From Reyranella massiliensis 521 (lineage in GTDB: Bacteria > Pseudomonadota > Alphaproteobacteria > Reyranellales > Reyranellaceae), in assembly GCF_000312425.1 (NCBI RefSeq), contig NZ_HE997181.1, positions 3,377,044-3,441,043 of the forward strand: 64,000 nt of DNA. The letters run 5' to 3'. A program made the translations under genes and the position numbers. Below are positions 1-64,000 of this stretch, piece after piece. The number at the start of each line of letters is the position of its first letter. Position 1 is the first letter of the stretch. The notes beneath the pieces were generated by a model. It had not been told where the DNA came from. It ran no database searches and saw only the letters and a list, made by a program, of their open reading frames with translations.

Positions 1-45
1 GCGCAGGGCCAGCGGAAGGATGCCTTGGCGAATCTCGGAAAACAT
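1..45 (-). CDS. possible 5' end of a truncated gene (15 codons)
   Basis: An ATG at 45..43 on the minus strand opens a frame (MFSEIRQGILPLALR...) that runs off the left edge. I see no convincing Shine-Dalgarno sequence upstream, and 15 residues are too few to recognise a family. It is listed only because the frame is open to the edge and no other gene explains these bases. Confidence 0.25.
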   Translation of the reverse strand, partial: MFSEIRQGILPLALR

Positions 46-412
46 CAGTGATCGAGCCTGAAGCTACATATGGTTAGCGGTTACAGCCACATCAATTGGT
101 GGTTTGTGCGTCAAACACCCCCAATCAGCGGCACTTCGCCCCACAAGGAAATCACCAGGTCGCAGCCACCACGACGAAAAAAAGACGCCGGGCACTGAGG
201 CCCGGCGAGTCAAACAGGGAGGCTTCACGTCTGGGAGACGTGGGATCATGAGGATCCCGAGTTTCGAACGCGATCAGCCGAAACCTTTCGTGTCGAAGAC
301 CTGCCTCTAAATTAGGCCTCGTGCGCCGGATTGGTAGAGGTGAAGTAAAGGACACTGGCATGCGACGAACGCATGCCTTTCAACAGCTGTGCATTCCTGC
401 AGATCTCGCGCT
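46..412. other. 367-nt non-coding stretch left of the LysR gene
   Basis: No protein-coding frame here has a believable start or composition. The recognisable content is the hairpin series with terminator at 177-262 and a short palindrome around 263-284 (TTTCGAACG...CGAAA). The remaining bases, 46-176 and 285-412, show nothing I can name. Confidence 0.5.
177..262 (-). ncRNA. candidate small RNA ending in an intrinsic terminator
   Basis: Read on the minus strand the segment makes three successive perfect hairpins: GGGATC/GATCCC (258-253 with 247-242), CACGTCT/AGACGTG (242-236 with 232-226, loop CCC) and an 8-bp stem CGCCGGGC/GCCCGGCG (207-200 with 193-186). The last is followed closely by seven T (183-177), a textbook Rho-independent terminator. 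A single-stranded linker carries GCCTCCC and the second loop also holds CTCCC, anti-Shine-Dalgarno-like C-rich motifs common in alphaproteobacterial trans-acting sRNAs. It lies 150 nt beyond the LysR gene stop, so it could be a 3'-UTR-derived RNA or an independent gene. No clear promoter was found and the 5' end is a guess. Confidence 0.45.
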
Positions 413-1303
413 TCAAAATCGTGTCTCTGCCACCTTTCGCAGAAGGAAATCACGGAACACGGCAATGCGCTTGGAGTGCCGCAGTTCCTCGGGATAAGTG
501 AAATATACATCTGTCGTACGGACATTGAGGTCCGGCAGCAGTATCTCGAGCTTGGTCGACTCGCGCGCGAGATAATCCGGCAGCGAAGCGATCCCCAACC
601 CGGATTCGACGGCGCGGAAGATGCCGTAGACGTTGTTCACGCGCAGCACCACGGTGCGGCCGGTCTGGTCGAGATTGCCCTCGCGCAGCAGCCAGTTCAC
701 GTCCTGGACCGGGGAGCGCGCATCCTCACCGAAGATGATCAGCCGATGCTGGTCGAGTTCTTCGATGGTCGCGGGCTTGCCGTACTTCTGCACATATCCA
801 TGCGAGGCATAGACGTGGCTGCGCACCGTGAGCAGATGGCGCTGCACTAGGCCCGGCTGACGCGGCATGACCATCCGGATCGCCACGTCGGCCTCGCGCA
901 TGCCGAGGTCGAGTTCGTTGTCGGAAAGCACGAGACTGACGTCGATCTCAGGGTACAGCGCAATGAACTCGTGCATCTGCGCGGTGAGCCAGGTCGAGCC
1001 AAACCCGATCGTCGTCGTGATCTTCAGTCGGCCGGCCGGCTTGTCCTGGTTGGCGCGCAGCAATGCCTCGGCCGTGTTGACCTTGGCCGCCATGTCGCGC
1101 GCCGTACGGTAGAGCAGCTCGCCCTGCTCCGTGAGAATGAGACCGCGGGCATGGCGATGGAACAGCATGACGCCAAGCTGCTCCTCCAGCGCGCCGATCT
1201 GACGCGAGATCGCCGACTGGCTGAGCTTCAGCGCTTCGCCGGCATGCGTGAAGCTGCCGGCATCCGCCACGGCCTGGAAGATCCGCAGCTTGTCCCAGTC
1301 CAT
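413..1303 (-). CDS. LysR-family transcriptional regulator
   Basis: A 296-residue LysR-type regulator. The N-terminal winged helix-turn-helix spans about residues 1-60 (DKLRIFQAVADAGSFTHAGE, then LSQSAISRQI), followed by the linker helix and a periplasmic-binding-protein-like effector domain from about 90 to 290. The length is typical of the family. The start is placed at 1303 rather than the ATG six bases upstream because GGGAGG then sits seven bases from the ATG instead of one. It follows trxB by 30 nt on the same strand, so the two are probably cotranscribed; a trxB-LysR pairing suggests a redox or stress role, but the ligand is not visible. A terminator-bearing RNA candidate lies downstream. 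Confidence 0.9.
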   Translation of the reverse strand: MDWDKLRIFQAVADAGSFTHAGEALKLSQSAISRQIGALEEQLGVMLFHRHARGLILTEQGELLYRTARDMAAKVNTAEALLRANQDKPAGRLKITTTIGFGSTWLTAQMHEFIALYPEIDVSLVLSDNELDLGMREADVAIRMVMPRQPGLVQRHLLTVRSHVYASHGYVQKYGKPATIEELDQHRLIIFGEDARSPVQDVNWLLREGNLDQTGRTVVLRVNNVYGIFRAVESGLGIASLPDYLARESTKLEILLPDLNVRTTDVYFTYPEELRHSKRIAVFRDFLLRKVAETRF

Positions 1304-1333
1304 TTCCATGCCTCCCCTGCCTCTCCGCGCGGC

Positions 1334-2305
1334 CTATTCGGCGGCCTGCGCGAGCCGTGCCTCCTGCGTTGCCAGCCATTTCTCGGCTTCGAGCGCTGCC
1401 ATGCAGCCCGTGCCGGCGGCTGTCACGGCCTGGCGGAAAATCTTGTCCTGCACATCGCCGGCCGCGTAGACGCCCGGCACATCGGTCGCCGTCGAATCGG
1501 GCTTGGTGATCAGGTAGCCCTCGCTGTCCATCGCGAGCTTGCCTTTGAACAGCTCGGTATTGGGCGAGTGGCCGATGGCGATGAACACGCCGTCGGTGGC
1601 AATTTGCTGTTCGGCGCCGGTCTTCACGTTGCGCACGCGCACGCCCTTGACCAGCGGCGCCGGCGACGCCTCGCCAACGATTTCCTCGACCGTATGATCC
1701 CACAGAACCGTCACCTTGGGATTCTTGAACAGTCGCTCCTGCAGGATCTTTTCGGCGCGGAAGCTGTCGCGGCGATGGATCAACGTCACCTTCGAGGCAT
1801 GGTGCGTAAGATAGAGCGCCTCCTCGACCGCCGTGTTGCCGCCGCCGACCACCACGACCTCCTTGCCGCGGAAGAAGAAGCCATCGCAGGTCGCGCAGGC
1901 CGACACGCCGCCGCCACGGAAGGTCTGTTCGCTGGGCAAGCCGAGCCACTTGGCGGTGGCGCCCGTCGCGATGACCAGCGCTTCGGCTTCGTAGCGGTCA
2001 CCCGAATCGCCGATACAGACGAACGGCCGCCGCGAAAGATCGACCTCGACGATGGTGTCGAAGAAGAGCTGCGTGCCGACATGCTCCGCCTGCTTCTGCA
2101 TCTGCTCCATCAGCCAGGGCCCCTGGATGACGTCGGCGAAGCCCGGATAGTTCTCGACATCGGTCGTGATGGTGAGCTGACCGCCCGGCTGAATGCCCTG
2201 CACGAGCATCGGCTTCAGGCTGGCACGCGCGGCATAGATTGCCGCCGTATAGCCTGCCGGGCCGGAGCCCAGGATCATTACCTTACTATGATGAGTTGCT
2301 GCCAT
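1334..2305 (-). CDS. trxB: thioredoxin-disulfide reductase
   Basis: A 323-residue flavoenzyme that reduces thioredoxin with NADPH in the cytoplasm. The N-terminal FAD-binding Rossmann motif is GSGPAGYTAA (residues 13-22). The redox-active dithiol CATC is at 137-140, followed by the NADPH Rossmann motif VVGGGNTAVEEA, and the C-terminal FAD motif ends in AAGDVQD. The start at 2305 is chosen because MAATHHSKVMILGSGPAGY matches the family N-terminus; an upstream in-frame ATG at 2332 would add nine residues with no precedent. The gene is divergent from an Lrp/AsnC regulator, an arrangement often seen in alphaproteobacteria, and leads into the LysR gene. Confidence 0.97.
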   Translation of the reverse strand: MAATHHSKVMILGSGPAGYTAAIYAARASLKPMLVQGIQPGGQLTITTDVENYPGFADVIQGPWLMEQMQKQAEHVGTQLFFDTIVEVDLSRRPFVCIGDSGDRYEAEALVIATGATAKWLGLPSEQTFRGGGVSACATCDGFFFRGKEVVVVGGGNTAVEEALYLTHHASKVTLIHRRDSFRAEKILQERLFKNPKVTVLWDHTVEEIVGEASPAPLVKGVRVRNVKTGAEQQIATDGVFIAIGHSPNTELFKGKLAMDSEGYLITKPDSTATDVPGVYAAGDVQDKIFRQAVTAAGTGCMAALEAEKWLATQEARLAQAAE

Positions 2306-2439
2306 GTGCGCCCCGCATCCCGCCAACCGCATATCTTCGACATATATGCAAACCTCGCCGGCGATGCACGGGTAGATGTCACTTTTCGGCGCAATTGTTC
2401 ACAGAAGCCGAGCGAAATCTCGCAACTTTATTGCGCGCA

Positions 2440-2455
2440 TGGCACGGTTCTGGCA
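2440..2455 (+). promoter_or_regulatory. sigma54 (RpoN) promoter-like site upstream of the Lrp gene
   Basis: TGGCACGGTTCTGGCA matches the RpoN consensus TGGCACG-N4-TTGCA with one mismatch. The invariant GG (-24) and GC (-12) are separated by exactly ten bases. Transcription would start near 2466, leaving a short leader with the GGAGG Shine-Dalgarno at 2470-2475 before the ATG at 2483. The match is seen in sequence; RpoN dependence is inference, and no enhancer-binding protein is encoded nearby. Confidence 0.5.
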
Positions 2456-2482
2456 TAGACCGCGGCCAACGGAGGAAAATGG

Positions 2483-2959
2483 ATGGCTCGCGCAAAGCTC
2501 GATCGAATCGACCGGCGCATTCTAAGTGACCTGCAGTCCAATGGCCGCATGACCAACGTGGAGCTGGCGGAACGAGCCGGTATTTCGGCCCCGCCCTGCC
2601 TGCGTCGTGTCCGGGCCCTGGAGCGAGCGGGCATCATCAAGGGCTACCACGCCGATCTCAGCCCGGAGGCGCTGGGCTACAGCGTGTCGGTGTTCGCCTT
2701 GGTGGGCTTGAGCAGCCAGGCCGAGACGGACCTAAAGGCCTTCGAAGAGCTGATCGCCAAATGGGACGAAGTCCGCGAGTGCCACATGCTGGCCGGCGAG
2801 GCCGACTTCCTGCTGAAGATCGTGGCCGAGACGTGGGACGAATATCAGAAGTTCCTGACGACGCGCCTGACGTCGGCGCCCAATGTCAGCCATGTAAAGA
2901 CGATGATGGTTTTCCGCACGGCCAAGCAGGTGCCGGGAGTGCCGATCGCGACCGAGTAG
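2483..2959 (+). CDS. Lrp/AsnC-family transcriptional regulator
   Basis: A 158-residue regulator. The N-terminal helix-turn-helix (about residues 4-60) contains LDRIDRRILSDLQSNGRMTN and the recognition helix region ISAPPCLRRVRALE. The C-terminal RAM effector/oligomerisation domain spans about 70-150. GGAGGAAAATG gives a strong ribosome binding site. The length is normal for the family. It diverges from trxB across a 177-nt promoter region with a sigma54-like site pointing at this gene. It may respond to an amino acid; a link to trxB regulation is inferred from position only. Confidence 0.93.
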   Translation: MARAKLDRIDRRILSDLQSNGRMTNVELAERAGISAPPCLRRVRALERAGIIKGYHADLSPEALGYSVSVFALVGLSSQAETDLKAFEELIAKWDEVRECHMLAGEADFLLKIVAETWDEYQKFLTTRLTSAPNVSHVKTMMVFRTAKQVPGVPIATE

Positions 2960-2984
2960 CAAGCAGGAGAAAAGGAGAAGGGCC

Positions 2985-3371
2985 ATGGATGGCAGCGCCG
3001 CAGCCGACGTCACGCTGGACCGCCTGCACGAGATCGCCGACGCCTTCGCCCGCCGCGACGTCGATGGCATCGTCAATTCCTTCGCCGAGGACGGGGAGTT
3101 CCGCAACGCCAAGGGGCCCGACTATTGGGGCCAGAGCTTCAAGGGCAAGGCGGCGATCCGCAGCTACTTCGAGCCGCTGTTTGCCAATACCGGCGACGTG
3201 AAATGGCTCCATACCAGCGAGTTCGTCTGCGGCAACCGCGCCGTCACCGAATGGCACCGGACGGCGACGCTGAGGACCGGCGAGCGTCAGGAGTGGCTGG
3301 GCTGCGATCTCTATACGTTCCGCCGTGGCCTGATCGTCATGAAGGACACCTACATCAAGGTAGTCGTCTAA
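2985..3371 (+). CDS. SnoaL/NTF2-like small cytoplasmic protein
   Basis: A 128-residue protein of the nuclear-transport-factor-2 cone fold. The start LHEIADAFARRDVDGIVNSF, the FAEDGEFRN strand, the GKAAIRSYFEPLF helix and the closing DLYTFRRGLIVMKDTYIKVV strand are the typical pattern of SnoaL-like domains. The strong leader GGAGAAAAGGAGAAGGGCC precedes the ATG. It follows the Lrp gene by 25 nt and may be cotranscribed. The fold covers enzymes (isomerases, dehydratases) and ligand-binding proteins, so no substrate can be given. Confidence 0.8.
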   Translation: MDGSAAADVTLDRLHEIADAFARRDVDGIVNSFAEDGEFRNAKGPDYWGQSFKGKAAIRSYFEPLFANTGDVKWLHTSEFVCGNRAVTEWHRTATLRTGERQEWLGCDLYTFRRGLIVMKDTYIKVVV

Positions 3372-3464
3372 CGCGCCAGAAGGCACTTGTCGGGGCCTGC
3401 GCGTACGAATAGCCTGCATTAAATACACAGTGTTGTCACTAAGACGACACGGAGACCGCAGGCC

Positions 3465-4037
3465 ATGAAGAACCTGTTCCAAGCATCGCGCGTCCTGCTG
3501 CTCGACATGGCATCGACGCTGCTCTTCCTCGGCGTCTATGTCGCGACCGGCAACCTCTTCCTCGCGGTTGGGCTCGGCATGGCGCTGGGACTCGGCCAGA
3601 TCGCCTGGCACTTGTTCCACCGCGAGCCGGTCGAGGCGCTGCAATGGCTGAGCGTGGTGATCATCCTCGCCTCCGGTACGGCAACCTTCTTCACCAGCGA
3701 TCCGCTGTTCGTGATGCTGAAGCCCACGATCGTCTATGTCGTGGTTGGCTTGGTGATGCTGAAGCGCGGCTGGATGAACCGCTATTTGCCGCCGATCGCA
3801 CAGGCGACGGTGCCCGATCTCGGCATCCGGTTCGGCTATATCTGGGCCGGACTGATGTTCTTCTCGGCCGTACTGAATATCGCCCTGGCGCTCACCCTCG
3901 ACCCCGCGAGCTGGGCCGCCGTCAAATCGGCCTGGGCGATCGGCAGCAAGATCGCCCTGTTCCTGATCCAGTACGCCGTGATGAAGTCGACCGGGATCCG
4001 CCGCGCCAAGGCGGCGATGGCGGCGGCGGCCGGCTAG
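3465..4037 (+). CDS. yciB: YciB/IspZ-family inner-membrane protein
   Basis: A 190-residue polytopic membrane protein of the intracellular septation protein A (YciB/IspZ) family, with about five to six hydrophobic helices covering nearly the whole length. Family hallmarks are the LRDP-like segment HREPVEALQWLSVVIIL, the FFTSDPLFVMLKPTIVY block and KRGWMNRY. E. coli YciB affects envelope integrity and cell-wall synthesis; biochemical activity is not known. GGAG sits 12 nt before the ATG, directly behind a perfect-looking hairpin (GTGTTGTC/GACGACAC, 3430-3450) that could modulate initiation. Confidence 0.88.
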   Translation: MKNLFQASRVLLLDMASTLLFLGVYVATGNLFLAVGLGMALGLGQIAWHLFHREPVEALQWLSVVIILASGTATFFTSDPLFVMLKPTIVYVVVGLVMLKRGWMNRYLPPIAQATVPDLGIRFGYIWAGLMFFSAVLNIALALTLDPASWAAVKSAWAIGSKIALFLIQYAVMKSTGIRRAKAAMAAAAG

Positions 4038-4044
4038 CCGAACT

Positions 4045-4518
4045 CTACTTGAACTGGACCGCGACGACTTCGTAGGACTTGGCGCCGCGCGGCGTCTGGA
4101 CCTCGACCGTATCGCCCACGGACTTGCCGATCAGCGCCTTGCCGATCGGCGAGGTGACGGAGATGCGGCCCTTCGCCAGGTCGGCCTCGTAGGGCCCGAC
4201 GATCTGGTACTTCACCTTCTCGTCGGTATCCTCGTCGGCCAGCCGGACGGTAGCGCCGAACTTCACGACCTTCCCTGTCAGCTTGGAGAAGTCGATCACC
4301 TCGGTGCGCGAGATAATGTCCTCGAGCTCGGCGATTCGACCTTCGATAAAACCCTGCTTCTCGCGCGCAGACGTGTATTCGGCGTTCTCGGAGAGATCGC
4401 CATGTTCACGCGCCGCCGCGATCGCCTTGATGATCGCCGGGCGCTCCACGCTCTTCAGCACTTTCAGTTCGTCCTCGAGGCTCTTCAGCCCCTCGGCCGT
4501 CATCGGAACCCTTTCCAT
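4045..4518 (-). CDS. greA: transcription elongation factor GreA
   Basis: A 157-residue GreA, the factor that stimulates cleavage of backtracked transcripts by RNA polymerase. The N-terminal antiparallel coiled coil carries the acidic tip in REHGDLSENAEYTSAREKQ (about residues 37-55), the signature of the family. The C-terminal FKBP-like globular domain includes the conserved SPIGKALIGKSVGD. The start is at 4518 (MERVPMTAEG) because this matches the family N-terminus and AAGGA lies ten bases upstream; a frame-extending ATG at 4539 is less likely. Convergent with yciB (7 nt apart) and 92 nt downstream of carB. Confidence 0.97.
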   Translation of the reverse strand: MERVPMTAEGLKSLEDELKVLKSVERPAIIKAIAAAREHGDLSENAEYTSAREKQGFIEGRIAELEDIISRTEVIDFSKLTGKVVKFGATVRLADEDTDEKVKYQIVGPYEADLAKGRISVTSPIGKALIGKSVGDTVEVQTPRGAKSYEVVAVQFK

Positions 4519-4610
4519 TGCCAAATCGTCCTTGATCAATCGTACGGCGTCAACGCCGAACGCAACCCGAACTGGGTTGCATCCTGCAAGTTGTCCGGAG
4601 GTGGAGAGGT

Positions 4611-7856
<3,246 letters not shown>

Positions 7857-7863
7857 GATGTCT

Positions 7864-9048
7864 CTACTTGCCCTTGCTCTTGTCGATCATCTCGACGAAG
7901 CGGTCGAAGAGATAGTGACTGTCGGTCGGGCCGGGCGACGCCTCGGGATGGTACTGCACGGAAAAGGCCGGCTTGTCGGTGCAGCGAATGCCTTCGTTGG
8001 TGCCGTCGAACAGCGAGACGTGCGTCACCTCGACGTTCTTAGGCAAGGATTCGGGGATGACGCAGAAGCCGTGGTTCTGCGACGTGATCTCGACCTTGCC
8101 GGTCGTCAGGTCCTTGACCGGCTGGTTGGCGCCGCGATGGCCGCGCTCCATCTTGCGGGTCTTGCCGCCGAGCGTCAGGGCCAGGATCTGGTGGCCGAGG
8201 CAGATGCCGAACAGCGGCACCCTCTTGTCGAGCACCGCCTGGATGGCCGGCGAGGCGTAGACCGCCGTTGCCGCCGGATCGCCCGGACCGTTGGACAGGA
8301 ACACACCGTCCGGCTTGTGGCGCAGGATGTCCTCCGCCGTCGCCGTCGCCGGCACCACCGTGACCTTGCAGCCGGTGTTGGCGAGGCAGCGCAGGATGTT
8401 GCGCTTGGCGCCGTAGTCGACGGCGACAACGTGGTACCTGGGCTTGTCGAGCTTGCCGTAGCCCTTGCCCAGCGTCCACGTGGTCTCGTTCCAATTATAA
8501 GTCTGCTTCGACGTGACCTCGATGGCAAGATCCATGCCGTCGAGGCCAGGCCAATCCTGGGCGATCTTGCGCATCGCCGGAATGTCGAACTTGCCGTCGG
8601 GCGCGTGGACCACGACGCCGTTAGGCGGACCGCCGTCCCGGACATGCCGGGTGATGGCGCGGGTATCGACGTCGCACACACCGGGCAGATTATGGCTCTT
8701 CAGCCAGTCGTCGAGCGGCTTGACCGAGCGCCAGTTGGCCGGCTCCGTAATGTCGCCCCGGATGACCACGCCACGAGCAGCCGGCGTGATTGTCTCGATG
8801 TCCTCGAGATTGGTGCCGACATTTCCGATATGCGGAAAAGTGAAGGTGATGATCTGCCCGGCATAAGACGGATCGGTAATGATCTCCTGGTAGCCGGTCA
8901 TCGAGGTATTGAAGCAGACTTCGCCGACCGCATGGCCGGCCGCCCCGACGCCCTTGCCCCAGAAAACCGTGCCGTCAGCCAGCACTAGCGCGGCCGTAGC
9001 CCAGCGCGGCGCGGCGTCGGTCGCGCCTGCGGTCTTTGGAGGTGTCAT
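7864..9048 (-). CDS. carA: carbamoyl-phosphate synthase small subunit (glutaminase)
   Basis: A 394-residue class I glutamine amidotransferase that feeds ammonia to CarB. The N-terminal CPSase small-chain domain spans about residues 15-160 ([25 protein letters not shown]). The GATase domain from about 205 has the nucleophile Cys283 in [13 protein letters not shown] and the His/Glu pair in [14 protein letters not shown]. It is the first gene of carAB. No clear Shine-Dalgarno precedes the ATG, but no better start is seen. The 212 nt upstream region is shared with the divergent yqeY gene; no attenuator was recognised. Confidence 0.98.
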
Positions 9049-9260
9049 GATGAATTTTTTGCCCGTTCGTGAGGGCTCGCGCTTCGCCTTGGCCCTCCGT
9101 GGCCTTGGCGTCTGCGAACCGCGCGGGTTGTAACCAAGCGGTCGCAGAGGGTCAAGGTGTGCTCGCTGCTAATTCACAAGCATTTTCAATAACTTATTTG
9201 CTTTGCCAATAGCGTCGCAGGCGATTAGTTTCCGCCCTTCGACCCAACGGAACCGAAACA

Positions 9261-9719
9261 ATGCTGCGCGACAAGCTGAACGAGGCCATGAAGGATGCCA
9301 TGCGCGCCCGCGATACCGCGGCGCTGGGCACGATTCGCCTGATCCTGGCCAAACTCAAGGAAGTAGACATCGCCGCCCGCACTGAGGCGAACCGCGAGGG
9401 CGTGGCAGACGACCGAATCCTGTCGATGCTGCAAGGCATGATCAAGCAGCGCAACGAATCGGTGGCGCTCTACGAGAAGGGCAATCGCACCGACCTGGCC
9501 GAGAAGGAAAAGGCCGAGATCGCCGTCATCGAGCGTTTCCTGCCGCAGCAGATGGACGAAGCCGCCGTCGAAGCCGCCATCCGCGAGGCCATCGCCGCAA
9601 CGGGCGCCGCCTCGATCAAGGACATGGGCAAGGTCGTAGGCCAGCTCAAAGCCAAGTATGCCGGCCAGATCGACTTCTCCAAGGCCTCGGCCGCGGTGAA
9701 AAGGGCGCTGGGCGGCTGA
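9261..9719 (+). CDS. yqeY: GatB/YqeY domain protein
   Basis: A 152-residue YqeY-like protein. It is almost all helical, with MLRDKLNEAMKDAMRARDTA at the start and the conserved KQRNESVALYEKGNRTDLAEKE segment followed by a C-terminal domain homologous to the tRNA-binding tail of GatB (about residues 90-152). It is thought to interact with tRNA or amidotransferase complexes, but its role is not established. In alphaproteobacteria this gene commonly sits between carA and dnaG, as here, divergent from carA and 63 nt before dnaG. Confidence 0.93.
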   Translation: MLRDKLNEAMKDAMRARDTAALGTIRLILAKLKEVDIAARTEANREGVADDRILSMLQGMIKQRNESVALYEKGNRTDLAEKEKAEIAVIERFLPQQMDEAAVEAAIREAIAATGAASIKDMGKVVGQLKAKYAGQIDFSKASAAVKRALGG

Positions 9720-9782
9720 TCTTCCCCGCTATCCTCTCGGACGCTCACTAGCGCCCAAGAGCAGTCGGGGCCATTTTAGGCG

Positions 9783-11660
9783 ATGGCCTTCCCTCCGGGC
9801 TTCCTCGACGAACTGCGCGCGCGGCTCAGCATGTCCGACATCGTTGGACGCAAGGTCGTGCTGAAGCGCCGCTCGGGGTCGGAGTATGCCGGCCTCTGCC
9901 CATTCCACAACGAAAAGACACCGTCCTTTACGGTCAACGACAAGAAGGGCTTCTTCCATTGCTTCGGCTGCGGTGCCCATGGCGATGCCGTGGGCTTCGT
10001 CATGAAGACCGAGGGTCTTTCCTTTCCCGAATCGGTCGAGAAGCTGGCCCGCGAAGTCGGCATGCCGGTGCCGCGCGCCACGCCGGCCGAGCGCGAACGG
10101 GTCGAGCGGGCGGCGACCCTGCAGCAGGTCGTGGAGCTGGCGGCACGATGGTTCCAGAAGCAGCTGCGCCTGCCGGTGGGGCGCCAGGGCCTCGACTATC
10201 TGCGCGGCCGCGGTCTCAGCGACCAGACGATCGACGATTTCCGGCTGGGTTTCGCGCCGGATTCGCGCGACGGGCTGATCTCGGCGCTGAAGCGCGAGAA
10301 CGTGCCGATCGAGAAGATCGTCGAGGCGGGCCTCGCCATCCAGCCGGACGACAACCGCGACCCCTACGACCGCTTCCGAGGCCGCGTGATGTTCGTCATC
10401 AACGACCGCCGCGGCCGCGCCATCGCCTTCGGCGGACGCGTCATGGGGGCCGGCGAGCCCAAGTACCTCAACTCGCCGGAGACTCCGCTCTTCCACAAGG
10501 GTGCCAACCTCTATTGCCTCGACCGGGCGCGCGAAGCGGCCACCAAGGATCGGCCGATCATCGTAGCCGAAGGCTACATGGACGTGATCGCCCTTCATGG
10601 GGCCGGATTCACCGGCTCGGTGGCGCCGCTCGGCACCGCCCTGACCGAGGGCCAGCTCGGCGAACTGTGGAAGCTGGCCGATGAACCCTATCTCTGCTTC
10701 GACGGCGACAATGCCGGCCGCCGCGCCGCCGCCCGCGCCGCCGAACGGGCTCTGCCTTTGCTGCGTGCCGGAAAGAGCCTGCGCTTTCTTGCCCTGCCGG
10801 CCGGCGAAGATCCCGACAGCCTGATCCGTTCGCGCGGGCCCGACGCGGTGCGGCGCATGCTCGATCTGGCGCGGCCGCTCTCGGACGTCGTCTGGGACAT
10901 GGCGACGGAGAACAGGCCTGTCGATACACCAGAGCGGCGCGCCAGCCTGCAACGCGCCGTCGAACAGCAGGTCGCCGGAATTGCCGATCCGGTCGTGCGG
11001 GACTTCTATCGCAACGAGATGCGCAGCCGGCTGAACCGCCTGCGGCGGCCTGATTCGGCTACTTGGCAAGCCGGCGCTCGCAAGCCCTTCCGTCGGCCGG
11101 GCGACCCGCCGCCGCCGCCATTCGCCGCCGGTTCCGCCGCCCGGCGCTCCGGCGTCGACCTCGATGGTTCGCGTCAGGAGCGAGCCCTCCTGGGCGCCCT
11201 GATCGAACGGCCGGCGCTTCTGCATGTCCTGGCCGAGGAACTGGCGCATCTTCCCCTCGTTAATCCCGAGCTGGGCCGGTTACGCAGCGGCCTGCTCGAC
11301 GCCCTGTCGCTGGTACCTTTCGGTATCGACCCGGCTGCAGATGATGCAGCGGCCGGTGATATTCCCCTTGAAGAGCGGCTGATCGAGGATCATTTGAAGC
11401 GCTCCGGACTGGGCGCCGTCGCCGAGGCGGCGCGCGCCAAGGCCCGCGAGGTCTTCCGGGACGATCCGGCCGACGCCGACGGATGGGTCGGCCAGTGGCG
11501 GCGGGCAGCTCGCCATTTGACCCAGCTCACGGCCGATCCGGAGGAGCTGAAGCGGGCCGAGGAAGCCCTGGCGGAGGACCTGAGTGAGGAAAATCTGCGG
11601 CGGTTGCAGGCCATCCTGGACCGCATGCGACGGGAAAGCGCAGACCATGGGGCAGGCTAA
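9783..11660 (+). CDS. dnaG: DNA primase
   Basis: A 625-residue primase that lays RNA primers at the replication fork. The CHC2 zinc finger uses Cys39, His42, Cys60 and Cys63 (CPFHNEKTPSF, FHCFGCGAHGD). The catalytic TOPRIM core has the acidic motif EGYMDVIAL (about 263) and the metal-binding FDGDNAGRRAA (about 305). The C-terminal third is the helicase-interaction region. It begins after yqeY and is followed 171 nt later by rpoD, the conserved macromolecular-synthesis order without rpsU. Confidence 0.97.
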   Translation: MAFPPGFLDELRARLSMSDIVGRKVVLKRRSGSEYAGLCPFHNEKTPSFTVNDKKGFFHCFGCGAHGDAVGFVMKTEGLSFPESVEKLAREVGMPVPRATPAERERVERAATLQQVVELAARWFQKQLRLPVGRQGLDYLRGRGLSDQTIDDFRLGFAPDSRDGLISALKRENVPIEKIVEAGLAIQPDDNRDPYDRFRGRVMFVINDRRGRAIAFGGRVMGAGEPKYLNSPETPLFHKGANLYCLDRAREAATKDRPIIVAEGYMDVIALHGAGFTGSVAPLGTALTEGQLGELWKLADEPYLCFDGDNAGRRAAARAAERALPLLRAGKSLRFLALPAGEDPDSLIRSRGPDAVRRMLDLARPLSDVVWDMATENRPVDTPERRASLQRAVEQQVAGIADPVVRDFYRNEMRSRLNRLRRPDSATWQAGARKPFRRPGDPPPPPFAAGSAARRSGVDLDGSRQERALLGALIERPALLHVLAEELAHLPLVNPELGRLRSGLLDALSLVPFGIDPAADDAAAGDIPLEERLIEDHLKRSGLGAVAEAARAKAREVFRDDPADADGWVGQWRRAARHLTQLTADPEELKRAEEALAEDLSEENLRRLQAILDRMRRESADHGAG

Positions 11661-11670
11661 GGATAGCTGG

Positions 11671-11699
11671 CTTGCGGCGGAATAAGGGCTTCCCCCTAT
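11671..11699 (+). promoter_or_regulatory. rpoD: possible heat-shock-type promoter before rpoD
   Basis: CTTGCGG at 11671-11677 and CCCCCTAT at 11692-11699 are separated by 14 bases, resembling the RpoH promoter pattern (CTTGAAA, 13-14 nt, CCCCATNT). rpoD has heat-inducible promoters in several proteobacteria, which makes this reasonable, but the -35 matches only in its first four bases. Confidence 0.3.
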
Positions 11700-11831
11700 C
11701 GCTGCTTGCGCTTAAGCCCCATATAGTAGAAGGGTAGTTTGCGGGGCCCGCCCTTCCCGCCTCCCCTTCTTGCAGCCAAATTCACGGCCAGATCGGCCGT
11801 TCTATCTGTTTGTCGCATCCAAGGATTAGTA

Positions 11832-13862
<2,031 letters not shown>

Positions 13863-13870
13863 GGACGGGC

Positions 13871-14518
13871 GTGGCCACAGGCCTTCGCGAGTTCGCGGCG
13901 CGCGAACTCGCCGCGGACCGGGCCGTCCATCTGCTCGGCATCGCGCTCGGCGTCACCGGCGCCATAGCCATCATCGTCATCGCCGCCGCGATGCGTCGGC
14001 TGAACGATCTGCCGCCCGTTCTGATCTACGCCGCAGGCCTGTTGGCGATGTTGGGCTGCTCGGCGGCCTACAACATGTTTCGCACCAGCCGCTGGCGCGA
14101 CTGGCTACGCCGCTTTGACCATGCCGCGATCTTCGCCATGATCGCCGGCACCTACACGCCCTTCACCCTGCTTGGTCTCAAGGGCACTTGGTCAATTGCC
14201 CTCACGGCCGTGATCTGGGCCGTAGCGGCGATCGGCATTGCCATCAAACTCCTGAAGCCGGACCGCATCGAGACCGTCTCGATCGGCCTCTACCTTGCCC
14301 TGGGCTGGATCGGCGTCGTGGCGGCGGGACCGTTCATAGAGGCTTTCGATCCCGTCACCCTCAGCCTGCTGGCGGCCGGAGGCATCCTCTATTCGTCAGG
14401 GGTCGTCTTTCACCTCTGGCATCATCTGCCCTACCAGAATGCGATCTGGCACGGCTTCGTCCTCGCCGCAGCGGCAGTCCACTACGCCGCCGTGGTCGGA
14501 GTCGTCGTCGAAGCCTGA
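13871..14518 (+). CDS. hemolysin III / AdipoR-family membrane protein
   Basis: A 215-residue seven-helix membrane protein of the hemolysin III (YqfA/PAQR) family. The N-terminal [15 protein letters not shown] contains the conserved His after the first amphipathic stretch. [20 protein letters not shown] is the family signature with its Asp-His pair, and the C-terminal [19 protein letters not shown] supplies the histidines that coordinate zinc in the superfamily. A GTG start lies only 8 nt after the rpoD stop, so cotranscription is likely. Bacterial members have no settled function; true hemolytic activity should not be assumed. Confidence 0.88.
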
Positions 14519-14522
14519 CCGC

Positions 14523-14825
14523 TCACTCGCGATCGGCGATCCGGACCAGCGAGGGCAGCAACTCGCTCACCGTGAGATGAAGCTGGCGAACCTCCTCCAG
14601 GACAGCCGCGAGGTTCTCCTGCACGGCTGCACAGTGACGCGACGCTTCGCTGCGGACGTCGTCCAGCCCTGGATCGATCCCATACGGATGGCCGAGGGTA
14701 CGACTGCATTCCGTCAGGACGTGCAGAAGTGCGGTCGGCGCATCGGGCTTGCCAGCCGGATGCATGAAGTCGCGGGCGGCGTGTTCGATCCGTTCCAACG
14801 CCGTGACAAGGCCATCCACCTCCAT
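14523..14825 (-). CDS. small hypothetical helical protein
   Basis: A 100-residue soluble protein without a recognised family. The start at 14825 (MEVDGLVTALERIEHAARDF) is chosen because GGGAG lies six bases before the ATG; an upstream in-frame ATG at 14894 lacks this. The sequence is mostly predicted helix (ALLHVLTECSRTLG, AAVQENLAAVLEEVRQLHLT) and may form a coiled coil. It is convergent with the hemolysin III-like gene (4 nt) and precedes nothing obvious. Codon use is like its neighbours, so it is likely real. Confidence 0.55.
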   Translation of the reverse strand: MEVDGLVTALERIEHAARDFMHPAGKPDAPTALLHVLTECSRTLGHPYGIDPGLDDVRSEASRHCAAVQENLAAVLEEVRQLHLTVSELLPSLVRIADRE

Positions 14826-14925
14826 AGGCGTCTCCCTGGTCATCAACGAGATGATGTGATCAGGAAGATGCTGGCACCGTGCAGCCTTGGACACAAGGCG
14901 CTGCGAGCAGGAAAATGCACAAACT

Positions 14926-15579
14926 TCATTCCATCAGCCCGGCGAGCCACGATTCCTGCCGACGCAAAAACGCCTCCAGTCGCACTTCGTAGTCCACGAC
15001 GACGGCACTCTTCACAGAGCGCCGCGCCGCCAACGCCCGACGCCAGGCCTGGACCTTGGGAAGATCGGTGAAAGTGCCGAGATCGACGAAACGGTCGAAC
15101 ACGTCGAAGTAGCGAAAAGCCGGCGCAAACACGGCATCGACGAGACTGAAGTGCTCACCGCCGAAATATGGTCCTCGGTCGAGCACGGCTTCGAGTCGCC
15201 GGAACTTGTCACGAAGAGATAAGGCTTTCGCATCGAAGGCCGCACGATCCGGCGTCGTCTCGAGCGTCCAGATGTCGGCCAGGATCGACGAGCCTACCTC
15301 CATCCAGGCGCGATGACGGGCGCGGACCAGCGGCTCGGCCGGGTGCAACCGTGGCGCCTGGGTTTCCTCCAGGTACTCGACGATGACAGCGCTTTCGAAC
15401 AGCACCTCGTCGTCCACCTGCAGGAGCGGCACCTTGCCCAGCGGCGAGATCGCGTCGAACCAGTCGGGCTTGTTCGCAAGATCGACATCGCGCCGCTCGA
15501 ACGGCACGCCCTTCTCGGCAAGCGCGATCGCCGCGCGCTGCACATAAGGGCAGAGATCGAAGGAAACCAGGGTCAGCAT
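14926..15579 (-). CDS. glutathione S-transferase-like protein
   Basis: A 217-residue GST. The N-terminal thioredoxin-like domain (about 1-78) starts MLTLVSFDLCPYVQRA, with the CPYVQR helix seen in omega/zeta-like and DHAR-type GSTs where Cys10 would be the catalytic thiol. It continues to PLGKVPLLQVDDEVLFESAVI, the cis-Pro and glutathione-binding region. The helical C-terminal domain follows (FSLVDAVFAPAFRYFDVF). GGAGG lies seven bases before the ATG at 15579; the frame extends further upstream but through the regulator's promoter. It is divergent from a MarR gene that very likely controls it. Confidence 0.9.
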   Translation of the reverse strand: MLTLVSFDLCPYVQRAAIALAEKGVPFERRDVDLANKPDWFDAISPLGKVPLLQVDDEVLFESAVIVEYLEETQAPRLHPAEPLVRARHRAWMEVGSSILADIWTLETTPDRAAFDAKALSLRDKFRRLEAVLDRGPYFGGEHFSLVDAVFAPAFRYFDVFDRFVDLGTFTDLPKVQAWRRALAARRSVKSAVVVDYEVRLEAFLRRQESWLAGLME

Positions 15580-15594
15580 GGGCAGCCTCCATAA

Positions 15595-15610
15595 AGATGC
15601 ATTTGCATCT
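15595..15610. promoter_or_regulatory. palindromic operator 1 between the GST and MarR genes
   Basis: AGATGCATTTGCATCT is a perfect 7-bp inverted repeat around a TT spacer (AGATGCA/TGCATCT). It lies directly in front of the GST start and overlaps the expected ribosome-binding/promoter region. A near copy occurs at 15642-15657. The two-site arrangement between divergent genes is typical of MarR autoregulation. Confidence 0.6.
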
Positions 15611-15641
15611 AAATGGGTTCCACATCTTCGTTTGTCAATAT

Positions 15642-15657
15642 TGATGCACATGCATAT
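15642..15657. promoter_or_regulatory. palindromic operator 2 between the GST and MarR genes
   Basis: TGATGCACATGCATAT repeats the GATGCA-NN-TGCAT pattern of the site at 15595-15610, with centres 47 bp apart and degenerate outer bases. It lies just upstream of the MarR start (15675), so binding here would give autorepression. Confidence 0.5.
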
Positions 15658-15674
15658 ATCTGTAATCTGTGCCC

Positions 15675-16133
15675 ATGCCTGCCCCCACCTTCTCGCCGTC
15701 CGAGCCGATCGTTCGCGCCTGGGCTCGTCTGGAGCGCGCCCATCGCGCCGCGCAAACCACTGTCGAAGCACGCCTCAAGGAGGCCGGCCTTCCGCCGCTC
15801 GCCTGGTACGATGCTCTGCTCGAACTGGAGCGCGCCGGGCCGACCGGGTTGCGCCCCTTCGAGCTGCAGCGCGAGATGCTCTTCGCCCAATACAATCTCT
15901 CACGCCTGATCGATCGCCTGGCCGCAGCAGGCTATGTCGCCCGCGCGGCGAGCGCGGAAGATGGCCGCGGCCAGGTCCTGACGATCACCCGCGAGGGCCG
16001 AGCAATACGGAAGCGGATGTGGCCCGTATATGCCGCCGCCATCGAAGAGGCGGTCGGCCGGCATCTCTCTTCGGCCGAAGCGGCGACGCTGGCCGATCTG
16101 CTTGGCCGGCTCTACAGTCGACCGGCTTCATGA
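15675..16133 (+). CDS. MarR-family transcriptional regulator
   Basis: A 152-residue winged-helix regulator. Helical dimerisation segments flank the DNA-binding domain: PLAWYDALLELERAG, then LRPFELQREMLFAQYNLSRL as recognition region, then the wing AEDGRGQVLTITREGRAIR with the conserved DxR-type turn. The ATG at 15675 is used; an in-frame GTG six bases upstream is an alternative. The gene is divergent from a GST, with two matching palindromes in between. It probably represses both genes until an electrophile or phenolic ligand binds, as inferred from family behaviour. Confidence 0.92.
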   Translation: MPAPTFSPSEPIVRAWARLERAHRAAQTTVEARLKEAGLPPLAWYDALLELERAGPTGLRPFELQREMLFAQYNLSRLIDRLAAAGYVARAASAEDGRGQVLTITREGRAIRKRMWPVYAAAIEEAVGRHLSSAEAATLADLLGRLYSRPAS

Positions 16134-16155
16134 TGGATGGGGATATCGGGCGAAG

Positions 16156-16524
16156 ATGAAGGACATCGTCGAAGAGCTGCGGGCGCAATGCCACGAACAT
16201 GAAAGCGACGCGAGATGGCAGGCCGCGGCCGAAATCGAACGCCTGCGGCAGGCCCTTGCTGCCACCTGGCAGCCGATGGCCAGCGCGCCGAAGGACGAAG
16301 GCCCCCTGCTGCTTTTCTGCCCCGGACTTGCCGGACATGTCGCCGATGAGATCGTGGTCGGCACCTGGCGCTTCGACGAGAACCGGCGCTCGCTCGGCTA
16401 CTGGGTGAGCGACGTTGGCCAGCTCGATCCCGGCTTTGCCGAGACGGGCCCCTGGATCGAATATCGCGAACTGCAGCCGGAGCAGTGGACCCGGCTTCCC
16501 GGGCGTCCCTCCAAATCAAAGTAG
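16156..16524 (+). CDS. hypothetical protein with a DUF551-like pattern
   Basis: A 122-residue soluble protein. An N-terminal helix (DIVEELRAQCHEHESDARWQ) leads into WQPMASAPKDEGPLLLFCPG, then VVGTWRF and a closing EQWTRLPG. This resembles the W-x-P-ETAPKDG...W.PLP layout of phage-associated DUF551-type proteins, though the match is loose. The ATG at 16156 is 22 nt after the MarR stop, so it may be in the same transcript. It is followed by a strong bidirectional terminator. Function unknown. Confidence 0.6.
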   Translation: MKDIVEELRAQCHEHESDARWQAAAEIERLRQALAATWQPMASAPKDEGPLLLFCPGLAGHVADEIVVGTWRFDENRRSLGYWVSDVGQLDPGFAETGPWIEYRELQPEQWTRLPGRPSKSK

Positions 16525-16534
16525 CGCTCGAAGA

Positions 16535-16563
16535 AAAGGCGGCCATCAGGGCCGCCTTTCCTT
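16535..16563. terminator. bidirectional Rho-independent terminator
   Basis: AAAGGCGGCC/GGCCGCCTTT forms a ten-base perfect stem with loop ATCAG. It ends in TTTCCTTT on the plus strand and TTTTCTTC on the minus strand. It separates the convergent DUF551-like and OmpA-like genes. Confidence 0.85.
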
Positions 16564-16579
16564 TGGATGCATGTCGAGT

Positions 16580-17218
16580 TCAGGTGCGTGGCGGCAACGG
16601 AACCCTGGCATCCGTCAGCAGCTTGACCAGCGTCGGAATACCGCCCGCATAGTCGCCGGCATCGCACTTGGCGATCGCCTGCGGCCCCGGGCCGGATGCA
16701 TCCGTCCGGTCGTAGTCACGCCATTTGGCCGCGAGTGCCCGGCAGTAGGCAGCATCGTCCATGGGTCTCGCCGCCATCGTCGCGCCATCGATAACGATTT
16801 CGACACGACGGTTCTGCGGCTCACGAACGTTATCGCCGGTCTGTACCAGCAAGCCCTGCTCGCCACGGCCGATCACGGAGATTGCCGCATCCGGAACACC
16901 TTCCTTCACCAGCGCAGCTTTCACCGCATTGGCGCGGCGCAGGGACAGCGCCATGTTGTACTGGTCGGAGCCCGACGTATCGGTATGACCTGTCGCCGTG
17001 ATGCGGGCGCTCGACCTCGTCTTGAAGGTGGTTGCCGCTTGCTGAATCGTGTTCAACGCTTGTGCCGACAGGTTCGAACGATCCCAATCGAAGAACACCA
17101 TGAACGATGGCGGAGCAACGACGGGAGCCGCCGGCGGCGCCGTCGTGGCAGTCTGGGGTTCGTCACAGGCACTCAGCAGAATGGCGGCCGCAGCGACCGC
17201 CATCAGTTTCTTCAGCAT
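16580..17218 (-). CDS. OmpA-family outer-membrane lipoprotein
   Basis: A 212-residue lipoprotein. The N-terminus MLKKLMAVAAAAILLSAC is a lipoprotein signal with lipobox LSAC, followed by a Pro/Ala/Thr-rich linker. The OmpA C-terminal peptidoglycan-binding domain covers about residues 35-150: FFDWDRSNLSAQALNTI, then TGHTDTSGSDQYNMALSLRR and GRGEQG...EPQNRRVEI. A C-terminal extra segment of about 60 residues with two cysteines (CRALAAKW, AKCDAGDYAGG) is not part of the OmpA fold. GGAGAAGGACG precedes the ATG at 17218. It probably tethers the outer membrane to the wall. Confidence 0.92.
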   Translation of the reverse strand: MLKKLMAVAAAAILLSACDEPQTATTAPPAAPVVAPPSFMVFFDWDRSNLSAQALNTIQQAATTFKTRSSARITATGHTDTSGSDQYNMALSLRRANAVKAALVKEGVPDAAISVIGRGEQGLLVQTGDNVREPQNRRVEIVIDGATMAARPMDDAAYCRALAAKWRDYDRTDASGPGPQAIAKCDAGDYAGGIPTLVKLLTDARVPLPPRT

Positions 17219-17364
17219 CGTCCTTCTCCCCTTGGCTACGATAGCCAAAGGGATCATGGGCGCCGCTCAAGGCACCCGCAACTACCGCGCGTGATAGTGA
17301 TCGATTGTTCGCATCGAGTGAAATTTCACACCGTCCGAACTCGACGCCACATCAGCCAGAGCCG

Positions 17365-18468
17365 TCAGGCTGCGAGCTTGTAGAGCTCGGCGACATTGTC
17401 CCGCAGAATCCGCTTCTTCAGTTCCGGGGTCAGATGAGCGGTCTGCTCGGCGATGACGTCCTGACTCCACGGCCAGGTCGAATCGCTGTGGGGGAAGTCG
17501 TTCGCCCACATGAGCTGGTTGGGCGCCATGCGGTCGGCAAACTGGAACGCCGTCCAGTCGTCCTGGAAGGTAAGCGCGATATGGTCGCGGAAATACTCCG
17601 ACGGCAGTCGCGCCAGCTCCTTGCCCTTCATCCAGTAACGGTGCCGCTTGTAGGCGTGGTCCATGCGATACATGAAGTGCGGCGCCCAGCCCGCGTCGGC
17701 CTCGACACAGACCACGCGCAGCTTGGGATGCCGCTCGAAGACGCCGCTGTAGACCAGCATGCCCATGATGTCCTGGCAGCCGCGGATGATCGAGAGGAAG
17801 CCGTTGATCTTGGGTCCACGCGGCTTCGTCAGCGAGTTGTCGCCGCTCGACGTCAGGATGTGAAAGGAAAGCGGCATCTCGAGCGCGACCGCGGCTTCCC
17901 AGAACGCGTCGTAGGCCTCGTGGTCATAATCATGCTCACCGGGATTGCCCGGCATCATGACGCCGCGAAAGCCCATCGCCTTGATCTGTTCCAGATCGGC
18001 AATGCCTTCCTTGATCGTCCGCATCGCCGTCTGGCCGAGCCCTACCAGTCGGTCGGGCGCATGCGCGCAATAGGTCTGGAGCCAGCGATTGTAGGCGTCG
18101 AAGCAGGCCTTCTTGTAGTCGAAGTCGGGATGGTTGCAGATCAGCATGCCGACCGTGGGATAGATGATCTCGGCGGCGACGCCGTCGCGGTCCTGGTCGG
18201 CAAGGCGCGTGCTCGGATCCCAGCCGCTGCGATGGAGGTCGTCGAATTTCGCACCGCCGATCCGGATGTCCTTGGGGGCCACGCCGGCGGCTGCAACCAG
18301 GCCCATGGGTACCGGCGTCTTCATGCCGTCGACGATGTAGATATCGCCCATGCCTTCCTTGTGGGCGATATGCGGCGCCCGATCCCGCCAGGCGGGATCG
18401 ATATGGTCGATATAGCAATTGGGCGGTTCCGTAATGTGCGAATCAGCGGAGATCGGGCGCCATTCCAT
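17365..18468 (-). CDS. amidohydrolase-family metal-dependent hydrolase
   Basis: A 367-residue TIM-barrel enzyme of the amidohydrolase_2 (ACMSD-like) group. The opening PISADSHITEPPNCY provides the DxH metal motif. GFRGVMMPGNPG, PLSFHILTSSGDN and FERHPKLRVVCVEADAGWAP are family blocks. The closing MWANDFPHSDSTWPWS carries the conserved catalytic Asp, followed by a helix ending ILRDNVAELYKLA. The start at 18468 has AGGAGG upstream; the frame remains open to 18696 but that would read through the tRNA. Substrate unknown; relatives decarboxylate or hydrolyse aromatic acids. Confidence 0.9.
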   Translation of the reverse strand: MEWRPISADSHITEPPNCYIDHIDPAWRDRAPHIAHKEGMGDIYIVDGMKTPVPMGLVAAAGVAPKDIRIGGAKFDDLHRSGWDPSTRLADQDRDGVAAEIIYPTVGMLICNHPDFDYKKACFDAYNRWLQTYCAHAPDRLVGLGQTAMRTIKEGIADLEQIKAMGFRGVMMPGNPGEHDYDHEAYDAFWEAAVALEMPLSFHILTSSGDNSLTKPRGPKINGFLSIIRGCQDIMGMLVYSGVFERHPKLRVVCVEADAGWAPHFMYRMDHAYKRHRYWMKGKELARLPSEYFRDHIALTFQDDWTAFQFADRMAPNQLMWANDFPHSDSTWPWSQDVIAEQTAHLTPELKKRILRDNVAELYKLAA

Positions 18469-18605
18469 AGGGGATTTCCTCCTGTGTTCGTTGGCAAAAT
18501 GGTAGGCAGAGCCCGGCCGGCGCGGCAAGCCGCCGCGCGACGTCCGTTTCGGCCGGCGGCAGCGGTTGAATGGCCTCCGGCGCTGTGGCATACCCCGCCC
18601 CGCAC

Positions 18606-18680
<75 letters not shown>

Positions 18681-19392
18681 TTTCCCAAGCCGCCAAGTGC
18701 CCCCAGCCGACGATTTATCGATGGCGCGCGCAGCGTGCAGGCTGTGGATGACGACGGCGTCTTGCCCACCGTCCTCCACGAAAAACTACGAGCCTCCGCG
18801 GAACTTGGTGGGCAAGTTGGAGCAGTCGTTCGACGCTTGTTCTGCGGCGCAGTCTGCGGCGTAGCGATCTAGGGGCACTGCCACCAAGAGCATTTAGGCG
18901 GCGGTCATCGAAGGTAATGCAGTGCGGCGTAGCCATTGGCCGAAGCCGGCATCCGCCCCCCTCGCCCGTGCAGAACGCCACCTCGAAGCGTCCGTGGCTG
19001 ACCTTCCAGACCGTTTAGTCCTTGCCAATCGTCCGCTTCTTGCAACGATAAATCTATCGTCGGCTCGGATTGTGAGCGTCGGCGGCTGAGAGACAGCGGC
19101 ATAGCTCAAGTGTCCCGCGCTCCCGCTCCCGCTACGTGCTCGGACGAAGAGCTGATTGAACAAAGTCGGCGAATCTTTCGCGAAAGGACCGACCGGCCTT
19201 TCGATGGATTCGAGGTTTGGGACGGCGCCCGACGAGTGCACGTCCAACCCGAGAAGGTTGAGGATCGGCAATCGAAGTGACCGCCGGTTTGGCAAGAGGT
19301 GCCACCGAACTCGCTGGCAATCTACAGGCGCACAATGAATGGTGTGACAGCGCGCGCATGCTGTTGCAGGGGCACCAGTCTCAGCCCTCCGG
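18681..19392. other. 712-nt low-coding stretch within the tRNA-flanked insertion
   Basis: No full-length gene is convincing. Open frames here have mixed codon use, no ribosome binding sites, and overlap on several frames. The only protein-like signal is a short plus-strand tail ending at 19280. I see no integrase, transposase or inverted repeats. Confidence 0.5.
19110..19280 (+). pseudogene. possible remnant of a small coding sequence
   Basis: From a GTG at 19110 the frame reads 56 residues ending at TGA 19278-19280. The second half (SDEELIEQSRRIFRERTDRP, then FDGFEVWDGARRVHV) has the amphipathic, charged look of a real protein C-terminus. The first part (proline/alanine repeats) and the lack of a ribosome binding site do not. 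The frame stays open for some distance upstream without an ATG, which suggests a decayed gene. No family was recognised. Confidence 0.3.
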
Positions 19393-20199
19393 CTACCATT
19401 CGAACCGCCACGAGAGCGCCGAGCCGACGATGAACTGGTTGCGCGAGCCGGCCGGCCCCTGCACCAGAGGGGAGTTCGCAGCCACATCCGCCAAGTAGTT
19501 GTAGCTTCCGAAGACCACGAAGCTGAGTTTCTCGTTGATCCGCCACAATGCGCTCGCGCCTGCTCCCACACTGCGCAGTCCTGCCGCGGGATAGTACTGT
19601 GCGTAGCCCGAATTGAAGGATTGGGTCGCATTGATGCCAAAGTATGCCTGATTAAACGTCGAGTCCGTTACGGACAGCCGAGGCCCGCCCGACAGGAACA
19701 CCGAGTCGCTCAACCGAAACTTTCCGTCGAGCAGCGCGTCGAAGACAAGGCCGTTACTGCCCCCAAGTCCGCGACGGAGTTCGATCTTCGCGGCGAACCA
19801 AGGTTGGTCGTAACGCAGGAAACCACCACCCTCCACCGTGAACGGCACAGTTCCCGTGCCGTATAGGCCCGGCCCGTCCCAGTCGTTGCGAGGAAAGCGG
19901 TAACGCAGGATCGGGCCTGCCTTGAAGCCTGCCACATCGACAAGTGTCGCGCCGACGCCATCCCGTGCAGAGATGAAAACGGTGTCGCGCTTGTAGCGGA
20001 GATCGAGGTTCGGCACGGGGAGAACGCGATACCACGCCCCACCCTCGAACCATGGAGCCATCACCACTCCCGGCCCGATGTCGAACGTCCAGTCGCGCGG
20101 CGGCGGTCCGGCCGGTTCGCTCCCGATTGACGATGGCTGCGCGAGAGCACCGACATTCAGCAGCACAAACGCGGCTAGCAAAGCAGCAAGTCTAAGCAT
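19393..20199 (-). CDS. MipA/OmpV-like outer-membrane protein
   Basis: A 268-residue beta-barrel protein. Signal peptide MLRLAALLAAFVLLNVGALA, then DWTFDIGPGVVMAPWFEGG, where the barrel starts. The repeated alternating strands, RYRFPRNDWDGPGLYG and the terminal aromatic residue in ALSWRFEW (outer-membrane insertion signal) fit the MipA/OmpV family, in which some members scaffold peptidoglycan enzymes. The start at 20199 follows AGGGG, which lies in a small hairpin. It is the only intact gene in the tRNA-flanked insertion, so it is the likely cargo. Confidence 0.8.
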   Translation of the reverse strand: MLRLAALLAAFVLLNVGALAQPSSIGSEPAGPPPRDWTFDIGPGVVMAPWFEGGAWYRVLPVPNLDLRYKRDTVFISARDGVGATLVDVAGFKAGPILRYRFPRNDWDGPGLYGTGTVPFTVEGGGFLRYDQPWFAAKIELRRGLGGSNGLVFDALLDGKFRLSDSVFLSGGPRLSVTDSTFNQAYFGINATQSFNSGYAQYYPAAGLRSVGAGASALWRINEKLSFVVFGSYNYLADVAANSPLVQGPAGSRNQFIVGSALSWRFEW

Positions 20200-20204
20200 G
20201 AGAA

Positions 20205-20218
20205 CCCCTTTTGAGGGG
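20205..20218 (-). promoter_or_regulatory. hairpin enclosing the mipA-like ribosome binding site
   Basis: On the minus strand CCCCT-CAAA-AGGGG folds into a 5-bp stem whose 3' arm is the AGGGG Shine-Dalgarno, five bases before the ATG at 20199. Folding would mask the ribosome binding site. The stem is short and its effect is unproven. Confidence 0.3.
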
Positions 20219-20583
20219 ATACGGCCGATCTTCTCCTTCGGATCACACGCAATGACTTCTTGCGCGGTGTCGGCCGCCTGGATCATGGTCTCGGACTTTT
20301 CCTCGAGCGCGCAGCAGCACGATCACGCCCGGCTTGGCCGGCACCTGAGCGAACGAGCGGTTCGCCGATGGCGTGCGAAGAAGCCCTGGCCGAAGGAACC
20401 TTCGGACACCTCGTCCGATCTCGGCGCTATTTTCTCATGGGGGAAGCGGCCAGAATTCTGCGCGATCCGTCCTTTTGCTTCGTGTCGAGGACGGCGCCCC
20501 TCGACATGCCGAATTTTTGGCCCATTTAGGTAAGCATATTGGTGGGCAAGACGCTAAGCCTTTGATATAGCAACGCCGCCTTT
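20219..20583. other. 365-nt stretch between the mipA-like gene and the right tRNA repeat
   Basis: Nothing recognisable. The last 70 nt (near 20510-20575) are noticeably A/T-richer than the surrounding chromosome, consistent with foreign DNA. Short frames lack ribosome binding sites and family features. Confidence 0.4.
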
Positions 20584-20632
20584 TCCCTTGGTAAGGGAGA
20601 GGTCGACAGTTCAACCCTGTCCGGCAGCACCA
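20584..20632 (+). repeat. direct repeat (right attachment site), truncated tRNA-Thr copy
   Basis: This copies the 3' two-thirds of tRNA-Thr, including the anticodon and T arms and CCA, but the 5' acceptor strand and D-arm are absent (upstream bases are CAACGCCGCCTT). It cannot fold into a tRNA. It reads TTCAACC where the intact gene has TTCAATC. It marks the right end of the inserted segment, 61 nt before the ATG of the HlyD-like gene. Confidence 0.75.
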
Positions 20633-20693
20633 GCGCACCCTTGCCCTAATCGAGGGAAGCGGGCTTTCTAAGGGTGTGGAAAGCAAATCCGGA

Positions 20694-21692
20694 ATGGCAC
20701 AGGCCAATAAATTCGCATGGGTCGGGGTGGTAGCGATTCTCGCCGCCGCCGCTGGTGCCGTCTTGATGACGGGAGTCTCCGACGGCCAGATCGGCAACGC
20801 CCAGAACAGGGGCGAAGTGAGCGGCCCGCTGATTTCGCGCGGCTATACCGAGGCGCCCGCCGGAACGGCGGTGATTGCCGGAGATCCGCTGGGCGGCGAC
20901 ATAGTGCTCGAATTGAGGATTGCCGAAGGCCAGGAGGTCAAGCGCAACCAGATCGTGGCCGTGCTCAACAACTATCCTACGGCCGACATCGACGTGCGCC
21001 GCCGTGAAGCCGAACTCACCAAGGCCCAGCAGCAGCGCGAGACGATGGTCTCGGGCTACCGCACCTCGGAGATCGCCCAGCAGGAAGTGTCGGTGAAGGC
21101 CGCCTCGGAAGAGAGCCGCCTGAAGGACCTCGAACTCTCGCGGTCGAGCGCGCCGCCCGACCAGAAGCAGCTCCAGTCCACGATTGCCCAGCAGAGCCTC
21201 GAACGCGAGCAGGCCAAGCTCAAGTATTTGAAGGACGTGCTGGCCGCCGACCTGGCGCAGATCGAATCCGAAATCACCATCATCAAGGCCCGGCTCGACG
21301 CGGCGAAGCTCGAACGCGAATCCTCGCTGGTGCGGTCGCCGCTCGACGGTGTCGTGGTCGATATCTACACGCGCGCCGGCGAGCGCATCTTTCCTTACAA
21401 GGGCATCGCCAAGATCGTCGATCTCAACCAGATTCGCATCTTCGCCGACGTCGACGAGATCCATCTGCGCAGCCTGAAGCTCGGCGGCAAGGTCGAGTTC
21501 ACCTTCCAAGGCAGCCGGACCGCCCATATCGGCACGATCGTCCGCACGCCGCTCACGATCAAGCGGAGCAAGCGCTCCGAGGCGGATCTCGGTGAACAGA
21601 ACACCCGCCTGGTCGAGGTCGAGATCAAGCCCGACAATCCGTCGAGCATGCCGTTGATGCTGGGCCGGGAGGCCCGCGTCACCTTCGAATAG
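20694..21692 (+). CDS. HlyD/MFP-type periplasmic adaptor protein
   Basis: A 332-residue membrane-fusion protein. An N-terminal membrane anchor (FAWVGVVAILAAAAGAVLMT) is followed by a split biotinyl-lipoyl domain (GGDIVLELRIAEGQEVKRNQ and, after the hairpin, SSLVRSPLDGVVVDIYTRAG). A long alpha-helical coiled-coil hairpin (about 95-205) lies between the lipoyl halves, and the beta-barrel part contains VDLNQIRIFADVDEIHL. The start is uncertain: ATG 20694 is used, GTG 20676 is an alternative. No ABC or RND partner is encoded next to it. It begins 61 nt after the tRNA repeat and overlaps the convergent TRAP gene by 14 nt. Confidence 0.85.
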   Translation: MAQANKFAWVGVVAILAAAAGAVLMTGVSDGQIGNAQNRGEVSGPLISRGYTEAPAGTAVIAGDPLGGDIVLELRIAEGQEVKRNQIVAVLNNYPTADIDVRRREAELTKAQQQRETMVSGYRTSEIAQQEVSVKAASEESRLKDLELSRSSAPPDQKQLQSTIAQQSLEREQAKLKYLKDVLAADLAQIESEITIIKARLDAAKLERESSLVRSPLDGVVVDIYTRAGERIFPYKGIAKIVDLNQIRIFADVDEIHLRSLKLGGKVEFTFQGSRTAHIGTIVRTPLTIKRSKRSEADLGEQNTRLVEVEIKPDNPSSMPLMLGREARVTFE

Positions 21693-23691
21693 CCGCCTCG
21701 TCCCTGCGCGAGCCGGCATATTCATAGGCGATGACGCCTACGAGGACGATGAGGCCGATCAGGCGCGCCACGACCAAGCCGCCGACCCAGTCGTCGATGA
21801 CCTCCGGGAAGGTCAACGCGATGCCTGCCAGCGCCACGACAGTGCGCGTGCCCAGGCCGAGCGGCCGCCACAGATGGCCTTGGGCTGCGATGGCGAGCGC
21901 CAGGATGCCGCCGGCCGCGCCCAGCGTGACCCAGGGGATCCAGACCCAGCTCATGTTCTTCGGCACCTCCAGCAGGAGGCCGATGCCGATCGGGTCGAGC
22001 ACGAAGATGAACGGCACCAGGAAGGCTGGCAGCGCGTACTTCCAGCTCTGCAAGGTGGTGACGTAGGGGTCGGCGCGGGTGAGCGTCGCCGCAGCGAACG
22101 GCGCCAGCGCCGTTGGCGGCGACACTTCCGAAAGCACCGCGTAGTAGAAAATGAACATGTGGGCGGCATAGTCCGGGATGCCGAGCTTGATCAGCGCCGG
22201 GGCCGCGATCACGGCGCACATGATGTAGGACGCCGTCACGGGCACGGCGAGGCCGACCACCCACACGATCAGCGCCGTGTACATTGCGGTCCAGAAGACC
22301 GAACCGCCGGCGAGGTCGATCACGATCGACGAGAACTTGAGCGCCAGGCCCGTCTTGGTGATGACGCCGACGATGATACCGGCGCAGGCACAGGTTGCCG
22401 CGACACCCAGCGCCTGGATCGAGCCGTCGGCCAGCGCGCGGAACAGCTTGCCCGGCCACAGCGCGGTATCGCTGCGCAGGTAGCTCACCAGGATGGCGAG
22501 CAGAATGGACCAGAACACCGCATAGGTGGCCGAAAAGCCCCACACCATCAGAACGACGACGGAGATCAGCGACGTGAAATGGAAGCCGTAGCGGGTCAGA
22601 AGCTGGCCCATGGTCATGTCGACGGCTGGATCGACGGCGCGCAGCCCGTACTTGCGCGAATCGATCTCGGTCATCACCAGCAGGCCGAAGTAGTAGAGGC
22701 AGGTGGGGATGAGCGCCATCCGCACGATGTCGAGGTACGACATCTTCAAATACTCGGCGATCAGGAACGCCGCGGCGCCCAGCACCGGCGGCGACAGGAT
22801 CGCGCCGAGACCGCCCGCGGCCAGTAGGCCGCCTGCCGCCGATTTTCCGTAGCCCGCTTCCTTCATGATCGGCCACGCCACGGTTCCGATCGTGACTGTG
22901 GTCGCCACGCCCGAACCCGAGGGTCCGCCCAGCAGGAACGAGGAAAGCACGACCGCGCGGCCCGCCGCGTTCGGCTGCCCCTTCATGGCGCGCAGCGAAA
23001 AGTCGATGAAGAAGCGCCCGGCGCCGGATGCCTGCAGGATCGCGCCGAAGATGGTGAACAGCACGATCAGCGTCGCCGACACATCGATCGCCGAACCGAA
23101 GATGCCGTTCAGCGTCATGTAGAGCTCGGCGATCATGTCGGAGAGCGGATAGCCCTTGTGCGTCCAGGGCGCCGGCAGATAGTTGCCCCACATCGCATAG
23201 GCCAGGAACAGCAGCGAGAGGATCGGCATGATCCAGCCGGTGGCGCGGCGCGTCGATTCCAGCACCAGCAGGATCAACAGGCCGCCGATCAGCAGATCGG
23301 TGTGCGTCGGCGACACATAACGGTCGAGGAAGTCGTCGGAAGCGCTGAGATCGGTCCAGGTGCCGCCGGTCATCATGTACCAGATGACGACGATCACCAG
23401 GCCGGCGGCAACGATGTCCCAAGGCGCGATCCTGTTGCGCCAGCTCTTCACCGCCGGAAACAGCAGAAAGACCAGGGAGAGCGCAAAGGCGACGTGGATT
23501 TCGCGCAGAGACTGGGTGTCGACGGTCGAAGCAGCCGCATAGAGGTGGAACAGGGTCATCAGGAACGCGATGAAGGTGAGTACCTTGCCCCACCAACCCA
23601 CGAACCTGTTGATTGCCCCATCTTCTTGCTCGATGAGTTCCTCGACTTTGCGTCGTTCCTCGTCGCTCAGCAGCTCGGCCTGAACCGTCAT
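21679..23691 (-). CDS. TRAP transporter fused permease (4TM-12TM, TAXI type)
   Basis: A 670-residue fused DctQM-type permease that would use an ion gradient to import a substrate delivered by the TAXI binding protein encoded just upstream. A cytoplasmic N-terminus (LLSDEERRKVEELIEQEDGA) leads into the small-subunit-like helices, then the large DctM-like part with GRAVVLSSFLLGGPSGSGVAT, GGLLAAGGLGAILSPPVLGA and SEVSPPTALAPFAAATLTRA, the two inverted-repeat motifs that bind Na+ and substrate. About 16-18 hydrophobic helices are visible. It is separated from the binding-protein gene by an intercistronic stem-loop. Confidence 0.95.
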   Translation of the reverse strand: MTVQAELLSDEERRKVEELIEQEDGAINRFVGWWGKVLTFIAFLMTLFHLYAAASTVDTQSLREIHVAFALSLVFLLFPAVKSWRNRIAPWDIVAAGLVIVVIWYMMTGGTWTDLSASDDFLDRYVSPTHTDLLIGGLLILLVLESTRRATGWIMPILSLLFLAYAMWGNYLPAPWTHKGYPLSDMIAELYMTLNGIFGSAIDVSATLIVLFTIFGAILQASGAGRFFIDFSLRAMKGQPNAAGRAVVLSSFLLGGPSGSGVATTVTIGTVAWPIMKEAGYGKSAAGGLLAAGGLGAILSPPVLGAAAFLIAEYLKMSYLDIVRMALIPTCLYYFGLLVMTEIDSRKYGLRAVDPAVDMTMGQLLTRYGFHFTSLISVVVLMVWGFSATYAVFWSILLAILVSYLRSDTALWPGKLFRALADGSIQALGVAATCACAGIIVGVITKTGLALKFSSIVIDLAGGSVFWTAMYTALIVWVVGLAVPVTASYIMCAVIAAPALIKLGIPDYAAHMFIFYYAVLSEVSPPTALAPFAAATLTRADPYVTTLQSWKYALPAFLVPFIFVLDPIGIGLLLEVPKNMSWVWIPWVTLGAAGGILALAIAAQGHLWRPLGLGTRTVVALAGIALTFPEVIDDWVGGLVVARLIGLIVLVGVIAYEYAGSRRDEAAIRR

Positions 23692-23714
23692 GTTGCCCCT
23701 ACCCCAAATGGAAA

Positions 23715-23742
23715 CGGGGCCCCCACGATCTCGGGAGCCCCG
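23715..23742 (-). terminator. intercistronic stem-loop (partial terminator/3'-end stabiliser)
   Basis: On the minus strand CGGGGCTCCC pairs with GGGGGCCCCG (ten pairs, one G-U) around loop GAGATCGT, followed by TTTCC. It sits between the TAXI binding-protein gene and the permease gene. It has only three T after the stem, so it would reduce rather than stop read-through and would protect the upstream mRNA, giving more binding protein than permease. Confidence 0.6.
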
Positions 23743-23759
23743 CTCAGTATCGAACCTCG

Positions 23760-24734
23760 TTACGAGAGCTTGATGCCCTTCTCGTTGAAGAACTTGATCG
23801 CGCCCGGATGGAACGGCACCGACGAATTGGCGGTCTTCTGGTTCTCGGGCGTCATGTCGGTCGAGGCCTTGTGGGTGGCCATGAGGTCACCGTGGTTTTC
23901 CCACAGGGTCTTGATGATGGTGTAGGCCTGATCGTCCTTCATCGAGGCCGGCACGACCAGGATGTTCCAGATCGCGATGACGGGCACCGCGGCATCCTGG
24001 TTCGGATAGGCCTTGGCCTTGATCTCGCTGGCCGCGAAGACCGGGCCGTACTTCTTGTTGAGGGCCGGCACCAGGTCGGCCGTCGGGATCAGCTTGATCT
24101 TGATGCCCTGCGTGGCCGCAAGGTCGGTGATCGCCGCGACCGGCGGGCCGCCGTTGAAGAAGTAGCCGTCGAGCTTGCCGTCCTTCATGGCGTTGGTGCT
24201 CTCGGCCGGCGACAGGCGCTCGCGCTTGATGTCGGAGAGCTTGAGGCCGAGTTCATCGATGATGCGCAGCGCCATGACTTCCGAGCCGCTGACCGGCGCG
24301 CTGGTCGAAATGCGCTTGCCCTTGATGTCGGAAAGCTTGTTGATGCCCGTCCCTTCCATGGTCACGAAATGTACCAGGTTGGGATAGACGACGCAGAGCG
24401 TCCGCGAGTCGACGGGCTTGTCCTTGAACTTGTCGAGCCCCTTGATGGCGTCGTAGGCCGTATCGCACTGGGTCAGCGCCATCTGCGCCTTGCCATCGCG
24501 AATCATGTGCATGTTCGCGACCGAACCTGCCGTCGCTTCGGCGGTGACTGCCCAGCCCGGCACTTTCTTGCTCAGGATGTTCGCCATCGCTCCGCCCAGC
24601 GGATAGTAGACAGCGCCCGTGGTGCCTGTGGCGATCGAGAACTGGGCCTGTGCCGCAGCGGGAAGTGCCCAGCCTGCGGTAAGACCCAGCGCGCCCGCGG
24701 CCGATCCCGCGGCCACGAATTGACGTCGCTTCAT
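23760..24734 (-). CDS. TAXI-family TRAP transporter substrate-binding protein
   Basis: A 324-residue periplasmic solute-binding protein. The N-terminus MKRRQFVAAGSAAGALGLTAG is a Tat-like signal (RRQF), cleaved near AAAQAQ. FSIATGTTGAVYYPLGGAMANI is the TAXI-family signature, and AEATAGSVANMHMIRDGKAQMA follows. AGGAGG precedes the ATG. It is the first gene of a two-gene TRAP operon with the fused permease. TAXI proteins often bind glutamate, glutamine or related acids, but the ligand cannot be read from sequence. Confidence 0.95.
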   Translation of the reverse strand: MKRRQFVAAGSAAGALGLTAGWALPAAAQAQFSIATGTTGAVYYPLGGAMANILSKKVPGWAVTAEATAGSVANMHMIRDGKAQMALTQCDTAYDAIKGLDKFKDKPVDSRTLCVVYPNLVHFVTMEGTGINKLSDIKGKRISTSAPVSGSEVMALRIIDELGLKLSDIKRERLSPAESTNAMKDGKLDGYFFNGGPPVAAITDLAATQGIKIKLIPTADLVPALNKKYGPVFAASEIKAKAYPNQDAAVPVIAIWNILVVPASMKDDQAYTIIKTLWENHGDLMATHKASTDMTPENQKTANSSVPFHPGAIKFFNEKGIKLS

Positions 24735-24867
24735 TTATTTCCTCCTGTTCACCCAACTCCCCAATGCGGCCGGAACAAACCACGGCTGGTGCTGCGAGGC
24801 AACATTCGGTCATTGTGTTAAAAGGCCACTGCCGTCGCAGTTTCGTTTGCGGCCAGCGGGGGAGAGT

Positions 24868-25305
24868 ATGAGAATCGCTGCAATTCTGGTGATTTCTGCC
24901 GCTTTGTGCGGTGCAACCGAGCTCGCGGCTCAGCAGCGCCGGCCTGGCCCGCCGGGCTTTCAGGTCTGCAATCAGACGGCGAGCGAAATCGAAGTCGCCA
25001 AAGCCGTGAACACCGGCGCGACCGAAAACGGCCAGCCGATCATCATTTCCGAGGGGTGGTACAAACTTCCGCCCGGCGCTTGCACGATGTTGTGGCAGGC
25101 GCCTCTCAGGTACCTCTCCTACCTTGTCTATGCGCAGGACAAACGGTCGGGCCGGGAATGGGGCGGCGCCGTACCGCTCTGTATCAGCCCCCACGCCTTC
25201 ACCATCCGCTCCGACAAGTGCGGATCGGGCTACGAGCGCCGCATGTTCACCCAGGTAAACATGGGCAGCGAACGGACGTCATGGACGCACGTTTTCCACC
25301 CGTAG
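24868..25305 (+). CDS. DUF1036-type secreted protein
   Basis: A 145-residue protein with a cleavable signal (MRIAAILVISAALCGATELAA) and one DUF1036-like beta-rich domain. FQVCNQTASEIEVAKAV begins it; EGWYKLPPGACTMLW and PLCISPHAFTIRSDKCG carry the conserved cysteines that probably form disulfides in the periplasm. GGGGGAGAGT gives a strong ribosome binding site for the ATG at 24868. Divergent from the TAXI gene. Its stop abuts the stop of the response regulator on the other strand. The role of DUF1036 is unknown. Confidence 0.85.
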   Translation: MRIAAILVISAALCGATELAAQQRRPGPPGFQVCNQTASEIEVAKAVNTGATENGQPIIISEGWYKLPPGACTMLWQAPLRYLSYLVYAQDKRSGREWGGAVPLCISPHAFTIRSDKCGSGYERRMFTQVNMGSERTSWTHVFHP

Positions 25306-25713
25306 CTATGGTGCTGGCCGATCGAGGAGCCGTCCTAGCGCGTCGACCACCTCGGCCGACTGGAACGGCTTGTCGAAGAAGGGCCGGTCGTTGTGCCTGA
25401 GGGGCATCAGAGAGGCTGACCGTCCCGACGCAAAGACAAAGGGGATGCGTAGAGCCGCCAGCGCATCGGCTACCGCAAAGACCAGCTCGTTGTTCTTCAG
25501 GCGGATGTCGAGGATCGCCGCATCGATGGCCTGATCGGCCATTGCAGCGAAGGCAGCACTTGTGGATACCGCTGGCCCGGCAACGATGGCCCCGACATGC
25601 GCCAGCGCCATCCGCAAATCGAGGCCAATTGCCGGATCGTCTTCGACGACCAGCACGGTACGTCCTTCCAGGCTGCTCAAACTCAGGACCTCTCTGCAGC
25701 GACGCCATTCCAT
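25306..25713 (-). CDS. single-domain response regulator receiver protein
   Basis: A receiver domain without output domain, up to 135 residues. The acidic pair is in VLVVEDDPAIGLDLRMAL, the phosphoacceptor is the Asp in AAILDIRLKNNELV, Thr/Ser is in FVFASGRS, and Lys is in PFFDKPFQSAEVVDAL. The ATG at 25713 has no ribosome binding site; a TTG at 25680 preceded by AGAGG gives a more usual N-terminus for the domain. No histidine kinase is nearby, so its partner is unknown. Sequence type (SADQAIDAAILD) resembles receivers acting with HWE/blue-light kinases, tentatively. Confidence 0.85.
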   Translation of the reverse strand: MEWRRCREVLSLSSLEGRTVLVVEDDPAIGLDLRMALAHVGAIVAGPAVSTSAAFAAMADQAIDAAILDIRLKNNELVFAVADALAALRIPFVFASGRSASLMPLRHNDRPFFDKPFQSAEVVDALGRLLDRPAP

Positions 25714-25864
25714 AACGAACAGGGCGGATTATGGCTCCATCGGGGAGCCGATGTGCGTTCTTTGTGCCGGGTCGGCACCCGGACGCCCCGAATCACGCCC
25801 CTTAAAAGGGAACTCGCCTCCGAACGGCACGTTGCTTGGCTGAACCACGAAGGAGCCGAGACAA

Positions 25865-26155
25865 ATGCCGACCGCACAGATGCGGATCAGTGTCGAGGAG
25901 CAACGTCTTCTACGCGCCTTGTCCGTCGGACAGGCAGTAAAGCTGCCTTCTGCGCATCGGTTGCGCCTGGAGTTGCTCGGCTTGCTGCGCGATGGCCCGA
26001 CCGGCCCCAGACTCACCACCCTGGGTCGCCGCCACGCGGAGGCTGCCCTGACCGATGACGAAACCAAGGGAAAGGTTGTGGACGCGCCGGCTGCTCCCGT
26101 CAAACGGGATCGCCTGGGGCGCCGGCTGCCGCATGGACGATCCCTGCCCTTCTGA
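25865..26155 (+). CDS. small hypothetical protein
   Basis: A 96-residue basic protein with AAGGAG ten bases before the ATG. The middle (RLRLELLGLLRDGPTGPRLT, then LGRRHAEAAL) looks like a degenerate winged helix in which a short helix is followed by a TxLGR turn. The tail is rich in Arg, Lys and Pro. It lies upstream of the Crp-like gene on the same strand (45 nt). A similar LTPLGRAAL ending appears in the 78-residue protein at 29137-29373. No family assigned. Confidence 0.55.
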   Translation: MPTAQMRISVEEQRLLRALSVGQAVKLPSAHRLRLELLGLLRDGPTGPRLTTLGRRHAEAALTDDETKGKVVDAPAAPVKRDRLGRRLPHGRSLPF

Positions 26156-26200
26156 TCCCGTATCCCTCCAACCTTCGTCCAACTGACGACGGATCATCTT

Positions 26201-27067
26201 ATGAACTCAAGACGTGCCTTTCGCCCTACGTTCGCTACGGAACCGACTGAACCTCAGTCGCCGACCTACAGTCATCTCGCTCCGATGACCGCCCAACCGG
26301 ATACGCGAGACAATCACTGCCGGGCCCCGAAGAACAACGAAGAAACAGCCGTAGTGACGTCCGTCTTCGAGCCTAAGAATCACTTTCTGGCAGCACTGCC
26401 GGCATCGGATCTCGCGATGATAAGCGGCCTGATGTCCTTTCATCGCCTGCCCCAGGGCTTGGTCCTGCACGAGCCCGATCAGCGCGTTGAACACGCCTAT
26501 TTCGTAGAAAGCGGGATGATCTCGCTCGTCGCCTCCATGCAGGATGGTGCCGCGATCGAGACGGCGACGCTGGGTCGCGAGGCCATCCTCGGTGCGCTCG
26601 CCGCGTTCGGCAATCATCGTGCCACCGCGCGGGCCGTCGTGCAGATCGACGCAACCGCATGGCGCCTGCCTGTCGCCGACCTGCGCAACCTCACCGAACG
26701 GAGTCCGGCGCTGCGCAAGATGACGCTGCTCAGCAGTGAATTGATGATGGCGCAGATGCAACAGACCGCGGCTTGCAATGCCCTTCATTCGGCTGAGCGC
26801 CGGCTATGCCGCTGGATCGTCCAGGTGCAAGACCGTATCGGCGACGACGTGATTCGCCTGACGCACGATTTTCTTGCCCAGATGCTGGCGGTTCGCCGCC
26901 CGACGGTGAGCTTGATCGCCTATCAGTTGCAGCAGGCTGGCCTGATCCGCTACCAGCGCGGCCGCATCACCGTCCTAGACCGCGCCGCCCTGGAACGCAG
27001 CGCCTGCGAATGCGTCGGCGTGCTGCGGGAAAAAACACTGAAAATCGTCAACGACGCCAGCTTTTAG
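26201..27067 (+). CDS. Crp/Fnr-family transcriptional regulator
   Basis: Up to 288 residues. A cyclic-nucleotide-binding-like beta barrel spans about 57-180: HFLAALPASDLAMISG, VEHAYFVESGMISLVASMQD and TATLGREAILGALAA. The C-terminal HTH_Crp is at about 195-270 (HSAERRLCRWIVQVQDRIGD, LTHDFLAQMLAVRRPTVSLI). No cysteine cluster for an iron-sulfur centre is present in the N-terminal part, so it is not a classical FNR. The first 50 residues look non-conserved; a GTG at 26354 could be the true start. Effector and targets unknown. Confidence 0.9.
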   Translation: MNSRRAFRPTFATEPTEPQSPTYSHLAPMTAQPDTRDNHCRAPKNNEETAVVTSVFEPKNHFLAALPASDLAMISGLMSFHRLPQGLVLHEPDQRVEHAYFVESGMISLVASMQDGAAIETATLGREAILGALAAFGNHRATARAVVQIDATAWRLPVADLRNLTERSPALRKMTLLSSELMMAQMQQTAACNALHSAERRLCRWIVQVQDRIGDDVIRLTHDFLAQMLAVRRPTVSLIAYQLQQAGLIRYQRGRITVLDRAALERSACECVGVLREKTLKIVNDASF

Positions 27068-27085
27068 GCTAACGACCAACCGACA

Positions 27086-28168
27086 CTATTCGCTCGGCCG
27101 GTTGGTGAAGCGCGCGTTGCCGAGGCCCGTGCCGATGGTGAGCACACCCCATCGGCCGACATCTTCCATGTTAGGCACTTCGCTGAGGCCCTGCACCACG
27201 GCGTCGTTGTGAATCAACACCGTCGGCTGGTGACCGTCGATGCGCGGCAGCCTCCCTGCCAACGTCGCATCAAGACGAAAGCCTTCCTCCTCCCAGTTGC
27301 CCGGCAGATTCTGCCCGCCGTTCAGGATCGAGCCGTGCTCGTCGATCAGACCCGGACAGCCGATGCCGACAAAAGGCGCGACCTTGAGCTTTGCGTCGGC
27401 TGCGCGTTCCATCAGACTGGTTACCATCTCCGCCAAACGCTGGATGGCTTCCTCGCGGTCAGGCTCGTCGTCGCGGTGCCGCCAATGCTGCGACTTCCAG
27501 ACGGCGGCCTTGGAGACATCGCCTTTGCGCATCTTCAGTTCGACGATGCCGGCCCTGATGTTCGTGCCGCCGATATCGACCGCCGCGATGGCATCGTGCC
27601 CCGCAAGCATCCAGCTTGGTGCGAGTTGGACGGCACCGATCAGCCCCGCTTCGTCGGGGTGGTTGGAGATGGGCCGCAGCTCGACCGTCGTGCCTTCGCC
27701 TGCGAGGATGATCTGGGCACGTCCCATGGAGAGCTGACCGATGTGGCTCGAGCTCAAGCCACCCCCCACGACGATACGTTCTGTCCCACGCCAATCCTCG
27801 AGGCGCAGGAAGCGGCGCACTACCGTGGCCAGCTCATGGGCGAATTCCTCGACGGCTGTATGCACGAGGCCCGCCGCGACGGTTTCGTCGCCGGCCAGGG
27901 CTTTGTCGAGTTTGGATTTGGAGATCTCGTCGGTCGGCGTATCGCCGAACGGGTCTTCGCCCAATGTCTTCACGAGCCGCTCGCGCCAGTCGTCGAGGAT
28001 CGCCCGGAAGGCGCGTCCGCTGGCGCGATCCCCGACGAACCCTTCCGAGTCACGCAGCTCTTCGTTGTAGGTATCGACCGTAACCGCAGGCAGGACGCGA
28101 GCGCCATGGCTGAGGACGGCGGCGACCGCAGGATCTTTTCCCTGATCATCGAGCTGCCGGCTATCCAC
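27086..28168 (-). CDS. ROK/glucokinase-like protein with apparently permuted halves
   Basis: A 360-residue sugar-kinase-fold protein. The ROK N-terminal signature, phosphate-1 motif IAAVDIGGTNIRAGIVE, begins only near residue 195. It is followed in order by VGIGCPGLIDEHG, NLPGNW, the catalytic-Asp motif IHNDAVVQG and the phosphate-2 motif TIGTGLGNARF, which ends the protein. Elements normally C-terminal to these precede them: a helical ASGRAF segment, ERIVVGGGLSSSH near 135 and PDEAGLIGAVQLAP near 175. The Zn-binding CxCGxxGC loop is absent. GTG at 28168 is chosen because AAGG lies eight bases upstream. Kinase activity is uncertain. Confidence 0.8.
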   Translation of the reverse strand: MDSRQLDDQGKDPAVAAVLSHGARVLPAVTVDTYNEELRDSEGFVGDRASGRAFRAILDDWRERLVKTLGEDPFGDTPTDEISKSKLDKALAGDETVAAGLVHTAVEEFAHELATVVRRFLRLEDWRGTERIVVGGGLSSSHIGQLSMGRAQIILAGEGTTVELRPISNHPDEAGLIGAVQLAPSWMLAGHDAIAAVDIGGTNIRAGIVELKMRKGDVSKAAVWKSQHWRHRDDEPDREEAIQRLAEMVTSLMERAADAKLKVAPFVGIGCPGLIDEHGSILNGGQNLPGNWEEEGFRLDATLAGRLPRIDGHQPTVLIHNDAVVQGLSEVPNMEDVGRWGVLTIGTGLGNARFTNRPSE

Positions 28169-28257
28169 CTGATCACCTTCCCTCGCGGCGATATGGGCCG
28201 CAGCAGGATAAGAACGAAACACGGCCGCCGGAGTTCCTTGCACCGATCTCTGATAGA

Positions 28258-29088
28258 ATGTCGGATGTGATCGGCATCCCTTTCTGGACGACCCTGCTGC
28301 TGCTCGCCTTCGCGTCGGCGGCGGCGGCGCAAAATTCTCGCCCGATACCCGAACTCGGCACGCCGGGCAGCACCTTGCCGCCCCGCACCTTCCCCGGCGC
28401 TCCTCCCGCGCCCGGAGCGGCCGGGGCCAGCGACGAGATCAGGGATCCGACGACCGGCTGTGCCGTCGTGAGCATGAACGCCGAACCCAATGTCGGGATC
28501 ACCTGGTCGGGCGATTGCGAGCATGGTCTGGCGCAGGGCAAGGGCGTGCTGCAATGGACCCGGGATGGCAAGCCTGCGGAGCGCTACGAGGGCGAGATGA
28601 AGGACGGGCTCTACGAGGGTACCGGCAAGATCACCTACGCCAACCGCGCGCGCTACGAAGGCGAATTCAAGGCCGGCGAACGGGATGGCCGGGGTACCTA
28701 CGTCTTTCCTAGCGGCGGCCGCTACACCGGCCCATTCCGCGAAGGCCGCCCCAACGGCCAGGGCGCCTATGTGTGGCCCAATGGCAACCGCTACATCGGC
28801 GAATTCAAGGACAACCAGCGTACCGGACGCGGGACGCTGCTGTTCGCCGATGGCGGCCGCTACGAAGGCGATTTCGTCAACGGCAAGATGCAGGGGCGCG
28901 GCCTGCGCGTCTGGAACAACGGCACCCGCTACGAAGGCGATTGGTCGAACGACGTCGCCAACGGATATGGCAGGTGGGTGGGAGCCGATGGCCAGGTCTT
29001 CTCGGGGGTCTGGGTGAACGGCTGCCACCGCGAAGGCAGCCGGTGGGCGACGGTGGGCGTCACCGCGCAGAGCTGCGGTTTCCAGTAG
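28258..29088 (+). CDS. secreted MORN-repeat protein
   Basis: A 276-residue protein with a signal-like hydrophobic N-terminus (WTTLLLLAFASAAAAQ) and a proline-rich linker (about 28-60). From about residue 95 there are six MORN repeats of about 23 residues with the YEGE/F...GxGxYxxxxGxxY pattern (RYEGEFKAGERDGRGTYVF, RYIGEFKDNQRTGRGTLLF). Cys68, Cys86 and the C-terminal cysteines may form disulfides. MORN arrays form elongated beta sheets involved in membrane or protein binding; no enzyme domain is attached. Divergent from the ROK-like gene. Confidence 0.88.
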   Translation: MSDVIGIPFWTTLLLLAFASAAAAQNSRPIPELGTPGSTLPPRTFPGAPPAPGAAGASDEIRDPTTGCAVVSMNAEPNVGITWSGDCEHGLAQGKGVLQWTRDGKPAERYEGEMKDGLYEGTGKITYANRARYEGEFKAGERDGRGTYVFPSGGRYTGPFREGRPNGQGAYVWPNGNRYIGEFKDNQRTGRGTLLFADGGRYEGDFVNGKMQGRGLRVWNNGTRYEGDWSNDVANGYGRWVGADGQVFSGVWVNGCHREGSRWATVGVTAQSCGFQ

Positions 29089-29136
29089 CGGGCGCAGGCC
29101 CTGTTTTCCGCCTGACTGGGACGGTAGAATAACAGC

Positions 29137-29373
29137 ATGCCGACTGTGTCCGCCCCAAGCCTTATCATGGTGCAATTCCTCGAATGGGTGGCTGCCCGGC
29201 CGCGCAGCCGAGAAGAGGTCCTGGACGCTTGGCAAAGCTCCTGCCCGCGCTTTCCCGTATGGGAAGACGCACGCGCCGAAGGCTTTGTCTGCCAGAGCGG
29301 CGGCGATCGGGGCGAACACAAGGTCGAGCTGACCCCGCTCGGCCGAGCGGCGCTTGCGGCCAGGCTGGGCTAG
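29137..29373 (+). CDS. small winged-helix-like hypothetical protein
   Basis: A 78-residue protein resembling a lone winged helix: VQFLEWVAARPRSREEVLDA (helices 1-2), PVWEDARAEGFV (recognition region) and VELTPLGRAALAARLG (wing and last helix), as in PadR- or MarR-like domains. No other domain. The ribosome binding site is weak. It lies between the MORN gene and the PerM-like gene on the same strand. Function unknown. Confidence 0.5.
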   Translation: MPTVSAPSLIMVQFLEWVAARPRSREEVLDAWQSSCPRFPVWEDARAEGFVCQSGGDRGEHKVELTPLGRAALAARLG

Positions 29374-29421
29374 AACGGCTCCTGCCTCCCAAGATTCATT
29401 TCGGGCCCTTATAGTGCGCGC

Positions 29422-30465
29422 ATGACGCTGCAACGCGCTGCTCTGTGGGCGATCGTAGTCGCCGCGACCCTCTTCCTGCTGATCTCAGGCCGTGGCCTCT
29501 TGCTGCCGATCGTGCTGGGTATCGTGCTCTGGTACATGATCGACGCCCTGGCCGACACTTTCCGCCAGCCGCGTTTCGGCCGTTTTCGCCTGCCGCAGCC
29601 GGTGGCCCTGCTTGCCGCCATCCTGATCATCGGCGGCCTGTTCTGGATCGTCGGCCGCACCATCGGCCGCAATGTCAGCGCCGTTGTCGAGGCGGTGCCC
29701 AACTACGAAAACCGGCTCACCCACCTGATCGAACAGGGTGCGCAGCTCATCGGGATGGAGCAGGCGCCTACCCTTTCCGAGTTGTTCGCGCGCGTAAGCC
29801 TGGCCGAGACGCTGGGCAGCGTGGCCGCCGCCGCCGCCTCCGTCGTAAGCGTCGCCGGCCTGATCCTGATCTACACGCTGTTTCTTTTCGTCGAGCAGAT
29901 CCACTTCCAGCGCAAGCTTGCCGCCGTCTTCCACGGCGACGGCCAGGAAGCGCGCGTTCGGGCCGTGCTCGACCGCATCGACCGGGAAATCCGCATCTAC
30001 ATCCGCATCAAGACGACGTTGGCGACGGCCACTTCCGCCCTGGCCTATGTCGTGATGTCGTCGGTCGGCGTCGACTTCGCGGGCTTCTGGGCGGTGATGG
30101 TGTTCTTCTTCTACTACATCCCCACCGTCGGCTCGATCCTGGCGATCGTCGCGCCCGCTCTGCTGACCTTGGTGCAGTTCGACCATCTGACGCCGTTTCT
30201 GATCGTGCTGTTCGTCTTCGGTACCATCCAGGTCGTGACGGCCAATGTCATCGAACCTGCGATCATGGGCCGTTCGCTCAACCTCTCGCCGCTGGTCGTG
30301 ATCGTCTCACTCGTCTTGTGGGGTACCATTTGGGGTGTAGTCGGCATGTTCCTCTGTGTACCCATCATGGTGGTGGCGCTGATCGTGTTGGCCCAGTTCG
30401 AGACCACGCGCCCGGTTGCCGTGCTAATGTCGGCCGATGGTCACATTCCGGAGTCGAGCCAATGA
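29422..30465 (+). CDS. AI-2E/PerM-family permease
   Basis: A 347-residue inner-membrane protein of the AI-2E transporter superfamily (TqsA/PerM/YdiK). Two N-terminal hydrophobic hairpins (VVAATLFLLISGRGLLLPIV, ALLAAILIIGGLFWIV) are followed by an amphipathic soluble stretch (about 85-150). Then come helices with the family block VDFAGFWAVMVFFFYYIPTV, GSILAIVAPALLTL and IEPAIMGRSLNLSPLVVIVS. Members export AI-2 or act as Na+/H+ antiporters, so the substrate is open. Its TGA overlaps the ATG of the next gene (ATGA), so the two are translationally coupled. Confidence 0.9.
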   Translation: MTLQRAALWAIVVAATLFLLISGRGLLLPIVLGIVLWYMIDALADTFRQPRFGRFRLPQPVALLAAILIIGGLFWIVGRTIGRNVSAVVEAVPNYENRLTHLIEQGAQLIGMEQAPTLSELFARVSLAETLGSVAAAAASVVSVAGLILIYTLFLFVEQIHFQRKLAAVFHGDGQEARVRAVLDRIDREIRIYIRIKTTLATATSALAYVVMSSVGVDFAGFWAVMVFFFYYIPTVGSILAIVAPALLTLVQFDHLTPFLIVLFVFGTIQVVTANVIEPAIMGRSLNLSPLVVIVSLVLWGTIWGVVGMFLCVPIMVVALIVLAQFETTRPVAVLMSADGHIPESSQ

Positions 30466-31685
30466 AAGCCCTGGCACTGCTCCTGCTCCTGATCGCAGCA
30501 CCCGCCCTGGCACAGACCGGGACGCCCCAACCGTCGCCGGCGCCTCCGACGGGCCCGACACCTCCGCCCGGTCTCGACGTGGCGTACGCCTGCCCGGGTG
30601 GCCCGGACTTTTCCGCGCATTTCACCAGCGATGGCGATCTCGCCACCTTGCGCATGCCCGGCGAGCCCGACATCGAGCTGCCGCGGCAAAACACCAATAC
30701 CGGCTTTCTCTATACCGACGGCTATTACGAACTGCGCGGTCGTGCGCGCGAGGCGACCCTGACGGCGGCGGGACGTTCGATACGCTGTCACGCGGCTGGT
30801 CGGCCAGGCGAGCCGCCGCGGACGTTCACCGGCCCGAACAGCACCCTCACCCTGTTTCCCGACGGCACGTTCCGTCTGCGAGAGAAGCGCGACGGCGTCG
30901 CCGAGCCGGTCCTCGACCTCGGACAGTGGGCTCAGGAAGTGGATGGCGGCGTTCGCCTCGTGATTCGCGGCGGCGATAATTTGCGGCATGCCTACCGTGA
31001 GATCGGGAACGGCAAGTTGATCGACGACAAAGGCGTCGAGCTCACGCTGGCCAACACGCCCGACCTGATCGATGGCAAGTTCCAACTGAGAGGACTCTAC
31101 CGGGACGCGCAGGACGGCGGCTTGTTCACCGAATGCTTCACCGGGCGCACCTATGGAGTTACGCCCGGCGGCGCCGAGCCCGACCTCGAGCGGGCTTGGA
31201 CGCAGGCGACGCCGTCACGCGAGGCCAGCCTCTATGTCGAGGTGATCGGCAAGTTCGTCGATCGCAGCGGAGTCGAGGTCGAAGAATTCTTGAGCCTGAA
31301 ACCCAACGGCGCCTGCCCGCCCTTGCCGACGCGAGGTGCGGCATTGCGCGACACGGAGTGGCGTCTGGTCGAGATCGATGGGGAGAGAGTAACCTTCGAC
31401 GACTGGCGACGGCGTCCGACGTTGCGTCTTGATGATGAAGGCAGGTTCTCGAGTTCGAGCGGCTGCAACAGCCTTGGCGGCACCTACGAACTCACCCCCG
31501 ATGGACTGCGCTTCGTCGCCGGCCCGATGACTCTGATGGCCTGCCCGCCTCCCGCGCAGGCCATGGAGCGACGGTTTATCGACGCGCTGAATGCGGTGCG
31601 TTCTGCGCAGATCGCGAGCACCGTCCTCGATCTCAGCGACGATACGGGCAAGCGCCGTCTGCGCTTCGAGGCGCGCAGCCGCTAG
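30462..31685 (+). CDS. secreted MliC-META multidomain protein
   Basis: A 407-residue exported protein: signal peptide MKALALLLLLIAAPALA, then a proline-rich linker. A MliC-like lysozyme-inhibitor domain follows (about 38-105: VAYACPGGPDFSAHF, then TGFLYTDGYYELRGRAREAT and a closing Cys). A middle beta-rich region follows (about 115-290), and then a C-terminal META/HslJ domain (about 300-400: DTEWRLVEIDGERV, RFSSSSGCNSLGGTYEL, GPMTLMACPPPAQAMERRF). The combination suggests an envelope-stress or lysozyme-defence role. The start overlaps the permease stop by four bases. Confidence 0.8.
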   Translation: MKALALLLLLIAAPALAQTGTPQPSPAPPTGPTPPPGLDVAYACPGGPDFSAHFTSDGDLATLRMPGEPDIELPRQNTNTGFLYTDGYYELRGRAREATLTAAGRSIRCHAAGRPGEPPRTFTGPNSTLTLFPDGTFRLREKRDGVAEPVLDLGQWAQEVDGGVRLVIRGGDNLRHAYREIGNGKLIDDKGVELTLANTPDLIDGKFQLRGLYRDAQDGGLFTECFTGRTYGVTPGGAEPDLERAWTQATPSREASLYVEVIGKFVDRSGVEVEEFLSLKPNGACPPLPTRGAALRDTEWRLVEIDGERVTFDDWRRRPTLRLDDEGRFSSSSGCNSLGGTYELTPDGLRFVAGPMTLMACPPPAQAMERRFIDALNAVRSAQIASTVLDLSDDTGKRRLRFEARSR

Positions 31686-33194
31686 TCAGGGACCTGCTTC
31701 CGGGTCGGCCCGCAAGACCAGCAACCGGCCTTCGTCGTCGATTGCGATACGGAGAAACGCGACGCCGGACGGCGGTGCTCCCGCATCCGCTTTGCCGCCA
31801 AACGTCCGGTCGATCTCGTCGAACAGGCGTATGTAGAGTTTCCATTCGGCCATTCCGGGCTCGATGGGTACGCGCGCCGGCTCGTCCCAGTCGAGGGCGC
31901 GCACACCGCTCTGCACGACGCGTTCGACCGGCTTGTCCTGCACGAGGGTGGCCTCGAAACGACCGATCGTGGCGGTTCGGGCGTCCTTGTTGACTGGCCG
32001 GGCCACCACGGCCAGGCAAATCTGCTCCGGCGAATCCGACGCGACGAACTCCACGGAGCCCCCGTTCATGGTTTCGTCGGGGACATCGTCTACCCAACCC
32101 AGCCGTTCGACAATGACGACGCGCCGCTTCTCCATGTCGAAGCGCCATCCCTGCGGGGGATCGAAGCAACGCCGGACGGTACGTGTTTCGCCCGCCGGCG
32201 CACGCGCCAGAATTTCGGGCGAGACCTGCGTGTTGGTCTCGGGTTCGGTCGTGCGGATCCTCTGGTCGAACGCGAAAGATCCGGGACGGTCGGGCAGCAC
32301 CGTGAAAAGGAGCTGGAACCTTACCGTGCGCGATGCATGGCGGAGCGCCAGCGAACCTGTGGTGAAACGCGTTCGCGTGGCCTCGGTCGGAATGACGCTA
32401 CGCGGCACGGAAAAACGCAGGCGCCCCGGCGTGACGCTCGCCTCGCCGCGCCAGGCGCCGATCGTCAGCACCGGGACGGCGCCGCGGCCTGCCGCCAGAT
32501 GGAGGCCGACGACTTCGACCTCGACCGGCGGATCGTCGCCATTGGCAGCTGCGAACGGCGGCACGTAGCGCGGCACTGCCGGCTGGGCACGGCCCTCGCC
32601 GCCGCCCCGACGCTGGTCGAGACGCAACTCCCCATCGGCCAGCGGCGGCACCGTCTGGTCTGGCGCCAGTTTGAGTTCGGCGGCGGCGTGGCGCGGCGCC
32701 ACGAAGCTGGGCGTATAGGACAGAATAACAGGGCCATCGCCCGCGGTGGCGAAACGCTCGACCTCGCCCATCGCCTGCGCAGCCACCTGTGCAACAGCCA
32801 GTCGTGCGCCCTCGCCCGGACGCTCCAGCGCATCGCGCAAGACAGCATTCAAGGCGTCGAGCACGGCGAAGGACTGCCGCCGACGCTCCGGCAACCGATC
32901 GAAGGCACGCTCGCGATGAGCCTCGTCTCGGGCGATCAGCATGTCGGAAAGCTGGCCGGCGACACGAAGGGCATGGAGAAGCTCGACCCGCGCGACGCCA
33001 TCGGCACGGGCCTGCAAGGCCGCGCGCTCTGTACGCAAGGCGATCAGCTTTTCGTCCACCGTTGGACCGGCAGTGGTCGCGTTTTCGTATAACGGCCACA
33101 GGAGGCCAACGGCGAACACCGCCACCAGAATCACAGCAGCTGCAATCGCACGCCACTTGCGCTGCGAATCGGTCCTGGTCGGGCCTGCCGTCAT
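31686..33194 (-). CDS. membrane-anchored hypothetical protein with coiled coil
   Basis: A 502-residue protein without a recognised family. One N-terminal membrane helix (AIAAAVILVAVFAVGLLWPL) is followed by a helical, charged stretch (about 45-165, LRTERAALQARADGVARVE and further) likely to be coiled coil. A beta-rich periplasmic part with three cysteines covers 175-490. It contains a Pro/Arg-rich loop (RRGGGEGRAQPAVPRYVPP) and a dicysteine region (RRCFDPPQGWRFDMEKRR). It is convergent with the MliC-META gene (adjacent stops) and 48 nt downstream of the Usp gene. Role unknown. Confidence 0.6.
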   Translation of the reverse strand: MTAGPTRTDSQRKWRAIAAAVILVAVFAVGLLWPLYENATTAGPTVDEKLIALRTERAALQARADGVARVELLHALRVAGQLSDMLIARDEAHRERAFDRLPERRRQSFAVLDALNAVLRDALERPGEGARLAVAQVAAQAMGEVERFATAGDGPVILSYTPSFVAPRHAAAELKLAPDQTVPPLADGELRLDQRRGGGEGRAQPAVPRYVPPFAAANGDDPPVEVEVVGLHLAAGRGAVPVLTIGAWRGEASVTPGRLRFSVPRSVIPTEATRTRFTTGSLALRHASRTVRFQLLFTVLPDRPGSFAFDQRIRTTEPETNTQVSPEILARAPAGETRTVRRCFDPPQGWRFDMEKRRVVIVERLGWVDDVPDETMNGGSVEFVASDSPEQICLAVVARPVNKDARTATIGRFEATLVQDKPVERVVQSGVRALDWDEPARVPIEPGMAEWKLYIRLFDEIDRTFGGKADAGAPPSGVAFLRIAIDDEGRLLVLRADPEAGP

Positions 33195-33242
33195 GCGGCG
33201 GTTTCTACCATGGCCGCCGGCCGAGGCACCGGCGGCGGATTG

Positions 33243-34049
33243 TCAGTAGGAAAAGAGCACGGGTAGTGGCGACGTCAGGATGAGATCGCGCGTGACTCCA
33301 CCGAAGATCATCTGGCGGAGACGGCTCTGCGTATAGGCACCCTTCACGATCAGGTCCGCGCCCAGTGCCTGCGCCCGGTCGATGATCGTCTGGCCTGCCG
33401 ACTTCGCACCAGCCTTCACATGCTGGCTCGTCACGTTAAGGCCGTGACTCCTCAGCGATTCGGCAATTTCGGCCGAAGTCGGTCCCGGCACCATCGCGCC
33501 CTCGACGCTCAGCACCTCGATCGCCTCGGCGCCCGCCATTACCGGCATGGCGAGCGAGATCGCCCGGGCGCTCTCGGTCGAGCCGTTCCAGGCAAAGAGG
33601 ATACGCTTGCCGACCATGCCGGTCGCGCCCGGCGGCACCACGAGAATCGGCCTGCCCGAGTCGAACAGCGCCGTCTCGAACACGCTTTCCGGCATTTTAG
33701 GCAATGCGCCCGGCTGCGGCAGGACGATGAGGTCGTAGGCACGGCCGATCGTGCCGATTGCCGTCGGGCCACTATCGTCGGCGCTACGCCACTCCGACGT
33801 AAGGCCGGCCGCACGCTGATCGAACGCCTGCTTCACCGCAGCGACGCGCTGACGCTCCTCGGCATCCTCGGCGAGGCCGCCCCCGATGGGAGCCCCCATG
33901 CCGGCATCAGCCCAGGCCATGCTCATCACGCCATACGATGGTGGTTCAAGACCGATCAGACGCGCTCCGAAAGTCCGGGCGATCTTGGCGGCCAAATCGA
34001 AAGCGGACGGATCTTCTGCCGTCCAGGCCATTGTCAGAATTGATTTCAT
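33243..34049 (-). CDS. tandem universal stress protein (UspA family)
   Basis: A 268-residue protein with two Usp-like Rossmann domains. The first (about 1-140) is divergent (MKSILTMAWTAEDPSAFDLA, DLIVLPQPG). The second (about 150-268) is more typical, with KRILFAWNGSTESARAISLA at its start and ADLIVKGAYTQSRLRQMIFG near the end, where the GxxxxSxxxxxxxG-like ATP-binding loop is partly kept. ATP binding is therefore uncertain. Stress-linked roles are inferred from family. It precedes the 502-residue membrane protein on the same strand. Confidence 0.88.
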   Translation of the reverse strand: MKSILTMAWTAEDPSAFDLAAKIARTFGARLIGLEPPSYGVMSMAWADAGMGAPIGGGLAEDAEERQRVAAVKQAFDQRAAGLTSEWRSADDSGPTAIGTIGRAYDLIVLPQPGALPKMPESVFETALFDSGRPILVVPPGATGMVGKRILFAWNGSTESARAISLAMPVMAGAEAIEVLSVEGAMVPGPTSAEIAESLRSHGLNVTSQHVKAGAKSAGQTIIDRAQALGADLIVKGAYTQSRLRQMIFGGVTRDLILTSPLPVLFSY

Positions 34050-34209
34050 GACACGCCTCCCTGTAGGCGAACGATAGCACGAGCTTCGCCGCCGTGCGCG
34101 GTGATGATGTTGTTACAATTCCTGCGTTGAAACAGGGTTTGGCGTCAATATCCTGCCTTCGAGAACTTATTCATCGAAGCGGGGCACATACCACCCCTTC
34201 CGGCGTTCG

Positions 34210-34431
34210 GTGCAATCGTTGACGCCGCGGATCAAGAATTTTTTCGTGGAGATTCACTTGCTGCGCATTTTGAGCCGCCTGGTGAAAGGCGAAGAAGGCG
34301 TCACCGCCGTCGAATACACGCTCATCGCGTCGCTGATCGCCGTAGCCGCCATCGTCGCCATGAGCCATGTCGGCAACAAGGTCGATCAGCCCAGGACCAC
34401 CGCCATCCCTCAGTCGACCAGCGCAACCTGA
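34210..34431 (+). CDS. Flp/Fap-type pilin-like protein (lone gene)
   Basis: A 73-residue protein with the class III signal/pilin pattern. A basic leader (LSRLVKGEEG) is followed by VTAVEYTLIASLIAVAAIVA, in which the cleavage-site glycine, Glu+5 and Tyr+6 of Flp pilins are present. The tail (VDQPRTTAIPQSTSAT) is unlike the usual Flp C-terminus and may be altered. The GTG at 34210 is the longest start; a GTG at 34246 is also possible. No tad/cpa assembly genes are in the window, so a functional pilus would need a locus elsewhere. Confidence 0.7.
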   Translation: MQSLTPRIKNFFVEIHLLRILSRLVKGEEGVTAVEYTLIASLIAVAAIVAMSHVGNKVDQPRTTAIPQSTSAT

Positions 34432-34437
34432 TCGACC

Positions 34438-34473
34438 TGCGGCGCCGGCTGCTGCCGACGCCGCCTTTTCCTC
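34438..34473 (+). terminator. probable Rho-independent terminator after the flp gene
   Basis: GGCGCCGGC-TGCT-GCCGACGCC forms a strong stem (one C-A mismatch), followed by GCCTTTTCC. It ends the short flp transcript just before the convergent hydrolase gene. Confidence 0.5.
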
Positions 34474-34475
34474 CA

Positions 34476-35066
34476 CTAGACGATCTTCGTAGCCGTCGGC
34501 ACGATCCAGGCAAAACGGTCGGAAAGCGCGGCGAGCGTAATCTTGTTGAGGTCGGCGGCCGACACCGTGCCGCTGCCCATGGCATCAGGCAGATCGCGCG
34601 TGGCGACCGTGTCGGCCGCAATCGTGCACATATAGCCATGGTCGGTCGCGGACCGTACCGTCGCCGAGACGCACATGTGGGTCATGAAGCCGCCCACCAG
34701 CAGGTTCTTGCGGCCGAGCGACGTCAGGTGCTTGGCGAGATCGGTGCCGGCGAAAGAATTGGGCAGGCCCTTGTCGATGATTGTCTCGCCGGACCGCGGG
34801 GTAAGCTCCTTCACGATCTCGTAGCCGGTCGACGACGGGTTGAATGCCTTGCCCTTCGATTGATGACGAACATGGACCACCGGCGTACCTGCCGCCCGGG
34901 CCTTCTCCAGCAAAACGGCCAACGCCTCGACGGCTGGCTGAACGCCGACAAGCGGCAACAAGCCGTCCGTATACTCCCTTTGCGCGTCGATAATCAGAAG
35001 AACGCCGTCGGCCGTCGTGGCCGGCGCAGGTTGTACGCCTGACATTTGCAGCATGGTCATCGCCAT
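34476..35066 (-). CDS. isochorismatase-like cysteine hydrolase
   Basis: A 196-residue alpha/beta hydrolase of the isochorismatase superfamily. VLLIIDAQREYTDG supplies the catalytic Asp, the Lys lies in the PVVHVRHQSKG region, and FMTHMCVSATVRSATDHGYM has the nucleophilic Cys in the conserved MCVxxT-like turn. The start at 35066 is preceded by GGGGG six bases upstream. Members hydrolyse isochorismate, nicotinamide or N-carbamoyl compounds; the exact substrate is not deducible. Divergent from the FAD oxidase gene across 238 nt. Confidence 0.9.
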   Translation of the reverse strand: MAMTMLQMSGVQPAPATTADGVLLIIDAQREYTDGLLPLVGVQPAVEALAVLLEKARAAGTPVVHVRHQSKGKAFNPSSTGYEIVKELTPRSGETIIDKGLPNSFAGTDLAKHLTSLGRKNLLVGGFMTHMCVSATVRSATDHGYMCTIAADTVATRDLPDAMGSGTVSAADLNKITLAALSDRFAWIVPTATKIV

Positions 35067-35304
35067 GTTCGTCCCCCTCACTACGCTACGGTTGTGTAAC
35101 CCTCGACGACATCAACGTCGAAGGCAATACAATTTTCAAGAATCAAGATGGCAGACGCGACGCCGCTGCGTACAATTTGCATCGACGTCGCTTGTGCTGC
35201 GCCGAATCGTGGAAAGAGAAACTGGTCGCCGCCGCGTTTTCGCGCTACGCGACCTTTCAGGCAAATTCGGCCAGCGTTCCACCCCTCTTTTTGTTCAGAC
35301 TATC

Positions 35305-36426
35305 ATGAAAACGATCATTGTCGGCGGCGGCATCATGGGCCTCAGCACCGCATGGGGTTTGGCCCGCAACGGGCACGAGGTCGAGCTGTTCGAGCAGGGC
35401 CCCTTGCCCAATCCGCTTGCGTCGTCGGTCGATCAGCACCGGCTCATTCGCCACCCCTATGGCGACCACGCGGGCTATGCCCGCATGATCGACGAGGCGT
35501 TCGTCGCCTGGGACTTGCTCTGGGGTGACCTCGGGCAACGTTTGTACGCATCGACCGGAACACTGGCGTTGACCGGCAATGGCGCGAACTGGGCCGAACG
35601 TTCGGCTGCTGTGCTGGCACGTATCGGCAAGCCCATGACCGAGATTGCGGTGGACAAGCTGCCGCGTCGCTTTCCCTTGCTCGATACCAAGGGCGTCGAA
35701 CACGCTTACTGGATGGAAACCGGCGGCGTCCTGTTCGCGCAGGACATCGTCGGCGCCCTCGTCCGCCATCTTCGCACACGGCCCAATGTTCGGCTGCATA
35801 CTGATACGCCGGTACGCGACGTCGATCTCGAGCACGGAAGCGTAACCACGGCTGCAGGGGGCAAGCATGCGGCGGATGCGGTCGTCGTCGCTGCCGGTGC
35901 CTGGCTGCCTCGCCTGCTGCCGGCCCTGTCCGGGAGAGTCGTGCCATCCCGCCAGGTCGTGATCTACTTCGATCTTCCGGCGGAGCAGCGTGCCGCGTGG
36001 GCCACGGGGCCTATGATCATCGACAAGACGGGCGATGTCGGCCTCTACCTCGTGCCGCCCGCCGAGGGGCGGGGCATGAAGATCGGCGACCACGAGTTCA
36101 GCCGCAGAGGCGATCCCGATGCTGCCCGCGAGGCCAGCGAAGAGGAGATGCGCCCGCTGCTCGACCGCTGCCGCAGCCTGCTCAAGGGCTTCGAGCACTG
36201 GCGCATCGAGCAGCTCAAGGTCTGCTTCTACAGCGTCACCGACGACGAGCGCTTCGTGGTCGAGAAGCACGGCGCACGCGGCTGGGTGATGTCGCCCTGC
36301 TCGGGCCATGGCTTCAAGTTCGGCGCCGTGATGGGCCTCGAACTCGCCCGCACGATTTCCGGTGGTCGCGACGCCGCGGCACACGCCAAGTGGGCAGCCG
36401 GTCTGGTCGGTGATGCACCAACCTGA
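35305..36426 (+). CDS. FAD-dependent amine/amino-acid oxidase (MSOX/DadA-like)
   Basis: A 373-residue flavoprotein of the glycine/sarcosine oxidase (DAO) family. The N-terminal Rossmann motif IVGGGIMGLSTAWGLARNGH binds FAD. SSVDQHRLIRHPYGDHAGYA matches the N-methyltryptophan/sarcosine oxidase segment. The C-terminal part has SPCSGHGFKFGAVMG, the covalent-FAD-type region of monomeric sarcosine oxidases, here with Cys in PCSGHGFK. It would oxidise a secondary or N-methyl amine to imine plus H2O2. It lies 31 nt before the IlvD-like gene, a likely operon. Confidence 0.9.
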   Translation: MKTIIVGGGIMGLSTAWGLARNGHEVELFEQGPLPNPLASSVDQHRLIRHPYGDHAGYARMIDEAFVAWDLLWGDLGQRLYASTGTLALTGNGANWAERSAAVLARIGKPMTEIAVDKLPRRFPLLDTKGVEHAYWMETGGVLFAQDIVGALVRHLRTRPNVRLHTDTPVRDVDLEHGSVTTAAGGKHAADAVVVAAGAWLPRLLPALSGRVVPSRQVVIYFDLPAEQRAAWATGPMIIDKTGDVGLYLVPPAEGRGMKIGDHEFSRRGDPDAAREASEEEMRPLLDRCRSLLKGFEHWRIEQLKVCFYSVTDDERFVVEKHGARGWVMSPCSGHGFKFGAVMGLELARTISGGRDAAAHAKWAAGLVGDAPT

Positions 36427-36457
36427 CAAAATAGGCTGAGACAGGGAGAGATCGACC

Positions 36458-38224
36458 ATGGCCACCGCCAAGCGACGCGCGCCCAAGCGCGGAGACGGTT
36501 CTGCGCGCGCTGCATCGAAGAAGGCAACCGGGCTGCGCCAGGGGCTGGCGACCTATGGCGATGCCGGATTTTCATTGTTCCTGCGCAAGGCCTTCATCAA
36601 GGCCGGCGGCTATTCCGACGATGCCCTGGACCGTCCGATCGTCGGCATTACCAACACCTTCAGTGACTACAATCCCTGCCACGGCAACGTGCCCGACCTG
36701 ATCGAGGCGGTGAAGCGCGGCGTCATGCTGGCCGGCGCCCTGCCCATGGTCTTCCCGACCGTGTCGATCCACGAGAGTTTCTCGCATCCAACCAGCATGT
36801 TCCTGCGCAATCTCATGGCGATGGACACCGAGGAGATGATCCGCGCGCAGCCCATGGATTCGGTCGTCCTGATCGGCGGCTGCGACAAGACCCTGCCGGC
36901 CCAGCTCATGGCCGCCGCCAGCGCCGACCGGCCAGCCGTCGTGCTGCCGGTCGGACCGATGCTGGTCGGTCACTTCAAGGGCGAAGTGCTGGGTGCCTGT
37001 ACCGACTGCCGTCGTCTGTGGGGCCAGTATCGCGCCGGCACCTTCTCCGAGCAGGACATCGAACAGGTGAGCGAGCGGCTGGCGCCGACCAAGGGCACCT
37101 GCATGGTGATGGGTACGGCCAGCACCATGGGCTGCATCGTCGAGACCCTGGGCATGGGCCTGCCGGGCAGCGGCTCGATCCCTGCCACCCATTCCGACCG
37201 TCTGCGCGTCGCCGAGGCCAGCGGCAGGCTTGCGGCCGAGATGGCGATCAAGCAGGGTCCCCGGCCCAGCGAGATCATGACCAAGGGTGCCTTCCGCAAT
37301 GCCTTGACCGTACTGCAGGCCATCGGCGGTTCGACCAACGCCCTGGTCCATCTCACCGCCGTCGCGCGGCGACTGGGCATCGAGATCGAGCTGGAGGAGT
37401 TCGACGCGATCGGCCGCAAGGTCCCGGTGCTGGTCGACCTGAAGCCATCGGGCGATCACTACATGGAGCATTTCCACTGGGCCGGCGGCAACTCGCGGCT
37501 GATGCGCGAGATCCGCACCCATCTCGACGAGAAGTGCCGCACTGTCGCCAGCAAGACCCTGAAGCAGGTGATCGACGCGGCCGAAATGGTGCCCGGTCAG
37601 ACCGTGATCCGCACGCCGAAGGACCCGATCAAGCCGACCGGCGGCATGGCGGTGTTGCGTGGCAACCTGGCGCCGCGCGGCGCCGTCATCAAGCACGCGG
37701 CCGCCTCGCCGGCCCTTCTGACCCATACCGGCCGCGCCGTGGTGTTCGATTCGCTGGCGGACCTTGCCGCCCGCGGCGACGATCCCAAGCTGGACGTGAA
37801 GGCCGACGATATCCTGGTCCTGCGCAATGCTGGTCCGAAGGGTGCCCCTGGCATGCCCGAGGCAGGCTCCTTCCCCATTCCGATGAAGCTCGCCCGCGCC
37901 GGCGTGAAAGACATGATCCGCATTTCCGACGCGCGCATGAGCGGCACGGCCTTCGGCACGATCGTCCTGCACATCGCGCCGGAAGCTGCCGTGGGTGGGC
38001 CGCTGGCGCTGGTGAAGACCGGTGATCGCATCACGCTCGACGTGCCGAACCGCAAGATCGAACTGCTCGTCAGCGCCAAGGAACTGTCCGCCCGGCGCAA
38101 GACCTGGAAGGCGCCGCCGCCTCATCCCGGCAGCGACCGCGGCTATACCGGCCTGTTCCACAAGACCGTGCTGCAGGCCGACGAAGGCGTCGATTTCGAC
38201 TTCCTGGGTCCGTCCGCGAAGTGA
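36458..38224 (+). CDS. IlvD/Edd-family dehydratase, probably sugar-acid type
   Basis: A 588-residue iron-sulfur dehydratase. DYNPCHGNVPD and LIGGCDKTLPAQ hold cluster cysteines. CMVMGTASTMGCIVE has the third. SDARMSGTAFGTIVLHIAPE carries the catalytic Ser/Lys-type region; the GTAFGT variant with HIAPEA is closer to pentonate/arabinonate dehydratases than to IlvD. A basic 20-residue N-terminal extension is unusual. GGGAGAG precedes the ATG. Likely substrates are aldonic acids such as arabinonate or xylonate, which fits position after a flavin oxidase only loosely. Confidence 0.9.
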   Translation: MATAKRRAPKRGDGSARAASKKATGLRQGLATYGDAGFSLFLRKAFIKAGGYSDDALDRPIVGITNTFSDYNPCHGNVPDLIEAVKRGVMLAGALPMVFPTVSIHESFSHPTSMFLRNLMAMDTEEMIRAQPMDSVVLIGGCDKTLPAQLMAAASADRPAVVLPVGPMLVGHFKGEVLGACTDCRRLWGQYRAGTFSEQDIEQVSERLAPTKGTCMVMGTASTMGCIVETLGMGLPGSGSIPATHSDRLRVAEASGRLAAEMAIKQGPRPSEIMTKGAFRNALTVLQAIGGSTNALVHLTAVARRLGIEIELEEFDAIGRKVPVLVDLKPSGDHYMEHFHWAGGNSRLMREIRTHLDEKCRTVASKTLKQVIDAAEMVPGQTVIRTPKDPIKPTGGMAVLRGNLAPRGAVIKHAAASPALLTHTGRAVVFDSLADLAARGDDPKLDVKADDILVLRNAGPKGAPGMPEAGSFPIPMKLARAGVKDMIRISDARMSGTAFGTIVLHIAPEAAVGGPLALVKTGDRITLDVPNRKIELLVSAKELSARRKTWKAPPPHPGSDRGYTGLFHKTVLQADEGVDFDFLGPSAK

Positions 38225-39216
38225 GCGACGTCAGGCTCCCGCGCATCTCGGTCGTCGTCACGTGCTACAATTGCCGTGACTATATCGGCGATGCCATCCG
38301 CTCGGTGGCGCGCCAGACCTTGCGCGACTTCGAATGCGTCATCGTCGACGATGCCTCGACCGATGACTCGGTTGCCGAGGTGCAGCGCACCCTGGCCGAG
38401 CTCGACGATCCGCGCTTCCGCCATGTCCGGCTGGAGAAGAATGTCGGCCAGACCGGCGCCACGCGCCGCGGCCTCGCGGAGACGCGCGCGACCTTTGTCT
38501 GCTTCCTCGACTCCGACGATCTCTGGAACGAGGATTTCCTCGAGCGCCACCTCGCTGCCCATCTCAACGAGACCTATGCGATCGGCTTCACCGCCTGCAA
38601 CGCGCGGCTGATCGACGGCCAGGGCGCGCTGATCGCGGGCTGCGTCTACTGGTTCGGCCACGAGCGTTCGCGGGTGGACCGCGACCAGGCCTTCACGCCG
38701 ATCGATCCGGCGCGCGTGCCGAAGATCGACACGGCCAACGGCAAGGCCGACTGGCGCAAGCAGACGCCTTACCGCCTCTATACAAAGCGCGTCGTGCACT
38801 GGGTGTGGGTCAGCACCTCGTCGATGATGTTCAGGCGCTCGCTGATCGACCTCGTCTTCCCCGACGACGACGAAACCTTCCGCCTGCACATGGACTTCTA
38901 CATCGTGGTCATGGCGCAGATGGTGGCAGGCTCGCTGCTGATCGACGAGCCGCTCTATTCCTACCGTCTGCATGGTCGAAATGGCGCCGCCGACAATCCG
39001 GTGCTGGGTGGCCGGCTGCATCTCTCCAGCCGCAACTGGGGCAACACCCATGCGGTGATGCTCGACCGCATGCTGGCGGCCATGGAACGCGACCGCGAGC
39101 GCTTTATCACGGCGCTGGGCGACCGCCAGTACCGCCGCATGCTGCTGCGCATGCAGGCGGCGCGCGCCACCGTGCCGATGTCGTGGATCCTGTTCCTACG
39201 AAGCCTGCTGGTCTGA
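38221..39216 (+). CDS. family 2 glycosyltransferase
   Basis: A 331-residue GT-A enzyme. RISVVVTCYNCRDYIGDAIR, then VIVDDASTDDSVAEV, and the metal-binding DxD-like CFLDSDDLWNEDFLE are the GT2 hallmarks. The C-terminal half is helical with IDEPLYSYRLHGRNGA. No transmembrane segment is present, so it is cytoplasmic. The GTG start overlaps the dehydratase stop (GTGA), implying translational coupling. A sugar-acid dehydratase coupled to a glycosyltransferase is unusual; the acceptor is unknown. Confidence 0.92.
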   Translation: MSDVRLPRISVVVTCYNCRDYIGDAIRSVARQTLRDFECVIVDDASTDDSVAEVQRTLAELDDPRFRHVRLEKNVGQTGATRRGLAETRATFVCFLDSDDLWNEDFLERHLAAHLNETYAIGFTACNARLIDGQGALIAGCVYWFGHERSRVDRDQAFTPIDPARVPKIDTANGKADWRKQTPYRLYTKRVVHWVWVSTSSMMFRRSLIDLVFPDDDETFRLHMDFYIVVMAQMVAGSLLIDEPLYSYRLHGRNGAADNPVLGGRLHLSSRNWGNTHAVMLDRMLAAMERDRERFITALGDRQYRRMLLRMQAARATVPMSWILFLRSLLV

Positions 39217-39708
39217 AACGCACCCTGCGATGAAATCGGCGATTGCGCCGATATCATCGCGCCGGAACCAGGGCAGCGACCTATCGGAAGGCGGGCTGTC
39301 TGCGGCGATGGCCACGATCTTCGCATCGCCCGGTGCCATCGGCTGCGCGTGATCGGCCCGCACCTCGATTTTGGGATGCGGTTCGCGCTTGTAGCCTTCG
39401 ATGATCACCAGGTCGCAAGGCGCGAGCCTCGCCAGGACTTCCGCAAGCGTCGGTTCCGGCGTCTCGCGCATGATGGCGTAGCGCAGGCCGCCGACCAGTG
39501 CGACCTCGGAAGCGCCGGCCGCGCGATGACGCCAGGAGTCGGTCCCACGCTGGTCGATGTCGACGTCGTGATGAGCATGCTTGATGGTGGCGATGCGCCA
39601 GCCCCGCCGCACGAACTCCGCGACCAGCCGCTCGACGAGCGTGGTCTTGCCGGCATTCTTCCAGCCGGTGACGCCGAAGACGCGACGACTGTTCACGTCC
39701 CTATTCAC
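39196..39708 (-). CDS. mobB: molybdopterin-guanine dinucleotide biosynthesis protein MobB
   Basis: A 170-residue P-loop GTPase. VFGVTGWKNAGKTTLVERL is the Walker A region, TIKHAHHDVDIDQRGTDSWR a MobB hallmark, and DLVIIEGYKREPHPKIEV the Walker B-like block. It assists MobA in adding GMP to Mo-molybdopterin, the cofactor form used by formate dehydrogenase. The GTG at 39708 overlaps the fdhD stop (GTGA). It shares only its last 21 bases with the convergent glycosyltransferase. It belongs to the fdhD operon. Confidence 0.94.
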   Translation of the reverse strand: MNRDVNSRRVFGVTGWKNAGKTTLVERLVAEFVRRGWRIATIKHAHHDVDIDQRGTDSWRHRAAGASEVALVGGLRYAIMRETPEPTLAEVLARLAPCDLVIIEGYKREPHPKIEVRADHAQPMAPGDAKIVAIAADSPPSDRSLPWFRRDDIGAIADFIAGCVSDQQAS

Positions 39709-40547
39709 GATGCGATGATTCGATCGGCATGGGCGTAGGCAGTAAGCCGCCCCTCGCGTACGAAGGCAACCAGAGCGATGCCCGCCTGCTCGGCCGTTTC
39801 GATGGCAAGAGAGGTGGGCGCCGAAACTGCGGCAATCGCGGCCGCACCCAGCGCGGCCGCCTTCTGCACCATCTCGTAAGAGCACCGGCTGGTGACGACG
39901 ACGAAGCCGCCCGGCTCCAAAGCCGCTCCTGCGGACGTCCTGGCCATCAGCGCGCCGGCCAGCTTGTCGAGGGCGTTGTGCCGGCCAACATCCTCGCGCA
40001 CTGCGATCAGTCCGCCGTCAGGGTTTGCCCAGCCGGCCGCATGGGTCGCACCGTTGACCCGGTTGAGACGTTGCTCGCCCGGCAGAGTCGTCATGGCCTG
40101 CTCGATCGCCTGACGCCGTACGCTTCCCAAGGCCGTCACGACAGGTACCGGCCGCAATGCCGCCTCCAGGCTGTCGACACCGCACAGGCCGCAGCCGGTG
40201 CGCCCGGCAAGCGTACGTCGCCGCTTCTGAAGGCCGACCATGCGTTGGGCGGCAATCTCCAGTCGCACTTCGATGCCGCGCACGCCTGCGCTATCGCGCA
40301 TGTCCTCGACGTCTATATCGTAGATTTCCGACGCCTTCTCTACGATCCGCTCGGTGAAGGAGAAGCCGCGGCCAAAATCCTCGAGATCGCAGGGCGTGGC
40401 CATCATCACGGCATGGCTGATGCCGTTGTAGACCAGCGCCACGGCGACTTCCTCGGCCACGATCTCGTCCAGCGCCTCGCTGCCCTCCGCGGTGAGGCGG
40501 CGCGCTGTGCGATGAATCGAGCCCGGTTGTGAAGCCGCTGCCGTCAT
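39705..40547 (-). CDS. fdhD: formate dehydrogenase sulfurtransferase FdhD
   Basis: A 280-residue protein that transfers sulfur from IscS to the molybdenum cofactor before insertion in formate dehydrogenase. The redox/sulfur-carrier loop TGCGLCG has Cys119 and Cys122. AVREDVGRHNALDKLAGAL, SRCSYEMVQKAAALG and VSAPTSLAIETAEQAGIAL are family blocks that bind the bis-MGD cofactor. Its first four bases overlap the preceding gene (ATGA) and its stop overlaps mobB, so it sits inside a four-gene operon. The main formate dehydrogenase operon is 4-14 kb away. Confidence 0.96.
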   Translation of the reverse strand: MTAAASQPGSIHRTARRLTAEGSEALDEIVAEEVAVALVYNGISHAVMMATPCDLEDFGRGFSFTERIVEKASEIYDIDVEDMRDSAGVRGIEVRLEIAAQRMVGLQKRRRTLAGRTGCGLCGVDSLEAALRPVPVVTALGSVRRQAIEQAMTTLPGEQRLNRVNGATHAAGWANPDGGLIAVREDVGRHNALDKLAGALMARTSAGAALEPGGFVVVTSRCSYEMVQKAAALGAAAIAAVSAPTSLAIETAEQAGIALVAFVREGRLTAYAHADRIIAS

Positions 40548-40915
40548 GCCGCGGCCTCGTCGATCCGGAGCTGTCGGCCTTCGCGGTCGAAGAATCGTCC
40601 CCGATTGAGCGTCAGTGGATCGCCTTGCACGTCGGCCTCGACTTCGCCGAGCTTGCGCCGAGCGGCTTCATCCGCCAGCGGTCCGCCAGCATGGCCGAGG
40701 CCCACGAAGAAAGCGACCCCGTCCCACGGCGTTCCGGCGCTGTCGAGCAAGCCGCGCATCTCGCCCCAAGTCATCTCGTCGCCGATCAGATGGGCATAGC
40801 TCGACTTCAACGGAACGGCATCGCTTGCACCGATTCTCATCAGAAGAATGAAAAGAGTGAAGGGTCCGGTCTCTCCGAATTGAGCGGTCAGCCAATGTTC
40901 GAAGTCGGTCTTCAT
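40544..40915 (-). CDS. unknown protein coupled to fdhD
   Basis: A 123-residue soluble protein. The N-terminus DFEHWLTAQFGETGPFTLFI is followed by a helical region, then VAFFVGLGHAGGPLADEA and EADVQGDPLTLNRGRFFDRE. No cysteine pair or metal motif is visible and I do not recognise the family. The ATGA overlap with fdhD strongly implies a role in formate dehydrogenase maturation or Mo-cofactor handling, but this rests on context only. Codon use is typical of the genome. Confidence 0.65.
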   Translation of the reverse strand: MKTDFEHWLTAQFGETGPFTLFILLMRIGASDAVPLKSSYAHLIGDEMTWGEMRGLLDSAGTPWDGVAFFVGLGHAGGPLADEAARRKLGEVEADVQGDPLTLNRGRFFDREGRQLRIDEAAA

Positions 40916-40930
40916 CGGCCGCTCCCGGAC

Positions 40931-41431
40931 CTAGAACTCGACCACTGGCGTGGGCGGCACGTAACGCTCGAAGACCTGCAGAAAGGGCTGGCCGCGCTCG
41001 GCTTCGTACCAGGCTTCGAAGGCGCGGAAGGCTGCAATCGGATCGGCGATAACCGGCGGCTCCGCCGACTCGCCTGCTTCGTCCGGCGACGGGTGGGCCG
41101 CGGCATGGAGCGCCTCGGCGATGGGCCGCAGCCAATCGATCAACGGCCGCGCACCCTCGCCCAGCTCGGCGAGTCCGCCTTCGATCCAGCCAATGTCGCG
41201 GAACAGCGCCTCGAGCTGACGTTCGACAGCGGCCTCGCGGTCGGGCTCCAGGGCGGCGATTCGGGCCATGTCGGAAAGAGCACTCAAGCGGCGCCAAGCG
41301 AAGGCGCGGGCCTGCTCGGCTTCCCTGATCTGCGCCTCGACCGCGGCCCGCACGGCACGCTCCGCAGTTTCGGCCGCGGTGCAGTCCGCTTGCAGGCGGG
41401 CAATCAGAGTATCGGCGGCAGCGCTCGGCAT
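40931..41431 (-). CDS. unknown helical protein, first gene of the fdhD operon
   Basis: A 166-residue, largely alpha-helical protein. The first 60 residues (RLQADCTAAETAERAVRAAV, then EAEQARAFAWRRL) look coiled-coil. A proline/alanine-rich loop (AAHPSPDEAGESAEPPV) precedes a C-terminal IAAFRAFEAWYEAERGQPFL segment. It lies 15 nt before the 123-residue gene, so it probably belongs to the same transcript. No family recognised; a formate dehydrogenase accessory role is inferred from position. Confidence 0.6.
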   Translation of the reverse strand: MPSAAADTLIARLQADCTAAETAERAVRAAVEAQIREAEQARAFAWRRLSALSDMARIAALEPDREAAVERQLEALFRDIGWIEGGLAELGEGARPLIDWLRPIAEALHAAAHPSPDEAGESAEPPVIADPIAAFRAFEAWYEAERGQPFLQVFERYVPPTPVVEF

Positions 41432-41486
41432 GCCCGAAGTTGACCCCAGCTTCGGGCAGCCGGCAAGTGCGCGCTACGCTGGGCCG

Positions 41487-41999
41487 TTACTTCGCGGCCT
41501 TCAACACGACCTCGGCGACGCCCGCCGCCACGTTCACGCCCGTACTGCCTTCGACGCTGACCGGCTGCAGGGTGATCTGGCCATTGCCGCCGCCGATCAG
41601 GACGTTCGCGCCGACACCGACGCCGACCGTCGCCTGGGCGGTGCCGCCGGCATAGGTGCCCGCCAGGGCGCCCTTGGCGATGTTGCCGGGCGCAAAGACC
41701 AGCCAGACGATCTGCGAATCCTTGGTGAAACCGATATCGACGCCATAGCGGTTGATCGAGCCGGTGTAGCGCTCGCCCACGCCGTCGGTGCGGGCGAACA
41801 GGCAGTTGAGGTCCTTCGACGAGCCGAAGACGAAGCCCATGCCGCCGGCCACGTTGCAGGTCAGCGATCCGATATTGGCGCCGCTCTTGCCGGCGGCACC
41901 CGGCGTACCGGGCGCAGCCGGAGACTGCGCCTGAGTGACCATTGCCGTGCCGGCCACTAGCGCCGCGACACCGACGGCCGTCCATGCTGATCTGACCAT
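41487..41999 (-). CDS. DUF992 secreted protein
   Basis: A 170-residue protein with a signal peptide (SAWTAVGVAALVAGTAMVTQ) and a linker rich in Pro, Gly and Ala. The DUF992 beta domain covers about 45-168: GSLTCNVAGGMGFVFGSSKD, YTGSINRYGVDIGFTKDS, and GTYAGGTAQATVGVGVGANV with a Gly/Val-rich stretch. AGGAG lies before the ATG at 41999. DUF992 proteins are frequent in alphaproteobacteria and of unknown function, presumably periplasmic or outer-membrane associated. It lies between the fdhD operon and a tiny unannotated gene. Confidence 0.88.
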   Translation of the reverse strand: MVRSAWTAVGVAALVAGTAMVTQAQSPAAPGTPGAAGKSGANIGSLTCNVAGGMGFVFGSSKDLNCLFARTDGVGERYTGSINRYGVDIGFTKDSQIVWLVFAPGNIAKGALAGTYAGGTAQATVGVGVGANVLIGGGNGQITLQPVSVEGSTGVNVAAGVAEVVLKAAK

Positions 42000-42025
42000 G
42001 TGCAACTCCTTACCTGGTGAACTTC

Positions 42026-42190
42026 TTATTCCTGCTTCTTGGCGCGCTCGATAGCCTCCAGGATCTCGGTGAGACCCGCCCAATAGACGACCCCTTGCTT
42101 CTGCATTTCATGACGAATCGTGCGGATCAGGCCCGCCTTCCGGATCATGAGATTAGCAAGTGCCATCTTGGCATCTTCCTCGTCAGGCAC
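42026..42190 (-). CDS. tiny hypothetical gene (about 54 residues)
   Basis: On the minus strand a frame ending at TAA 42028-42026 encodes EEDAKMALANLMIRKAGLIR, then RHEMQKQGVVYWAGLTEILE and AIERAKKQE. It is a clean helical, charged sequence with the codon use of a real gene. A GTG at 42190 is the only standard start after the in-frame stop upstream; the protein-like sequence seems to extend a few codons beyond it (FEAPSLEVIVP), so the start is uncertain. It is 26 nt upstream of the DUF992 gene on the same strand. Function unknown. Confidence 0.5.
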   Translation of the reverse strand: MPDEEDAKMALANLMIRKAGLIRTIRHEMQKQGVVYWAGLTEILEAIERAKKQE

Positions 42191-42259
42191 AATGACCTCT
42201 AAGCTGGGAGCTTCAAACGGTTGCGCCGCAACCAGGCCTTATCCACACCGCCTTGCCGG

Positions 42260-42595
42260 CTAGTCCGGTGTGCCAACGTTACGCGCCCTCAGAACATATC
42301 CCGTCGCCCTGAACTGGGTATCCCGCTCAATTGCCGCACTGATCCTGGGGTCGTTGTAGGGATTGCTGACCGCGATCAGCGAGTTCGTCTCGGACTGACA
42401 GCTCAGGCTGATGGTGCGCGCAATCTCCGTGGCGCTCGAACTGCTGTTGAGATTGGCCTCCGCGTTCTTGGCAAGACACGCGTCCCGCAAGGCATACTGG
42501 TCGTTGATCTTGGTGGCGAGGCGCGGATCCGAATAGTGCGGATACGCCCCACAGCCAGCGAGCGCCAGCAACATGACGGCAATCAAGGGACGCAT
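42260..42595 (-). CDS. small lipoprotein
   Basis: A 111-residue lipoprotein: MRPLIAVMLLALAGCGAYPH has a short signal and lipobox LAGC. The mature part (DPRLATKINDQYALRDACLA, then SSSSATEIARTISLSCQSET) is helical with two cysteines that could pair. The start is placed at 42595 with AGGAG 12 bases upstream; an in-frame ATG at 42616 is the alternative but places extra residues before the signal. No family recognised. Resembles small envelope lipoproteins of alphaproteobacteria. Confidence 0.7.
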   Translation of the reverse strand: MRPLIAVMLLALAGCGAYPHYSDPRLATKINDQYALRDACLAKNAEANLNSSSSATEIARTISLSCQSETNSLIAVSNPYNDPRISAAIERDTQFRATGYVLRARNVGTPD

Positions 42596-42775
42596 CGACG
42601 GGCTCGACTCCTGCATGTGGAGAGAAATAAGGCCGCCGGACAGGCCGGCGCAGCTTGATTTTACGCGGTCCACCCGAGCCAGCTCAAGCACCTAACGAGC
42701 GTCGGCTTTCCTGCCATGACCGCAAAGAGGCCACGCTGCGCCGCAGGCAATCTCCTGCCGACGCGTCATCGTGCG

Positions 42776-43375
42776 TCAAATCCAGCCAGACGCTCCCGGG
42801 CCAAGAAGCCCCGGCAGCCTGCCCTTCAACAGCAACCGCTCCACGGCCTGCAGGGCAAGCAGGCTTATTGCATCCCTGATCTCTCCCGCATCGGCCATCC
42901 GAAACACCTGCTTCAGCGGCACCTTGCGAACCACCAGTTCTTCCGAAGGTTCCGGCGAGGCCTCGCCTTGAGACAGGTCCCAGGCCAGGAACACCATCGC
43001 CCGTTCGTCGGACACCGAATTGGAGAGATCGCACTCCAGCAGCTTGTGCCAGCGCTCGGCGCGAAGCCCGGTTTCCTCCCGAAGCTCGCGTGCAATCGAT
43101 TGCAGCGGATCTCCGTCGAGCGCGCCTCCGCCTTCGGGGATTTCCCAGCTGTATTCCCGGAGAGCGAACCGATACTGGCCGACCAGGTAGGTGTTCCCTT
43201 CATGGTCGATCGGCAACACGCCAAGCGCCAGGTTCTTGTAATGGACCGTGCCATAGATACCGGGCGTGCCCGACGGGGTGACGACCTCGTGGTGCGTGAC
43301 CTCGATCCATCGATTGTCATAGACCTCGCGCCTCGACGCGACGCTCCAGGGACCTCTTCGCTCGATCAAGTGCAT
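42776..43375 (-). CDS. NUDIX hydrolase (ADP-ribose pyrophosphatase type)
   Basis: A 199-residue NUDIX protein. VYDNRWIEVTHHEVVTPSG and YLVGQYRFALREYSWEIPEG resemble ADP-ribose/ADP-sugar pyrophosphatases. The Nudix helix reads SIARELREETGL, with the REUxEExGU residues intact, although the first Glu of the box is a Gly (ALDGDPLQ). AAGGAG directly abuts the ATG at 43375, which is too close; a TTG at 43369 would have six-base spacing and may be the real start. It lies downstream of selC on the same strand. Confidence 0.9.
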   Translation of the reverse strand: MHLIERRGPWSVASRREVYDNRWIEVTHHEVVTPSGTPGIYGTVHYKNLALGVLPIDHEGNTYLVGQYRFALREYSWEIPEGGGALDGDPLQSIARELREETGLRAERWHKLLECDLSNSVSDERAMVFLAWDLSQGEASPEPSEELVVRKVPLKQVFRMADAGEIRDAISLLALQAVERLLLKGRLPGLLGPGASGWI

Positions 43376-43510
43376 CTCCTTGGTAGCCCCCTCTTCGCAC
43401 GAACGAAGGCTACCAGGGGAGTCTCAGGCGCGTTCGGAGCGCATGATCGGTGCCGTCGATCTCGTCGTCGCAGGAGACGAGATCCGGCGCTGGACTGGGG
43501 AAACGGGAAT

Positions 43511-43606
43511 TGGCGGAAGAGAGCGGGAGTCGAACCCACCCAGGACCGGCTAACGGCCCTCTCTGGCTTTGAAGGCCAGCCGCCCCACCGGGAGCGATTC
43601 TCCTCC
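43511..43606 (-). tRNA. selC: tRNA-Sec(TCA), selenocysteine tRNA
   Basis: A 96-nt tRNA with the features of bacterial selenocysteine tRNA. It has an 8-bp acceptor stem (GGAGGAGA with TCTCTTCC), an anticodon arm CTGGC-CTTCAAA-GCCAG giving anticodon TCA (43572-43570), a long extra arm (GAGAGGGCCG...CGGTCCT), a T-arm GGGTTCGACTCCC, and GCCA at the 3' end encoded in the genome. It is close in sequence to E. coli selC. It lies between the NUDIX gene and a VOC gene, 414 nt beyond the selB stop. It reads the UGA in fdnG after conversion by SelA. Confidence 0.96.
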
Positions 43607-43666
43607 AAGGCCGATAATTCCCCATAATATGGGGGTTGTCACGCGTCGACCGAAGGAAGCGACTCC

Positions 43667-44023
43667 ATGTCCATCGAACTGAAATACGTCATCGCCAACG
43701 TATCCGATCTTGCCGCTGCCGTGGCCTTCTGGCGCGACACGGTCGGCCTCAAGCTCAAGTTCCAGACACCGGAATGGGCGGAGTTCGATACCGGCGCGAC
43801 GCGGCTGGCGCTGCAGCCCGCCTCGCCGGCCAATCCCGCCGGCACCTGGCTGCCGGGCCTGCGCGTTCCCGATCTCGCTTCCAAGCGGGCCGAGCTTGCG
43901 GCCCACGGCATCGACATCGGCGCCGAACCGCACGAGGAGCATGGGTTTCTGCTGTCGCTGTTCACAGGGCCCGACGGCGCCAAGGCCAGCTTGAGCGGCC
44001 CCGCGCCGAAGCCGCAGACCTAA
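43667..44023 (+). CDS. VOC/glyoxalase-fold protein
   Basis: A 118-residue vicinal-oxygen-chelate protein with one beta-alpha-beta-beta-beta module pair. IELKYVIANVSDLAAAVAFW is the opening strand and helix, LGLKLKF-like VGLKLKFQTPEWAEFDTG follows, and SLFTGPDGAKASL closes it. Acidic positions for a metal are only partly present (E in EFDTG, E in EEHGF). Such small proteins are lyases, dioxygenases or binding proteins. GGAAG lies before the ATG. Its stop overlaps the selB stop region by four bases, and it is the only plus-strand gene within the selenocysteine block. Confidence 0.85.
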   Translation: MSIELKYVIANVSDLAAAVAFWRDTVGLKLKFQTPEWAEFDTGATRLALQPASPANPAGTWLPGLRVPDLASKRAELAAHGIDIGAEPHEEHGFLLSLFTGPDGAKASLSGPAPKPQT

Positions 44024-45933
44024 CCCGCCGCCACGGGCGCCGTCGTCACCGGACCGTAGCGCTCGAGTTTCTGCGGCACGGTGCGCCTGAGATCGCCACG
44101 ACGCACGGTGATGCCCTGGCGGTCGAAGAATTCGAGAATCTGGATTGCGACCTTGCGACCGTTGTCGAGCTTGTCGCGAAACTCCGCGGCGGTGAAATCA
44201 TGGCCGAAGGCGTGCGCGATGCCGATCATCTCGGCCACGGTCGGCCGCAGGAAATAATGATCCGGCGCCAGTTCGACGACTCGGCCGAGTTTGCCCAGAC
44301 GCTGCAACAGCTTGCGGACATCCGGTTCCGGCGCCCCATAGGCCTGGGCAAAGTCGCGCACGCGCGGCGGCTTGAAGCGGTCGCGCGCCATCTCCGCCGA
44401 GATCTTCTTCCAAAGGGCTTCGTCGCGCGCGCCGAGAGTGAGCGAATGGCCGGGCAATCGAAGGAAAGGGCCATCGACCACGACCGTCTTGGCGCGGATC
44501 TCCTGATCGAGCAGCGCCTGGAAGACCGGCGCCGGCCAGCGCTGCTTCAAGCCGACACGCAACCGCTCCGCCTGAAGGCCCGGCGCATCGGGTTTGCTCT
44601 CGTGGAAGGCTTTCAGCGTGTCGACAACGTCTTGCCTCGCCCGAGCCAGCGTCGTGGCGAGGAAGCCGAAGCCCGCGAGGCCGACACCTTCGGCAGCCTG
44701 CAACAGCTTCTCGACCTCGGCCGGACGCAGATTACGCGACTGGCCGAAGCGCGCGAGGTCGACATGGCTGGCCTCCAGGCGCAGCAGTCGGGCCAGCGCT
44801 TCGCCATCGGCCTCGCCAAGGGCGCCAAGCTGAGCCAGACGGCGCTCGGCGCGCCGATTGCGCGGCGGGCCGAAGGGATCGATCACCATCGCCCCGGCAA
44901 TCGTGCGCGTGGCCGAGGGATCGCGCAGGATCACGCGATCGCCGGCAAGGGCTCCCACCTTCTCCTCAAGGACGAGCTGCGCCAGCGCCGTGCCGGCCGG
45001 CGCAAGCTTTTCGCCCTCGAGAAGGGCAACACGTCCCATGACATGAGCGGCGCCCAGATGGACGTGAACCGGCGACCAGTGCTTCAGCGGCTGGGCTTCC
45101 GAGGCCAGCAGGCTGAGCCGCACGTCGATCCTGTCGGTCGGCGCGTGCAGCTCCGGGCTCACGACCCAGTCGCCACGCCGGATCGCGTCCTTGGACAGGC
45201 GCGCACCCGTAAGATTGAGCGCGCAGCGCTCGCCGGCCCGGCCGATCTCGGCGGGCCTGTTCTGCGCATGCAGCGAACGCACGCGCGCCTCCAGCCCCGA
45301 CGGCGTCAGCAGCAGACGGTCGTCGACCTTGATCTCGCCGGCATGGACGGTGCCCGTCACCACGACACCCGCACCCGAGAGCACGAAGCAGCGGTCGACC
45401 GCCAGGCGTGCAAAGCCCGAGGCGCCCTTGCCGCTTTCGCCCAGGGCCAGGAGCTTTGCCTTCAGTTCGTCGACGCCCTGTCCCGTCAACGCCGAGACCG
45501 GAATGATCTCCGCCCCGGCCAGCGATGTCGACGACAGCAGGGTCTCGACCTCGGCCATACGGTCGAGGATCTGATCGTCGTCGGCGAGATCGGCCTTGGT
45601 GAGAGCGACGATCCCGCGATCGAGGCCGAGCAGATCGACGATCTGCAGATGCTCGACGGTCTGCGGCTTGATGCCTTCAACCGCCGATACGACCAGCAGG
45701 GCCGCATCGATCCCGGTGGCGCCGACCAGCATGTTGTGCACGAAGCGCTCGTGGCCCGGCACATCGACGAAGCCGAGCTGATGGCCACTGCCGAGATCGC
45801 TGTAGGCGTAGCCGAGATCGATGGTGATGCCGCGCGCCTTCTCTTCCTTGAGGCGATCGGCGTCGACGCCGGTCAGCGCCTTCACCAAGGCCGTCTTGCC
45901 ATGATCGATATGGCCTGCAGTCCCGACAATCAT
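44020..45933 (-). CDS. selB: selenocysteine-specific elongation factor SelB
   Basis: A 637-residue GTPase that carries Sec-tRNA to UGA codons marked by a SECIS. The N-terminal EF-Tu-like G domain begins at once (MIVGTAGHIDHGKTALVKAL; then DVPGHERFV as G3 and TKADL as G4). Domains II-III span about 175-370. The four C-terminal winged helices (about 400-637, ending GITVRRGDLRRTVPQKLERY) bind the SECIS hairpin. The ATG at 45933 overlaps the stop of the Sel1-repeat gene (ATGA); the frame is open further upstream but without homology. The system fits selA, selC and fdnG in this window. Confidence 0.97.
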   Translation of the reverse strand: MIVGTAGHIDHGKTALVKALTGVDADRLKEEKARGITIDLGYAYSDLGSGHQLGFVDVPGHERFVHNMLVGATGIDAALLVVSAVEGIKPQTVEHLQIVDLLGLDRGIVALTKADLADDDQILDRMAEVETLLSSTSLAGAEIIPVSALTGQGVDELKAKLLALGESGKGASGFARLAVDRCFVLSGAGVVVTGTVHAGEIKVDDRLLLTPSGLEARVRSLHAQNRPAEIGRAGERCALNLTGARLSKDAIRRGDWVVSPELHAPTDRIDVRLSLLASEAQPLKHWSPVHVHLGAAHVMGRVALLEGEKLAPAGTALAQLVLEEKVGALAGDRVILRDPSATRTIAGAMVIDPFGPPRNRRAERRLAQLGALGEADGEALARLLRLEASHVDLARFGQSRNLRPAEVEKLLQAAEGVGLAGFGFLATTLARARQDVVDTLKAFHESKPDAPGLQAERLRVGLKQRWPAPVFQALLDQEIRAKTVVVDGPFLRLPGHSLTLGARDEALWKKISAEMARDRFKPPRVRDFAQAYGAPEPDVRKLLQRLGKLGRVVELAPDHYFLRPTVAEMIGIAHAFGHDFTAAEFRDKLDNGRKVAIQILEFFDRQGITVRRGDLRRTVPQKLERYGPVTTAPVAAG

Positions 45934-46686
45934 CGCAGCTTCTCCGCGGCACGGCGTTCGGCTTCTGTACGTTGTGCCGGCTTGGCGTGCGCCTGGGCCT
46001 CGCGCAGAAAGCCGGCCGCCAGTTCGCCCTCCCCTCCGGCCTCGGCGCGCAGCAGCCAGTGCAAGGCTTCGACGACATCGCGCGGCACGCCCTTGCCGGC
46101 AAGATAGGCCGCCCCCAGCATCGCCTGCGCTTCGGCATGGCCCCGCCGAGCCGCCTCGCCCCACCAGCGGGCCGCGGCATCGACATCGCGCGCGACCCCC
46201 AGCGCGTTGTGATGGATGTCGCCCAGACGCGCCATCGCCGCCGCGCTTCCGTGGGCTGCCGCCCTTTCCGCCCAATGGCGGGCGCCCGGATAGTCCTGCG
46301 GACAGCCACCGCCCAGCAGCTTCATCCAGGACAGCATGTCCTGGGCCTCCGCATCGTCCTGCAAGGCGGCCTTCTCGTACCAGGCCGCTGCCTCGACCTG
46401 ATCCTGCGGCACGCCCCAGCCTTCGTAGTAGCAAAGCGCCAGGTTGCGTTGACCGCCGACATCGCCCTGATCGGCGGCGAGGCGCAGCCAGGCCGCGGCC
46501 TTGGCCGGATCGCGCTCGACGCCACGGCCTTCGAGAAATGCCGCGCCCATGTTGCTTTGGGCACGCGCCAGCCCGGCCTGCGCCAGCGGCGCCCAGAGAT
46601 CGAGCGCCACGCCATAGTCTCCGCTCTTCCAGGCGGCGAGCGCGTCGGCCATCTGGCGGTCCCGAGGCGGCGCGCGGTCGAGGAGT

Positions 46687-46703
<17 letters not shown>
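45930..46703 (-). CDS. Sel1-repeat protein between selA and selB
   Basis: A 257-residue soluble protein. After a short N-terminal helix it consists of about six Sel1-like (TPR-type) repeats of 34-36 residues: SNMGAAFLEGRGVERDPAKA, NLALCYYEGWGVPQDQVEAA, RLGDIHHNALGVARDVDAAA, MLGAAYLAGKGVPRDVVEAL. No signal peptide is obvious. It overlaps selA by 17 nt and selB by 4 nt, so its translation is bound to the Sec-synthesis genes. Such repeats mediate protein-protein contacts. A partner in SelA, SelB or formate dehydrogenase assembly is an inference from position. Confidence 0.85.
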
Positions 46704-48072
<1,369 letters not shown>

Positions 48073-48145
48073 GGATTTTCCTCGACATTGCTTGGCTGGA
48101 CCGGGCGTCCGGCGTCATTGAACATGGCCCAGCAAGGGCCGTCGA

Positions 48146-49096
48146 TCAATCCGCCTCGGTCGTATCCATGACACCCAGCACGAAGGGATTGGGCACACGG
48201 GCGAATCCCTCTTCGCCCACCAGCACGTCGAGCCCGAGGGAACCGAGATCGTCGGCAAAGGGCTCCAGAACCTTCGCGCTCTCCAGGTAGAAGACCTTCG
48301 AGTAGCCTTGGCAGGTTTCACAGCATTCCGCTCGGAGGAAGCTGGTTCCGGCAAGATTGCGAAAGGAAATCTTGTCCGTGGCGCCGCAATGGACGCAACG
48401 CACGCGGACATAGCGCCAGGCCGTTGCGCAGAGCGAGCAGTGCAGATGACGATGCCCGAACTTGGTGCCGCCCGGCGCGATCATTCCCGCCACGGGCGGC
48501 GAGCCACAGGCTGGACAGGCGCCGCTGTCGCTCTCCTCTGTACCGCCGAGATCGGCCGCGTCGAGGAGGGCGGCCATACGCGTCCAGGCGACCTGCAGGG
48601 CTGCCGCAACGAACACCGATTGTGCGGCCTCCTGGGACCGTACGCTGCCGTCGAGGAACCGCCCCGCTAGCGCTTCGAGATCGGCCTCCGAAGCGTCTTC
48701 GAGCGCCCGTCGCGCCGCTTCGGCGGCTTCCGGCAACAGCGCACGATCGATCCTTGCGAGGATGTGCGAGAGGGCGGCACGCCAGGTCGCATCGCGGGTC
48801 CAGAGCGTCGGATCGAGCGGCGCACGTCCTACCAGCCTGGCTTTGGCGATCTCGGCCGCGCCCGGCAAGGAGCCGGGCGGCAGGTCGTGCAGCGCCGCCT
48901 CCTGGGCGGCGACAAGCGCCGCAATCATGTGCAGGAAACCCGCAAGCTCGTGTCCTTCGGCCAAGGCACGCAGGCGCTCGGCGCGTCGGCCAAAGACCGT
49001 CGTGAGATCGGGAAGGCGAACAGGATCGCTTCGGGCAATGTCGCCTAGCGTGCTTTCACCGAAGGCTGTCGTAGGGGTACGCGGAGGTTTACTCAG
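48146..49096 (-). CDS. fdhE: formate dehydrogenase accessory protein FdhE
   Basis: A 316-residue assembly factor for respiratory formate dehydrogenase. The N-terminal half has the FdhE helical pattern (RLPDLTTVFGRRAERLRALA). The C-terminal half carries four CxxC pairs for iron or zinc: CPACGSPP, CSLCATAW, CVHCGATD and CETC. No ATG, GTG or TTG lies at a suitable place. CTG at 49096 overlaps the preceding stop as CTGA, with AGGAGG ten bases upstream, and gives the expected N-terminal length, so it is proposed as the start. Antisense ATG options further upstream run through the cytochrome gene. Confidence 0.88.
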   Translation of the reverse strand: MSKPPRTPTTAFGESTLGDIARSDPVRLPDLTTVFGRRAERLRALAEGHELAGFLHMIAALVAAQEAALHDLPPGSLPGAAEIAKARLVGRAPLDPTLWTRDATWRAALSHILARIDRALLPEAAEAARRALEDASEADLEALAGRFLDGSVRSQEAAQSVFVAAALQVAWTRMAALLDAADLGGTEESDSGACPACGSPPVAGMIAPGGTKFGHRHLHCSLCATAWRYVRVRCVHCGATDKISFRNLAGTSFLRAECCETCQGYSKVFYLESAKVLEPFADDLGSLGLDVLVGEEGFARVPNPFVLGVMDTTEAD

Positions 49097-49722
49097 GACT
49101 TCTTGACCTCCTGGCGGAACCACTTGCGGTGATGCTTCCAGCTCCAGCCGCGCGTCACCGAACCTCTTGTCATGGCGCGCAGTGTACCCTTCACCCAGAT
49201 CGCCGCATAGACATGGACGATCCAGATCAGAATGGCGCCGATGGCGCACAACGCATGGACCACCGCCGCCAGCCGCTTCTGGTCGATCGTCGTGTAGTCC
49301 TCGAAATAGACGTCCCACAGAACGATGCCGCTGCCGAACAGCAGCAGGATCAGGAGGCTCTGGCCCCAGAAGACGAGCTTCTGGCCAGCATTGTACTTGC
49401 CGAGTTCGGGAAGCCCCTCTTCCTCGTTGTTGATCACCTTGCCGAGGTTCTTCATCCAGACCGTATCCTCACGCTTCCAGAAGTTGAGCGTGAAGAAGCG
49501 GAAGAACAGGCCGAGGAAACTGATCGCCAGTACCACGCCGATCCAGGGATGAATGGCGCGGGTTGCCTGCCCACCGCCGAACAGGTTGGTGAGGAAGAAC
49601 AGCGACGGGTGGAACAGCGCCATCCCGCTCAATGCCAGCAGGATCAACGAGATCGCGGTGATCCAGTGGTTGATGCGGGCGCCCGTCGTGTAGCGGGCGA
49701 CAACGTTCTTGTCCTCGCTCAT
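49093..49722 (-). CDS. fdnI: formate dehydrogenase gamma subunit (cytochrome b556)
   Basis: A 209-residue diheme membrane subunit that passes electrons from formate dehydrogenase to quinone. Four hydrophobic helices: [20 protein letters not shown] (with axial His18), [40 protein letters not shown] and [20 protein letters not shown] (with two further His). The ATG overlaps the beta-subunit stop (ATGA). Its TGA overlaps the proposed CTG start of fdhE. Length matches FdnI/FdoI. Confidence 0.95.
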
Positions 49723-50621
49723 GCGCCCTTGCCCTTGGCCATCTCGTCGGCCTTGCGTTCGTCGGTGTCGGAGACCTCGTTCGGGCCCTTGGTGATGTAG
49801 TGCAGGAAGCCGAAGACACCCGCGAAAGCGATGGCGGCGAGCGATATCGGCTTCATGACTCCCTTCCACAGCCCGACCATGGGGCTGATCCGGGGATCGT
49901 CCGGCAGACCGGAGTAGAGAGACGGCTTGTCGGCATGGTTCAACACATACATGACGTGCGTGCCGCCGACGCCTGGCGGGTTGTAGAGGCCGGCCTTCTG
50001 GAAGCCGCGCGACTTCAGGTCGACGATGCGATGTTCGGCGTGGACGATCATGTCCTCTTTCGAGCCGAAGTAGATCGCCTGGGTCGGGCAGGCCTTGGCG
50101 CAGGCCGGCGCCTGGCCGACCGAGACGCGATCGACGCAGAGCGTGCACTTGTAGGCCTTGCGATCGACCTTCGAGATGCGCGGCACATTGAAGGGGCAGC
50201 CCTTCACGCAATAGCCGCAGCCGATGCAGTTCTCCGACACGAAGTCGACGATGCCATTGGTGTACTGCACGATCGCGCCCGGCGCCGGGCAGGCCTTGAG
50301 GCAGCCCGGGTCGTCGCAGTGCATGCAGCCGTCCTTGCGGATCAGCCATTCGAGATCGTCGCCGTTCTCGTATTCCGCGAAGCGCATCACGGTCCACGAG
50401 GTCGGCGTCAGATCGGTCGGGTTGTTGTAGGTGCCGTCGGTATAGCCGATCGGCGCCTTGAGGTCGTTCCACTCCAGGCAGGCAGCCTGACAGGCCTTGC
50501 AGCCGATGCACTTGCTGACATCGATCAGCTTGGCGACATGGATCGCCGACTGGCGAACCTGGGGCGGCACCTCGGTCGACGCAGAGCGGCGGCGGATGTC
50601 GAGGGATTGCATGGTAGCCAT
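49719..50621 (-). CDS. fdxH: formate dehydrogenase beta (4Fe-4S) subunit
   Basis: A 300-residue electron-transfer subunit. Four ferredoxin-like cysteine groups are present: [15 protein letters not shown] (about 38-52), [17 protein letters not shown] (about 98-114), [16 protein letters not shown] (about 132) and [21 protein letters not shown] (about 158), giving four [4Fe-4S] clusters. A single C-terminal membrane helix ([19 protein letters not shown]) anchors it on the periplasmic face. It lies between the alpha subunit (17 nt apart) and the gamma subunit (ATGA overlap). Length matches FdnH/FdoH. Confidence 0.96.
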
Positions 50622-50638
50622 TTTCTGCCCTCCTCCGC

Positions 50639-53600
50639 CTAGGCGACCGCTGGCGACTGCGCCGGTGGCGTGGTTTTCTTCACGTCGACCAGGAACGCCT
50701 TGTATTCCGGCGTCTGGACGCTGGCGTCACCGACCGGCGGCGTCAGCACGTTCATGGGATGCGCCTTGCGGGTGAGACCGATGAACCCGTAGTGGATCGG
50801 GATGCCCAGCACGTCGCAGGGTTTGCCGTCGACCATGATCGGCCGCAGCCGCTTGGTGACGCAGGCCTTGGCCTTGATCGAGCCGCGCTGGCTCGTGACC
50901 TCGACCCAGTCGCCATCCTTGACGCCCTTTGCTGCAGCCAGCCGCTCGCCCATCTCGACGAACAGTTCGGGCTGCAGGACCGCGTTGGCGTGGGCGTTCT
51001 TGGTCCAGTAGTGGAAGTGCTCCGTGAGGCGGTAGCTGGTCGCCACGATCGGGAACTTGTCGGGCTTGCCGAACGCCTTCGCATCGGCCGCAAACACCCG
51101 GACGACCGGGTTGGTCGTCACCTTGGGGTGCAGCGGATTGGCGATGTAGGCATCCATCGGCTCATAGTGTTCGGGGAACGGTCCGTCGGGCATGGCGGTG
51201 CGTGCAAACAGGCGTGCCGTGCCTTCTGGGTTCATGATGAACGGGCCGACCGCCTTGTCCGGCGCCACGGTCGGCGCGTAGTCGGGCACGTCGGGGCCCG
51301 TCCAGCGCGAGCCGTTCCACCAGACATATTTCTTGCGCTCGCTCCACGGCTTGCCGCTGGGGTCGGCCGAGGCGCGGTTGTAGAGAACGCGGCGATTGGC
51401 CGGCCAGGCGAAGCCCCAGTTGGAAAACACCCCCTTGCCGGTCGGATCGCTCGCGTCGCGGCGCATCGACATGTTGCCGGCCTCGGTATAGACGCCGGTG
51501 TAGATCCAGCAGCCGCCCGAAGTCTTGCCGTCGTCGCGCATGACGCCGAAGTTCGGCAGGAGCTGGCCGGCGCGCAGCAGGAGCTTCGAGGGATCGGCCG
51601 GATCAGGCACGTCCTCGACGGCGTAACCGTTGATCTCCTTCAGCACCTCCGCCGGATCGGGGTTGCGCGGATTGGAATAGTTCCAGGTGAGATTCAGGAT
51701 CGGGTCGGGAAACGCTCCGCCGTCCTTGGCGTATGCCGATTTCAGGCGATGGAAGAGATCGGACATGATCTCGATGTCGTTGCGGACCTCGCCCGGTCCT
51801 TCCGCCGCCTTCCAGTGCCACATGATCACGCGGCTGGAATTGGTGGCGCTGCCCTCGTCTTCGGCGAAGGTCGTCGTCGGCAGGACGATGACCTCGGTTT
51901 GGATCGCCTTGGGGTCGACGTTGTTGAACTCGCCGTGGTTCTCCCAGAAGCGCGCCGTCTCGGTTTCGAGCGGGTCGATGACGACCAGCCATTTGAGCTT
52001 GGAGAGACCCGCCTGCACCTTGGTCTTGTCCGGTGCGGCCATCATCAGGTTCAGGCCCTGGCAGAACAGGCCGGTCATCTGGCCCGCCGCCATCATGTCG
52101 ACGATCTTGAGCGTGTCGTAACCGACGTCGAACTTGGGCAGATAGTCGTAAGCCCAGTCGTTGTCCTTGGTTGCCGCCGCGCCGAAGAAGCTCTTCTGCT
52201 GGCTGACGAAGAACTTCCCGTAGTTCTGCCAGAAGCTCGTCTGCCCCGGCCGGATCGGCTTGAAGACGCGCGACTTCATATAGTCGGCGTAGGTCGTTTC
52301 CTTCTCCGTCGGCAGCACGAGATAGCCCGGCGTCGAGGTCGAGAGCAGTGCCAGGTCGGTGATGCCCTGCACGTTGGAGTGCCCGCGCAACGCGTTCACG
52401 CCGCCGCCCGGCATGCCCATATTGCCCAGCAAGAGCTGGATCATGGCCATCGACCGGATGTTCTGGGCGCCGGTCGTGTGCTGCGTCCAGCCCAGCGCAT
52501 ACATCGACGTCATCGTGCGATCGGACGTCGAGGTCGTACCGATCATCTCGCAGATCTTCAGGAACTTGTCCTTCGGCGTGCCGCAGATGCGCTCGACCAT
52601 CTCGGGCGTGTAGCGCTCGACATGGGCCTTCAGCAGATTGATGACGCAACGCGGGTCCTGCAGGGTCTCGTCGACCTTGGCCATACCCTGCTCGTCGAAC
52701 TCGTAGTCCCAGCCCGAGCGATCGACATAGGCCTTGCGGTCCGCGTCGAAGCCCGAGAACAGCCCGTCCTCGAACTTGAAGCCCGGCTTCACGAGATAGG
52801 AGGCGTTGGTATAGGCCTTGGTGTATTCCTGCTGGATCTTGTTGTTACCCAGCAGGTAACGCATCACACCCGACAGGAAAGCGATATCGGTCCCGGGGCG
52901 GATCGGCGCATAGACATCGGCCACTGCCGCCGTGCGCGTGAACCGCGGATCGACCACGATCAGCTTGGCGCCGTTGTTGGCCTTGGCCTCGACCACCCAT
53001 TTGAAACCGCAGGGGTGAGCTTCAGCGGCGTTGCCGCCCATGACCAGAACGAGATCAGTGTTCTTGATATCGTTCCACGAGTTCGTCATCGCGCCACGTC
53101 CGAATGTGGGGCCAAGACTGGCCACCGTCGGGCCGTGTCATATTCGGGCCTGGTCTTCTAACCCCAGTATCCCCGTCGCACGCACGAGCTTGTAGGTGAG
53201 GTAGCCCGCCTCGTTGCTTTGCGACGAGGTGCCGAAGAAGCCGGTCGTCAGCCAGCGGTTGACCGTGACGCCGTCGCGGTTCTTGGCGACGAAGTTCTTG
53301 TCGCGGTCTTCCTTCATGAGCTTGGCGACGCGATCCATCGCGGCATCCCAGGAGATGCGCTCGAACTTGTCCGAGCCCGGCTTGCGCACCATGGGATATT
53401 TGAGACGGTTCGGGCTGCGCACGAAGTCGAGCGCCGCCGCGCCGCGCGGGCAGAGCGTGCCGCGATTCACCGGATGATCCGGGTCGCCTTCGATGTGAAT
53501 GATTTCAGAGCGTGCGTTCTTCGAGCGATCGCCCATCGTGTAGATCAGGACACCGCAGGCCACGGCGCAGTAGGGACAAGCGTTGCGGGTTTCGGTCGCC

Positions 53601-53731
53601 CGCTCCAGCTTGAAGGGCCGGACGCCGGCGGCCAATGCCTCGCCTGCTCCCGTGAAACCAAGTGCGCCAACCGAGGAGGCGGCGAGGCCGGCGGCGCTCA
53701 CCTTCATGAATTGCCGACGTGTGACGGCCAT
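50639..53731 (-). CDS. fdnG: formate dehydrogenase alpha subunit, selenocysteine-containing
   Basis: A 1030-residue catalytic subunit that oxidises formate to CO2 in the periplasm. It has a Tat signal ([20 protein letters not shown]) and a [4Fe-4S] motif CPYCAVACG...LCPRGAA. The reading frame contains an in-frame TGA at 53140-53138, Sec198, in the context [20 protein letters not shown], which matches E. coli FdnG ([20 protein letters not shown]). The bis-MGD-binding and C-terminal molybdopterin-dinucleotide domains are complete. GGAG precedes the ATG at 53731. Two ordinary gene calls split at the TGA would be wrong. It heads the operon fdnGHI-fdhE-selA-sel1-selB. Confidence 0.97.
53100..53137 (-). 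promoter_or_regulatory. SECIS-like hairpin in fdnG
   Basis: Immediately after the UGA the message reads CACGGCCCGACGGTGGCCA, then loop GTCT, then TGGCC. GGCCA/TGGCC pairs around the apical loop, and the GU-containing AGTCT loop and its distance from the UGA (about 19 nt) agree with the E. coli fdnG/fdhF SECIS. This is the site bound by the SelB winged helices. Structure was judged by eye. Confidence 0.75.
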
Positions 53732-53743
53732 GAGCAGCTCCAT

Positions 53744-53922
53744 CCCTAATCGGCGCTTATTGGCACTGGGTGCCTTTTATCTACGCGCCGTATCGGATAG
53801 TGAAACGCTGCAGTGCTAGAGAATCAATGGAAATACGTTCACAATCGTCAAATTCCGGAGAGCCGATGGGTAACCCCTTCGGCTTCGCACCTGCACAATA
53901 ATTCCCACGGCTTTCTTGCCGC
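53744..53922. promoter_or_regulatory. fdn operon promoter region
   Basis: The 179 nt upstream of fdnG must hold its promoter. TTGACG (minus strand, near 53850) is a possible -35, but no good -10 follows. The stem GGCAC-TGG-GTGCC at 53762-53774, in the expected leader 30 nt before the ATG, could be regulatory. No strong FNR, NarL or RpoN site was found. Confidence 0.35.
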
Positions 53923-55164
53923 TCAAGGCTTCTTCTGAAGCCCCCAGGTCTCCGCAAGCAACTCGCCTATCCGCGCTGCGAGTATCCGGTTGCCGAGGCT
54001 TTCGCCATCTTCGGACCGCACAACGTGGATATGGTCGGCGTAGATCGTGCCTTTCTGGTCGGCGAACACATCCGCCAGGTTGTAGATCGGCAGGCCGCGC
54101 TCACGCAGCGTCATCATGCCTGCCGTCATCCGGGCATAGATGTCACGATAGCCCAGATCGCCGACGACCCGCTTCTCTTCCTCGGTCAACACCTTGCCGA
54201 TGGCCGGCGCCGGCTGCAGGAAGAAGGCCGACTTCACGTTGTTGTCGCGCGCCACGGCCTCGGTCGCCCGCCAGTACTTCTGGAACAGGCCGAGCTGAAC
54301 CTCGAAAGCCTTCGGAATGTTGGTCCGAATATCGTTGGGCATATGGAAGATGCTGTTCAGCGTCGTCTTCTTGCTCGACTTGAAGATGTCCTTGCCCTTG
54401 GCCGCCTGCTCGATGCCGCGCACGACCATGTAGGCGGCGTGCGAACGACCGAGGATTGGATTGAGGGCAAGGGAGCCGGCGATGCGGCCCATCACCCAGC
54501 CGATCGCAGCATCGCCGAAATTCTCGTCGGCCACGAACGGATTGACGTCGATGAAGTTGCTGAGCGGGCGCTCCAGACGCTCCTCGGCACCAGGCCAGAA
54601 GAAGTAATGCTCGTTGAAGCCGCCCAGCACGGCCACGGCATCGACCGAAGACGCATAGAGCGAGAACAAGATGAAGGGCTGCGGTTCCTTCCAGGCACCG
54701 TCACCGCCATTCAGCACCAGGAACGGCTTGCCGTTGGGGCTGACGTACTTCTTGTTCAGCTCTTCTTCGAGATAGCGCGGTGCCGGCGGCTTTCCGTTCT
54801 GCCCGAGCTGCGAGGCCACCGAGCCGCCGGTCAGAAGTACGACGTAGCGGTCGGTAGGCTTGACCGTAGGATAGTCCGGGCCAAAGAGGCCGACATTGTT
54901 GACCCACGGCTGGCCGCAAGGCGGGTTCGCGTGGTGGACGAACCCGACATAGGGATGGGGAAACAGCGTATCGACGTAGCGACAGGACGTACCCTTGGTG
55001 GCGTCGCGCACGTAGGTGTTCTGCGTGCGCTCGAACAGCTCCGCCGCCGGGGTGTAACGGCCGTCCTCGACATAGAGCCACGCAATTGCCGTAACTTCGA
55101 GGACGGCAAGCGCGAAGACGATGCCGATGAGGGTGGTTATCCAACCAAAGATACGCTGCTTCAT
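53923..55164 (-). CDS. membrane-anchored SGNH-hydrolase-like protein
   Basis: A 413-residue protein with one N-terminal membrane helix (GWITTLIGIVFALAVLEVTA) and an extracytoplasmic domain. YVVLLTGGSVASQLGQNGKP provides the nucleophilic Ser in the GxS block of SGNH enzymes, LVLNGGDGAWKEPQPFILFS the block II/III region, and TIYADHIHVVRSEDGESLG the DxxH catalytic pair near the C-terminus. Such proteins de-acylate or acylate cell-surface polysaccharides. The 179 nt beyond its stop lead to fdnG. Substrate unknown. Confidence 0.75.
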   Translation of the reverse strand: MKQRIFGWITTLIGIVFALAVLEVTAIAWLYVEDGRYTPAAELFERTQNTYVRDATKGTSCRYVDTLFPHPYVGFVHHANPPCGQPWVNNVGLFGPDYPTVKPTDRYVVLLTGGSVASQLGQNGKPPAPRYLEEELNKKYVSPNGKPFLVLNGGDGAWKEPQPFILFSLYASSVDAVAVLGGFNEHYFFWPGAEERLERPLSNFIDVNPFVADENFGDAAIGWVMGRIAGSLALNPILGRSHAAYMVVRGIEQAAKGKDIFKSSKKTTLNSIFHMPNDIRTNIPKAFEVQLGLFQKYWRATEAVARDNNVKSAFFLQPAPAIGKVLTEEEKRVVGDLGYRDIYARMTAGMMTLRERGLPIYNLADVFADQKGTIYADHIHVVRSEDGESLGNRILAARIGELLAETWGLQKKP

Positions 55165-55225
55165 CCTTTTGCCGTCGGTTTCTAGATTACCGCCCCGTCA
55201 CTTCTTGCCAGTCGCTTCTCGTCAG

Positions 55226-57523
55226 TCACTTCTTGGCGTTCTGAATTGCCTGCCAGACACGATGCGGGCTGGCCGGCATCTCGATGTTGCGCACGCCGAG
55301 CGGCCACAGGGCATCCATGATCGCGTTCATCACCGTGGGCGTCGAACCCACAGTTCCCGACTCGCCGACACCCTTGGCACCGACCGGATTGGTCTTGGCC
55401 GGCACACTGTCGTCCAGCGTGTTGCTGAAGGTCGGGAAGGTGTCGGCGCGCGGCATGGCGTAGTCCATGAACGAGCCCGTGATGAGCTGACCAGTCTCGC
55501 GGTCGTAGACGTTTTCTTCGAGCAGCGCCTGGCCGATGCCCTGGGCGCAGCCGCCGTGGATCTGGCCGAAGACGATCGGACGGTGCAGCGGCTTGCCCAC
55601 GTCGTCGACCGTTGTGTAGCGCTTCAGCTCGACCCGGCCGGTATCGGGATCGATCTCGACCTCGCCGACATGCGCGCCGTTCGGCCAGGCGATGCCGTCG
55701 ACCGTGTTCACATTCTCGATGAAGATGCGCTTGTCGGGCTGGCGGGCTGCCAGCTCGCCGAGGCCAATGGCGCGGTCGGTGCCGGCGATGGTGAAGCGGC
55801 CCGCGGCATAGACGATGTCGGCCGTGGCGGCCTCCAGCGCATCGGCCGCCAGTTCCTTGCCCTTGTCGACCAGCTTCTCGCTGCCCGTCAGCACGGCCGA
55901 GCCGCCGATATAGGCCGAGCGCGAGCCCATCGAGCCGACGCCGCCGACGCGGTCGGAATCGCCCATGGCGATCTCGATCTGGGACGGGTCGATGCCCAGC
56001 AGTTCCGAGGCGAGCTGGGTGAAGCTGGTCTGAAGGCCCTGCCCCATGCCCTGGGTGCCCATCCAGATCGTGACCTTGCCGTCTTCCTTGACCTCGTAAT
56101 GCGCCATCTCGTTCATGACGTTGGCCGAGGTCCATTCGACGTAGGAGGCTAGGCCACGGCCGTAGAGCTTGCCGCGCTTCTCGGCCTCGGCCTTGCGGGC
56201 CTCGAAGCCCTTCCAGTCGGAGGCTTCCAGCGTCTTGGTCAGGAACAGATCGAAATCGCCGGAGTCGTACTTCTCGCCCATCGCCGTCGTGTAGGGCATC
56301 TGCGAGGGCTTCACGAAGTTGCGCCGCCGCAGCTCGGCCGGATCCATGCCGATCTGGCGTGCGGCCGTGTCCATTAGGCGCTCGAGGTTCAGGATGCACT
56401 CGGGCCGGCCGGCGCCGCGATAGGCACCGATGGTCGCCGAGTTGGTGATCACGGCGTTGAGCTTCAGGTCGACGACGGGGATGTCGTAGGTGCCGGTCGT
56501 CACCTTGGGGCCGACGAACAGCGGGATCACCACGCCGGCGCGTGCCGGGTAGGCGCCGATATTGGCGAAGGCTTCCATGCGCAGCGCCAGGATGCGGCCA
56601 TCCTTGTCCAGGGCCAGCGAGGCCTTGTGGAGCTGGTCACGGCCGGCCGTCGTCGCCGCGAACTCCTCGCTGCGCTCGGCCCGCCATTTCACCGGGCGCT
56701 TCAGCACCTTGGCCGCCCACACGGCCACGGACTCGTCGGGCTGGATGCCGACCTTCATGCCGAAGCCGCCGCCGATGTCGCGCACCAGCACGCGGATCTT
56801 GTCCTTCGGCATTTTGAGGATGACGTCGGCCAGCGTGTCGCGCGTCACCGAGGGATTCTGGCTGCCAATATGGACGATCAGGCGATCGCCCTCCCATTCC
56901 GCCATGACGGCGCGCGGCTCCATCGCGTTCACGATCAGCCGCTGGTGCATGATATCGAGCGAGATGACGTGCGCCGCCGCCTTGAAGGCTTTGTCGGCCT
57001 TGGCGGCGTCGCCGAAGCGGTTGAAGCCGACCAGGTTGCCGGGCGCGCCCTGCCACACCTGCGGCGCGCCGGGCTTCAGCGCGTCCTCGATGGTCGAGAC
57101 CGAGGGCAGAGGATCGTAGTCGATTTCGACCAGCTCGACGGCATCCTGCGCCTGGCCATGGGTCTCAGCCACGATCGCCACCACCGCTTCGCCGACATAG
57201 CGCACGACCTCGTGCGCCAGTGACCGGCGCGGCGTCATCTCGGGCTTGCTGCCGTCGGCATTGGGAAACATCGCGGGGAAGGAAAAATCACCCACGCCTT
57301 CCTTGGCCATGTCATCCCAAGTGTAGACCGCGATCACGCCCGGCGCCTTCTTGGCCTCGGCGGTGTCGATCCGGGTGATTTTTGCATGGGCATGCGGAGA
57401 ACGGACCAGCACCACATGGGCCTGATTCGCACGGACGAGATTGTCGGTGAAACCACCGGTTCCGGTCAGCAACCGGTCGTCTTCTACACGCTTGATGTAC
57501 TGAGCCTTGCCGAACACCGCCAT
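55226..57523 (-). CDS. xanthine dehydrogenase-family large subunit (CoxL-like, form II)
   Basis: A 765-residue molybdenum hydroxylase catalytic subunit. The Ald_Xan_dh_C-like N-terminal domain (about 15-125) is followed by the Mo-binding domains with IGGGFGMKVGIQPDESVAVW, the active-site loop ATIGAYRGAGRPECI (about 362-376) and the catalytic Glu721 in GAKGVGESG. The loop is the form II type, not the AYRCSFR of true CO dehydrogenase. No small (2Fe-2S) or medium (FAD) subunit gene is next to it. AGGAG precedes the ATG. Substrate unknown. Confidence 0.93.
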   Translation of the reverse strand: MAVFGKAQYIKRVEDDRLLTGTGGFTDNLVRANQAHVVLVRSPHAHAKITRIDTAEAKKAPGVIAVYTWDDMAKEGVGDFSFPAMFPNADGSKPEMTPRRSLAHEVVRYVGEAVVAIVAETHGQAQDAVELVEIDYDPLPSVSTIEDALKPGAPQVWQGAPGNLVGFNRFGDAAKADKAFKAAAHVISLDIMHQRLIVNAMEPRAVMAEWEGDRLIVHIGSQNPSVTRDTLADVILKMPKDKIRVLVRDIGGGFGMKVGIQPDESVAVWAAKVLKRPVKWRAERSEEFAATTAGRDQLHKASLALDKDGRILALRMEAFANIGAYPARAGVVIPLFVGPKVTTGTYDIPVVDLKLNAVITNSATIGAYRGAGRPECILNLERLMDTAARQIGMDPAELRRRNFVKPSQMPYTTAMGEKYDSGDFDLFLTKTLEASDWKGFEARKAEAEKRGKLYGRGLASYVEWTSANVMNEMAHYEVKEDGKVTIWMGTQGMGQGLQTSFTQLASELLGIDPSQIEIAMGDSDRVGGVGSMGSRSAYIGGSAVLTGSEKLVDKGKELAADALEAATADIVYAAGRFTIAGTDRAIGLGELAARQPDKRIFIENVNTVDGIAWPNGAHVGEVEIDPDTGRVELKRYTTVDDVGKPLHRPIVFGQIHGGCAQGIGQALLEENVYDRETGQLITGSFMDYAMPRADTFPTFSNTLDDSVPAKTNPVGAKGVGESGTVGSTPTVMNAIMDALWPLGVRNIEMPASPHRVWQAIQNAKK

Positions 57524-57598
57524 ACGCCGCTCCTGTCGCTCTCCGCCCCTGGGTCGGGGCGGACTATAGCGGCGAGGTTGCGCCCGACAAGCGCGTCC

Positions 57599-58393
57599 TC
57601 AATGCCTCAGGCTGGGCATTTCCGGCAGGGTCACGATGCGGATGCCGGCCGTCTCCAGACCCTCGCGGACGGCTTTCGAGACCGTCACAGCGGTCGGGCC
57701 GTCGCCATGGACGCAGATCGAATCGACCTGGCAGGGGATGCGCTTGCCCGAGGTCGAGTAGATCGCCTGCTCGTCGACCATGCGGCGGACATGGGCCACC
57801 GCCTGGGCAGGGTCCTTGATCATGGCATTGGCTTCCTTGCGCGGCGTCAGGAAGCCGGCGTCGGTGTAGGTCCGGTCGGCGAAGACCTCTTCGGCGACCC
57901 GCAGCCCCAGCTTGCGCGCCGCCTTGCCCTGCTCGGTATTCGCCTGGGCCAGGAAGATAAGATCGCGGTCGACCGCCTTGGTGGCACGGGCGATGGCCTC
58001 CGACATCTCGGCGCTCTCCGCCGACATGTTGCCCATCATGCCGTGCGGCTTGATGTGCGTGACCTTCATGCCGTGCAGCGCCGAAATCGCCTGCAGCGCG
58101 CCCAGCTGGTAGGCGATGTTCGCCTCCAGCTCCTTGACCGTGAGGTTGATCACCCGCCGCCCGAACCCTTGCAGGTCGGCGAAGCCGGGATGGGCCCCGA
58201 CCGAGACGCCGTTGGCGGCGCAGAGCTTCACCGTGTCCATCATCACGGTGGGGTCGCTGGCGTGGAAGCCGCAGGCGACATTGGCCGACTTCACGATTTT
58301 CAGGACTTCGACGTCGTTGCCCATCACCCAGGGACCGAAGCTCTCGCCGAGGTCGGAGTTGATGTTCACGTGTCCGGCGTTGGTGGCGGCCAT
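57599..58393 (-). CDS. pxpA: 5-oxoprolinase subunit PxpA (LamB/YcsF)
   Basis: A 264-residue LamB/YcsF protein. NINSDLGESFGPWVMGNDVE, SANVACGFHASDPTVM and GAHPGFADLQGFGRR are family signatures, and HIKPHGMMGNMSAES and VDSICVHGDG continue the catalytic barrel. With PxpB and PxpC it forms the prokaryotic ATP-dependent 5-oxoprolinase that opens the ring of pyroglutamate to give glutamate. Here it is transcribed away from pxpBC, with only 38 nt between the two starts. It follows the CoxL-like gene by 75 nt on the same strand. Confidence 0.96.
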   Translation of the reverse strand: MAATNAGHVNINSDLGESFGPWVMGNDVEVLKIVKSANVACGFHASDPTVMMDTVKLCAANGVSVGAHPGFADLQGFGRRVINLTVKELEANIAYQLGALQAISALHGMKVTHIKPHGMMGNMSAESAEMSEAIARATKAVDRDLIFLAQANTEQGKAARKLGLRVAEEVFADRTYTDAGFLTPRKEANAMIKDPAQAVAHVRRMVDEQAIYSTSGKRIPCQVDSICVHGDGPTAVTVSKAVREGLETAGIRIVTLPEMPSLRH

Positions 58394-58431
58394 GGGAGAC
58401 TCCTCAGATCGAAGCCGTTATCCTAGCAGAT
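58394..58431. promoter_or_regulatory. 38-nt divergent promoter region of pxpA and pxpBC
   Basis: This is the whole space between the pxpA ATG and the pxpB GTG, so promoters must reach into the coding regions. GGAG (minus) serves pxpA. No operator palindrome was seen. Confidence 0.4.
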
Positions 58432-59169
58432 GTGAGCGTACGGTATTTATCCTGCGGTGACACCGCCTTCACTGTCGAATTCGGCAACGAGATCTCTCCG
58501 GAGATCAACGGACGTGTGATGGCGTTGCATACCGCCATCGTGCAGGCGCGAGACGCCGGCGAGATCACCGGGGTCGTCGAGACGGTGCCGACCATGCGGT
58601 CCCTCATGGTGACCTACGATCCGCTGGCGACGTCGCGCGCCGAGCTGCAGCCACAGGTCGACGCGCTGGTTGCCCGCGGCTTGCCCGCCGGCATGAAGAG
58701 CCGTCAGGTTACGGTCCCCTGCTGTTACGACGATCCCGAGTTTGCGCCCGACCTCGCGGAGGTGGCGGCGCGCACCAGGAAGACGCCTGACCAGGTGATT
58801 GCCGATCACCTTGCCTCGCCCTTCAAGGTCTATGTGCTGGGGTTCATGCCCGGGCTGGCCTATGTCGCGGGGCTCGACCCCTCCCTCTTCCTGCCGCGCC
58901 GGTCGCAGCCGCGCGTGCGCGTGCCACGCTCCTCCGTGGCCATCGCCATGGACATGACCACGATCTACCCCTTTGAAAGCCCCGGCGGCTGGCACCTGAT
59001 CGGCCGCACGCCGCTCTGGATGTTCGACAAGCGCCGCGATCAGCCGGTCTTCCTGGCGCCGGGCGATTCGCTTTCCTTCCAGCGCATCGACCGCAAGACC
59101 TACGATCGGATCGCCCGGGAGGTCGAGGTCGGCTCCTTCGACTGGTCGACCTTGGTGAAAAGCAAATGA
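58432..59169 (+). CDS. pxpB: 5-oxoprolinase subunit PxpB
   Basis: A 245-residue allophanate-hydrolase-subunit-1-like (KipI) protein. VRYLSCGDTAFTVEFGNEIS opens it, PTMRSLMVTYDP follows, and VYVLGFMPGLAYVAGLDPSL with PSSVAIA-like PRSSVAIAMDMTTIYPFESP are the cyclophilin-fold signature residues. It forms the kinase/hydrolase heart of 5-oxoprolinase with PxpC. It uses a GTG start. Its TGA overlaps the pxpC ATG (ATGA), which implies coupled translation. Confidence 0.95.
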   Translation: MSVRYLSCGDTAFTVEFGNEISPEINGRVMALHTAIVQARDAGEITGVVETVPTMRSLMVTYDPLATSRAELQPQVDALVARGLPAGMKSRQVTVPCCYDDPEFAPDLAEVAARTRKTPDQVIADHLASPFKVYVLGFMPGLAYVAGLDPSLFLPRRSQPRVRVPRSSVAIAMDMTTIYPFESPGGWHLIGRTPLWMFDKRRDQPVFLAPGDSLSFQRIDRKTYDRIAREVEVGSFDWSTLVKSK

Positions 59170-60224
59170 CCGCCGCTCTGAAAGTGGTGCGTGCCGGCCT
59201 GTTCGACACCCTGCAGGACCTGGGCCGCATAGGCTTCATGGCGCTGGGCATGCCAACCGCCGGTGCCATGGACCGGATCGGGCTCTCGCTTGCCAATGCC
59301 CTGGCCGGCAATCCCGCCTCCAGCGCAGGACTGGAGATCGGCGTCATGGGCCCCGACCTGCTGGTCGAAGCCGACAGCGTGCGCGTGGCGCTGTTCGGGC
59401 CTCTATCGCCCTCTCTGATCGAAGGCCACGATGCGCCGCCGAAGCCGCTGGAAAGCGATCGCAGCCATCTCCTGAAGCGTGGCCAGATCCTGCGTGTCGG
59501 CATGGTCGAGGGGTCGAGCACGGCCTATCTCACGGTGGCCGGCGGCTTCGCATTGCCGCCTTTCATGGGCAGCCTCTCGACCTATTCGCGCGCCGGCATC
59601 GGCGGTTTCGAGGGTCGCAAGCTCGCGGCCGGCGACGCCTTGCCGCTCGCCCGCGAGACTGCACCGGGCGGCGACGAGCGCAAGCTTGGACAGGCCTTCG
59701 ACTACGGCAGCGGCCCGATCCGTGTGGTGTGGGGTCCGCAGGAAGATTATTTCTCCGAGGCCGGCCGGCGGATCTTCGTCGAAGCCGAGTATCGCGTTTC
59801 CAAGGAAGCGGACCGCATGGGCATCCGCTTCGAAGGTCCGGTGATCGAGCATGCCGTCGCCGTCGACAAGGGCGGCGCCGACATCATCTCCGACGGCATC
59901 GGCCCCGGGGCGATCCAGGTGCCGGGCGCCGGCCTGCCGATCGTGTTGCTGGCCGACCGTCAGACCGTCGGCGGCTATCCCAAGATCGCCACCGTGGCCT
60001 CGGTCGACCTGCCGCGGCTCGGCCGTCTGCTGCCGGGCCAGGCCGTCCACTTCGCCGCCGTCACCGTCGAGGAGGCCGAGAAGCTGCGGCGCGACCAGGA
60101 AGCGCGCTTGCAGCGCGCCGTCGCCGGCCTCGTCGTCGCTCGCCCGGCCGGCGGCATCGACCTCGTGAAGCTCTATGAAGAGAACCTGATCGGCGGCGTC
60201 GTCTACGACCGGCTCTCGGACTGA
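59166..60224 (+). CDS. pxpC: 5-oxoprolinase subunit PxpC
   Basis: A 352-residue allophanate-hydrolase-subunit-2-like (KipA/AHS2) protein. VRAGLFDTLQDLGRIGFMAL and GMPTAGAMDRIGLSLANALA form the conserved N-terminus. YLTVAGGFALPPFMGSLSTY and SDGIGPGAIQVPGAGLPIVL, followed by DRQTVGGYPKIATVA, are AHS2 hallmarks. It joins PxpB in the 5-oxoproline-phosphorylating complex. Its 3' end overlaps the convergent HxlR-like gene by 22 nt. Confidence 0.95.
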   Translation: MTAALKVVRAGLFDTLQDLGRIGFMALGMPTAGAMDRIGLSLANALAGNPASSAGLEIGVMGPDLLVEADSVRVALFGPLSPSLIEGHDAPPKPLESDRSHLLKRGQILRVGMVEGSSTAYLTVAGGFALPPFMGSLSTYSRAGIGGFEGRKLAAGDALPLARETAPGGDERKLGQAFDYGSGPIRVVWGPQEDYFSEAGRRIFVEAEYRVSKEADRMGIRFEGPVIEHAVAVDKGGADIISDGIGPGAIQVPGAGLPIVLLADRQTVGGYPKIATVASVDLPRLGRLLPGQAVHFAAVTVEEAEKLRRDQEARLQRAVAGLVVARPAGGIDLVKLYEENLIGGVVYDRLSD

Positions 60225-60556
60225 TCGTTCCGGCGCGACCACATTTCAAGCCGGTCGAGAATAGAGACCAGTTCCTTGCCTGCAGGTGACAGCGCATAGG
60301 TCACGCCGCGCGGGAAGGTAGCGACTGGCGAACGTCGAATCAGGCGGCGCTCCTCCAGGCCGCTCAGCCGCTCCGACAGCACCTTTGGCGCAATGCCCGG
60401 CAGGAGCGCTGCCAGCTCACCGTGCCGCTTCGCGCCTCCCTGCAGGTGCCAGAGAACCAGCGCATTCCATCGGTGACCGAGAAAGGCGAGCCACGCCTCC
60501 ACCGGACATTCGACGGGCCGACGCCGCGCCGGCCGGTCGAGGGGCACTCTCGTCAT
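60203..60556 (-). CDS. HxlR-family transcriptional regulator
   Basis: A 117-residue winged-helix regulator. ECPVEAWLAFLGHRWNALVL has the conserved N-terminal Cys-Pro of HxlR proteins, then the recognition helix GIAPKVLSERLSGLEERRLI and the wing PRGVTYALSPAGKELV. The Cys could sense thiols, aldehydes or oxidants. Start at 60556 with GGAG upstream; an in-frame ATG at 60574 is an alternative. It is divergent from a SnoaL-like gene, its probable target. Its C-terminal end overlaps pxpC. Confidence 0.9.
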   Translation of the reverse strand: MTRVPLDRPARRRPVECPVEAWLAFLGHRWNALVLWHLQGGAKRHGELAALLPGIAPKVLSERLSGLEERRLIRRSPVATFPRGVTYALSPAGKELVSILDRLEMWSRRNDQSESRS

Positions 60557-60647
60557 CGCCGCTCCGGCTGCCATGCGCGCAGTCCTTCCCGTTTGGTTAG
60601 CTTCGATCGGACGTGGTTACTCATGGCTCGACCAGCAAGGAGCCGTC

Positions 60648-61040
60648 ATGACCGTCACCGACCCGCGCCAGATGAACGAAGCCTTCGCCCACGCCTTCAA
60701 CAGCCGCAGCGTAGGCACGCTGCTCGCCTTCTACGAGCCCGCCGCCGTCCTCCGCATCGACAGCAGCGACAGGGACCTGATCGGGCTGGACGCGATTGCC
60801 GGCGAATTGCGGCAACTGCTGCAGATGCCCGGCACGATGACATCGAAGAACAATTTCTGCGTCGTGCAGGGCGACCTCGCCCTACTGCGTGCCGATTGGG
60901 AGATTGTCGATGCCACTGGAACGATCATCGTCTCCGGCAGCTCTGCCGAACTCGTGCGCCGACAGCGGGACGGGCGCTGGCTCTACGTCATCGACCATGC
61001 AGCCGGCGCCGGCCTGCCGCGCGTCCCCTCGACGTCCTGA
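60648..61040 (+). CDS. SnoaL/NTF2-like protein
   Basis: A 130-residue protein of the NTF2-like cone fold: MNEAFAHAFNSRSVGTLLAF, then LIGLDAIAGELRQLL and RADWEIVDATGTIIVSGSSA with RRQRDGRWLYVIDHAA. AAGGAG before the ATG at 60648 sets the start. Divergent from the HxlR gene and thus probably HxlR-controlled. The family includes dehydratases, isomerases and stress-response proteins; no catalytic residues are conclusive. Confidence 0.8.
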   Translation: MTVTDPRQMNEAFAHAFNSRSVGTLLAFYEPAAVLRIDSSDRDLIGLDAIAGELRQLLQMPGTMTSKNNFCVVQGDLALLRADWEIVDATGTIIVSGSSAELVRRQRDGRWLYVIDHAAGAGLPRVPSTS

Positions 61041-61298
61041 CGCCCATAGCCGGCACAACCCGCGACGGTCTTCAAACTCCTCGCCTTCCCGACGGAACAG
61101 TCAACGGCCCTCGCACACCGACATCGTGTGCCATCCTGTCGGCAAGCCGGCCGCAAGCGTCGACCTGCCGGTGGCGATCTTGCCGCGGCGCGTTTCGTCC
61201 ATCGGCCCGGCGAGCCTGCAAAAGCTGCTTTCACCATAGCGACCGACCGGCACCGTTTGCTACGAACATTGGAACGACACACGAAGGGAATGCAGGAC

Positions 61299-62849
61299 AT
61301 GAGCTGGCAACCCGAAATGGACGAGCTGCGGCGGCGTCAGGAAATGACGAAGCGCATGGGCGGAGCCGACAAGGTGAAGCGCCAGCACGATGGCGGCCGC
61401 CTCACCGTGCGCGAGCGCATCGACCGGCTGGTCGACGATGGCTCCTTCCGCGAGATCGGCAGCATCGCCGGCAAGGCCGAATATGACGGACGCAACGACC
61501 TCGTCGACCTGATGCCCGCCAATGCCGTCATGGGCCGCGCCCGCATCGACGGCCGCCCGGTCGCCGTCACCGGCGACGACTTCACCGTGCGCGGCGGCTC
61601 GGCCGACGCCACGATCAAGGAAAAGGACATCTTCATCGAGCGCTTCGCCAACCAGTATCGTGTGCCGCTGGTGCGCATGATCGAAGGGTCGGGCGGCGGA
61701 GGGTCGGTGAAGACCATCGAGACCACGGGCCGCGCCAACGTGCCGGGCGTCCGCGGCTGGGAATGGGTTGTGCAGAATATGGGCACGGTGCCGACGGTCG
61801 GGCTCGGCCTGGGTTCCGTTGCCGGCCTCGGCGCCGCGCGGCTGGCCGCCACGCACTACTCGGTGATGGTGAAGGAAATCTCGGCGATGTTTGTCGCCGG
61901 GCCGCCGGTAGTAAATAGACTGAGCCCCAAGCAGTTTGACAAGCAGGATCTGGGCGGCTGGGAGATCCAGCTGCGCGCCGGCGCCATCGATGAGGCCGCC
62001 GACAGCGAGGACGAGGCCTTCGCCTTCGCCCGCCGCTTCCTGTCCTACATGCCCTCCTCGGTCTACGAGACGGCGGCCCGCGGGCCGCAGACCGACGATC
62101 CCAAGCGTCGCGAGGAATCGCTGTTCGAGGCCATCCCGCGCGACGTCCGCAAGGTCTATCGCATCCGCCCGATCGTCGAGAAGATCGTTGACCAGGGCAG
62201 CTTCTTCGAGATGGGCAAGCTCTACGGCCGCTCCGTCGTCACCGCGCTGGCGCGCATCGACGGTTGGCCGGTCGCGGTGATGGCGAGCGATCCGATGTTC
62301 TACGGCGGCGGCTGGACGGCCGATGCCTGCCAGAAGGTCGCGCGCTTCGTCGATCTCGCCGAGACCTTCCATCTGCCGGTCGTCTATTTCTGCGATTGTC
62401 CGGGCTTCCTGATCGGCCTCGAAGCCGAGAAGAGCGGCGTCATCCGACAGGGCGTGCGCACCATGTCGGCGATGTTCCAGTCGACCGTGCCGTGGTGCAC
62501 CTTCATCATCCGCAACGCTTTCGGCGTGGCGGGCGCGGCCCATCAGAACGGCTCGCGGCTCAACTGGCGCTATGCTTGGCCGTCGGGTCGCTGGGGCTCG
62601 CTGCCGCTCGAAGGCGGCATCGAGGCCGCCTATCGCGCCGATCTCGACGCGGCCCCCGACCGCAAGGCCAAGATGGAGGAAATCGAGGACCGGCTGAACA
62701 AGCTGCGGTCTCCGTTCCGCAGCGCCGAGACTTTCTGGATCGAGGAGATCATCGACCCGCGCGACACCCGCCAGGTGCTGTGCGAGTTCGTCGAACTGGC
62801 CGCGCCGGTACGCGGGTCGGGCCGCTCCTCCATGTGGATGCGGCCTTAG
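61299..62849 (+). CDS. acyl-CoA carboxylase carboxyltransferase subunit
   Basis: A 516-residue carboxyltransferase (methylmalonyl/propionyl-CoA carboxylase beta-like). The N-domain has GGRLTVRERIDRLVDDGSFR and MIEGSGGGGSVKTIE with an oxyanion-hole GG. The C-domain has PVVYFCDCPGFLIGLEAEKS and RNAFGVAGAAHQNG, the acyl-CoA and carboxybiotin sites. ATG 61299 is used because AAGGGA lies nine bases upstream. No biotin carboxylase or BCCP gene is in the window, so its partner must be elsewhere or it acts alone. It may be an aryl/acyl-CoA-specific member. Confidence 0.92.
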   Translation: MSWQPEMDELRRRQEMTKRMGGADKVKRQHDGGRLTVRERIDRLVDDGSFREIGSIAGKAEYDGRNDLVDLMPANAVMGRARIDGRPVAVTGDDFTVRGGSADATIKEKDIFIERFANQYRVPLVRMIEGSGGGGSVKTIETTGRANVPGVRGWEWVVQNMGTVPTVGLGLGSVAGLGAARLAATHYSVMVKEISAMFVAGPPVVNRLSPKQFDKQDLGGWEIQLRAGAIDEAADSEDEAFAFARRFLSYMPSSVYETAARGPQTDDPKRREESLFEAIPRDVRKVYRIRPIVEKIVDQGSFFEMGKLYGRSVVTALARIDGWPVAVMASDPMFYGGGWTADACQKVARFVDLAETFHLPVVYFCDCPGFLIGLEAEKSGVIRQGVRTMSAMFQSTVPWCTFIIRNAFGVAGAAHQNGSRLNWRYAWPSGRWGSLPLEGGIEAAYRADLDAAPDRKAKMEEIEDRLNKLRSPFRSAETFWIEEIIDPRDTRQVLCEFVELAAPVRGSGRSSMWMRP

Positions 62850-62858
62850 CGCGACGCC

Positions 62859-64000
62859 TCAGTCGCGCCAGACGAAGGGGCCGAGCGGATAGGGCTCGGC
62901 CGGCGGGAACGGCTGCCAGCCCTCGAAATCCTTCGGCGGCGCGATGATGCCGTCGCCGCGCTTGGAGCGCAGCACGAGGCTCTGGCTGGGCAGGATCCAT
63001 GGCTCGACCAGCATCTCCAGCGGCCGTTTGGCAAGCGGCGTGTTCTCGTAGGCGATGACCCCATTCTGCTGGCGCACGATCGTCTGGACGGTCTGGAGAT
63101 AGTTGCGCCATTCCAAAGTGAGGAACATGTCGGACGGCACCATGGCCAGCACCATCAGCCAGCCGAAGGTCATCAACCGCCGCGCCGCCATCGGCTGCCG
63201 CAGCTGCCGGAACACCGCGATCCTGTCGGCCAGTGGCGACTTGTAGATCCAGATGAGCACAGCGACGGTCGCGACCACGAGGCCGGCAATGCTGCGCGCC
63301 ACGTACTGCGACTTGGCGTGTGGCCGCACCAGCGTGTCGGTCAGCGACAGCAGCGGCGAGACGACCAGCACAGCCAGGAAGAAGCCGGCGAACAGATAAG
63401 GCCTCGGCGTGGCCAGATCGGCTGGACGGACGATCGCCCAGACGACGATCACGAGCGCCGCCAGCAAGGTCAGATCGAACTGCACGTTCTGCCAGGCATT
63501 GAGGACGGTCGCCGCCGTCTTGCTGAGATGCTCCTGAGAGAACGGATGGATCAGCGAGTCGGCAGCCACCACCATGCCGCCCAGGAACAGCAAGACGGCA
63601 AGGACATGCAGCGTGGTCGCGAACCACGGCCGTTCCTGGGCGCGGTACACGCACCAGGCGATCATCAGGGCGACCAGCGGGCCGCAATAGATCATCACCT
63701 CGTAGGTCCGAAAGCTCAGGACACCGGCTGCAACGAGAAACGCGCCGTCGGTGACGGTCAGCCGTTCTGCCGTCATCAGTCTCGCCGTGACGGCAACGAC
63801 GACTGCAAACGCAGTGTTGTATTCGCCGACGATGAAGAACGACGTCGTCATGAACACGATGCCGATCACGGCCAGGACGGCGGCCAGCAGGACTGGGTCG
63901 TGCCGCACCCGCGTCAGGGCGACGTGATAGAAGGCCGTCGGCAGCGCCAGCAGGCCGAGCGACAGGAGCTTGGCTAACAAATGGAGGTCCGTGACCCCCA
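62859..64000 (-). CDS. polytopic membrane protein, 5' end cut by the window edge
   Basis: At least 373 residues are visible. Eight to ten hydrophobic helices fill the N-terminal three quarters (LAKLLSLGLLALPTAFYHVA, IGIVFMTTSFFIVGEYNTAF, VVATVAVLIWIYK) and a soluble C-terminal tail of about 90 residues follows (EWRNYLQTVQTIVRQQNGVI, ending PYPLGPFVWRD). The frame stays open to the right edge without a convincing start, so the N-terminus is missing. The layout recalls membrane proteins of surface-polysaccharide loci. No catalytic motif was recognised. Confidence 0.75.
   Translation of the reverse strand, partial: GVTDLHLLAKLLSLGLLALPTAFYHVALTRVRHDPVLLAAVLAVIGIVFMTTSFFIVGEYNTAFAVVVAVTARLMTAERLTVTDGAFLVAAGVLSFRTYEVMIYCGPLVALMIAWCVYRAQERPWFATTLHVLAVLLFLGGMVVAADSLIHPFSQEHLSKTAATVLNAWQNVQFDLTLLAALVIVVWAIVRPADLATPRPYLFAGFFLAVLVVSPLLSLTDTLVRPHAKSQYVARSIAGLVVATVAVLIWIYKSPLADRIAVFRQLRQPMAARRLMTFGWLMVLAMVPSDMFLTLEWRNYLQTVQTIVRQQNGVIAYENTPLAKRPLEMLVEPWILPSQSLVLRSKRGDGIIAPPKDFEGWQPFPPAEPYPLGPFVWRD

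Follow-up and report, generated by a model that had tools for sequence, protein, structure and literature searches.

A circularly permuted ROK-type protein in Reyranella massiliensis and other Pseudomonadota, with a predicted EcfG-type promoter in part of the Alphaproteobacteria

The window analyzed here is the 64,000-nucleotide stretch of Reyranella massiliensis 521 spanning positions 3,377,044 to 3,441,043 of contig NZ_HE997181.1. Its minus strand encodes, in one frame of 360 codons plus stop, a protein that matches the ROK sugar-kinase family in two stretches of crossed order. Translation from 28168 to 27086 yields every motif quoted below, and the coordinates given by the initial annotation, which had described a ROK-type fold with exchanged halves, were correct.

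28176..28181, minus strand: Shine-Dalgarno-like GGAAGG ahead of the GTG start at 28168 (read from the sequence).
27086..28168, minus strand: coding sequence of the circularly permuted ROK protein, 360 amino acids, GTG start, stop included (single open frame, orthologs in the same frame, dN/dS 0.06).

Elsewhere in the window, a divergent gene encoding a MORN-repeat protein with a signal-like N-terminus (28258-29088) starts immediately past the EcfG-type site that precedes the permuted gene, and a gene of the universal stress protein family (PF00582; 33246-34049) lies a few kilobases away.

A search of the whole protein against the Pfam ROK model (PF00480) returned 45.6 bits versus a curated cut-off of 22.9, distributed over two stretches: residues 195-354 aligned with profile positions 2-139, and residues 48-183 with positions 178-291. 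Each half was also recognized in isolation, residues 1-183 matching the C-terminal half of the profile (positions 178-291, 17.5 bits, E 0.003), which removes the objection that the first half might match no ROK model, and the C-terminal half scoring 31.3 bits. Profile-profile comparison (hhalign) with 31 independent canonical proteobacterial ROK proteins reproduced the crossing, with residues 195-277 aligned to positions 11-78 (E 4e-7) and residues 80-140 to positions 208-261 (E 4e-5). The N-terminal parts of the NCBIfam glucokinase, BglK and polyphosphate glucokinase models matched the second half of the protein only. Rotating the sequence to the canonical order left the Pfam score essentially unchanged (45.7 versus 45.6), because HMMER adds both stretches and the absent loop remains absent. 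The swap of halves was thus found by both approaches, and the crossed Pfam match, together with the same crossing in profile-profile comparison, shows that its sequence is genuinely circularly permuted, with the following anatomy:

28106..28108, minus strand: H21, invariant, proposed equivalent of the ExGH histidine at the new N-terminus (from its 29-residue spacing to S50).
27623..28027, minus strand: ROK C-terminal segment, residues 48-182 (Pfam ROK 178-291; Pfam and profile-profile comparison).
27758..27766, minus strand: GGG adenosine motif, residues 135-137, invariant (alignment).
27587..27622, minus strand: linker bridging the former C- and N-termini, residues 183-194 (gap between the two Pfam segments; alignment).
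27107..27586, minus strand: ROK N-terminal segment, residues 195-354 (Pfam ROK 2-139; Pfam, profile-profile comparison and structural match of a model).
27563..27577, minus strand: phosphate-1 motif DIGGT, residues 198-202, with D198, G200 and G201 invariant (alignment).
27203..27205, minus strand: D322 of HND, at the catalytic-base position, invariant (alignment and profile-profile comparison).
27119..27133, minus strand: phosphate-2 motif GTGLG, residues 346-350, invariant (alignment).

The alignment of 20 sequences presents few gaps in the core. Residues invariant in the 20 relatives comprise GGG (135-137), S141, D198, G200, G201, N203, CPG (271-273), QNLPG (286-290), HND (320-322, including N321 and D322), most of VVQGLS (324-329) and the phosphate-2 core of TIGTGLGNA (G346, T347, G348 and G350). 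Retention of the catalytic aspartate (D322) and of the phosphate-1 (D198-G201) and phosphate-2 (G346-G350) motifs, already proposed in the initial annotation, is borne out by these relatives, in which the same elements and GGG persist down to 50% identity. The zinc loop had been reported as missing where the new termini fall, and ROK profile positions 139-178 indeed find no match; this interval holds the end of the GTGxGxG strand, the glutamate of ExGH and the cysteine knuckle that forms the zinc site (CxCGxxGCxE). The sole conserved cysteine in the alignment is C271 of CPG, and G46/D47 occupy the position of the CxE glutamate. Near the new N-terminus, H21 sits in an invariant-histidine context (HGAxxLP). 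The canonical GExGH histidine lies exactly 29 residues before the serine of CxExxxSG in 25 of 27 proteobacterial ROK proteins with both motifs, and the distance from H21 to S50 is likewise 29 residues in the window protein, a spacing seen in 20 of 21 permuted sequences. Because the invariant H21 keeps this canonical spacing to the SG motif, the cut seems to have fallen inside ExGH, the histidine being retained and the glutamate and zinc site lost.

The ROK sugar kinases (PF00480; glucokinase TIGR00744, NagK, NanK, Mak, BglK) are homologous to both halves and share the DxGGT, CPG, ND, GTGxG and GGG motifs with the permuted protein; they differ from it in the order of the halves and in possessing the ExGH glutamate, the cysteine zinc knuckle and the CxE glutamate. 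Since two defining ROK features fail, namely the ExGH/zinc loop and, in both Pfam and hhalign, the collinear order of the halves, the protein is on these sequence comparisons a permuted offshoot of ROK and not a plain member. The best single-sequence PDB match was the polyphosphate/ATP glucomannokinase 1woq (E 2e-7, residues 194-353), which has the canonical order and whose lead vanished in the profile search, so that special kinship is not established. The canonical ROK gene of the host genome (G000:C1:2420106-2420996) belongs to the same family and also lies behind an exact EcfG motif; unlike the permuted protein, its product has the normal order and complete GEWGH and CYCG motifs. Pfam and NCBIfam profile searches matched no HTH family of the kind found in ROK repressors (NagC/Mlc type), and only 47 residues precede the ROK segment.

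Directly upstream of the gene, a sequence that fits at every fixed position the EcfG consensus GGAAC-N16-CGTT, as reported for Rhizobium etli EcfG1 (PMC3892343), precedes a short leader, the GGAAGG and the GTG start:

28213..28237, minus strand: predicted EcfG-type promoter GGAACTCCGGCGGCCGTGTTTCGTT (GGAAC-N16-CGTT).

One such site means little alone, because the whole-genome motif count in the host does not exceed that of the reversed control (99 versus 142). Counted in an upstream interval kept fixed across loci, the strict motif is present in 9 of 24 independent alphaproteobacterial loci, with 0.02 expected from shuffles, and the relaxed form GGAAC-N16/17-NGTT in 12 of 24. Nine of the 24 presented no EcfG-like motif, relaxed matching included. 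Other loci, probably from one large-genome genus, carry variants in the corresponding position, GCAAC-N16-CGTT for example, as judged by eye. A conserved block, GcAAC-(A/C)AAC(C/G)GGTTCCC-N4-5-GTTGTC, with a conserved GGTTCCC core, was observed upstream of loci L029-L033, L036 and L037 and reads as a variant EcfG site. NepR is encoded in the host genome, where an ECF-sigma-like ORF was seen by eye beside nepR, and in 23 of 31 carriers. It was not found in the five non-alphaproteobacterial carriers, and the three of these examined for the motif had none upstream. Membership of the permuted ROK gene in the EcfG general-stress regulon is therefore a prediction supported by the upstream motif and by the presence of NepR in the genome. 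Both otsB and the canonical ROK gene of the host are preceded by an exact GGAAC-N16/17-CGTT roughly 100-140 bases before the start, which suggests a stress-induced sugar-phosphorylation and trehalose module.

G000:C1:4096500-4100500 and 2418500-2422500: the host regions (L102 and L103) that contain otsB and the canonical ROK gene.

The permuted ROK gene is usually stand-alone, and its neighbors vary across loci. Several of these neighbors are osmotic-stress genes. A divergent otsB is adjacent in Rhizobium and Shinella (supported by a Pfam match for locus L096), a peptidase of the NAGGN osmoprotectant system adjoins the gene in S. meliloti, and a glycine-betaine transporter and a mechanosensitive channel lie beside one further locus each (L099 and L089). 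Given this variability, deduction of the substrate from operon context was given up. OtsB was present in 24 of 24 carriers tested versus 69 of 289 genomes of the class (24%). For the 12 carriers within this class sample, Fisher P is 1.6e-8, uncorrected for ancestry and genome size, both of which confound the co-occurrence.

On balance, we favor a permuted ROK sugar kinase that is free of zinc, is induced by stress and may feed the synthesis of trehalose or osmolytes, with both activity and substrate predicted. The new termini open in the ExGH/zinc loop, whose knuckle is gone, and about 12 residues join the old termini. The chain would close as one ROK-like two-domain fold in which the C-terminal GTGLG loop meets the invariant N-terminal histidine; ATP would be held by the DIGGT, GTGLG and GGG motifs, and D322 would deprotonate a sugar hydroxyl, making the protein a hexokinase-type sugar kinase that works without zinc. 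In many alphaproteobacteria the gene would be transcribed by EcfG as a stand-alone unit in the general stress response, as the promoter evidence indicates. The weakest step is the last, in which glucose or a related sugar would be phosphorylated and feed trehalose or another stress carbohydrate. Activity of some kind is probable; the simplest assumption, a tentative one, is that glucose is phosphorylated to supply trehalose synthesis. Because the ExGH glutamate is absent and G46/D47 stand at the CxE position, the protein contacts its sugar differently, and it could lack kinase activity or accept another substrate. A permuted pseudo-kinase that binds sugar or nucleotide without phosphorylating, as a stress-related sensor or protein partner, would agree with the joint loss of the ExGH glutamate, the Cys/Zn knuckle and the CxE glutamate and with variable neighbors that point to no pathway, and the ROK family does include non-catalytic repressor members. 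We consider it unlikely, since the catalytic aspartate, both phosphate motifs and GGG remain invariant to 50% identity, which is not the pattern of typical pseudo-enzymes, and no DNA-binding domain was found in the Pfam search. For the permuted kinase, a bolder version holds that permutation opened a hexokinase-fold enzyme in its own substrate/zinc loop, and that the outcome may be a widespread kinase, free of zinc and induced by stress, that acts on a new substrate, either a sugar or an osmolyte, and serves osmoprotection in rhizobia and their relatives; this is possible, though we would not bet on it.

AlphaFold models computed from four sequences were weak, the first having pLDDT 60.6 and pTM 0.51 and the second 51.2 and 0.52. 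Residues 190-360 of the first model nevertheless matched the N-terminal domain of a ROK kinase (2yhw; Z 11.1, rmsd 3.0, 141 aligned). The top Foldseek matches of the weak model were tandem two-lobe hexokinases, with low TM-scores that were not used as proof; such matches would be expected from a permutation if they span the lobe junction. They would also agree with a swap that is used between chains, in a domain-swapped or interlocked dimer with each ROK unit built from two chains. A half-exchanged chain would arise naturally from a tandem duplication whose two ends were trimmed away, and closure was not seen in the weak models. We regard this dimer as improbable, because the old termini lie close together, a linker of about 12 residues could plausibly bridge them, and intramolecular closure is simpler. 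Closure of the single chain into one ROK-like fold is the likely arrangement.

Public records name the permuted protein 'ROK family protein', 'glucokinase' or 'hypothetical protein'. In a literature search on permutation in ROK proteins, the ASKHA fold and sugar kinases, no permuted ROK protein was found described, a provisional result as it excluded supplementary tables, and, with the same scope, no paper was found that assigns the gene to the RpoE2/EcfG regulon. No word beginning with 'permut' occurs in a 2025 review of the glucose kinase superfamily (PMC12696579). Natural circular permutation of the ASKHA fold in ROK enzymes hence appears undescribed in the literature searched. The protein represents an unrecognized family tied, by its predicted promoter, to the general stress response in soil bacteria and nitrogen fixers, and offers a way to test if new termini next to the substrate of a sugar kinase are tolerated or put to use.

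Orthologs with the same order of halves were identified in many genera at 50-95% identity, with close ones (92-95%) in MAGs of Reyranella and of an alphaproteobacterium, and one at 53% in Ensifer adhaerens. By tblastn, 206 plasmid records were matched, 204 of them with coverage of 80% or more; nearly all are rhizobial, and Methylobacterium, Bradyrhizobium and Roseateles are also represented. Counting strong full-length matches only, the gene is carried by 12 of the 289 genomes sampled from the class and by 22 of the 398 sampled from the phylum Pseudomonadota, to which the genome sample was restricted, other phyla being covered through the plasmid collection. Two carrier families (f181 and f184) lie outside the Alphaproteobacteria. 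Scores are bimodal, with permuted members above 400 bits over their whole length and ordinary ROK proteins below 30 bits, nearly all in the second half only. With dN/dS of 0.058-0.062 against close orthologs and equal values for the halves (0.062 and 0.061), the protein is under strong purifying selection that acts equally on both. A frame or assembly error, or a chance fusion of two ROK gene pieces, was rejected as having a negligible probability: ortholog searches of genomes and plasmids found nothing in its support, and the same order and fused frame recur in more than 200 plasmid records and many genomes, at 50-95% identity and with dN/dS of about 0.06. The permuted form, cut at the active-site loop, was fixed and spread through many bacterial families. 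An origin in phages was rejected, as no match was found among 50,697 phage records or in viral contigs. Some large genomes (G484, G468) carry more than one copy of the gene, and G468 presents an additional short match to the N-terminal segment of the permuted ROK only.
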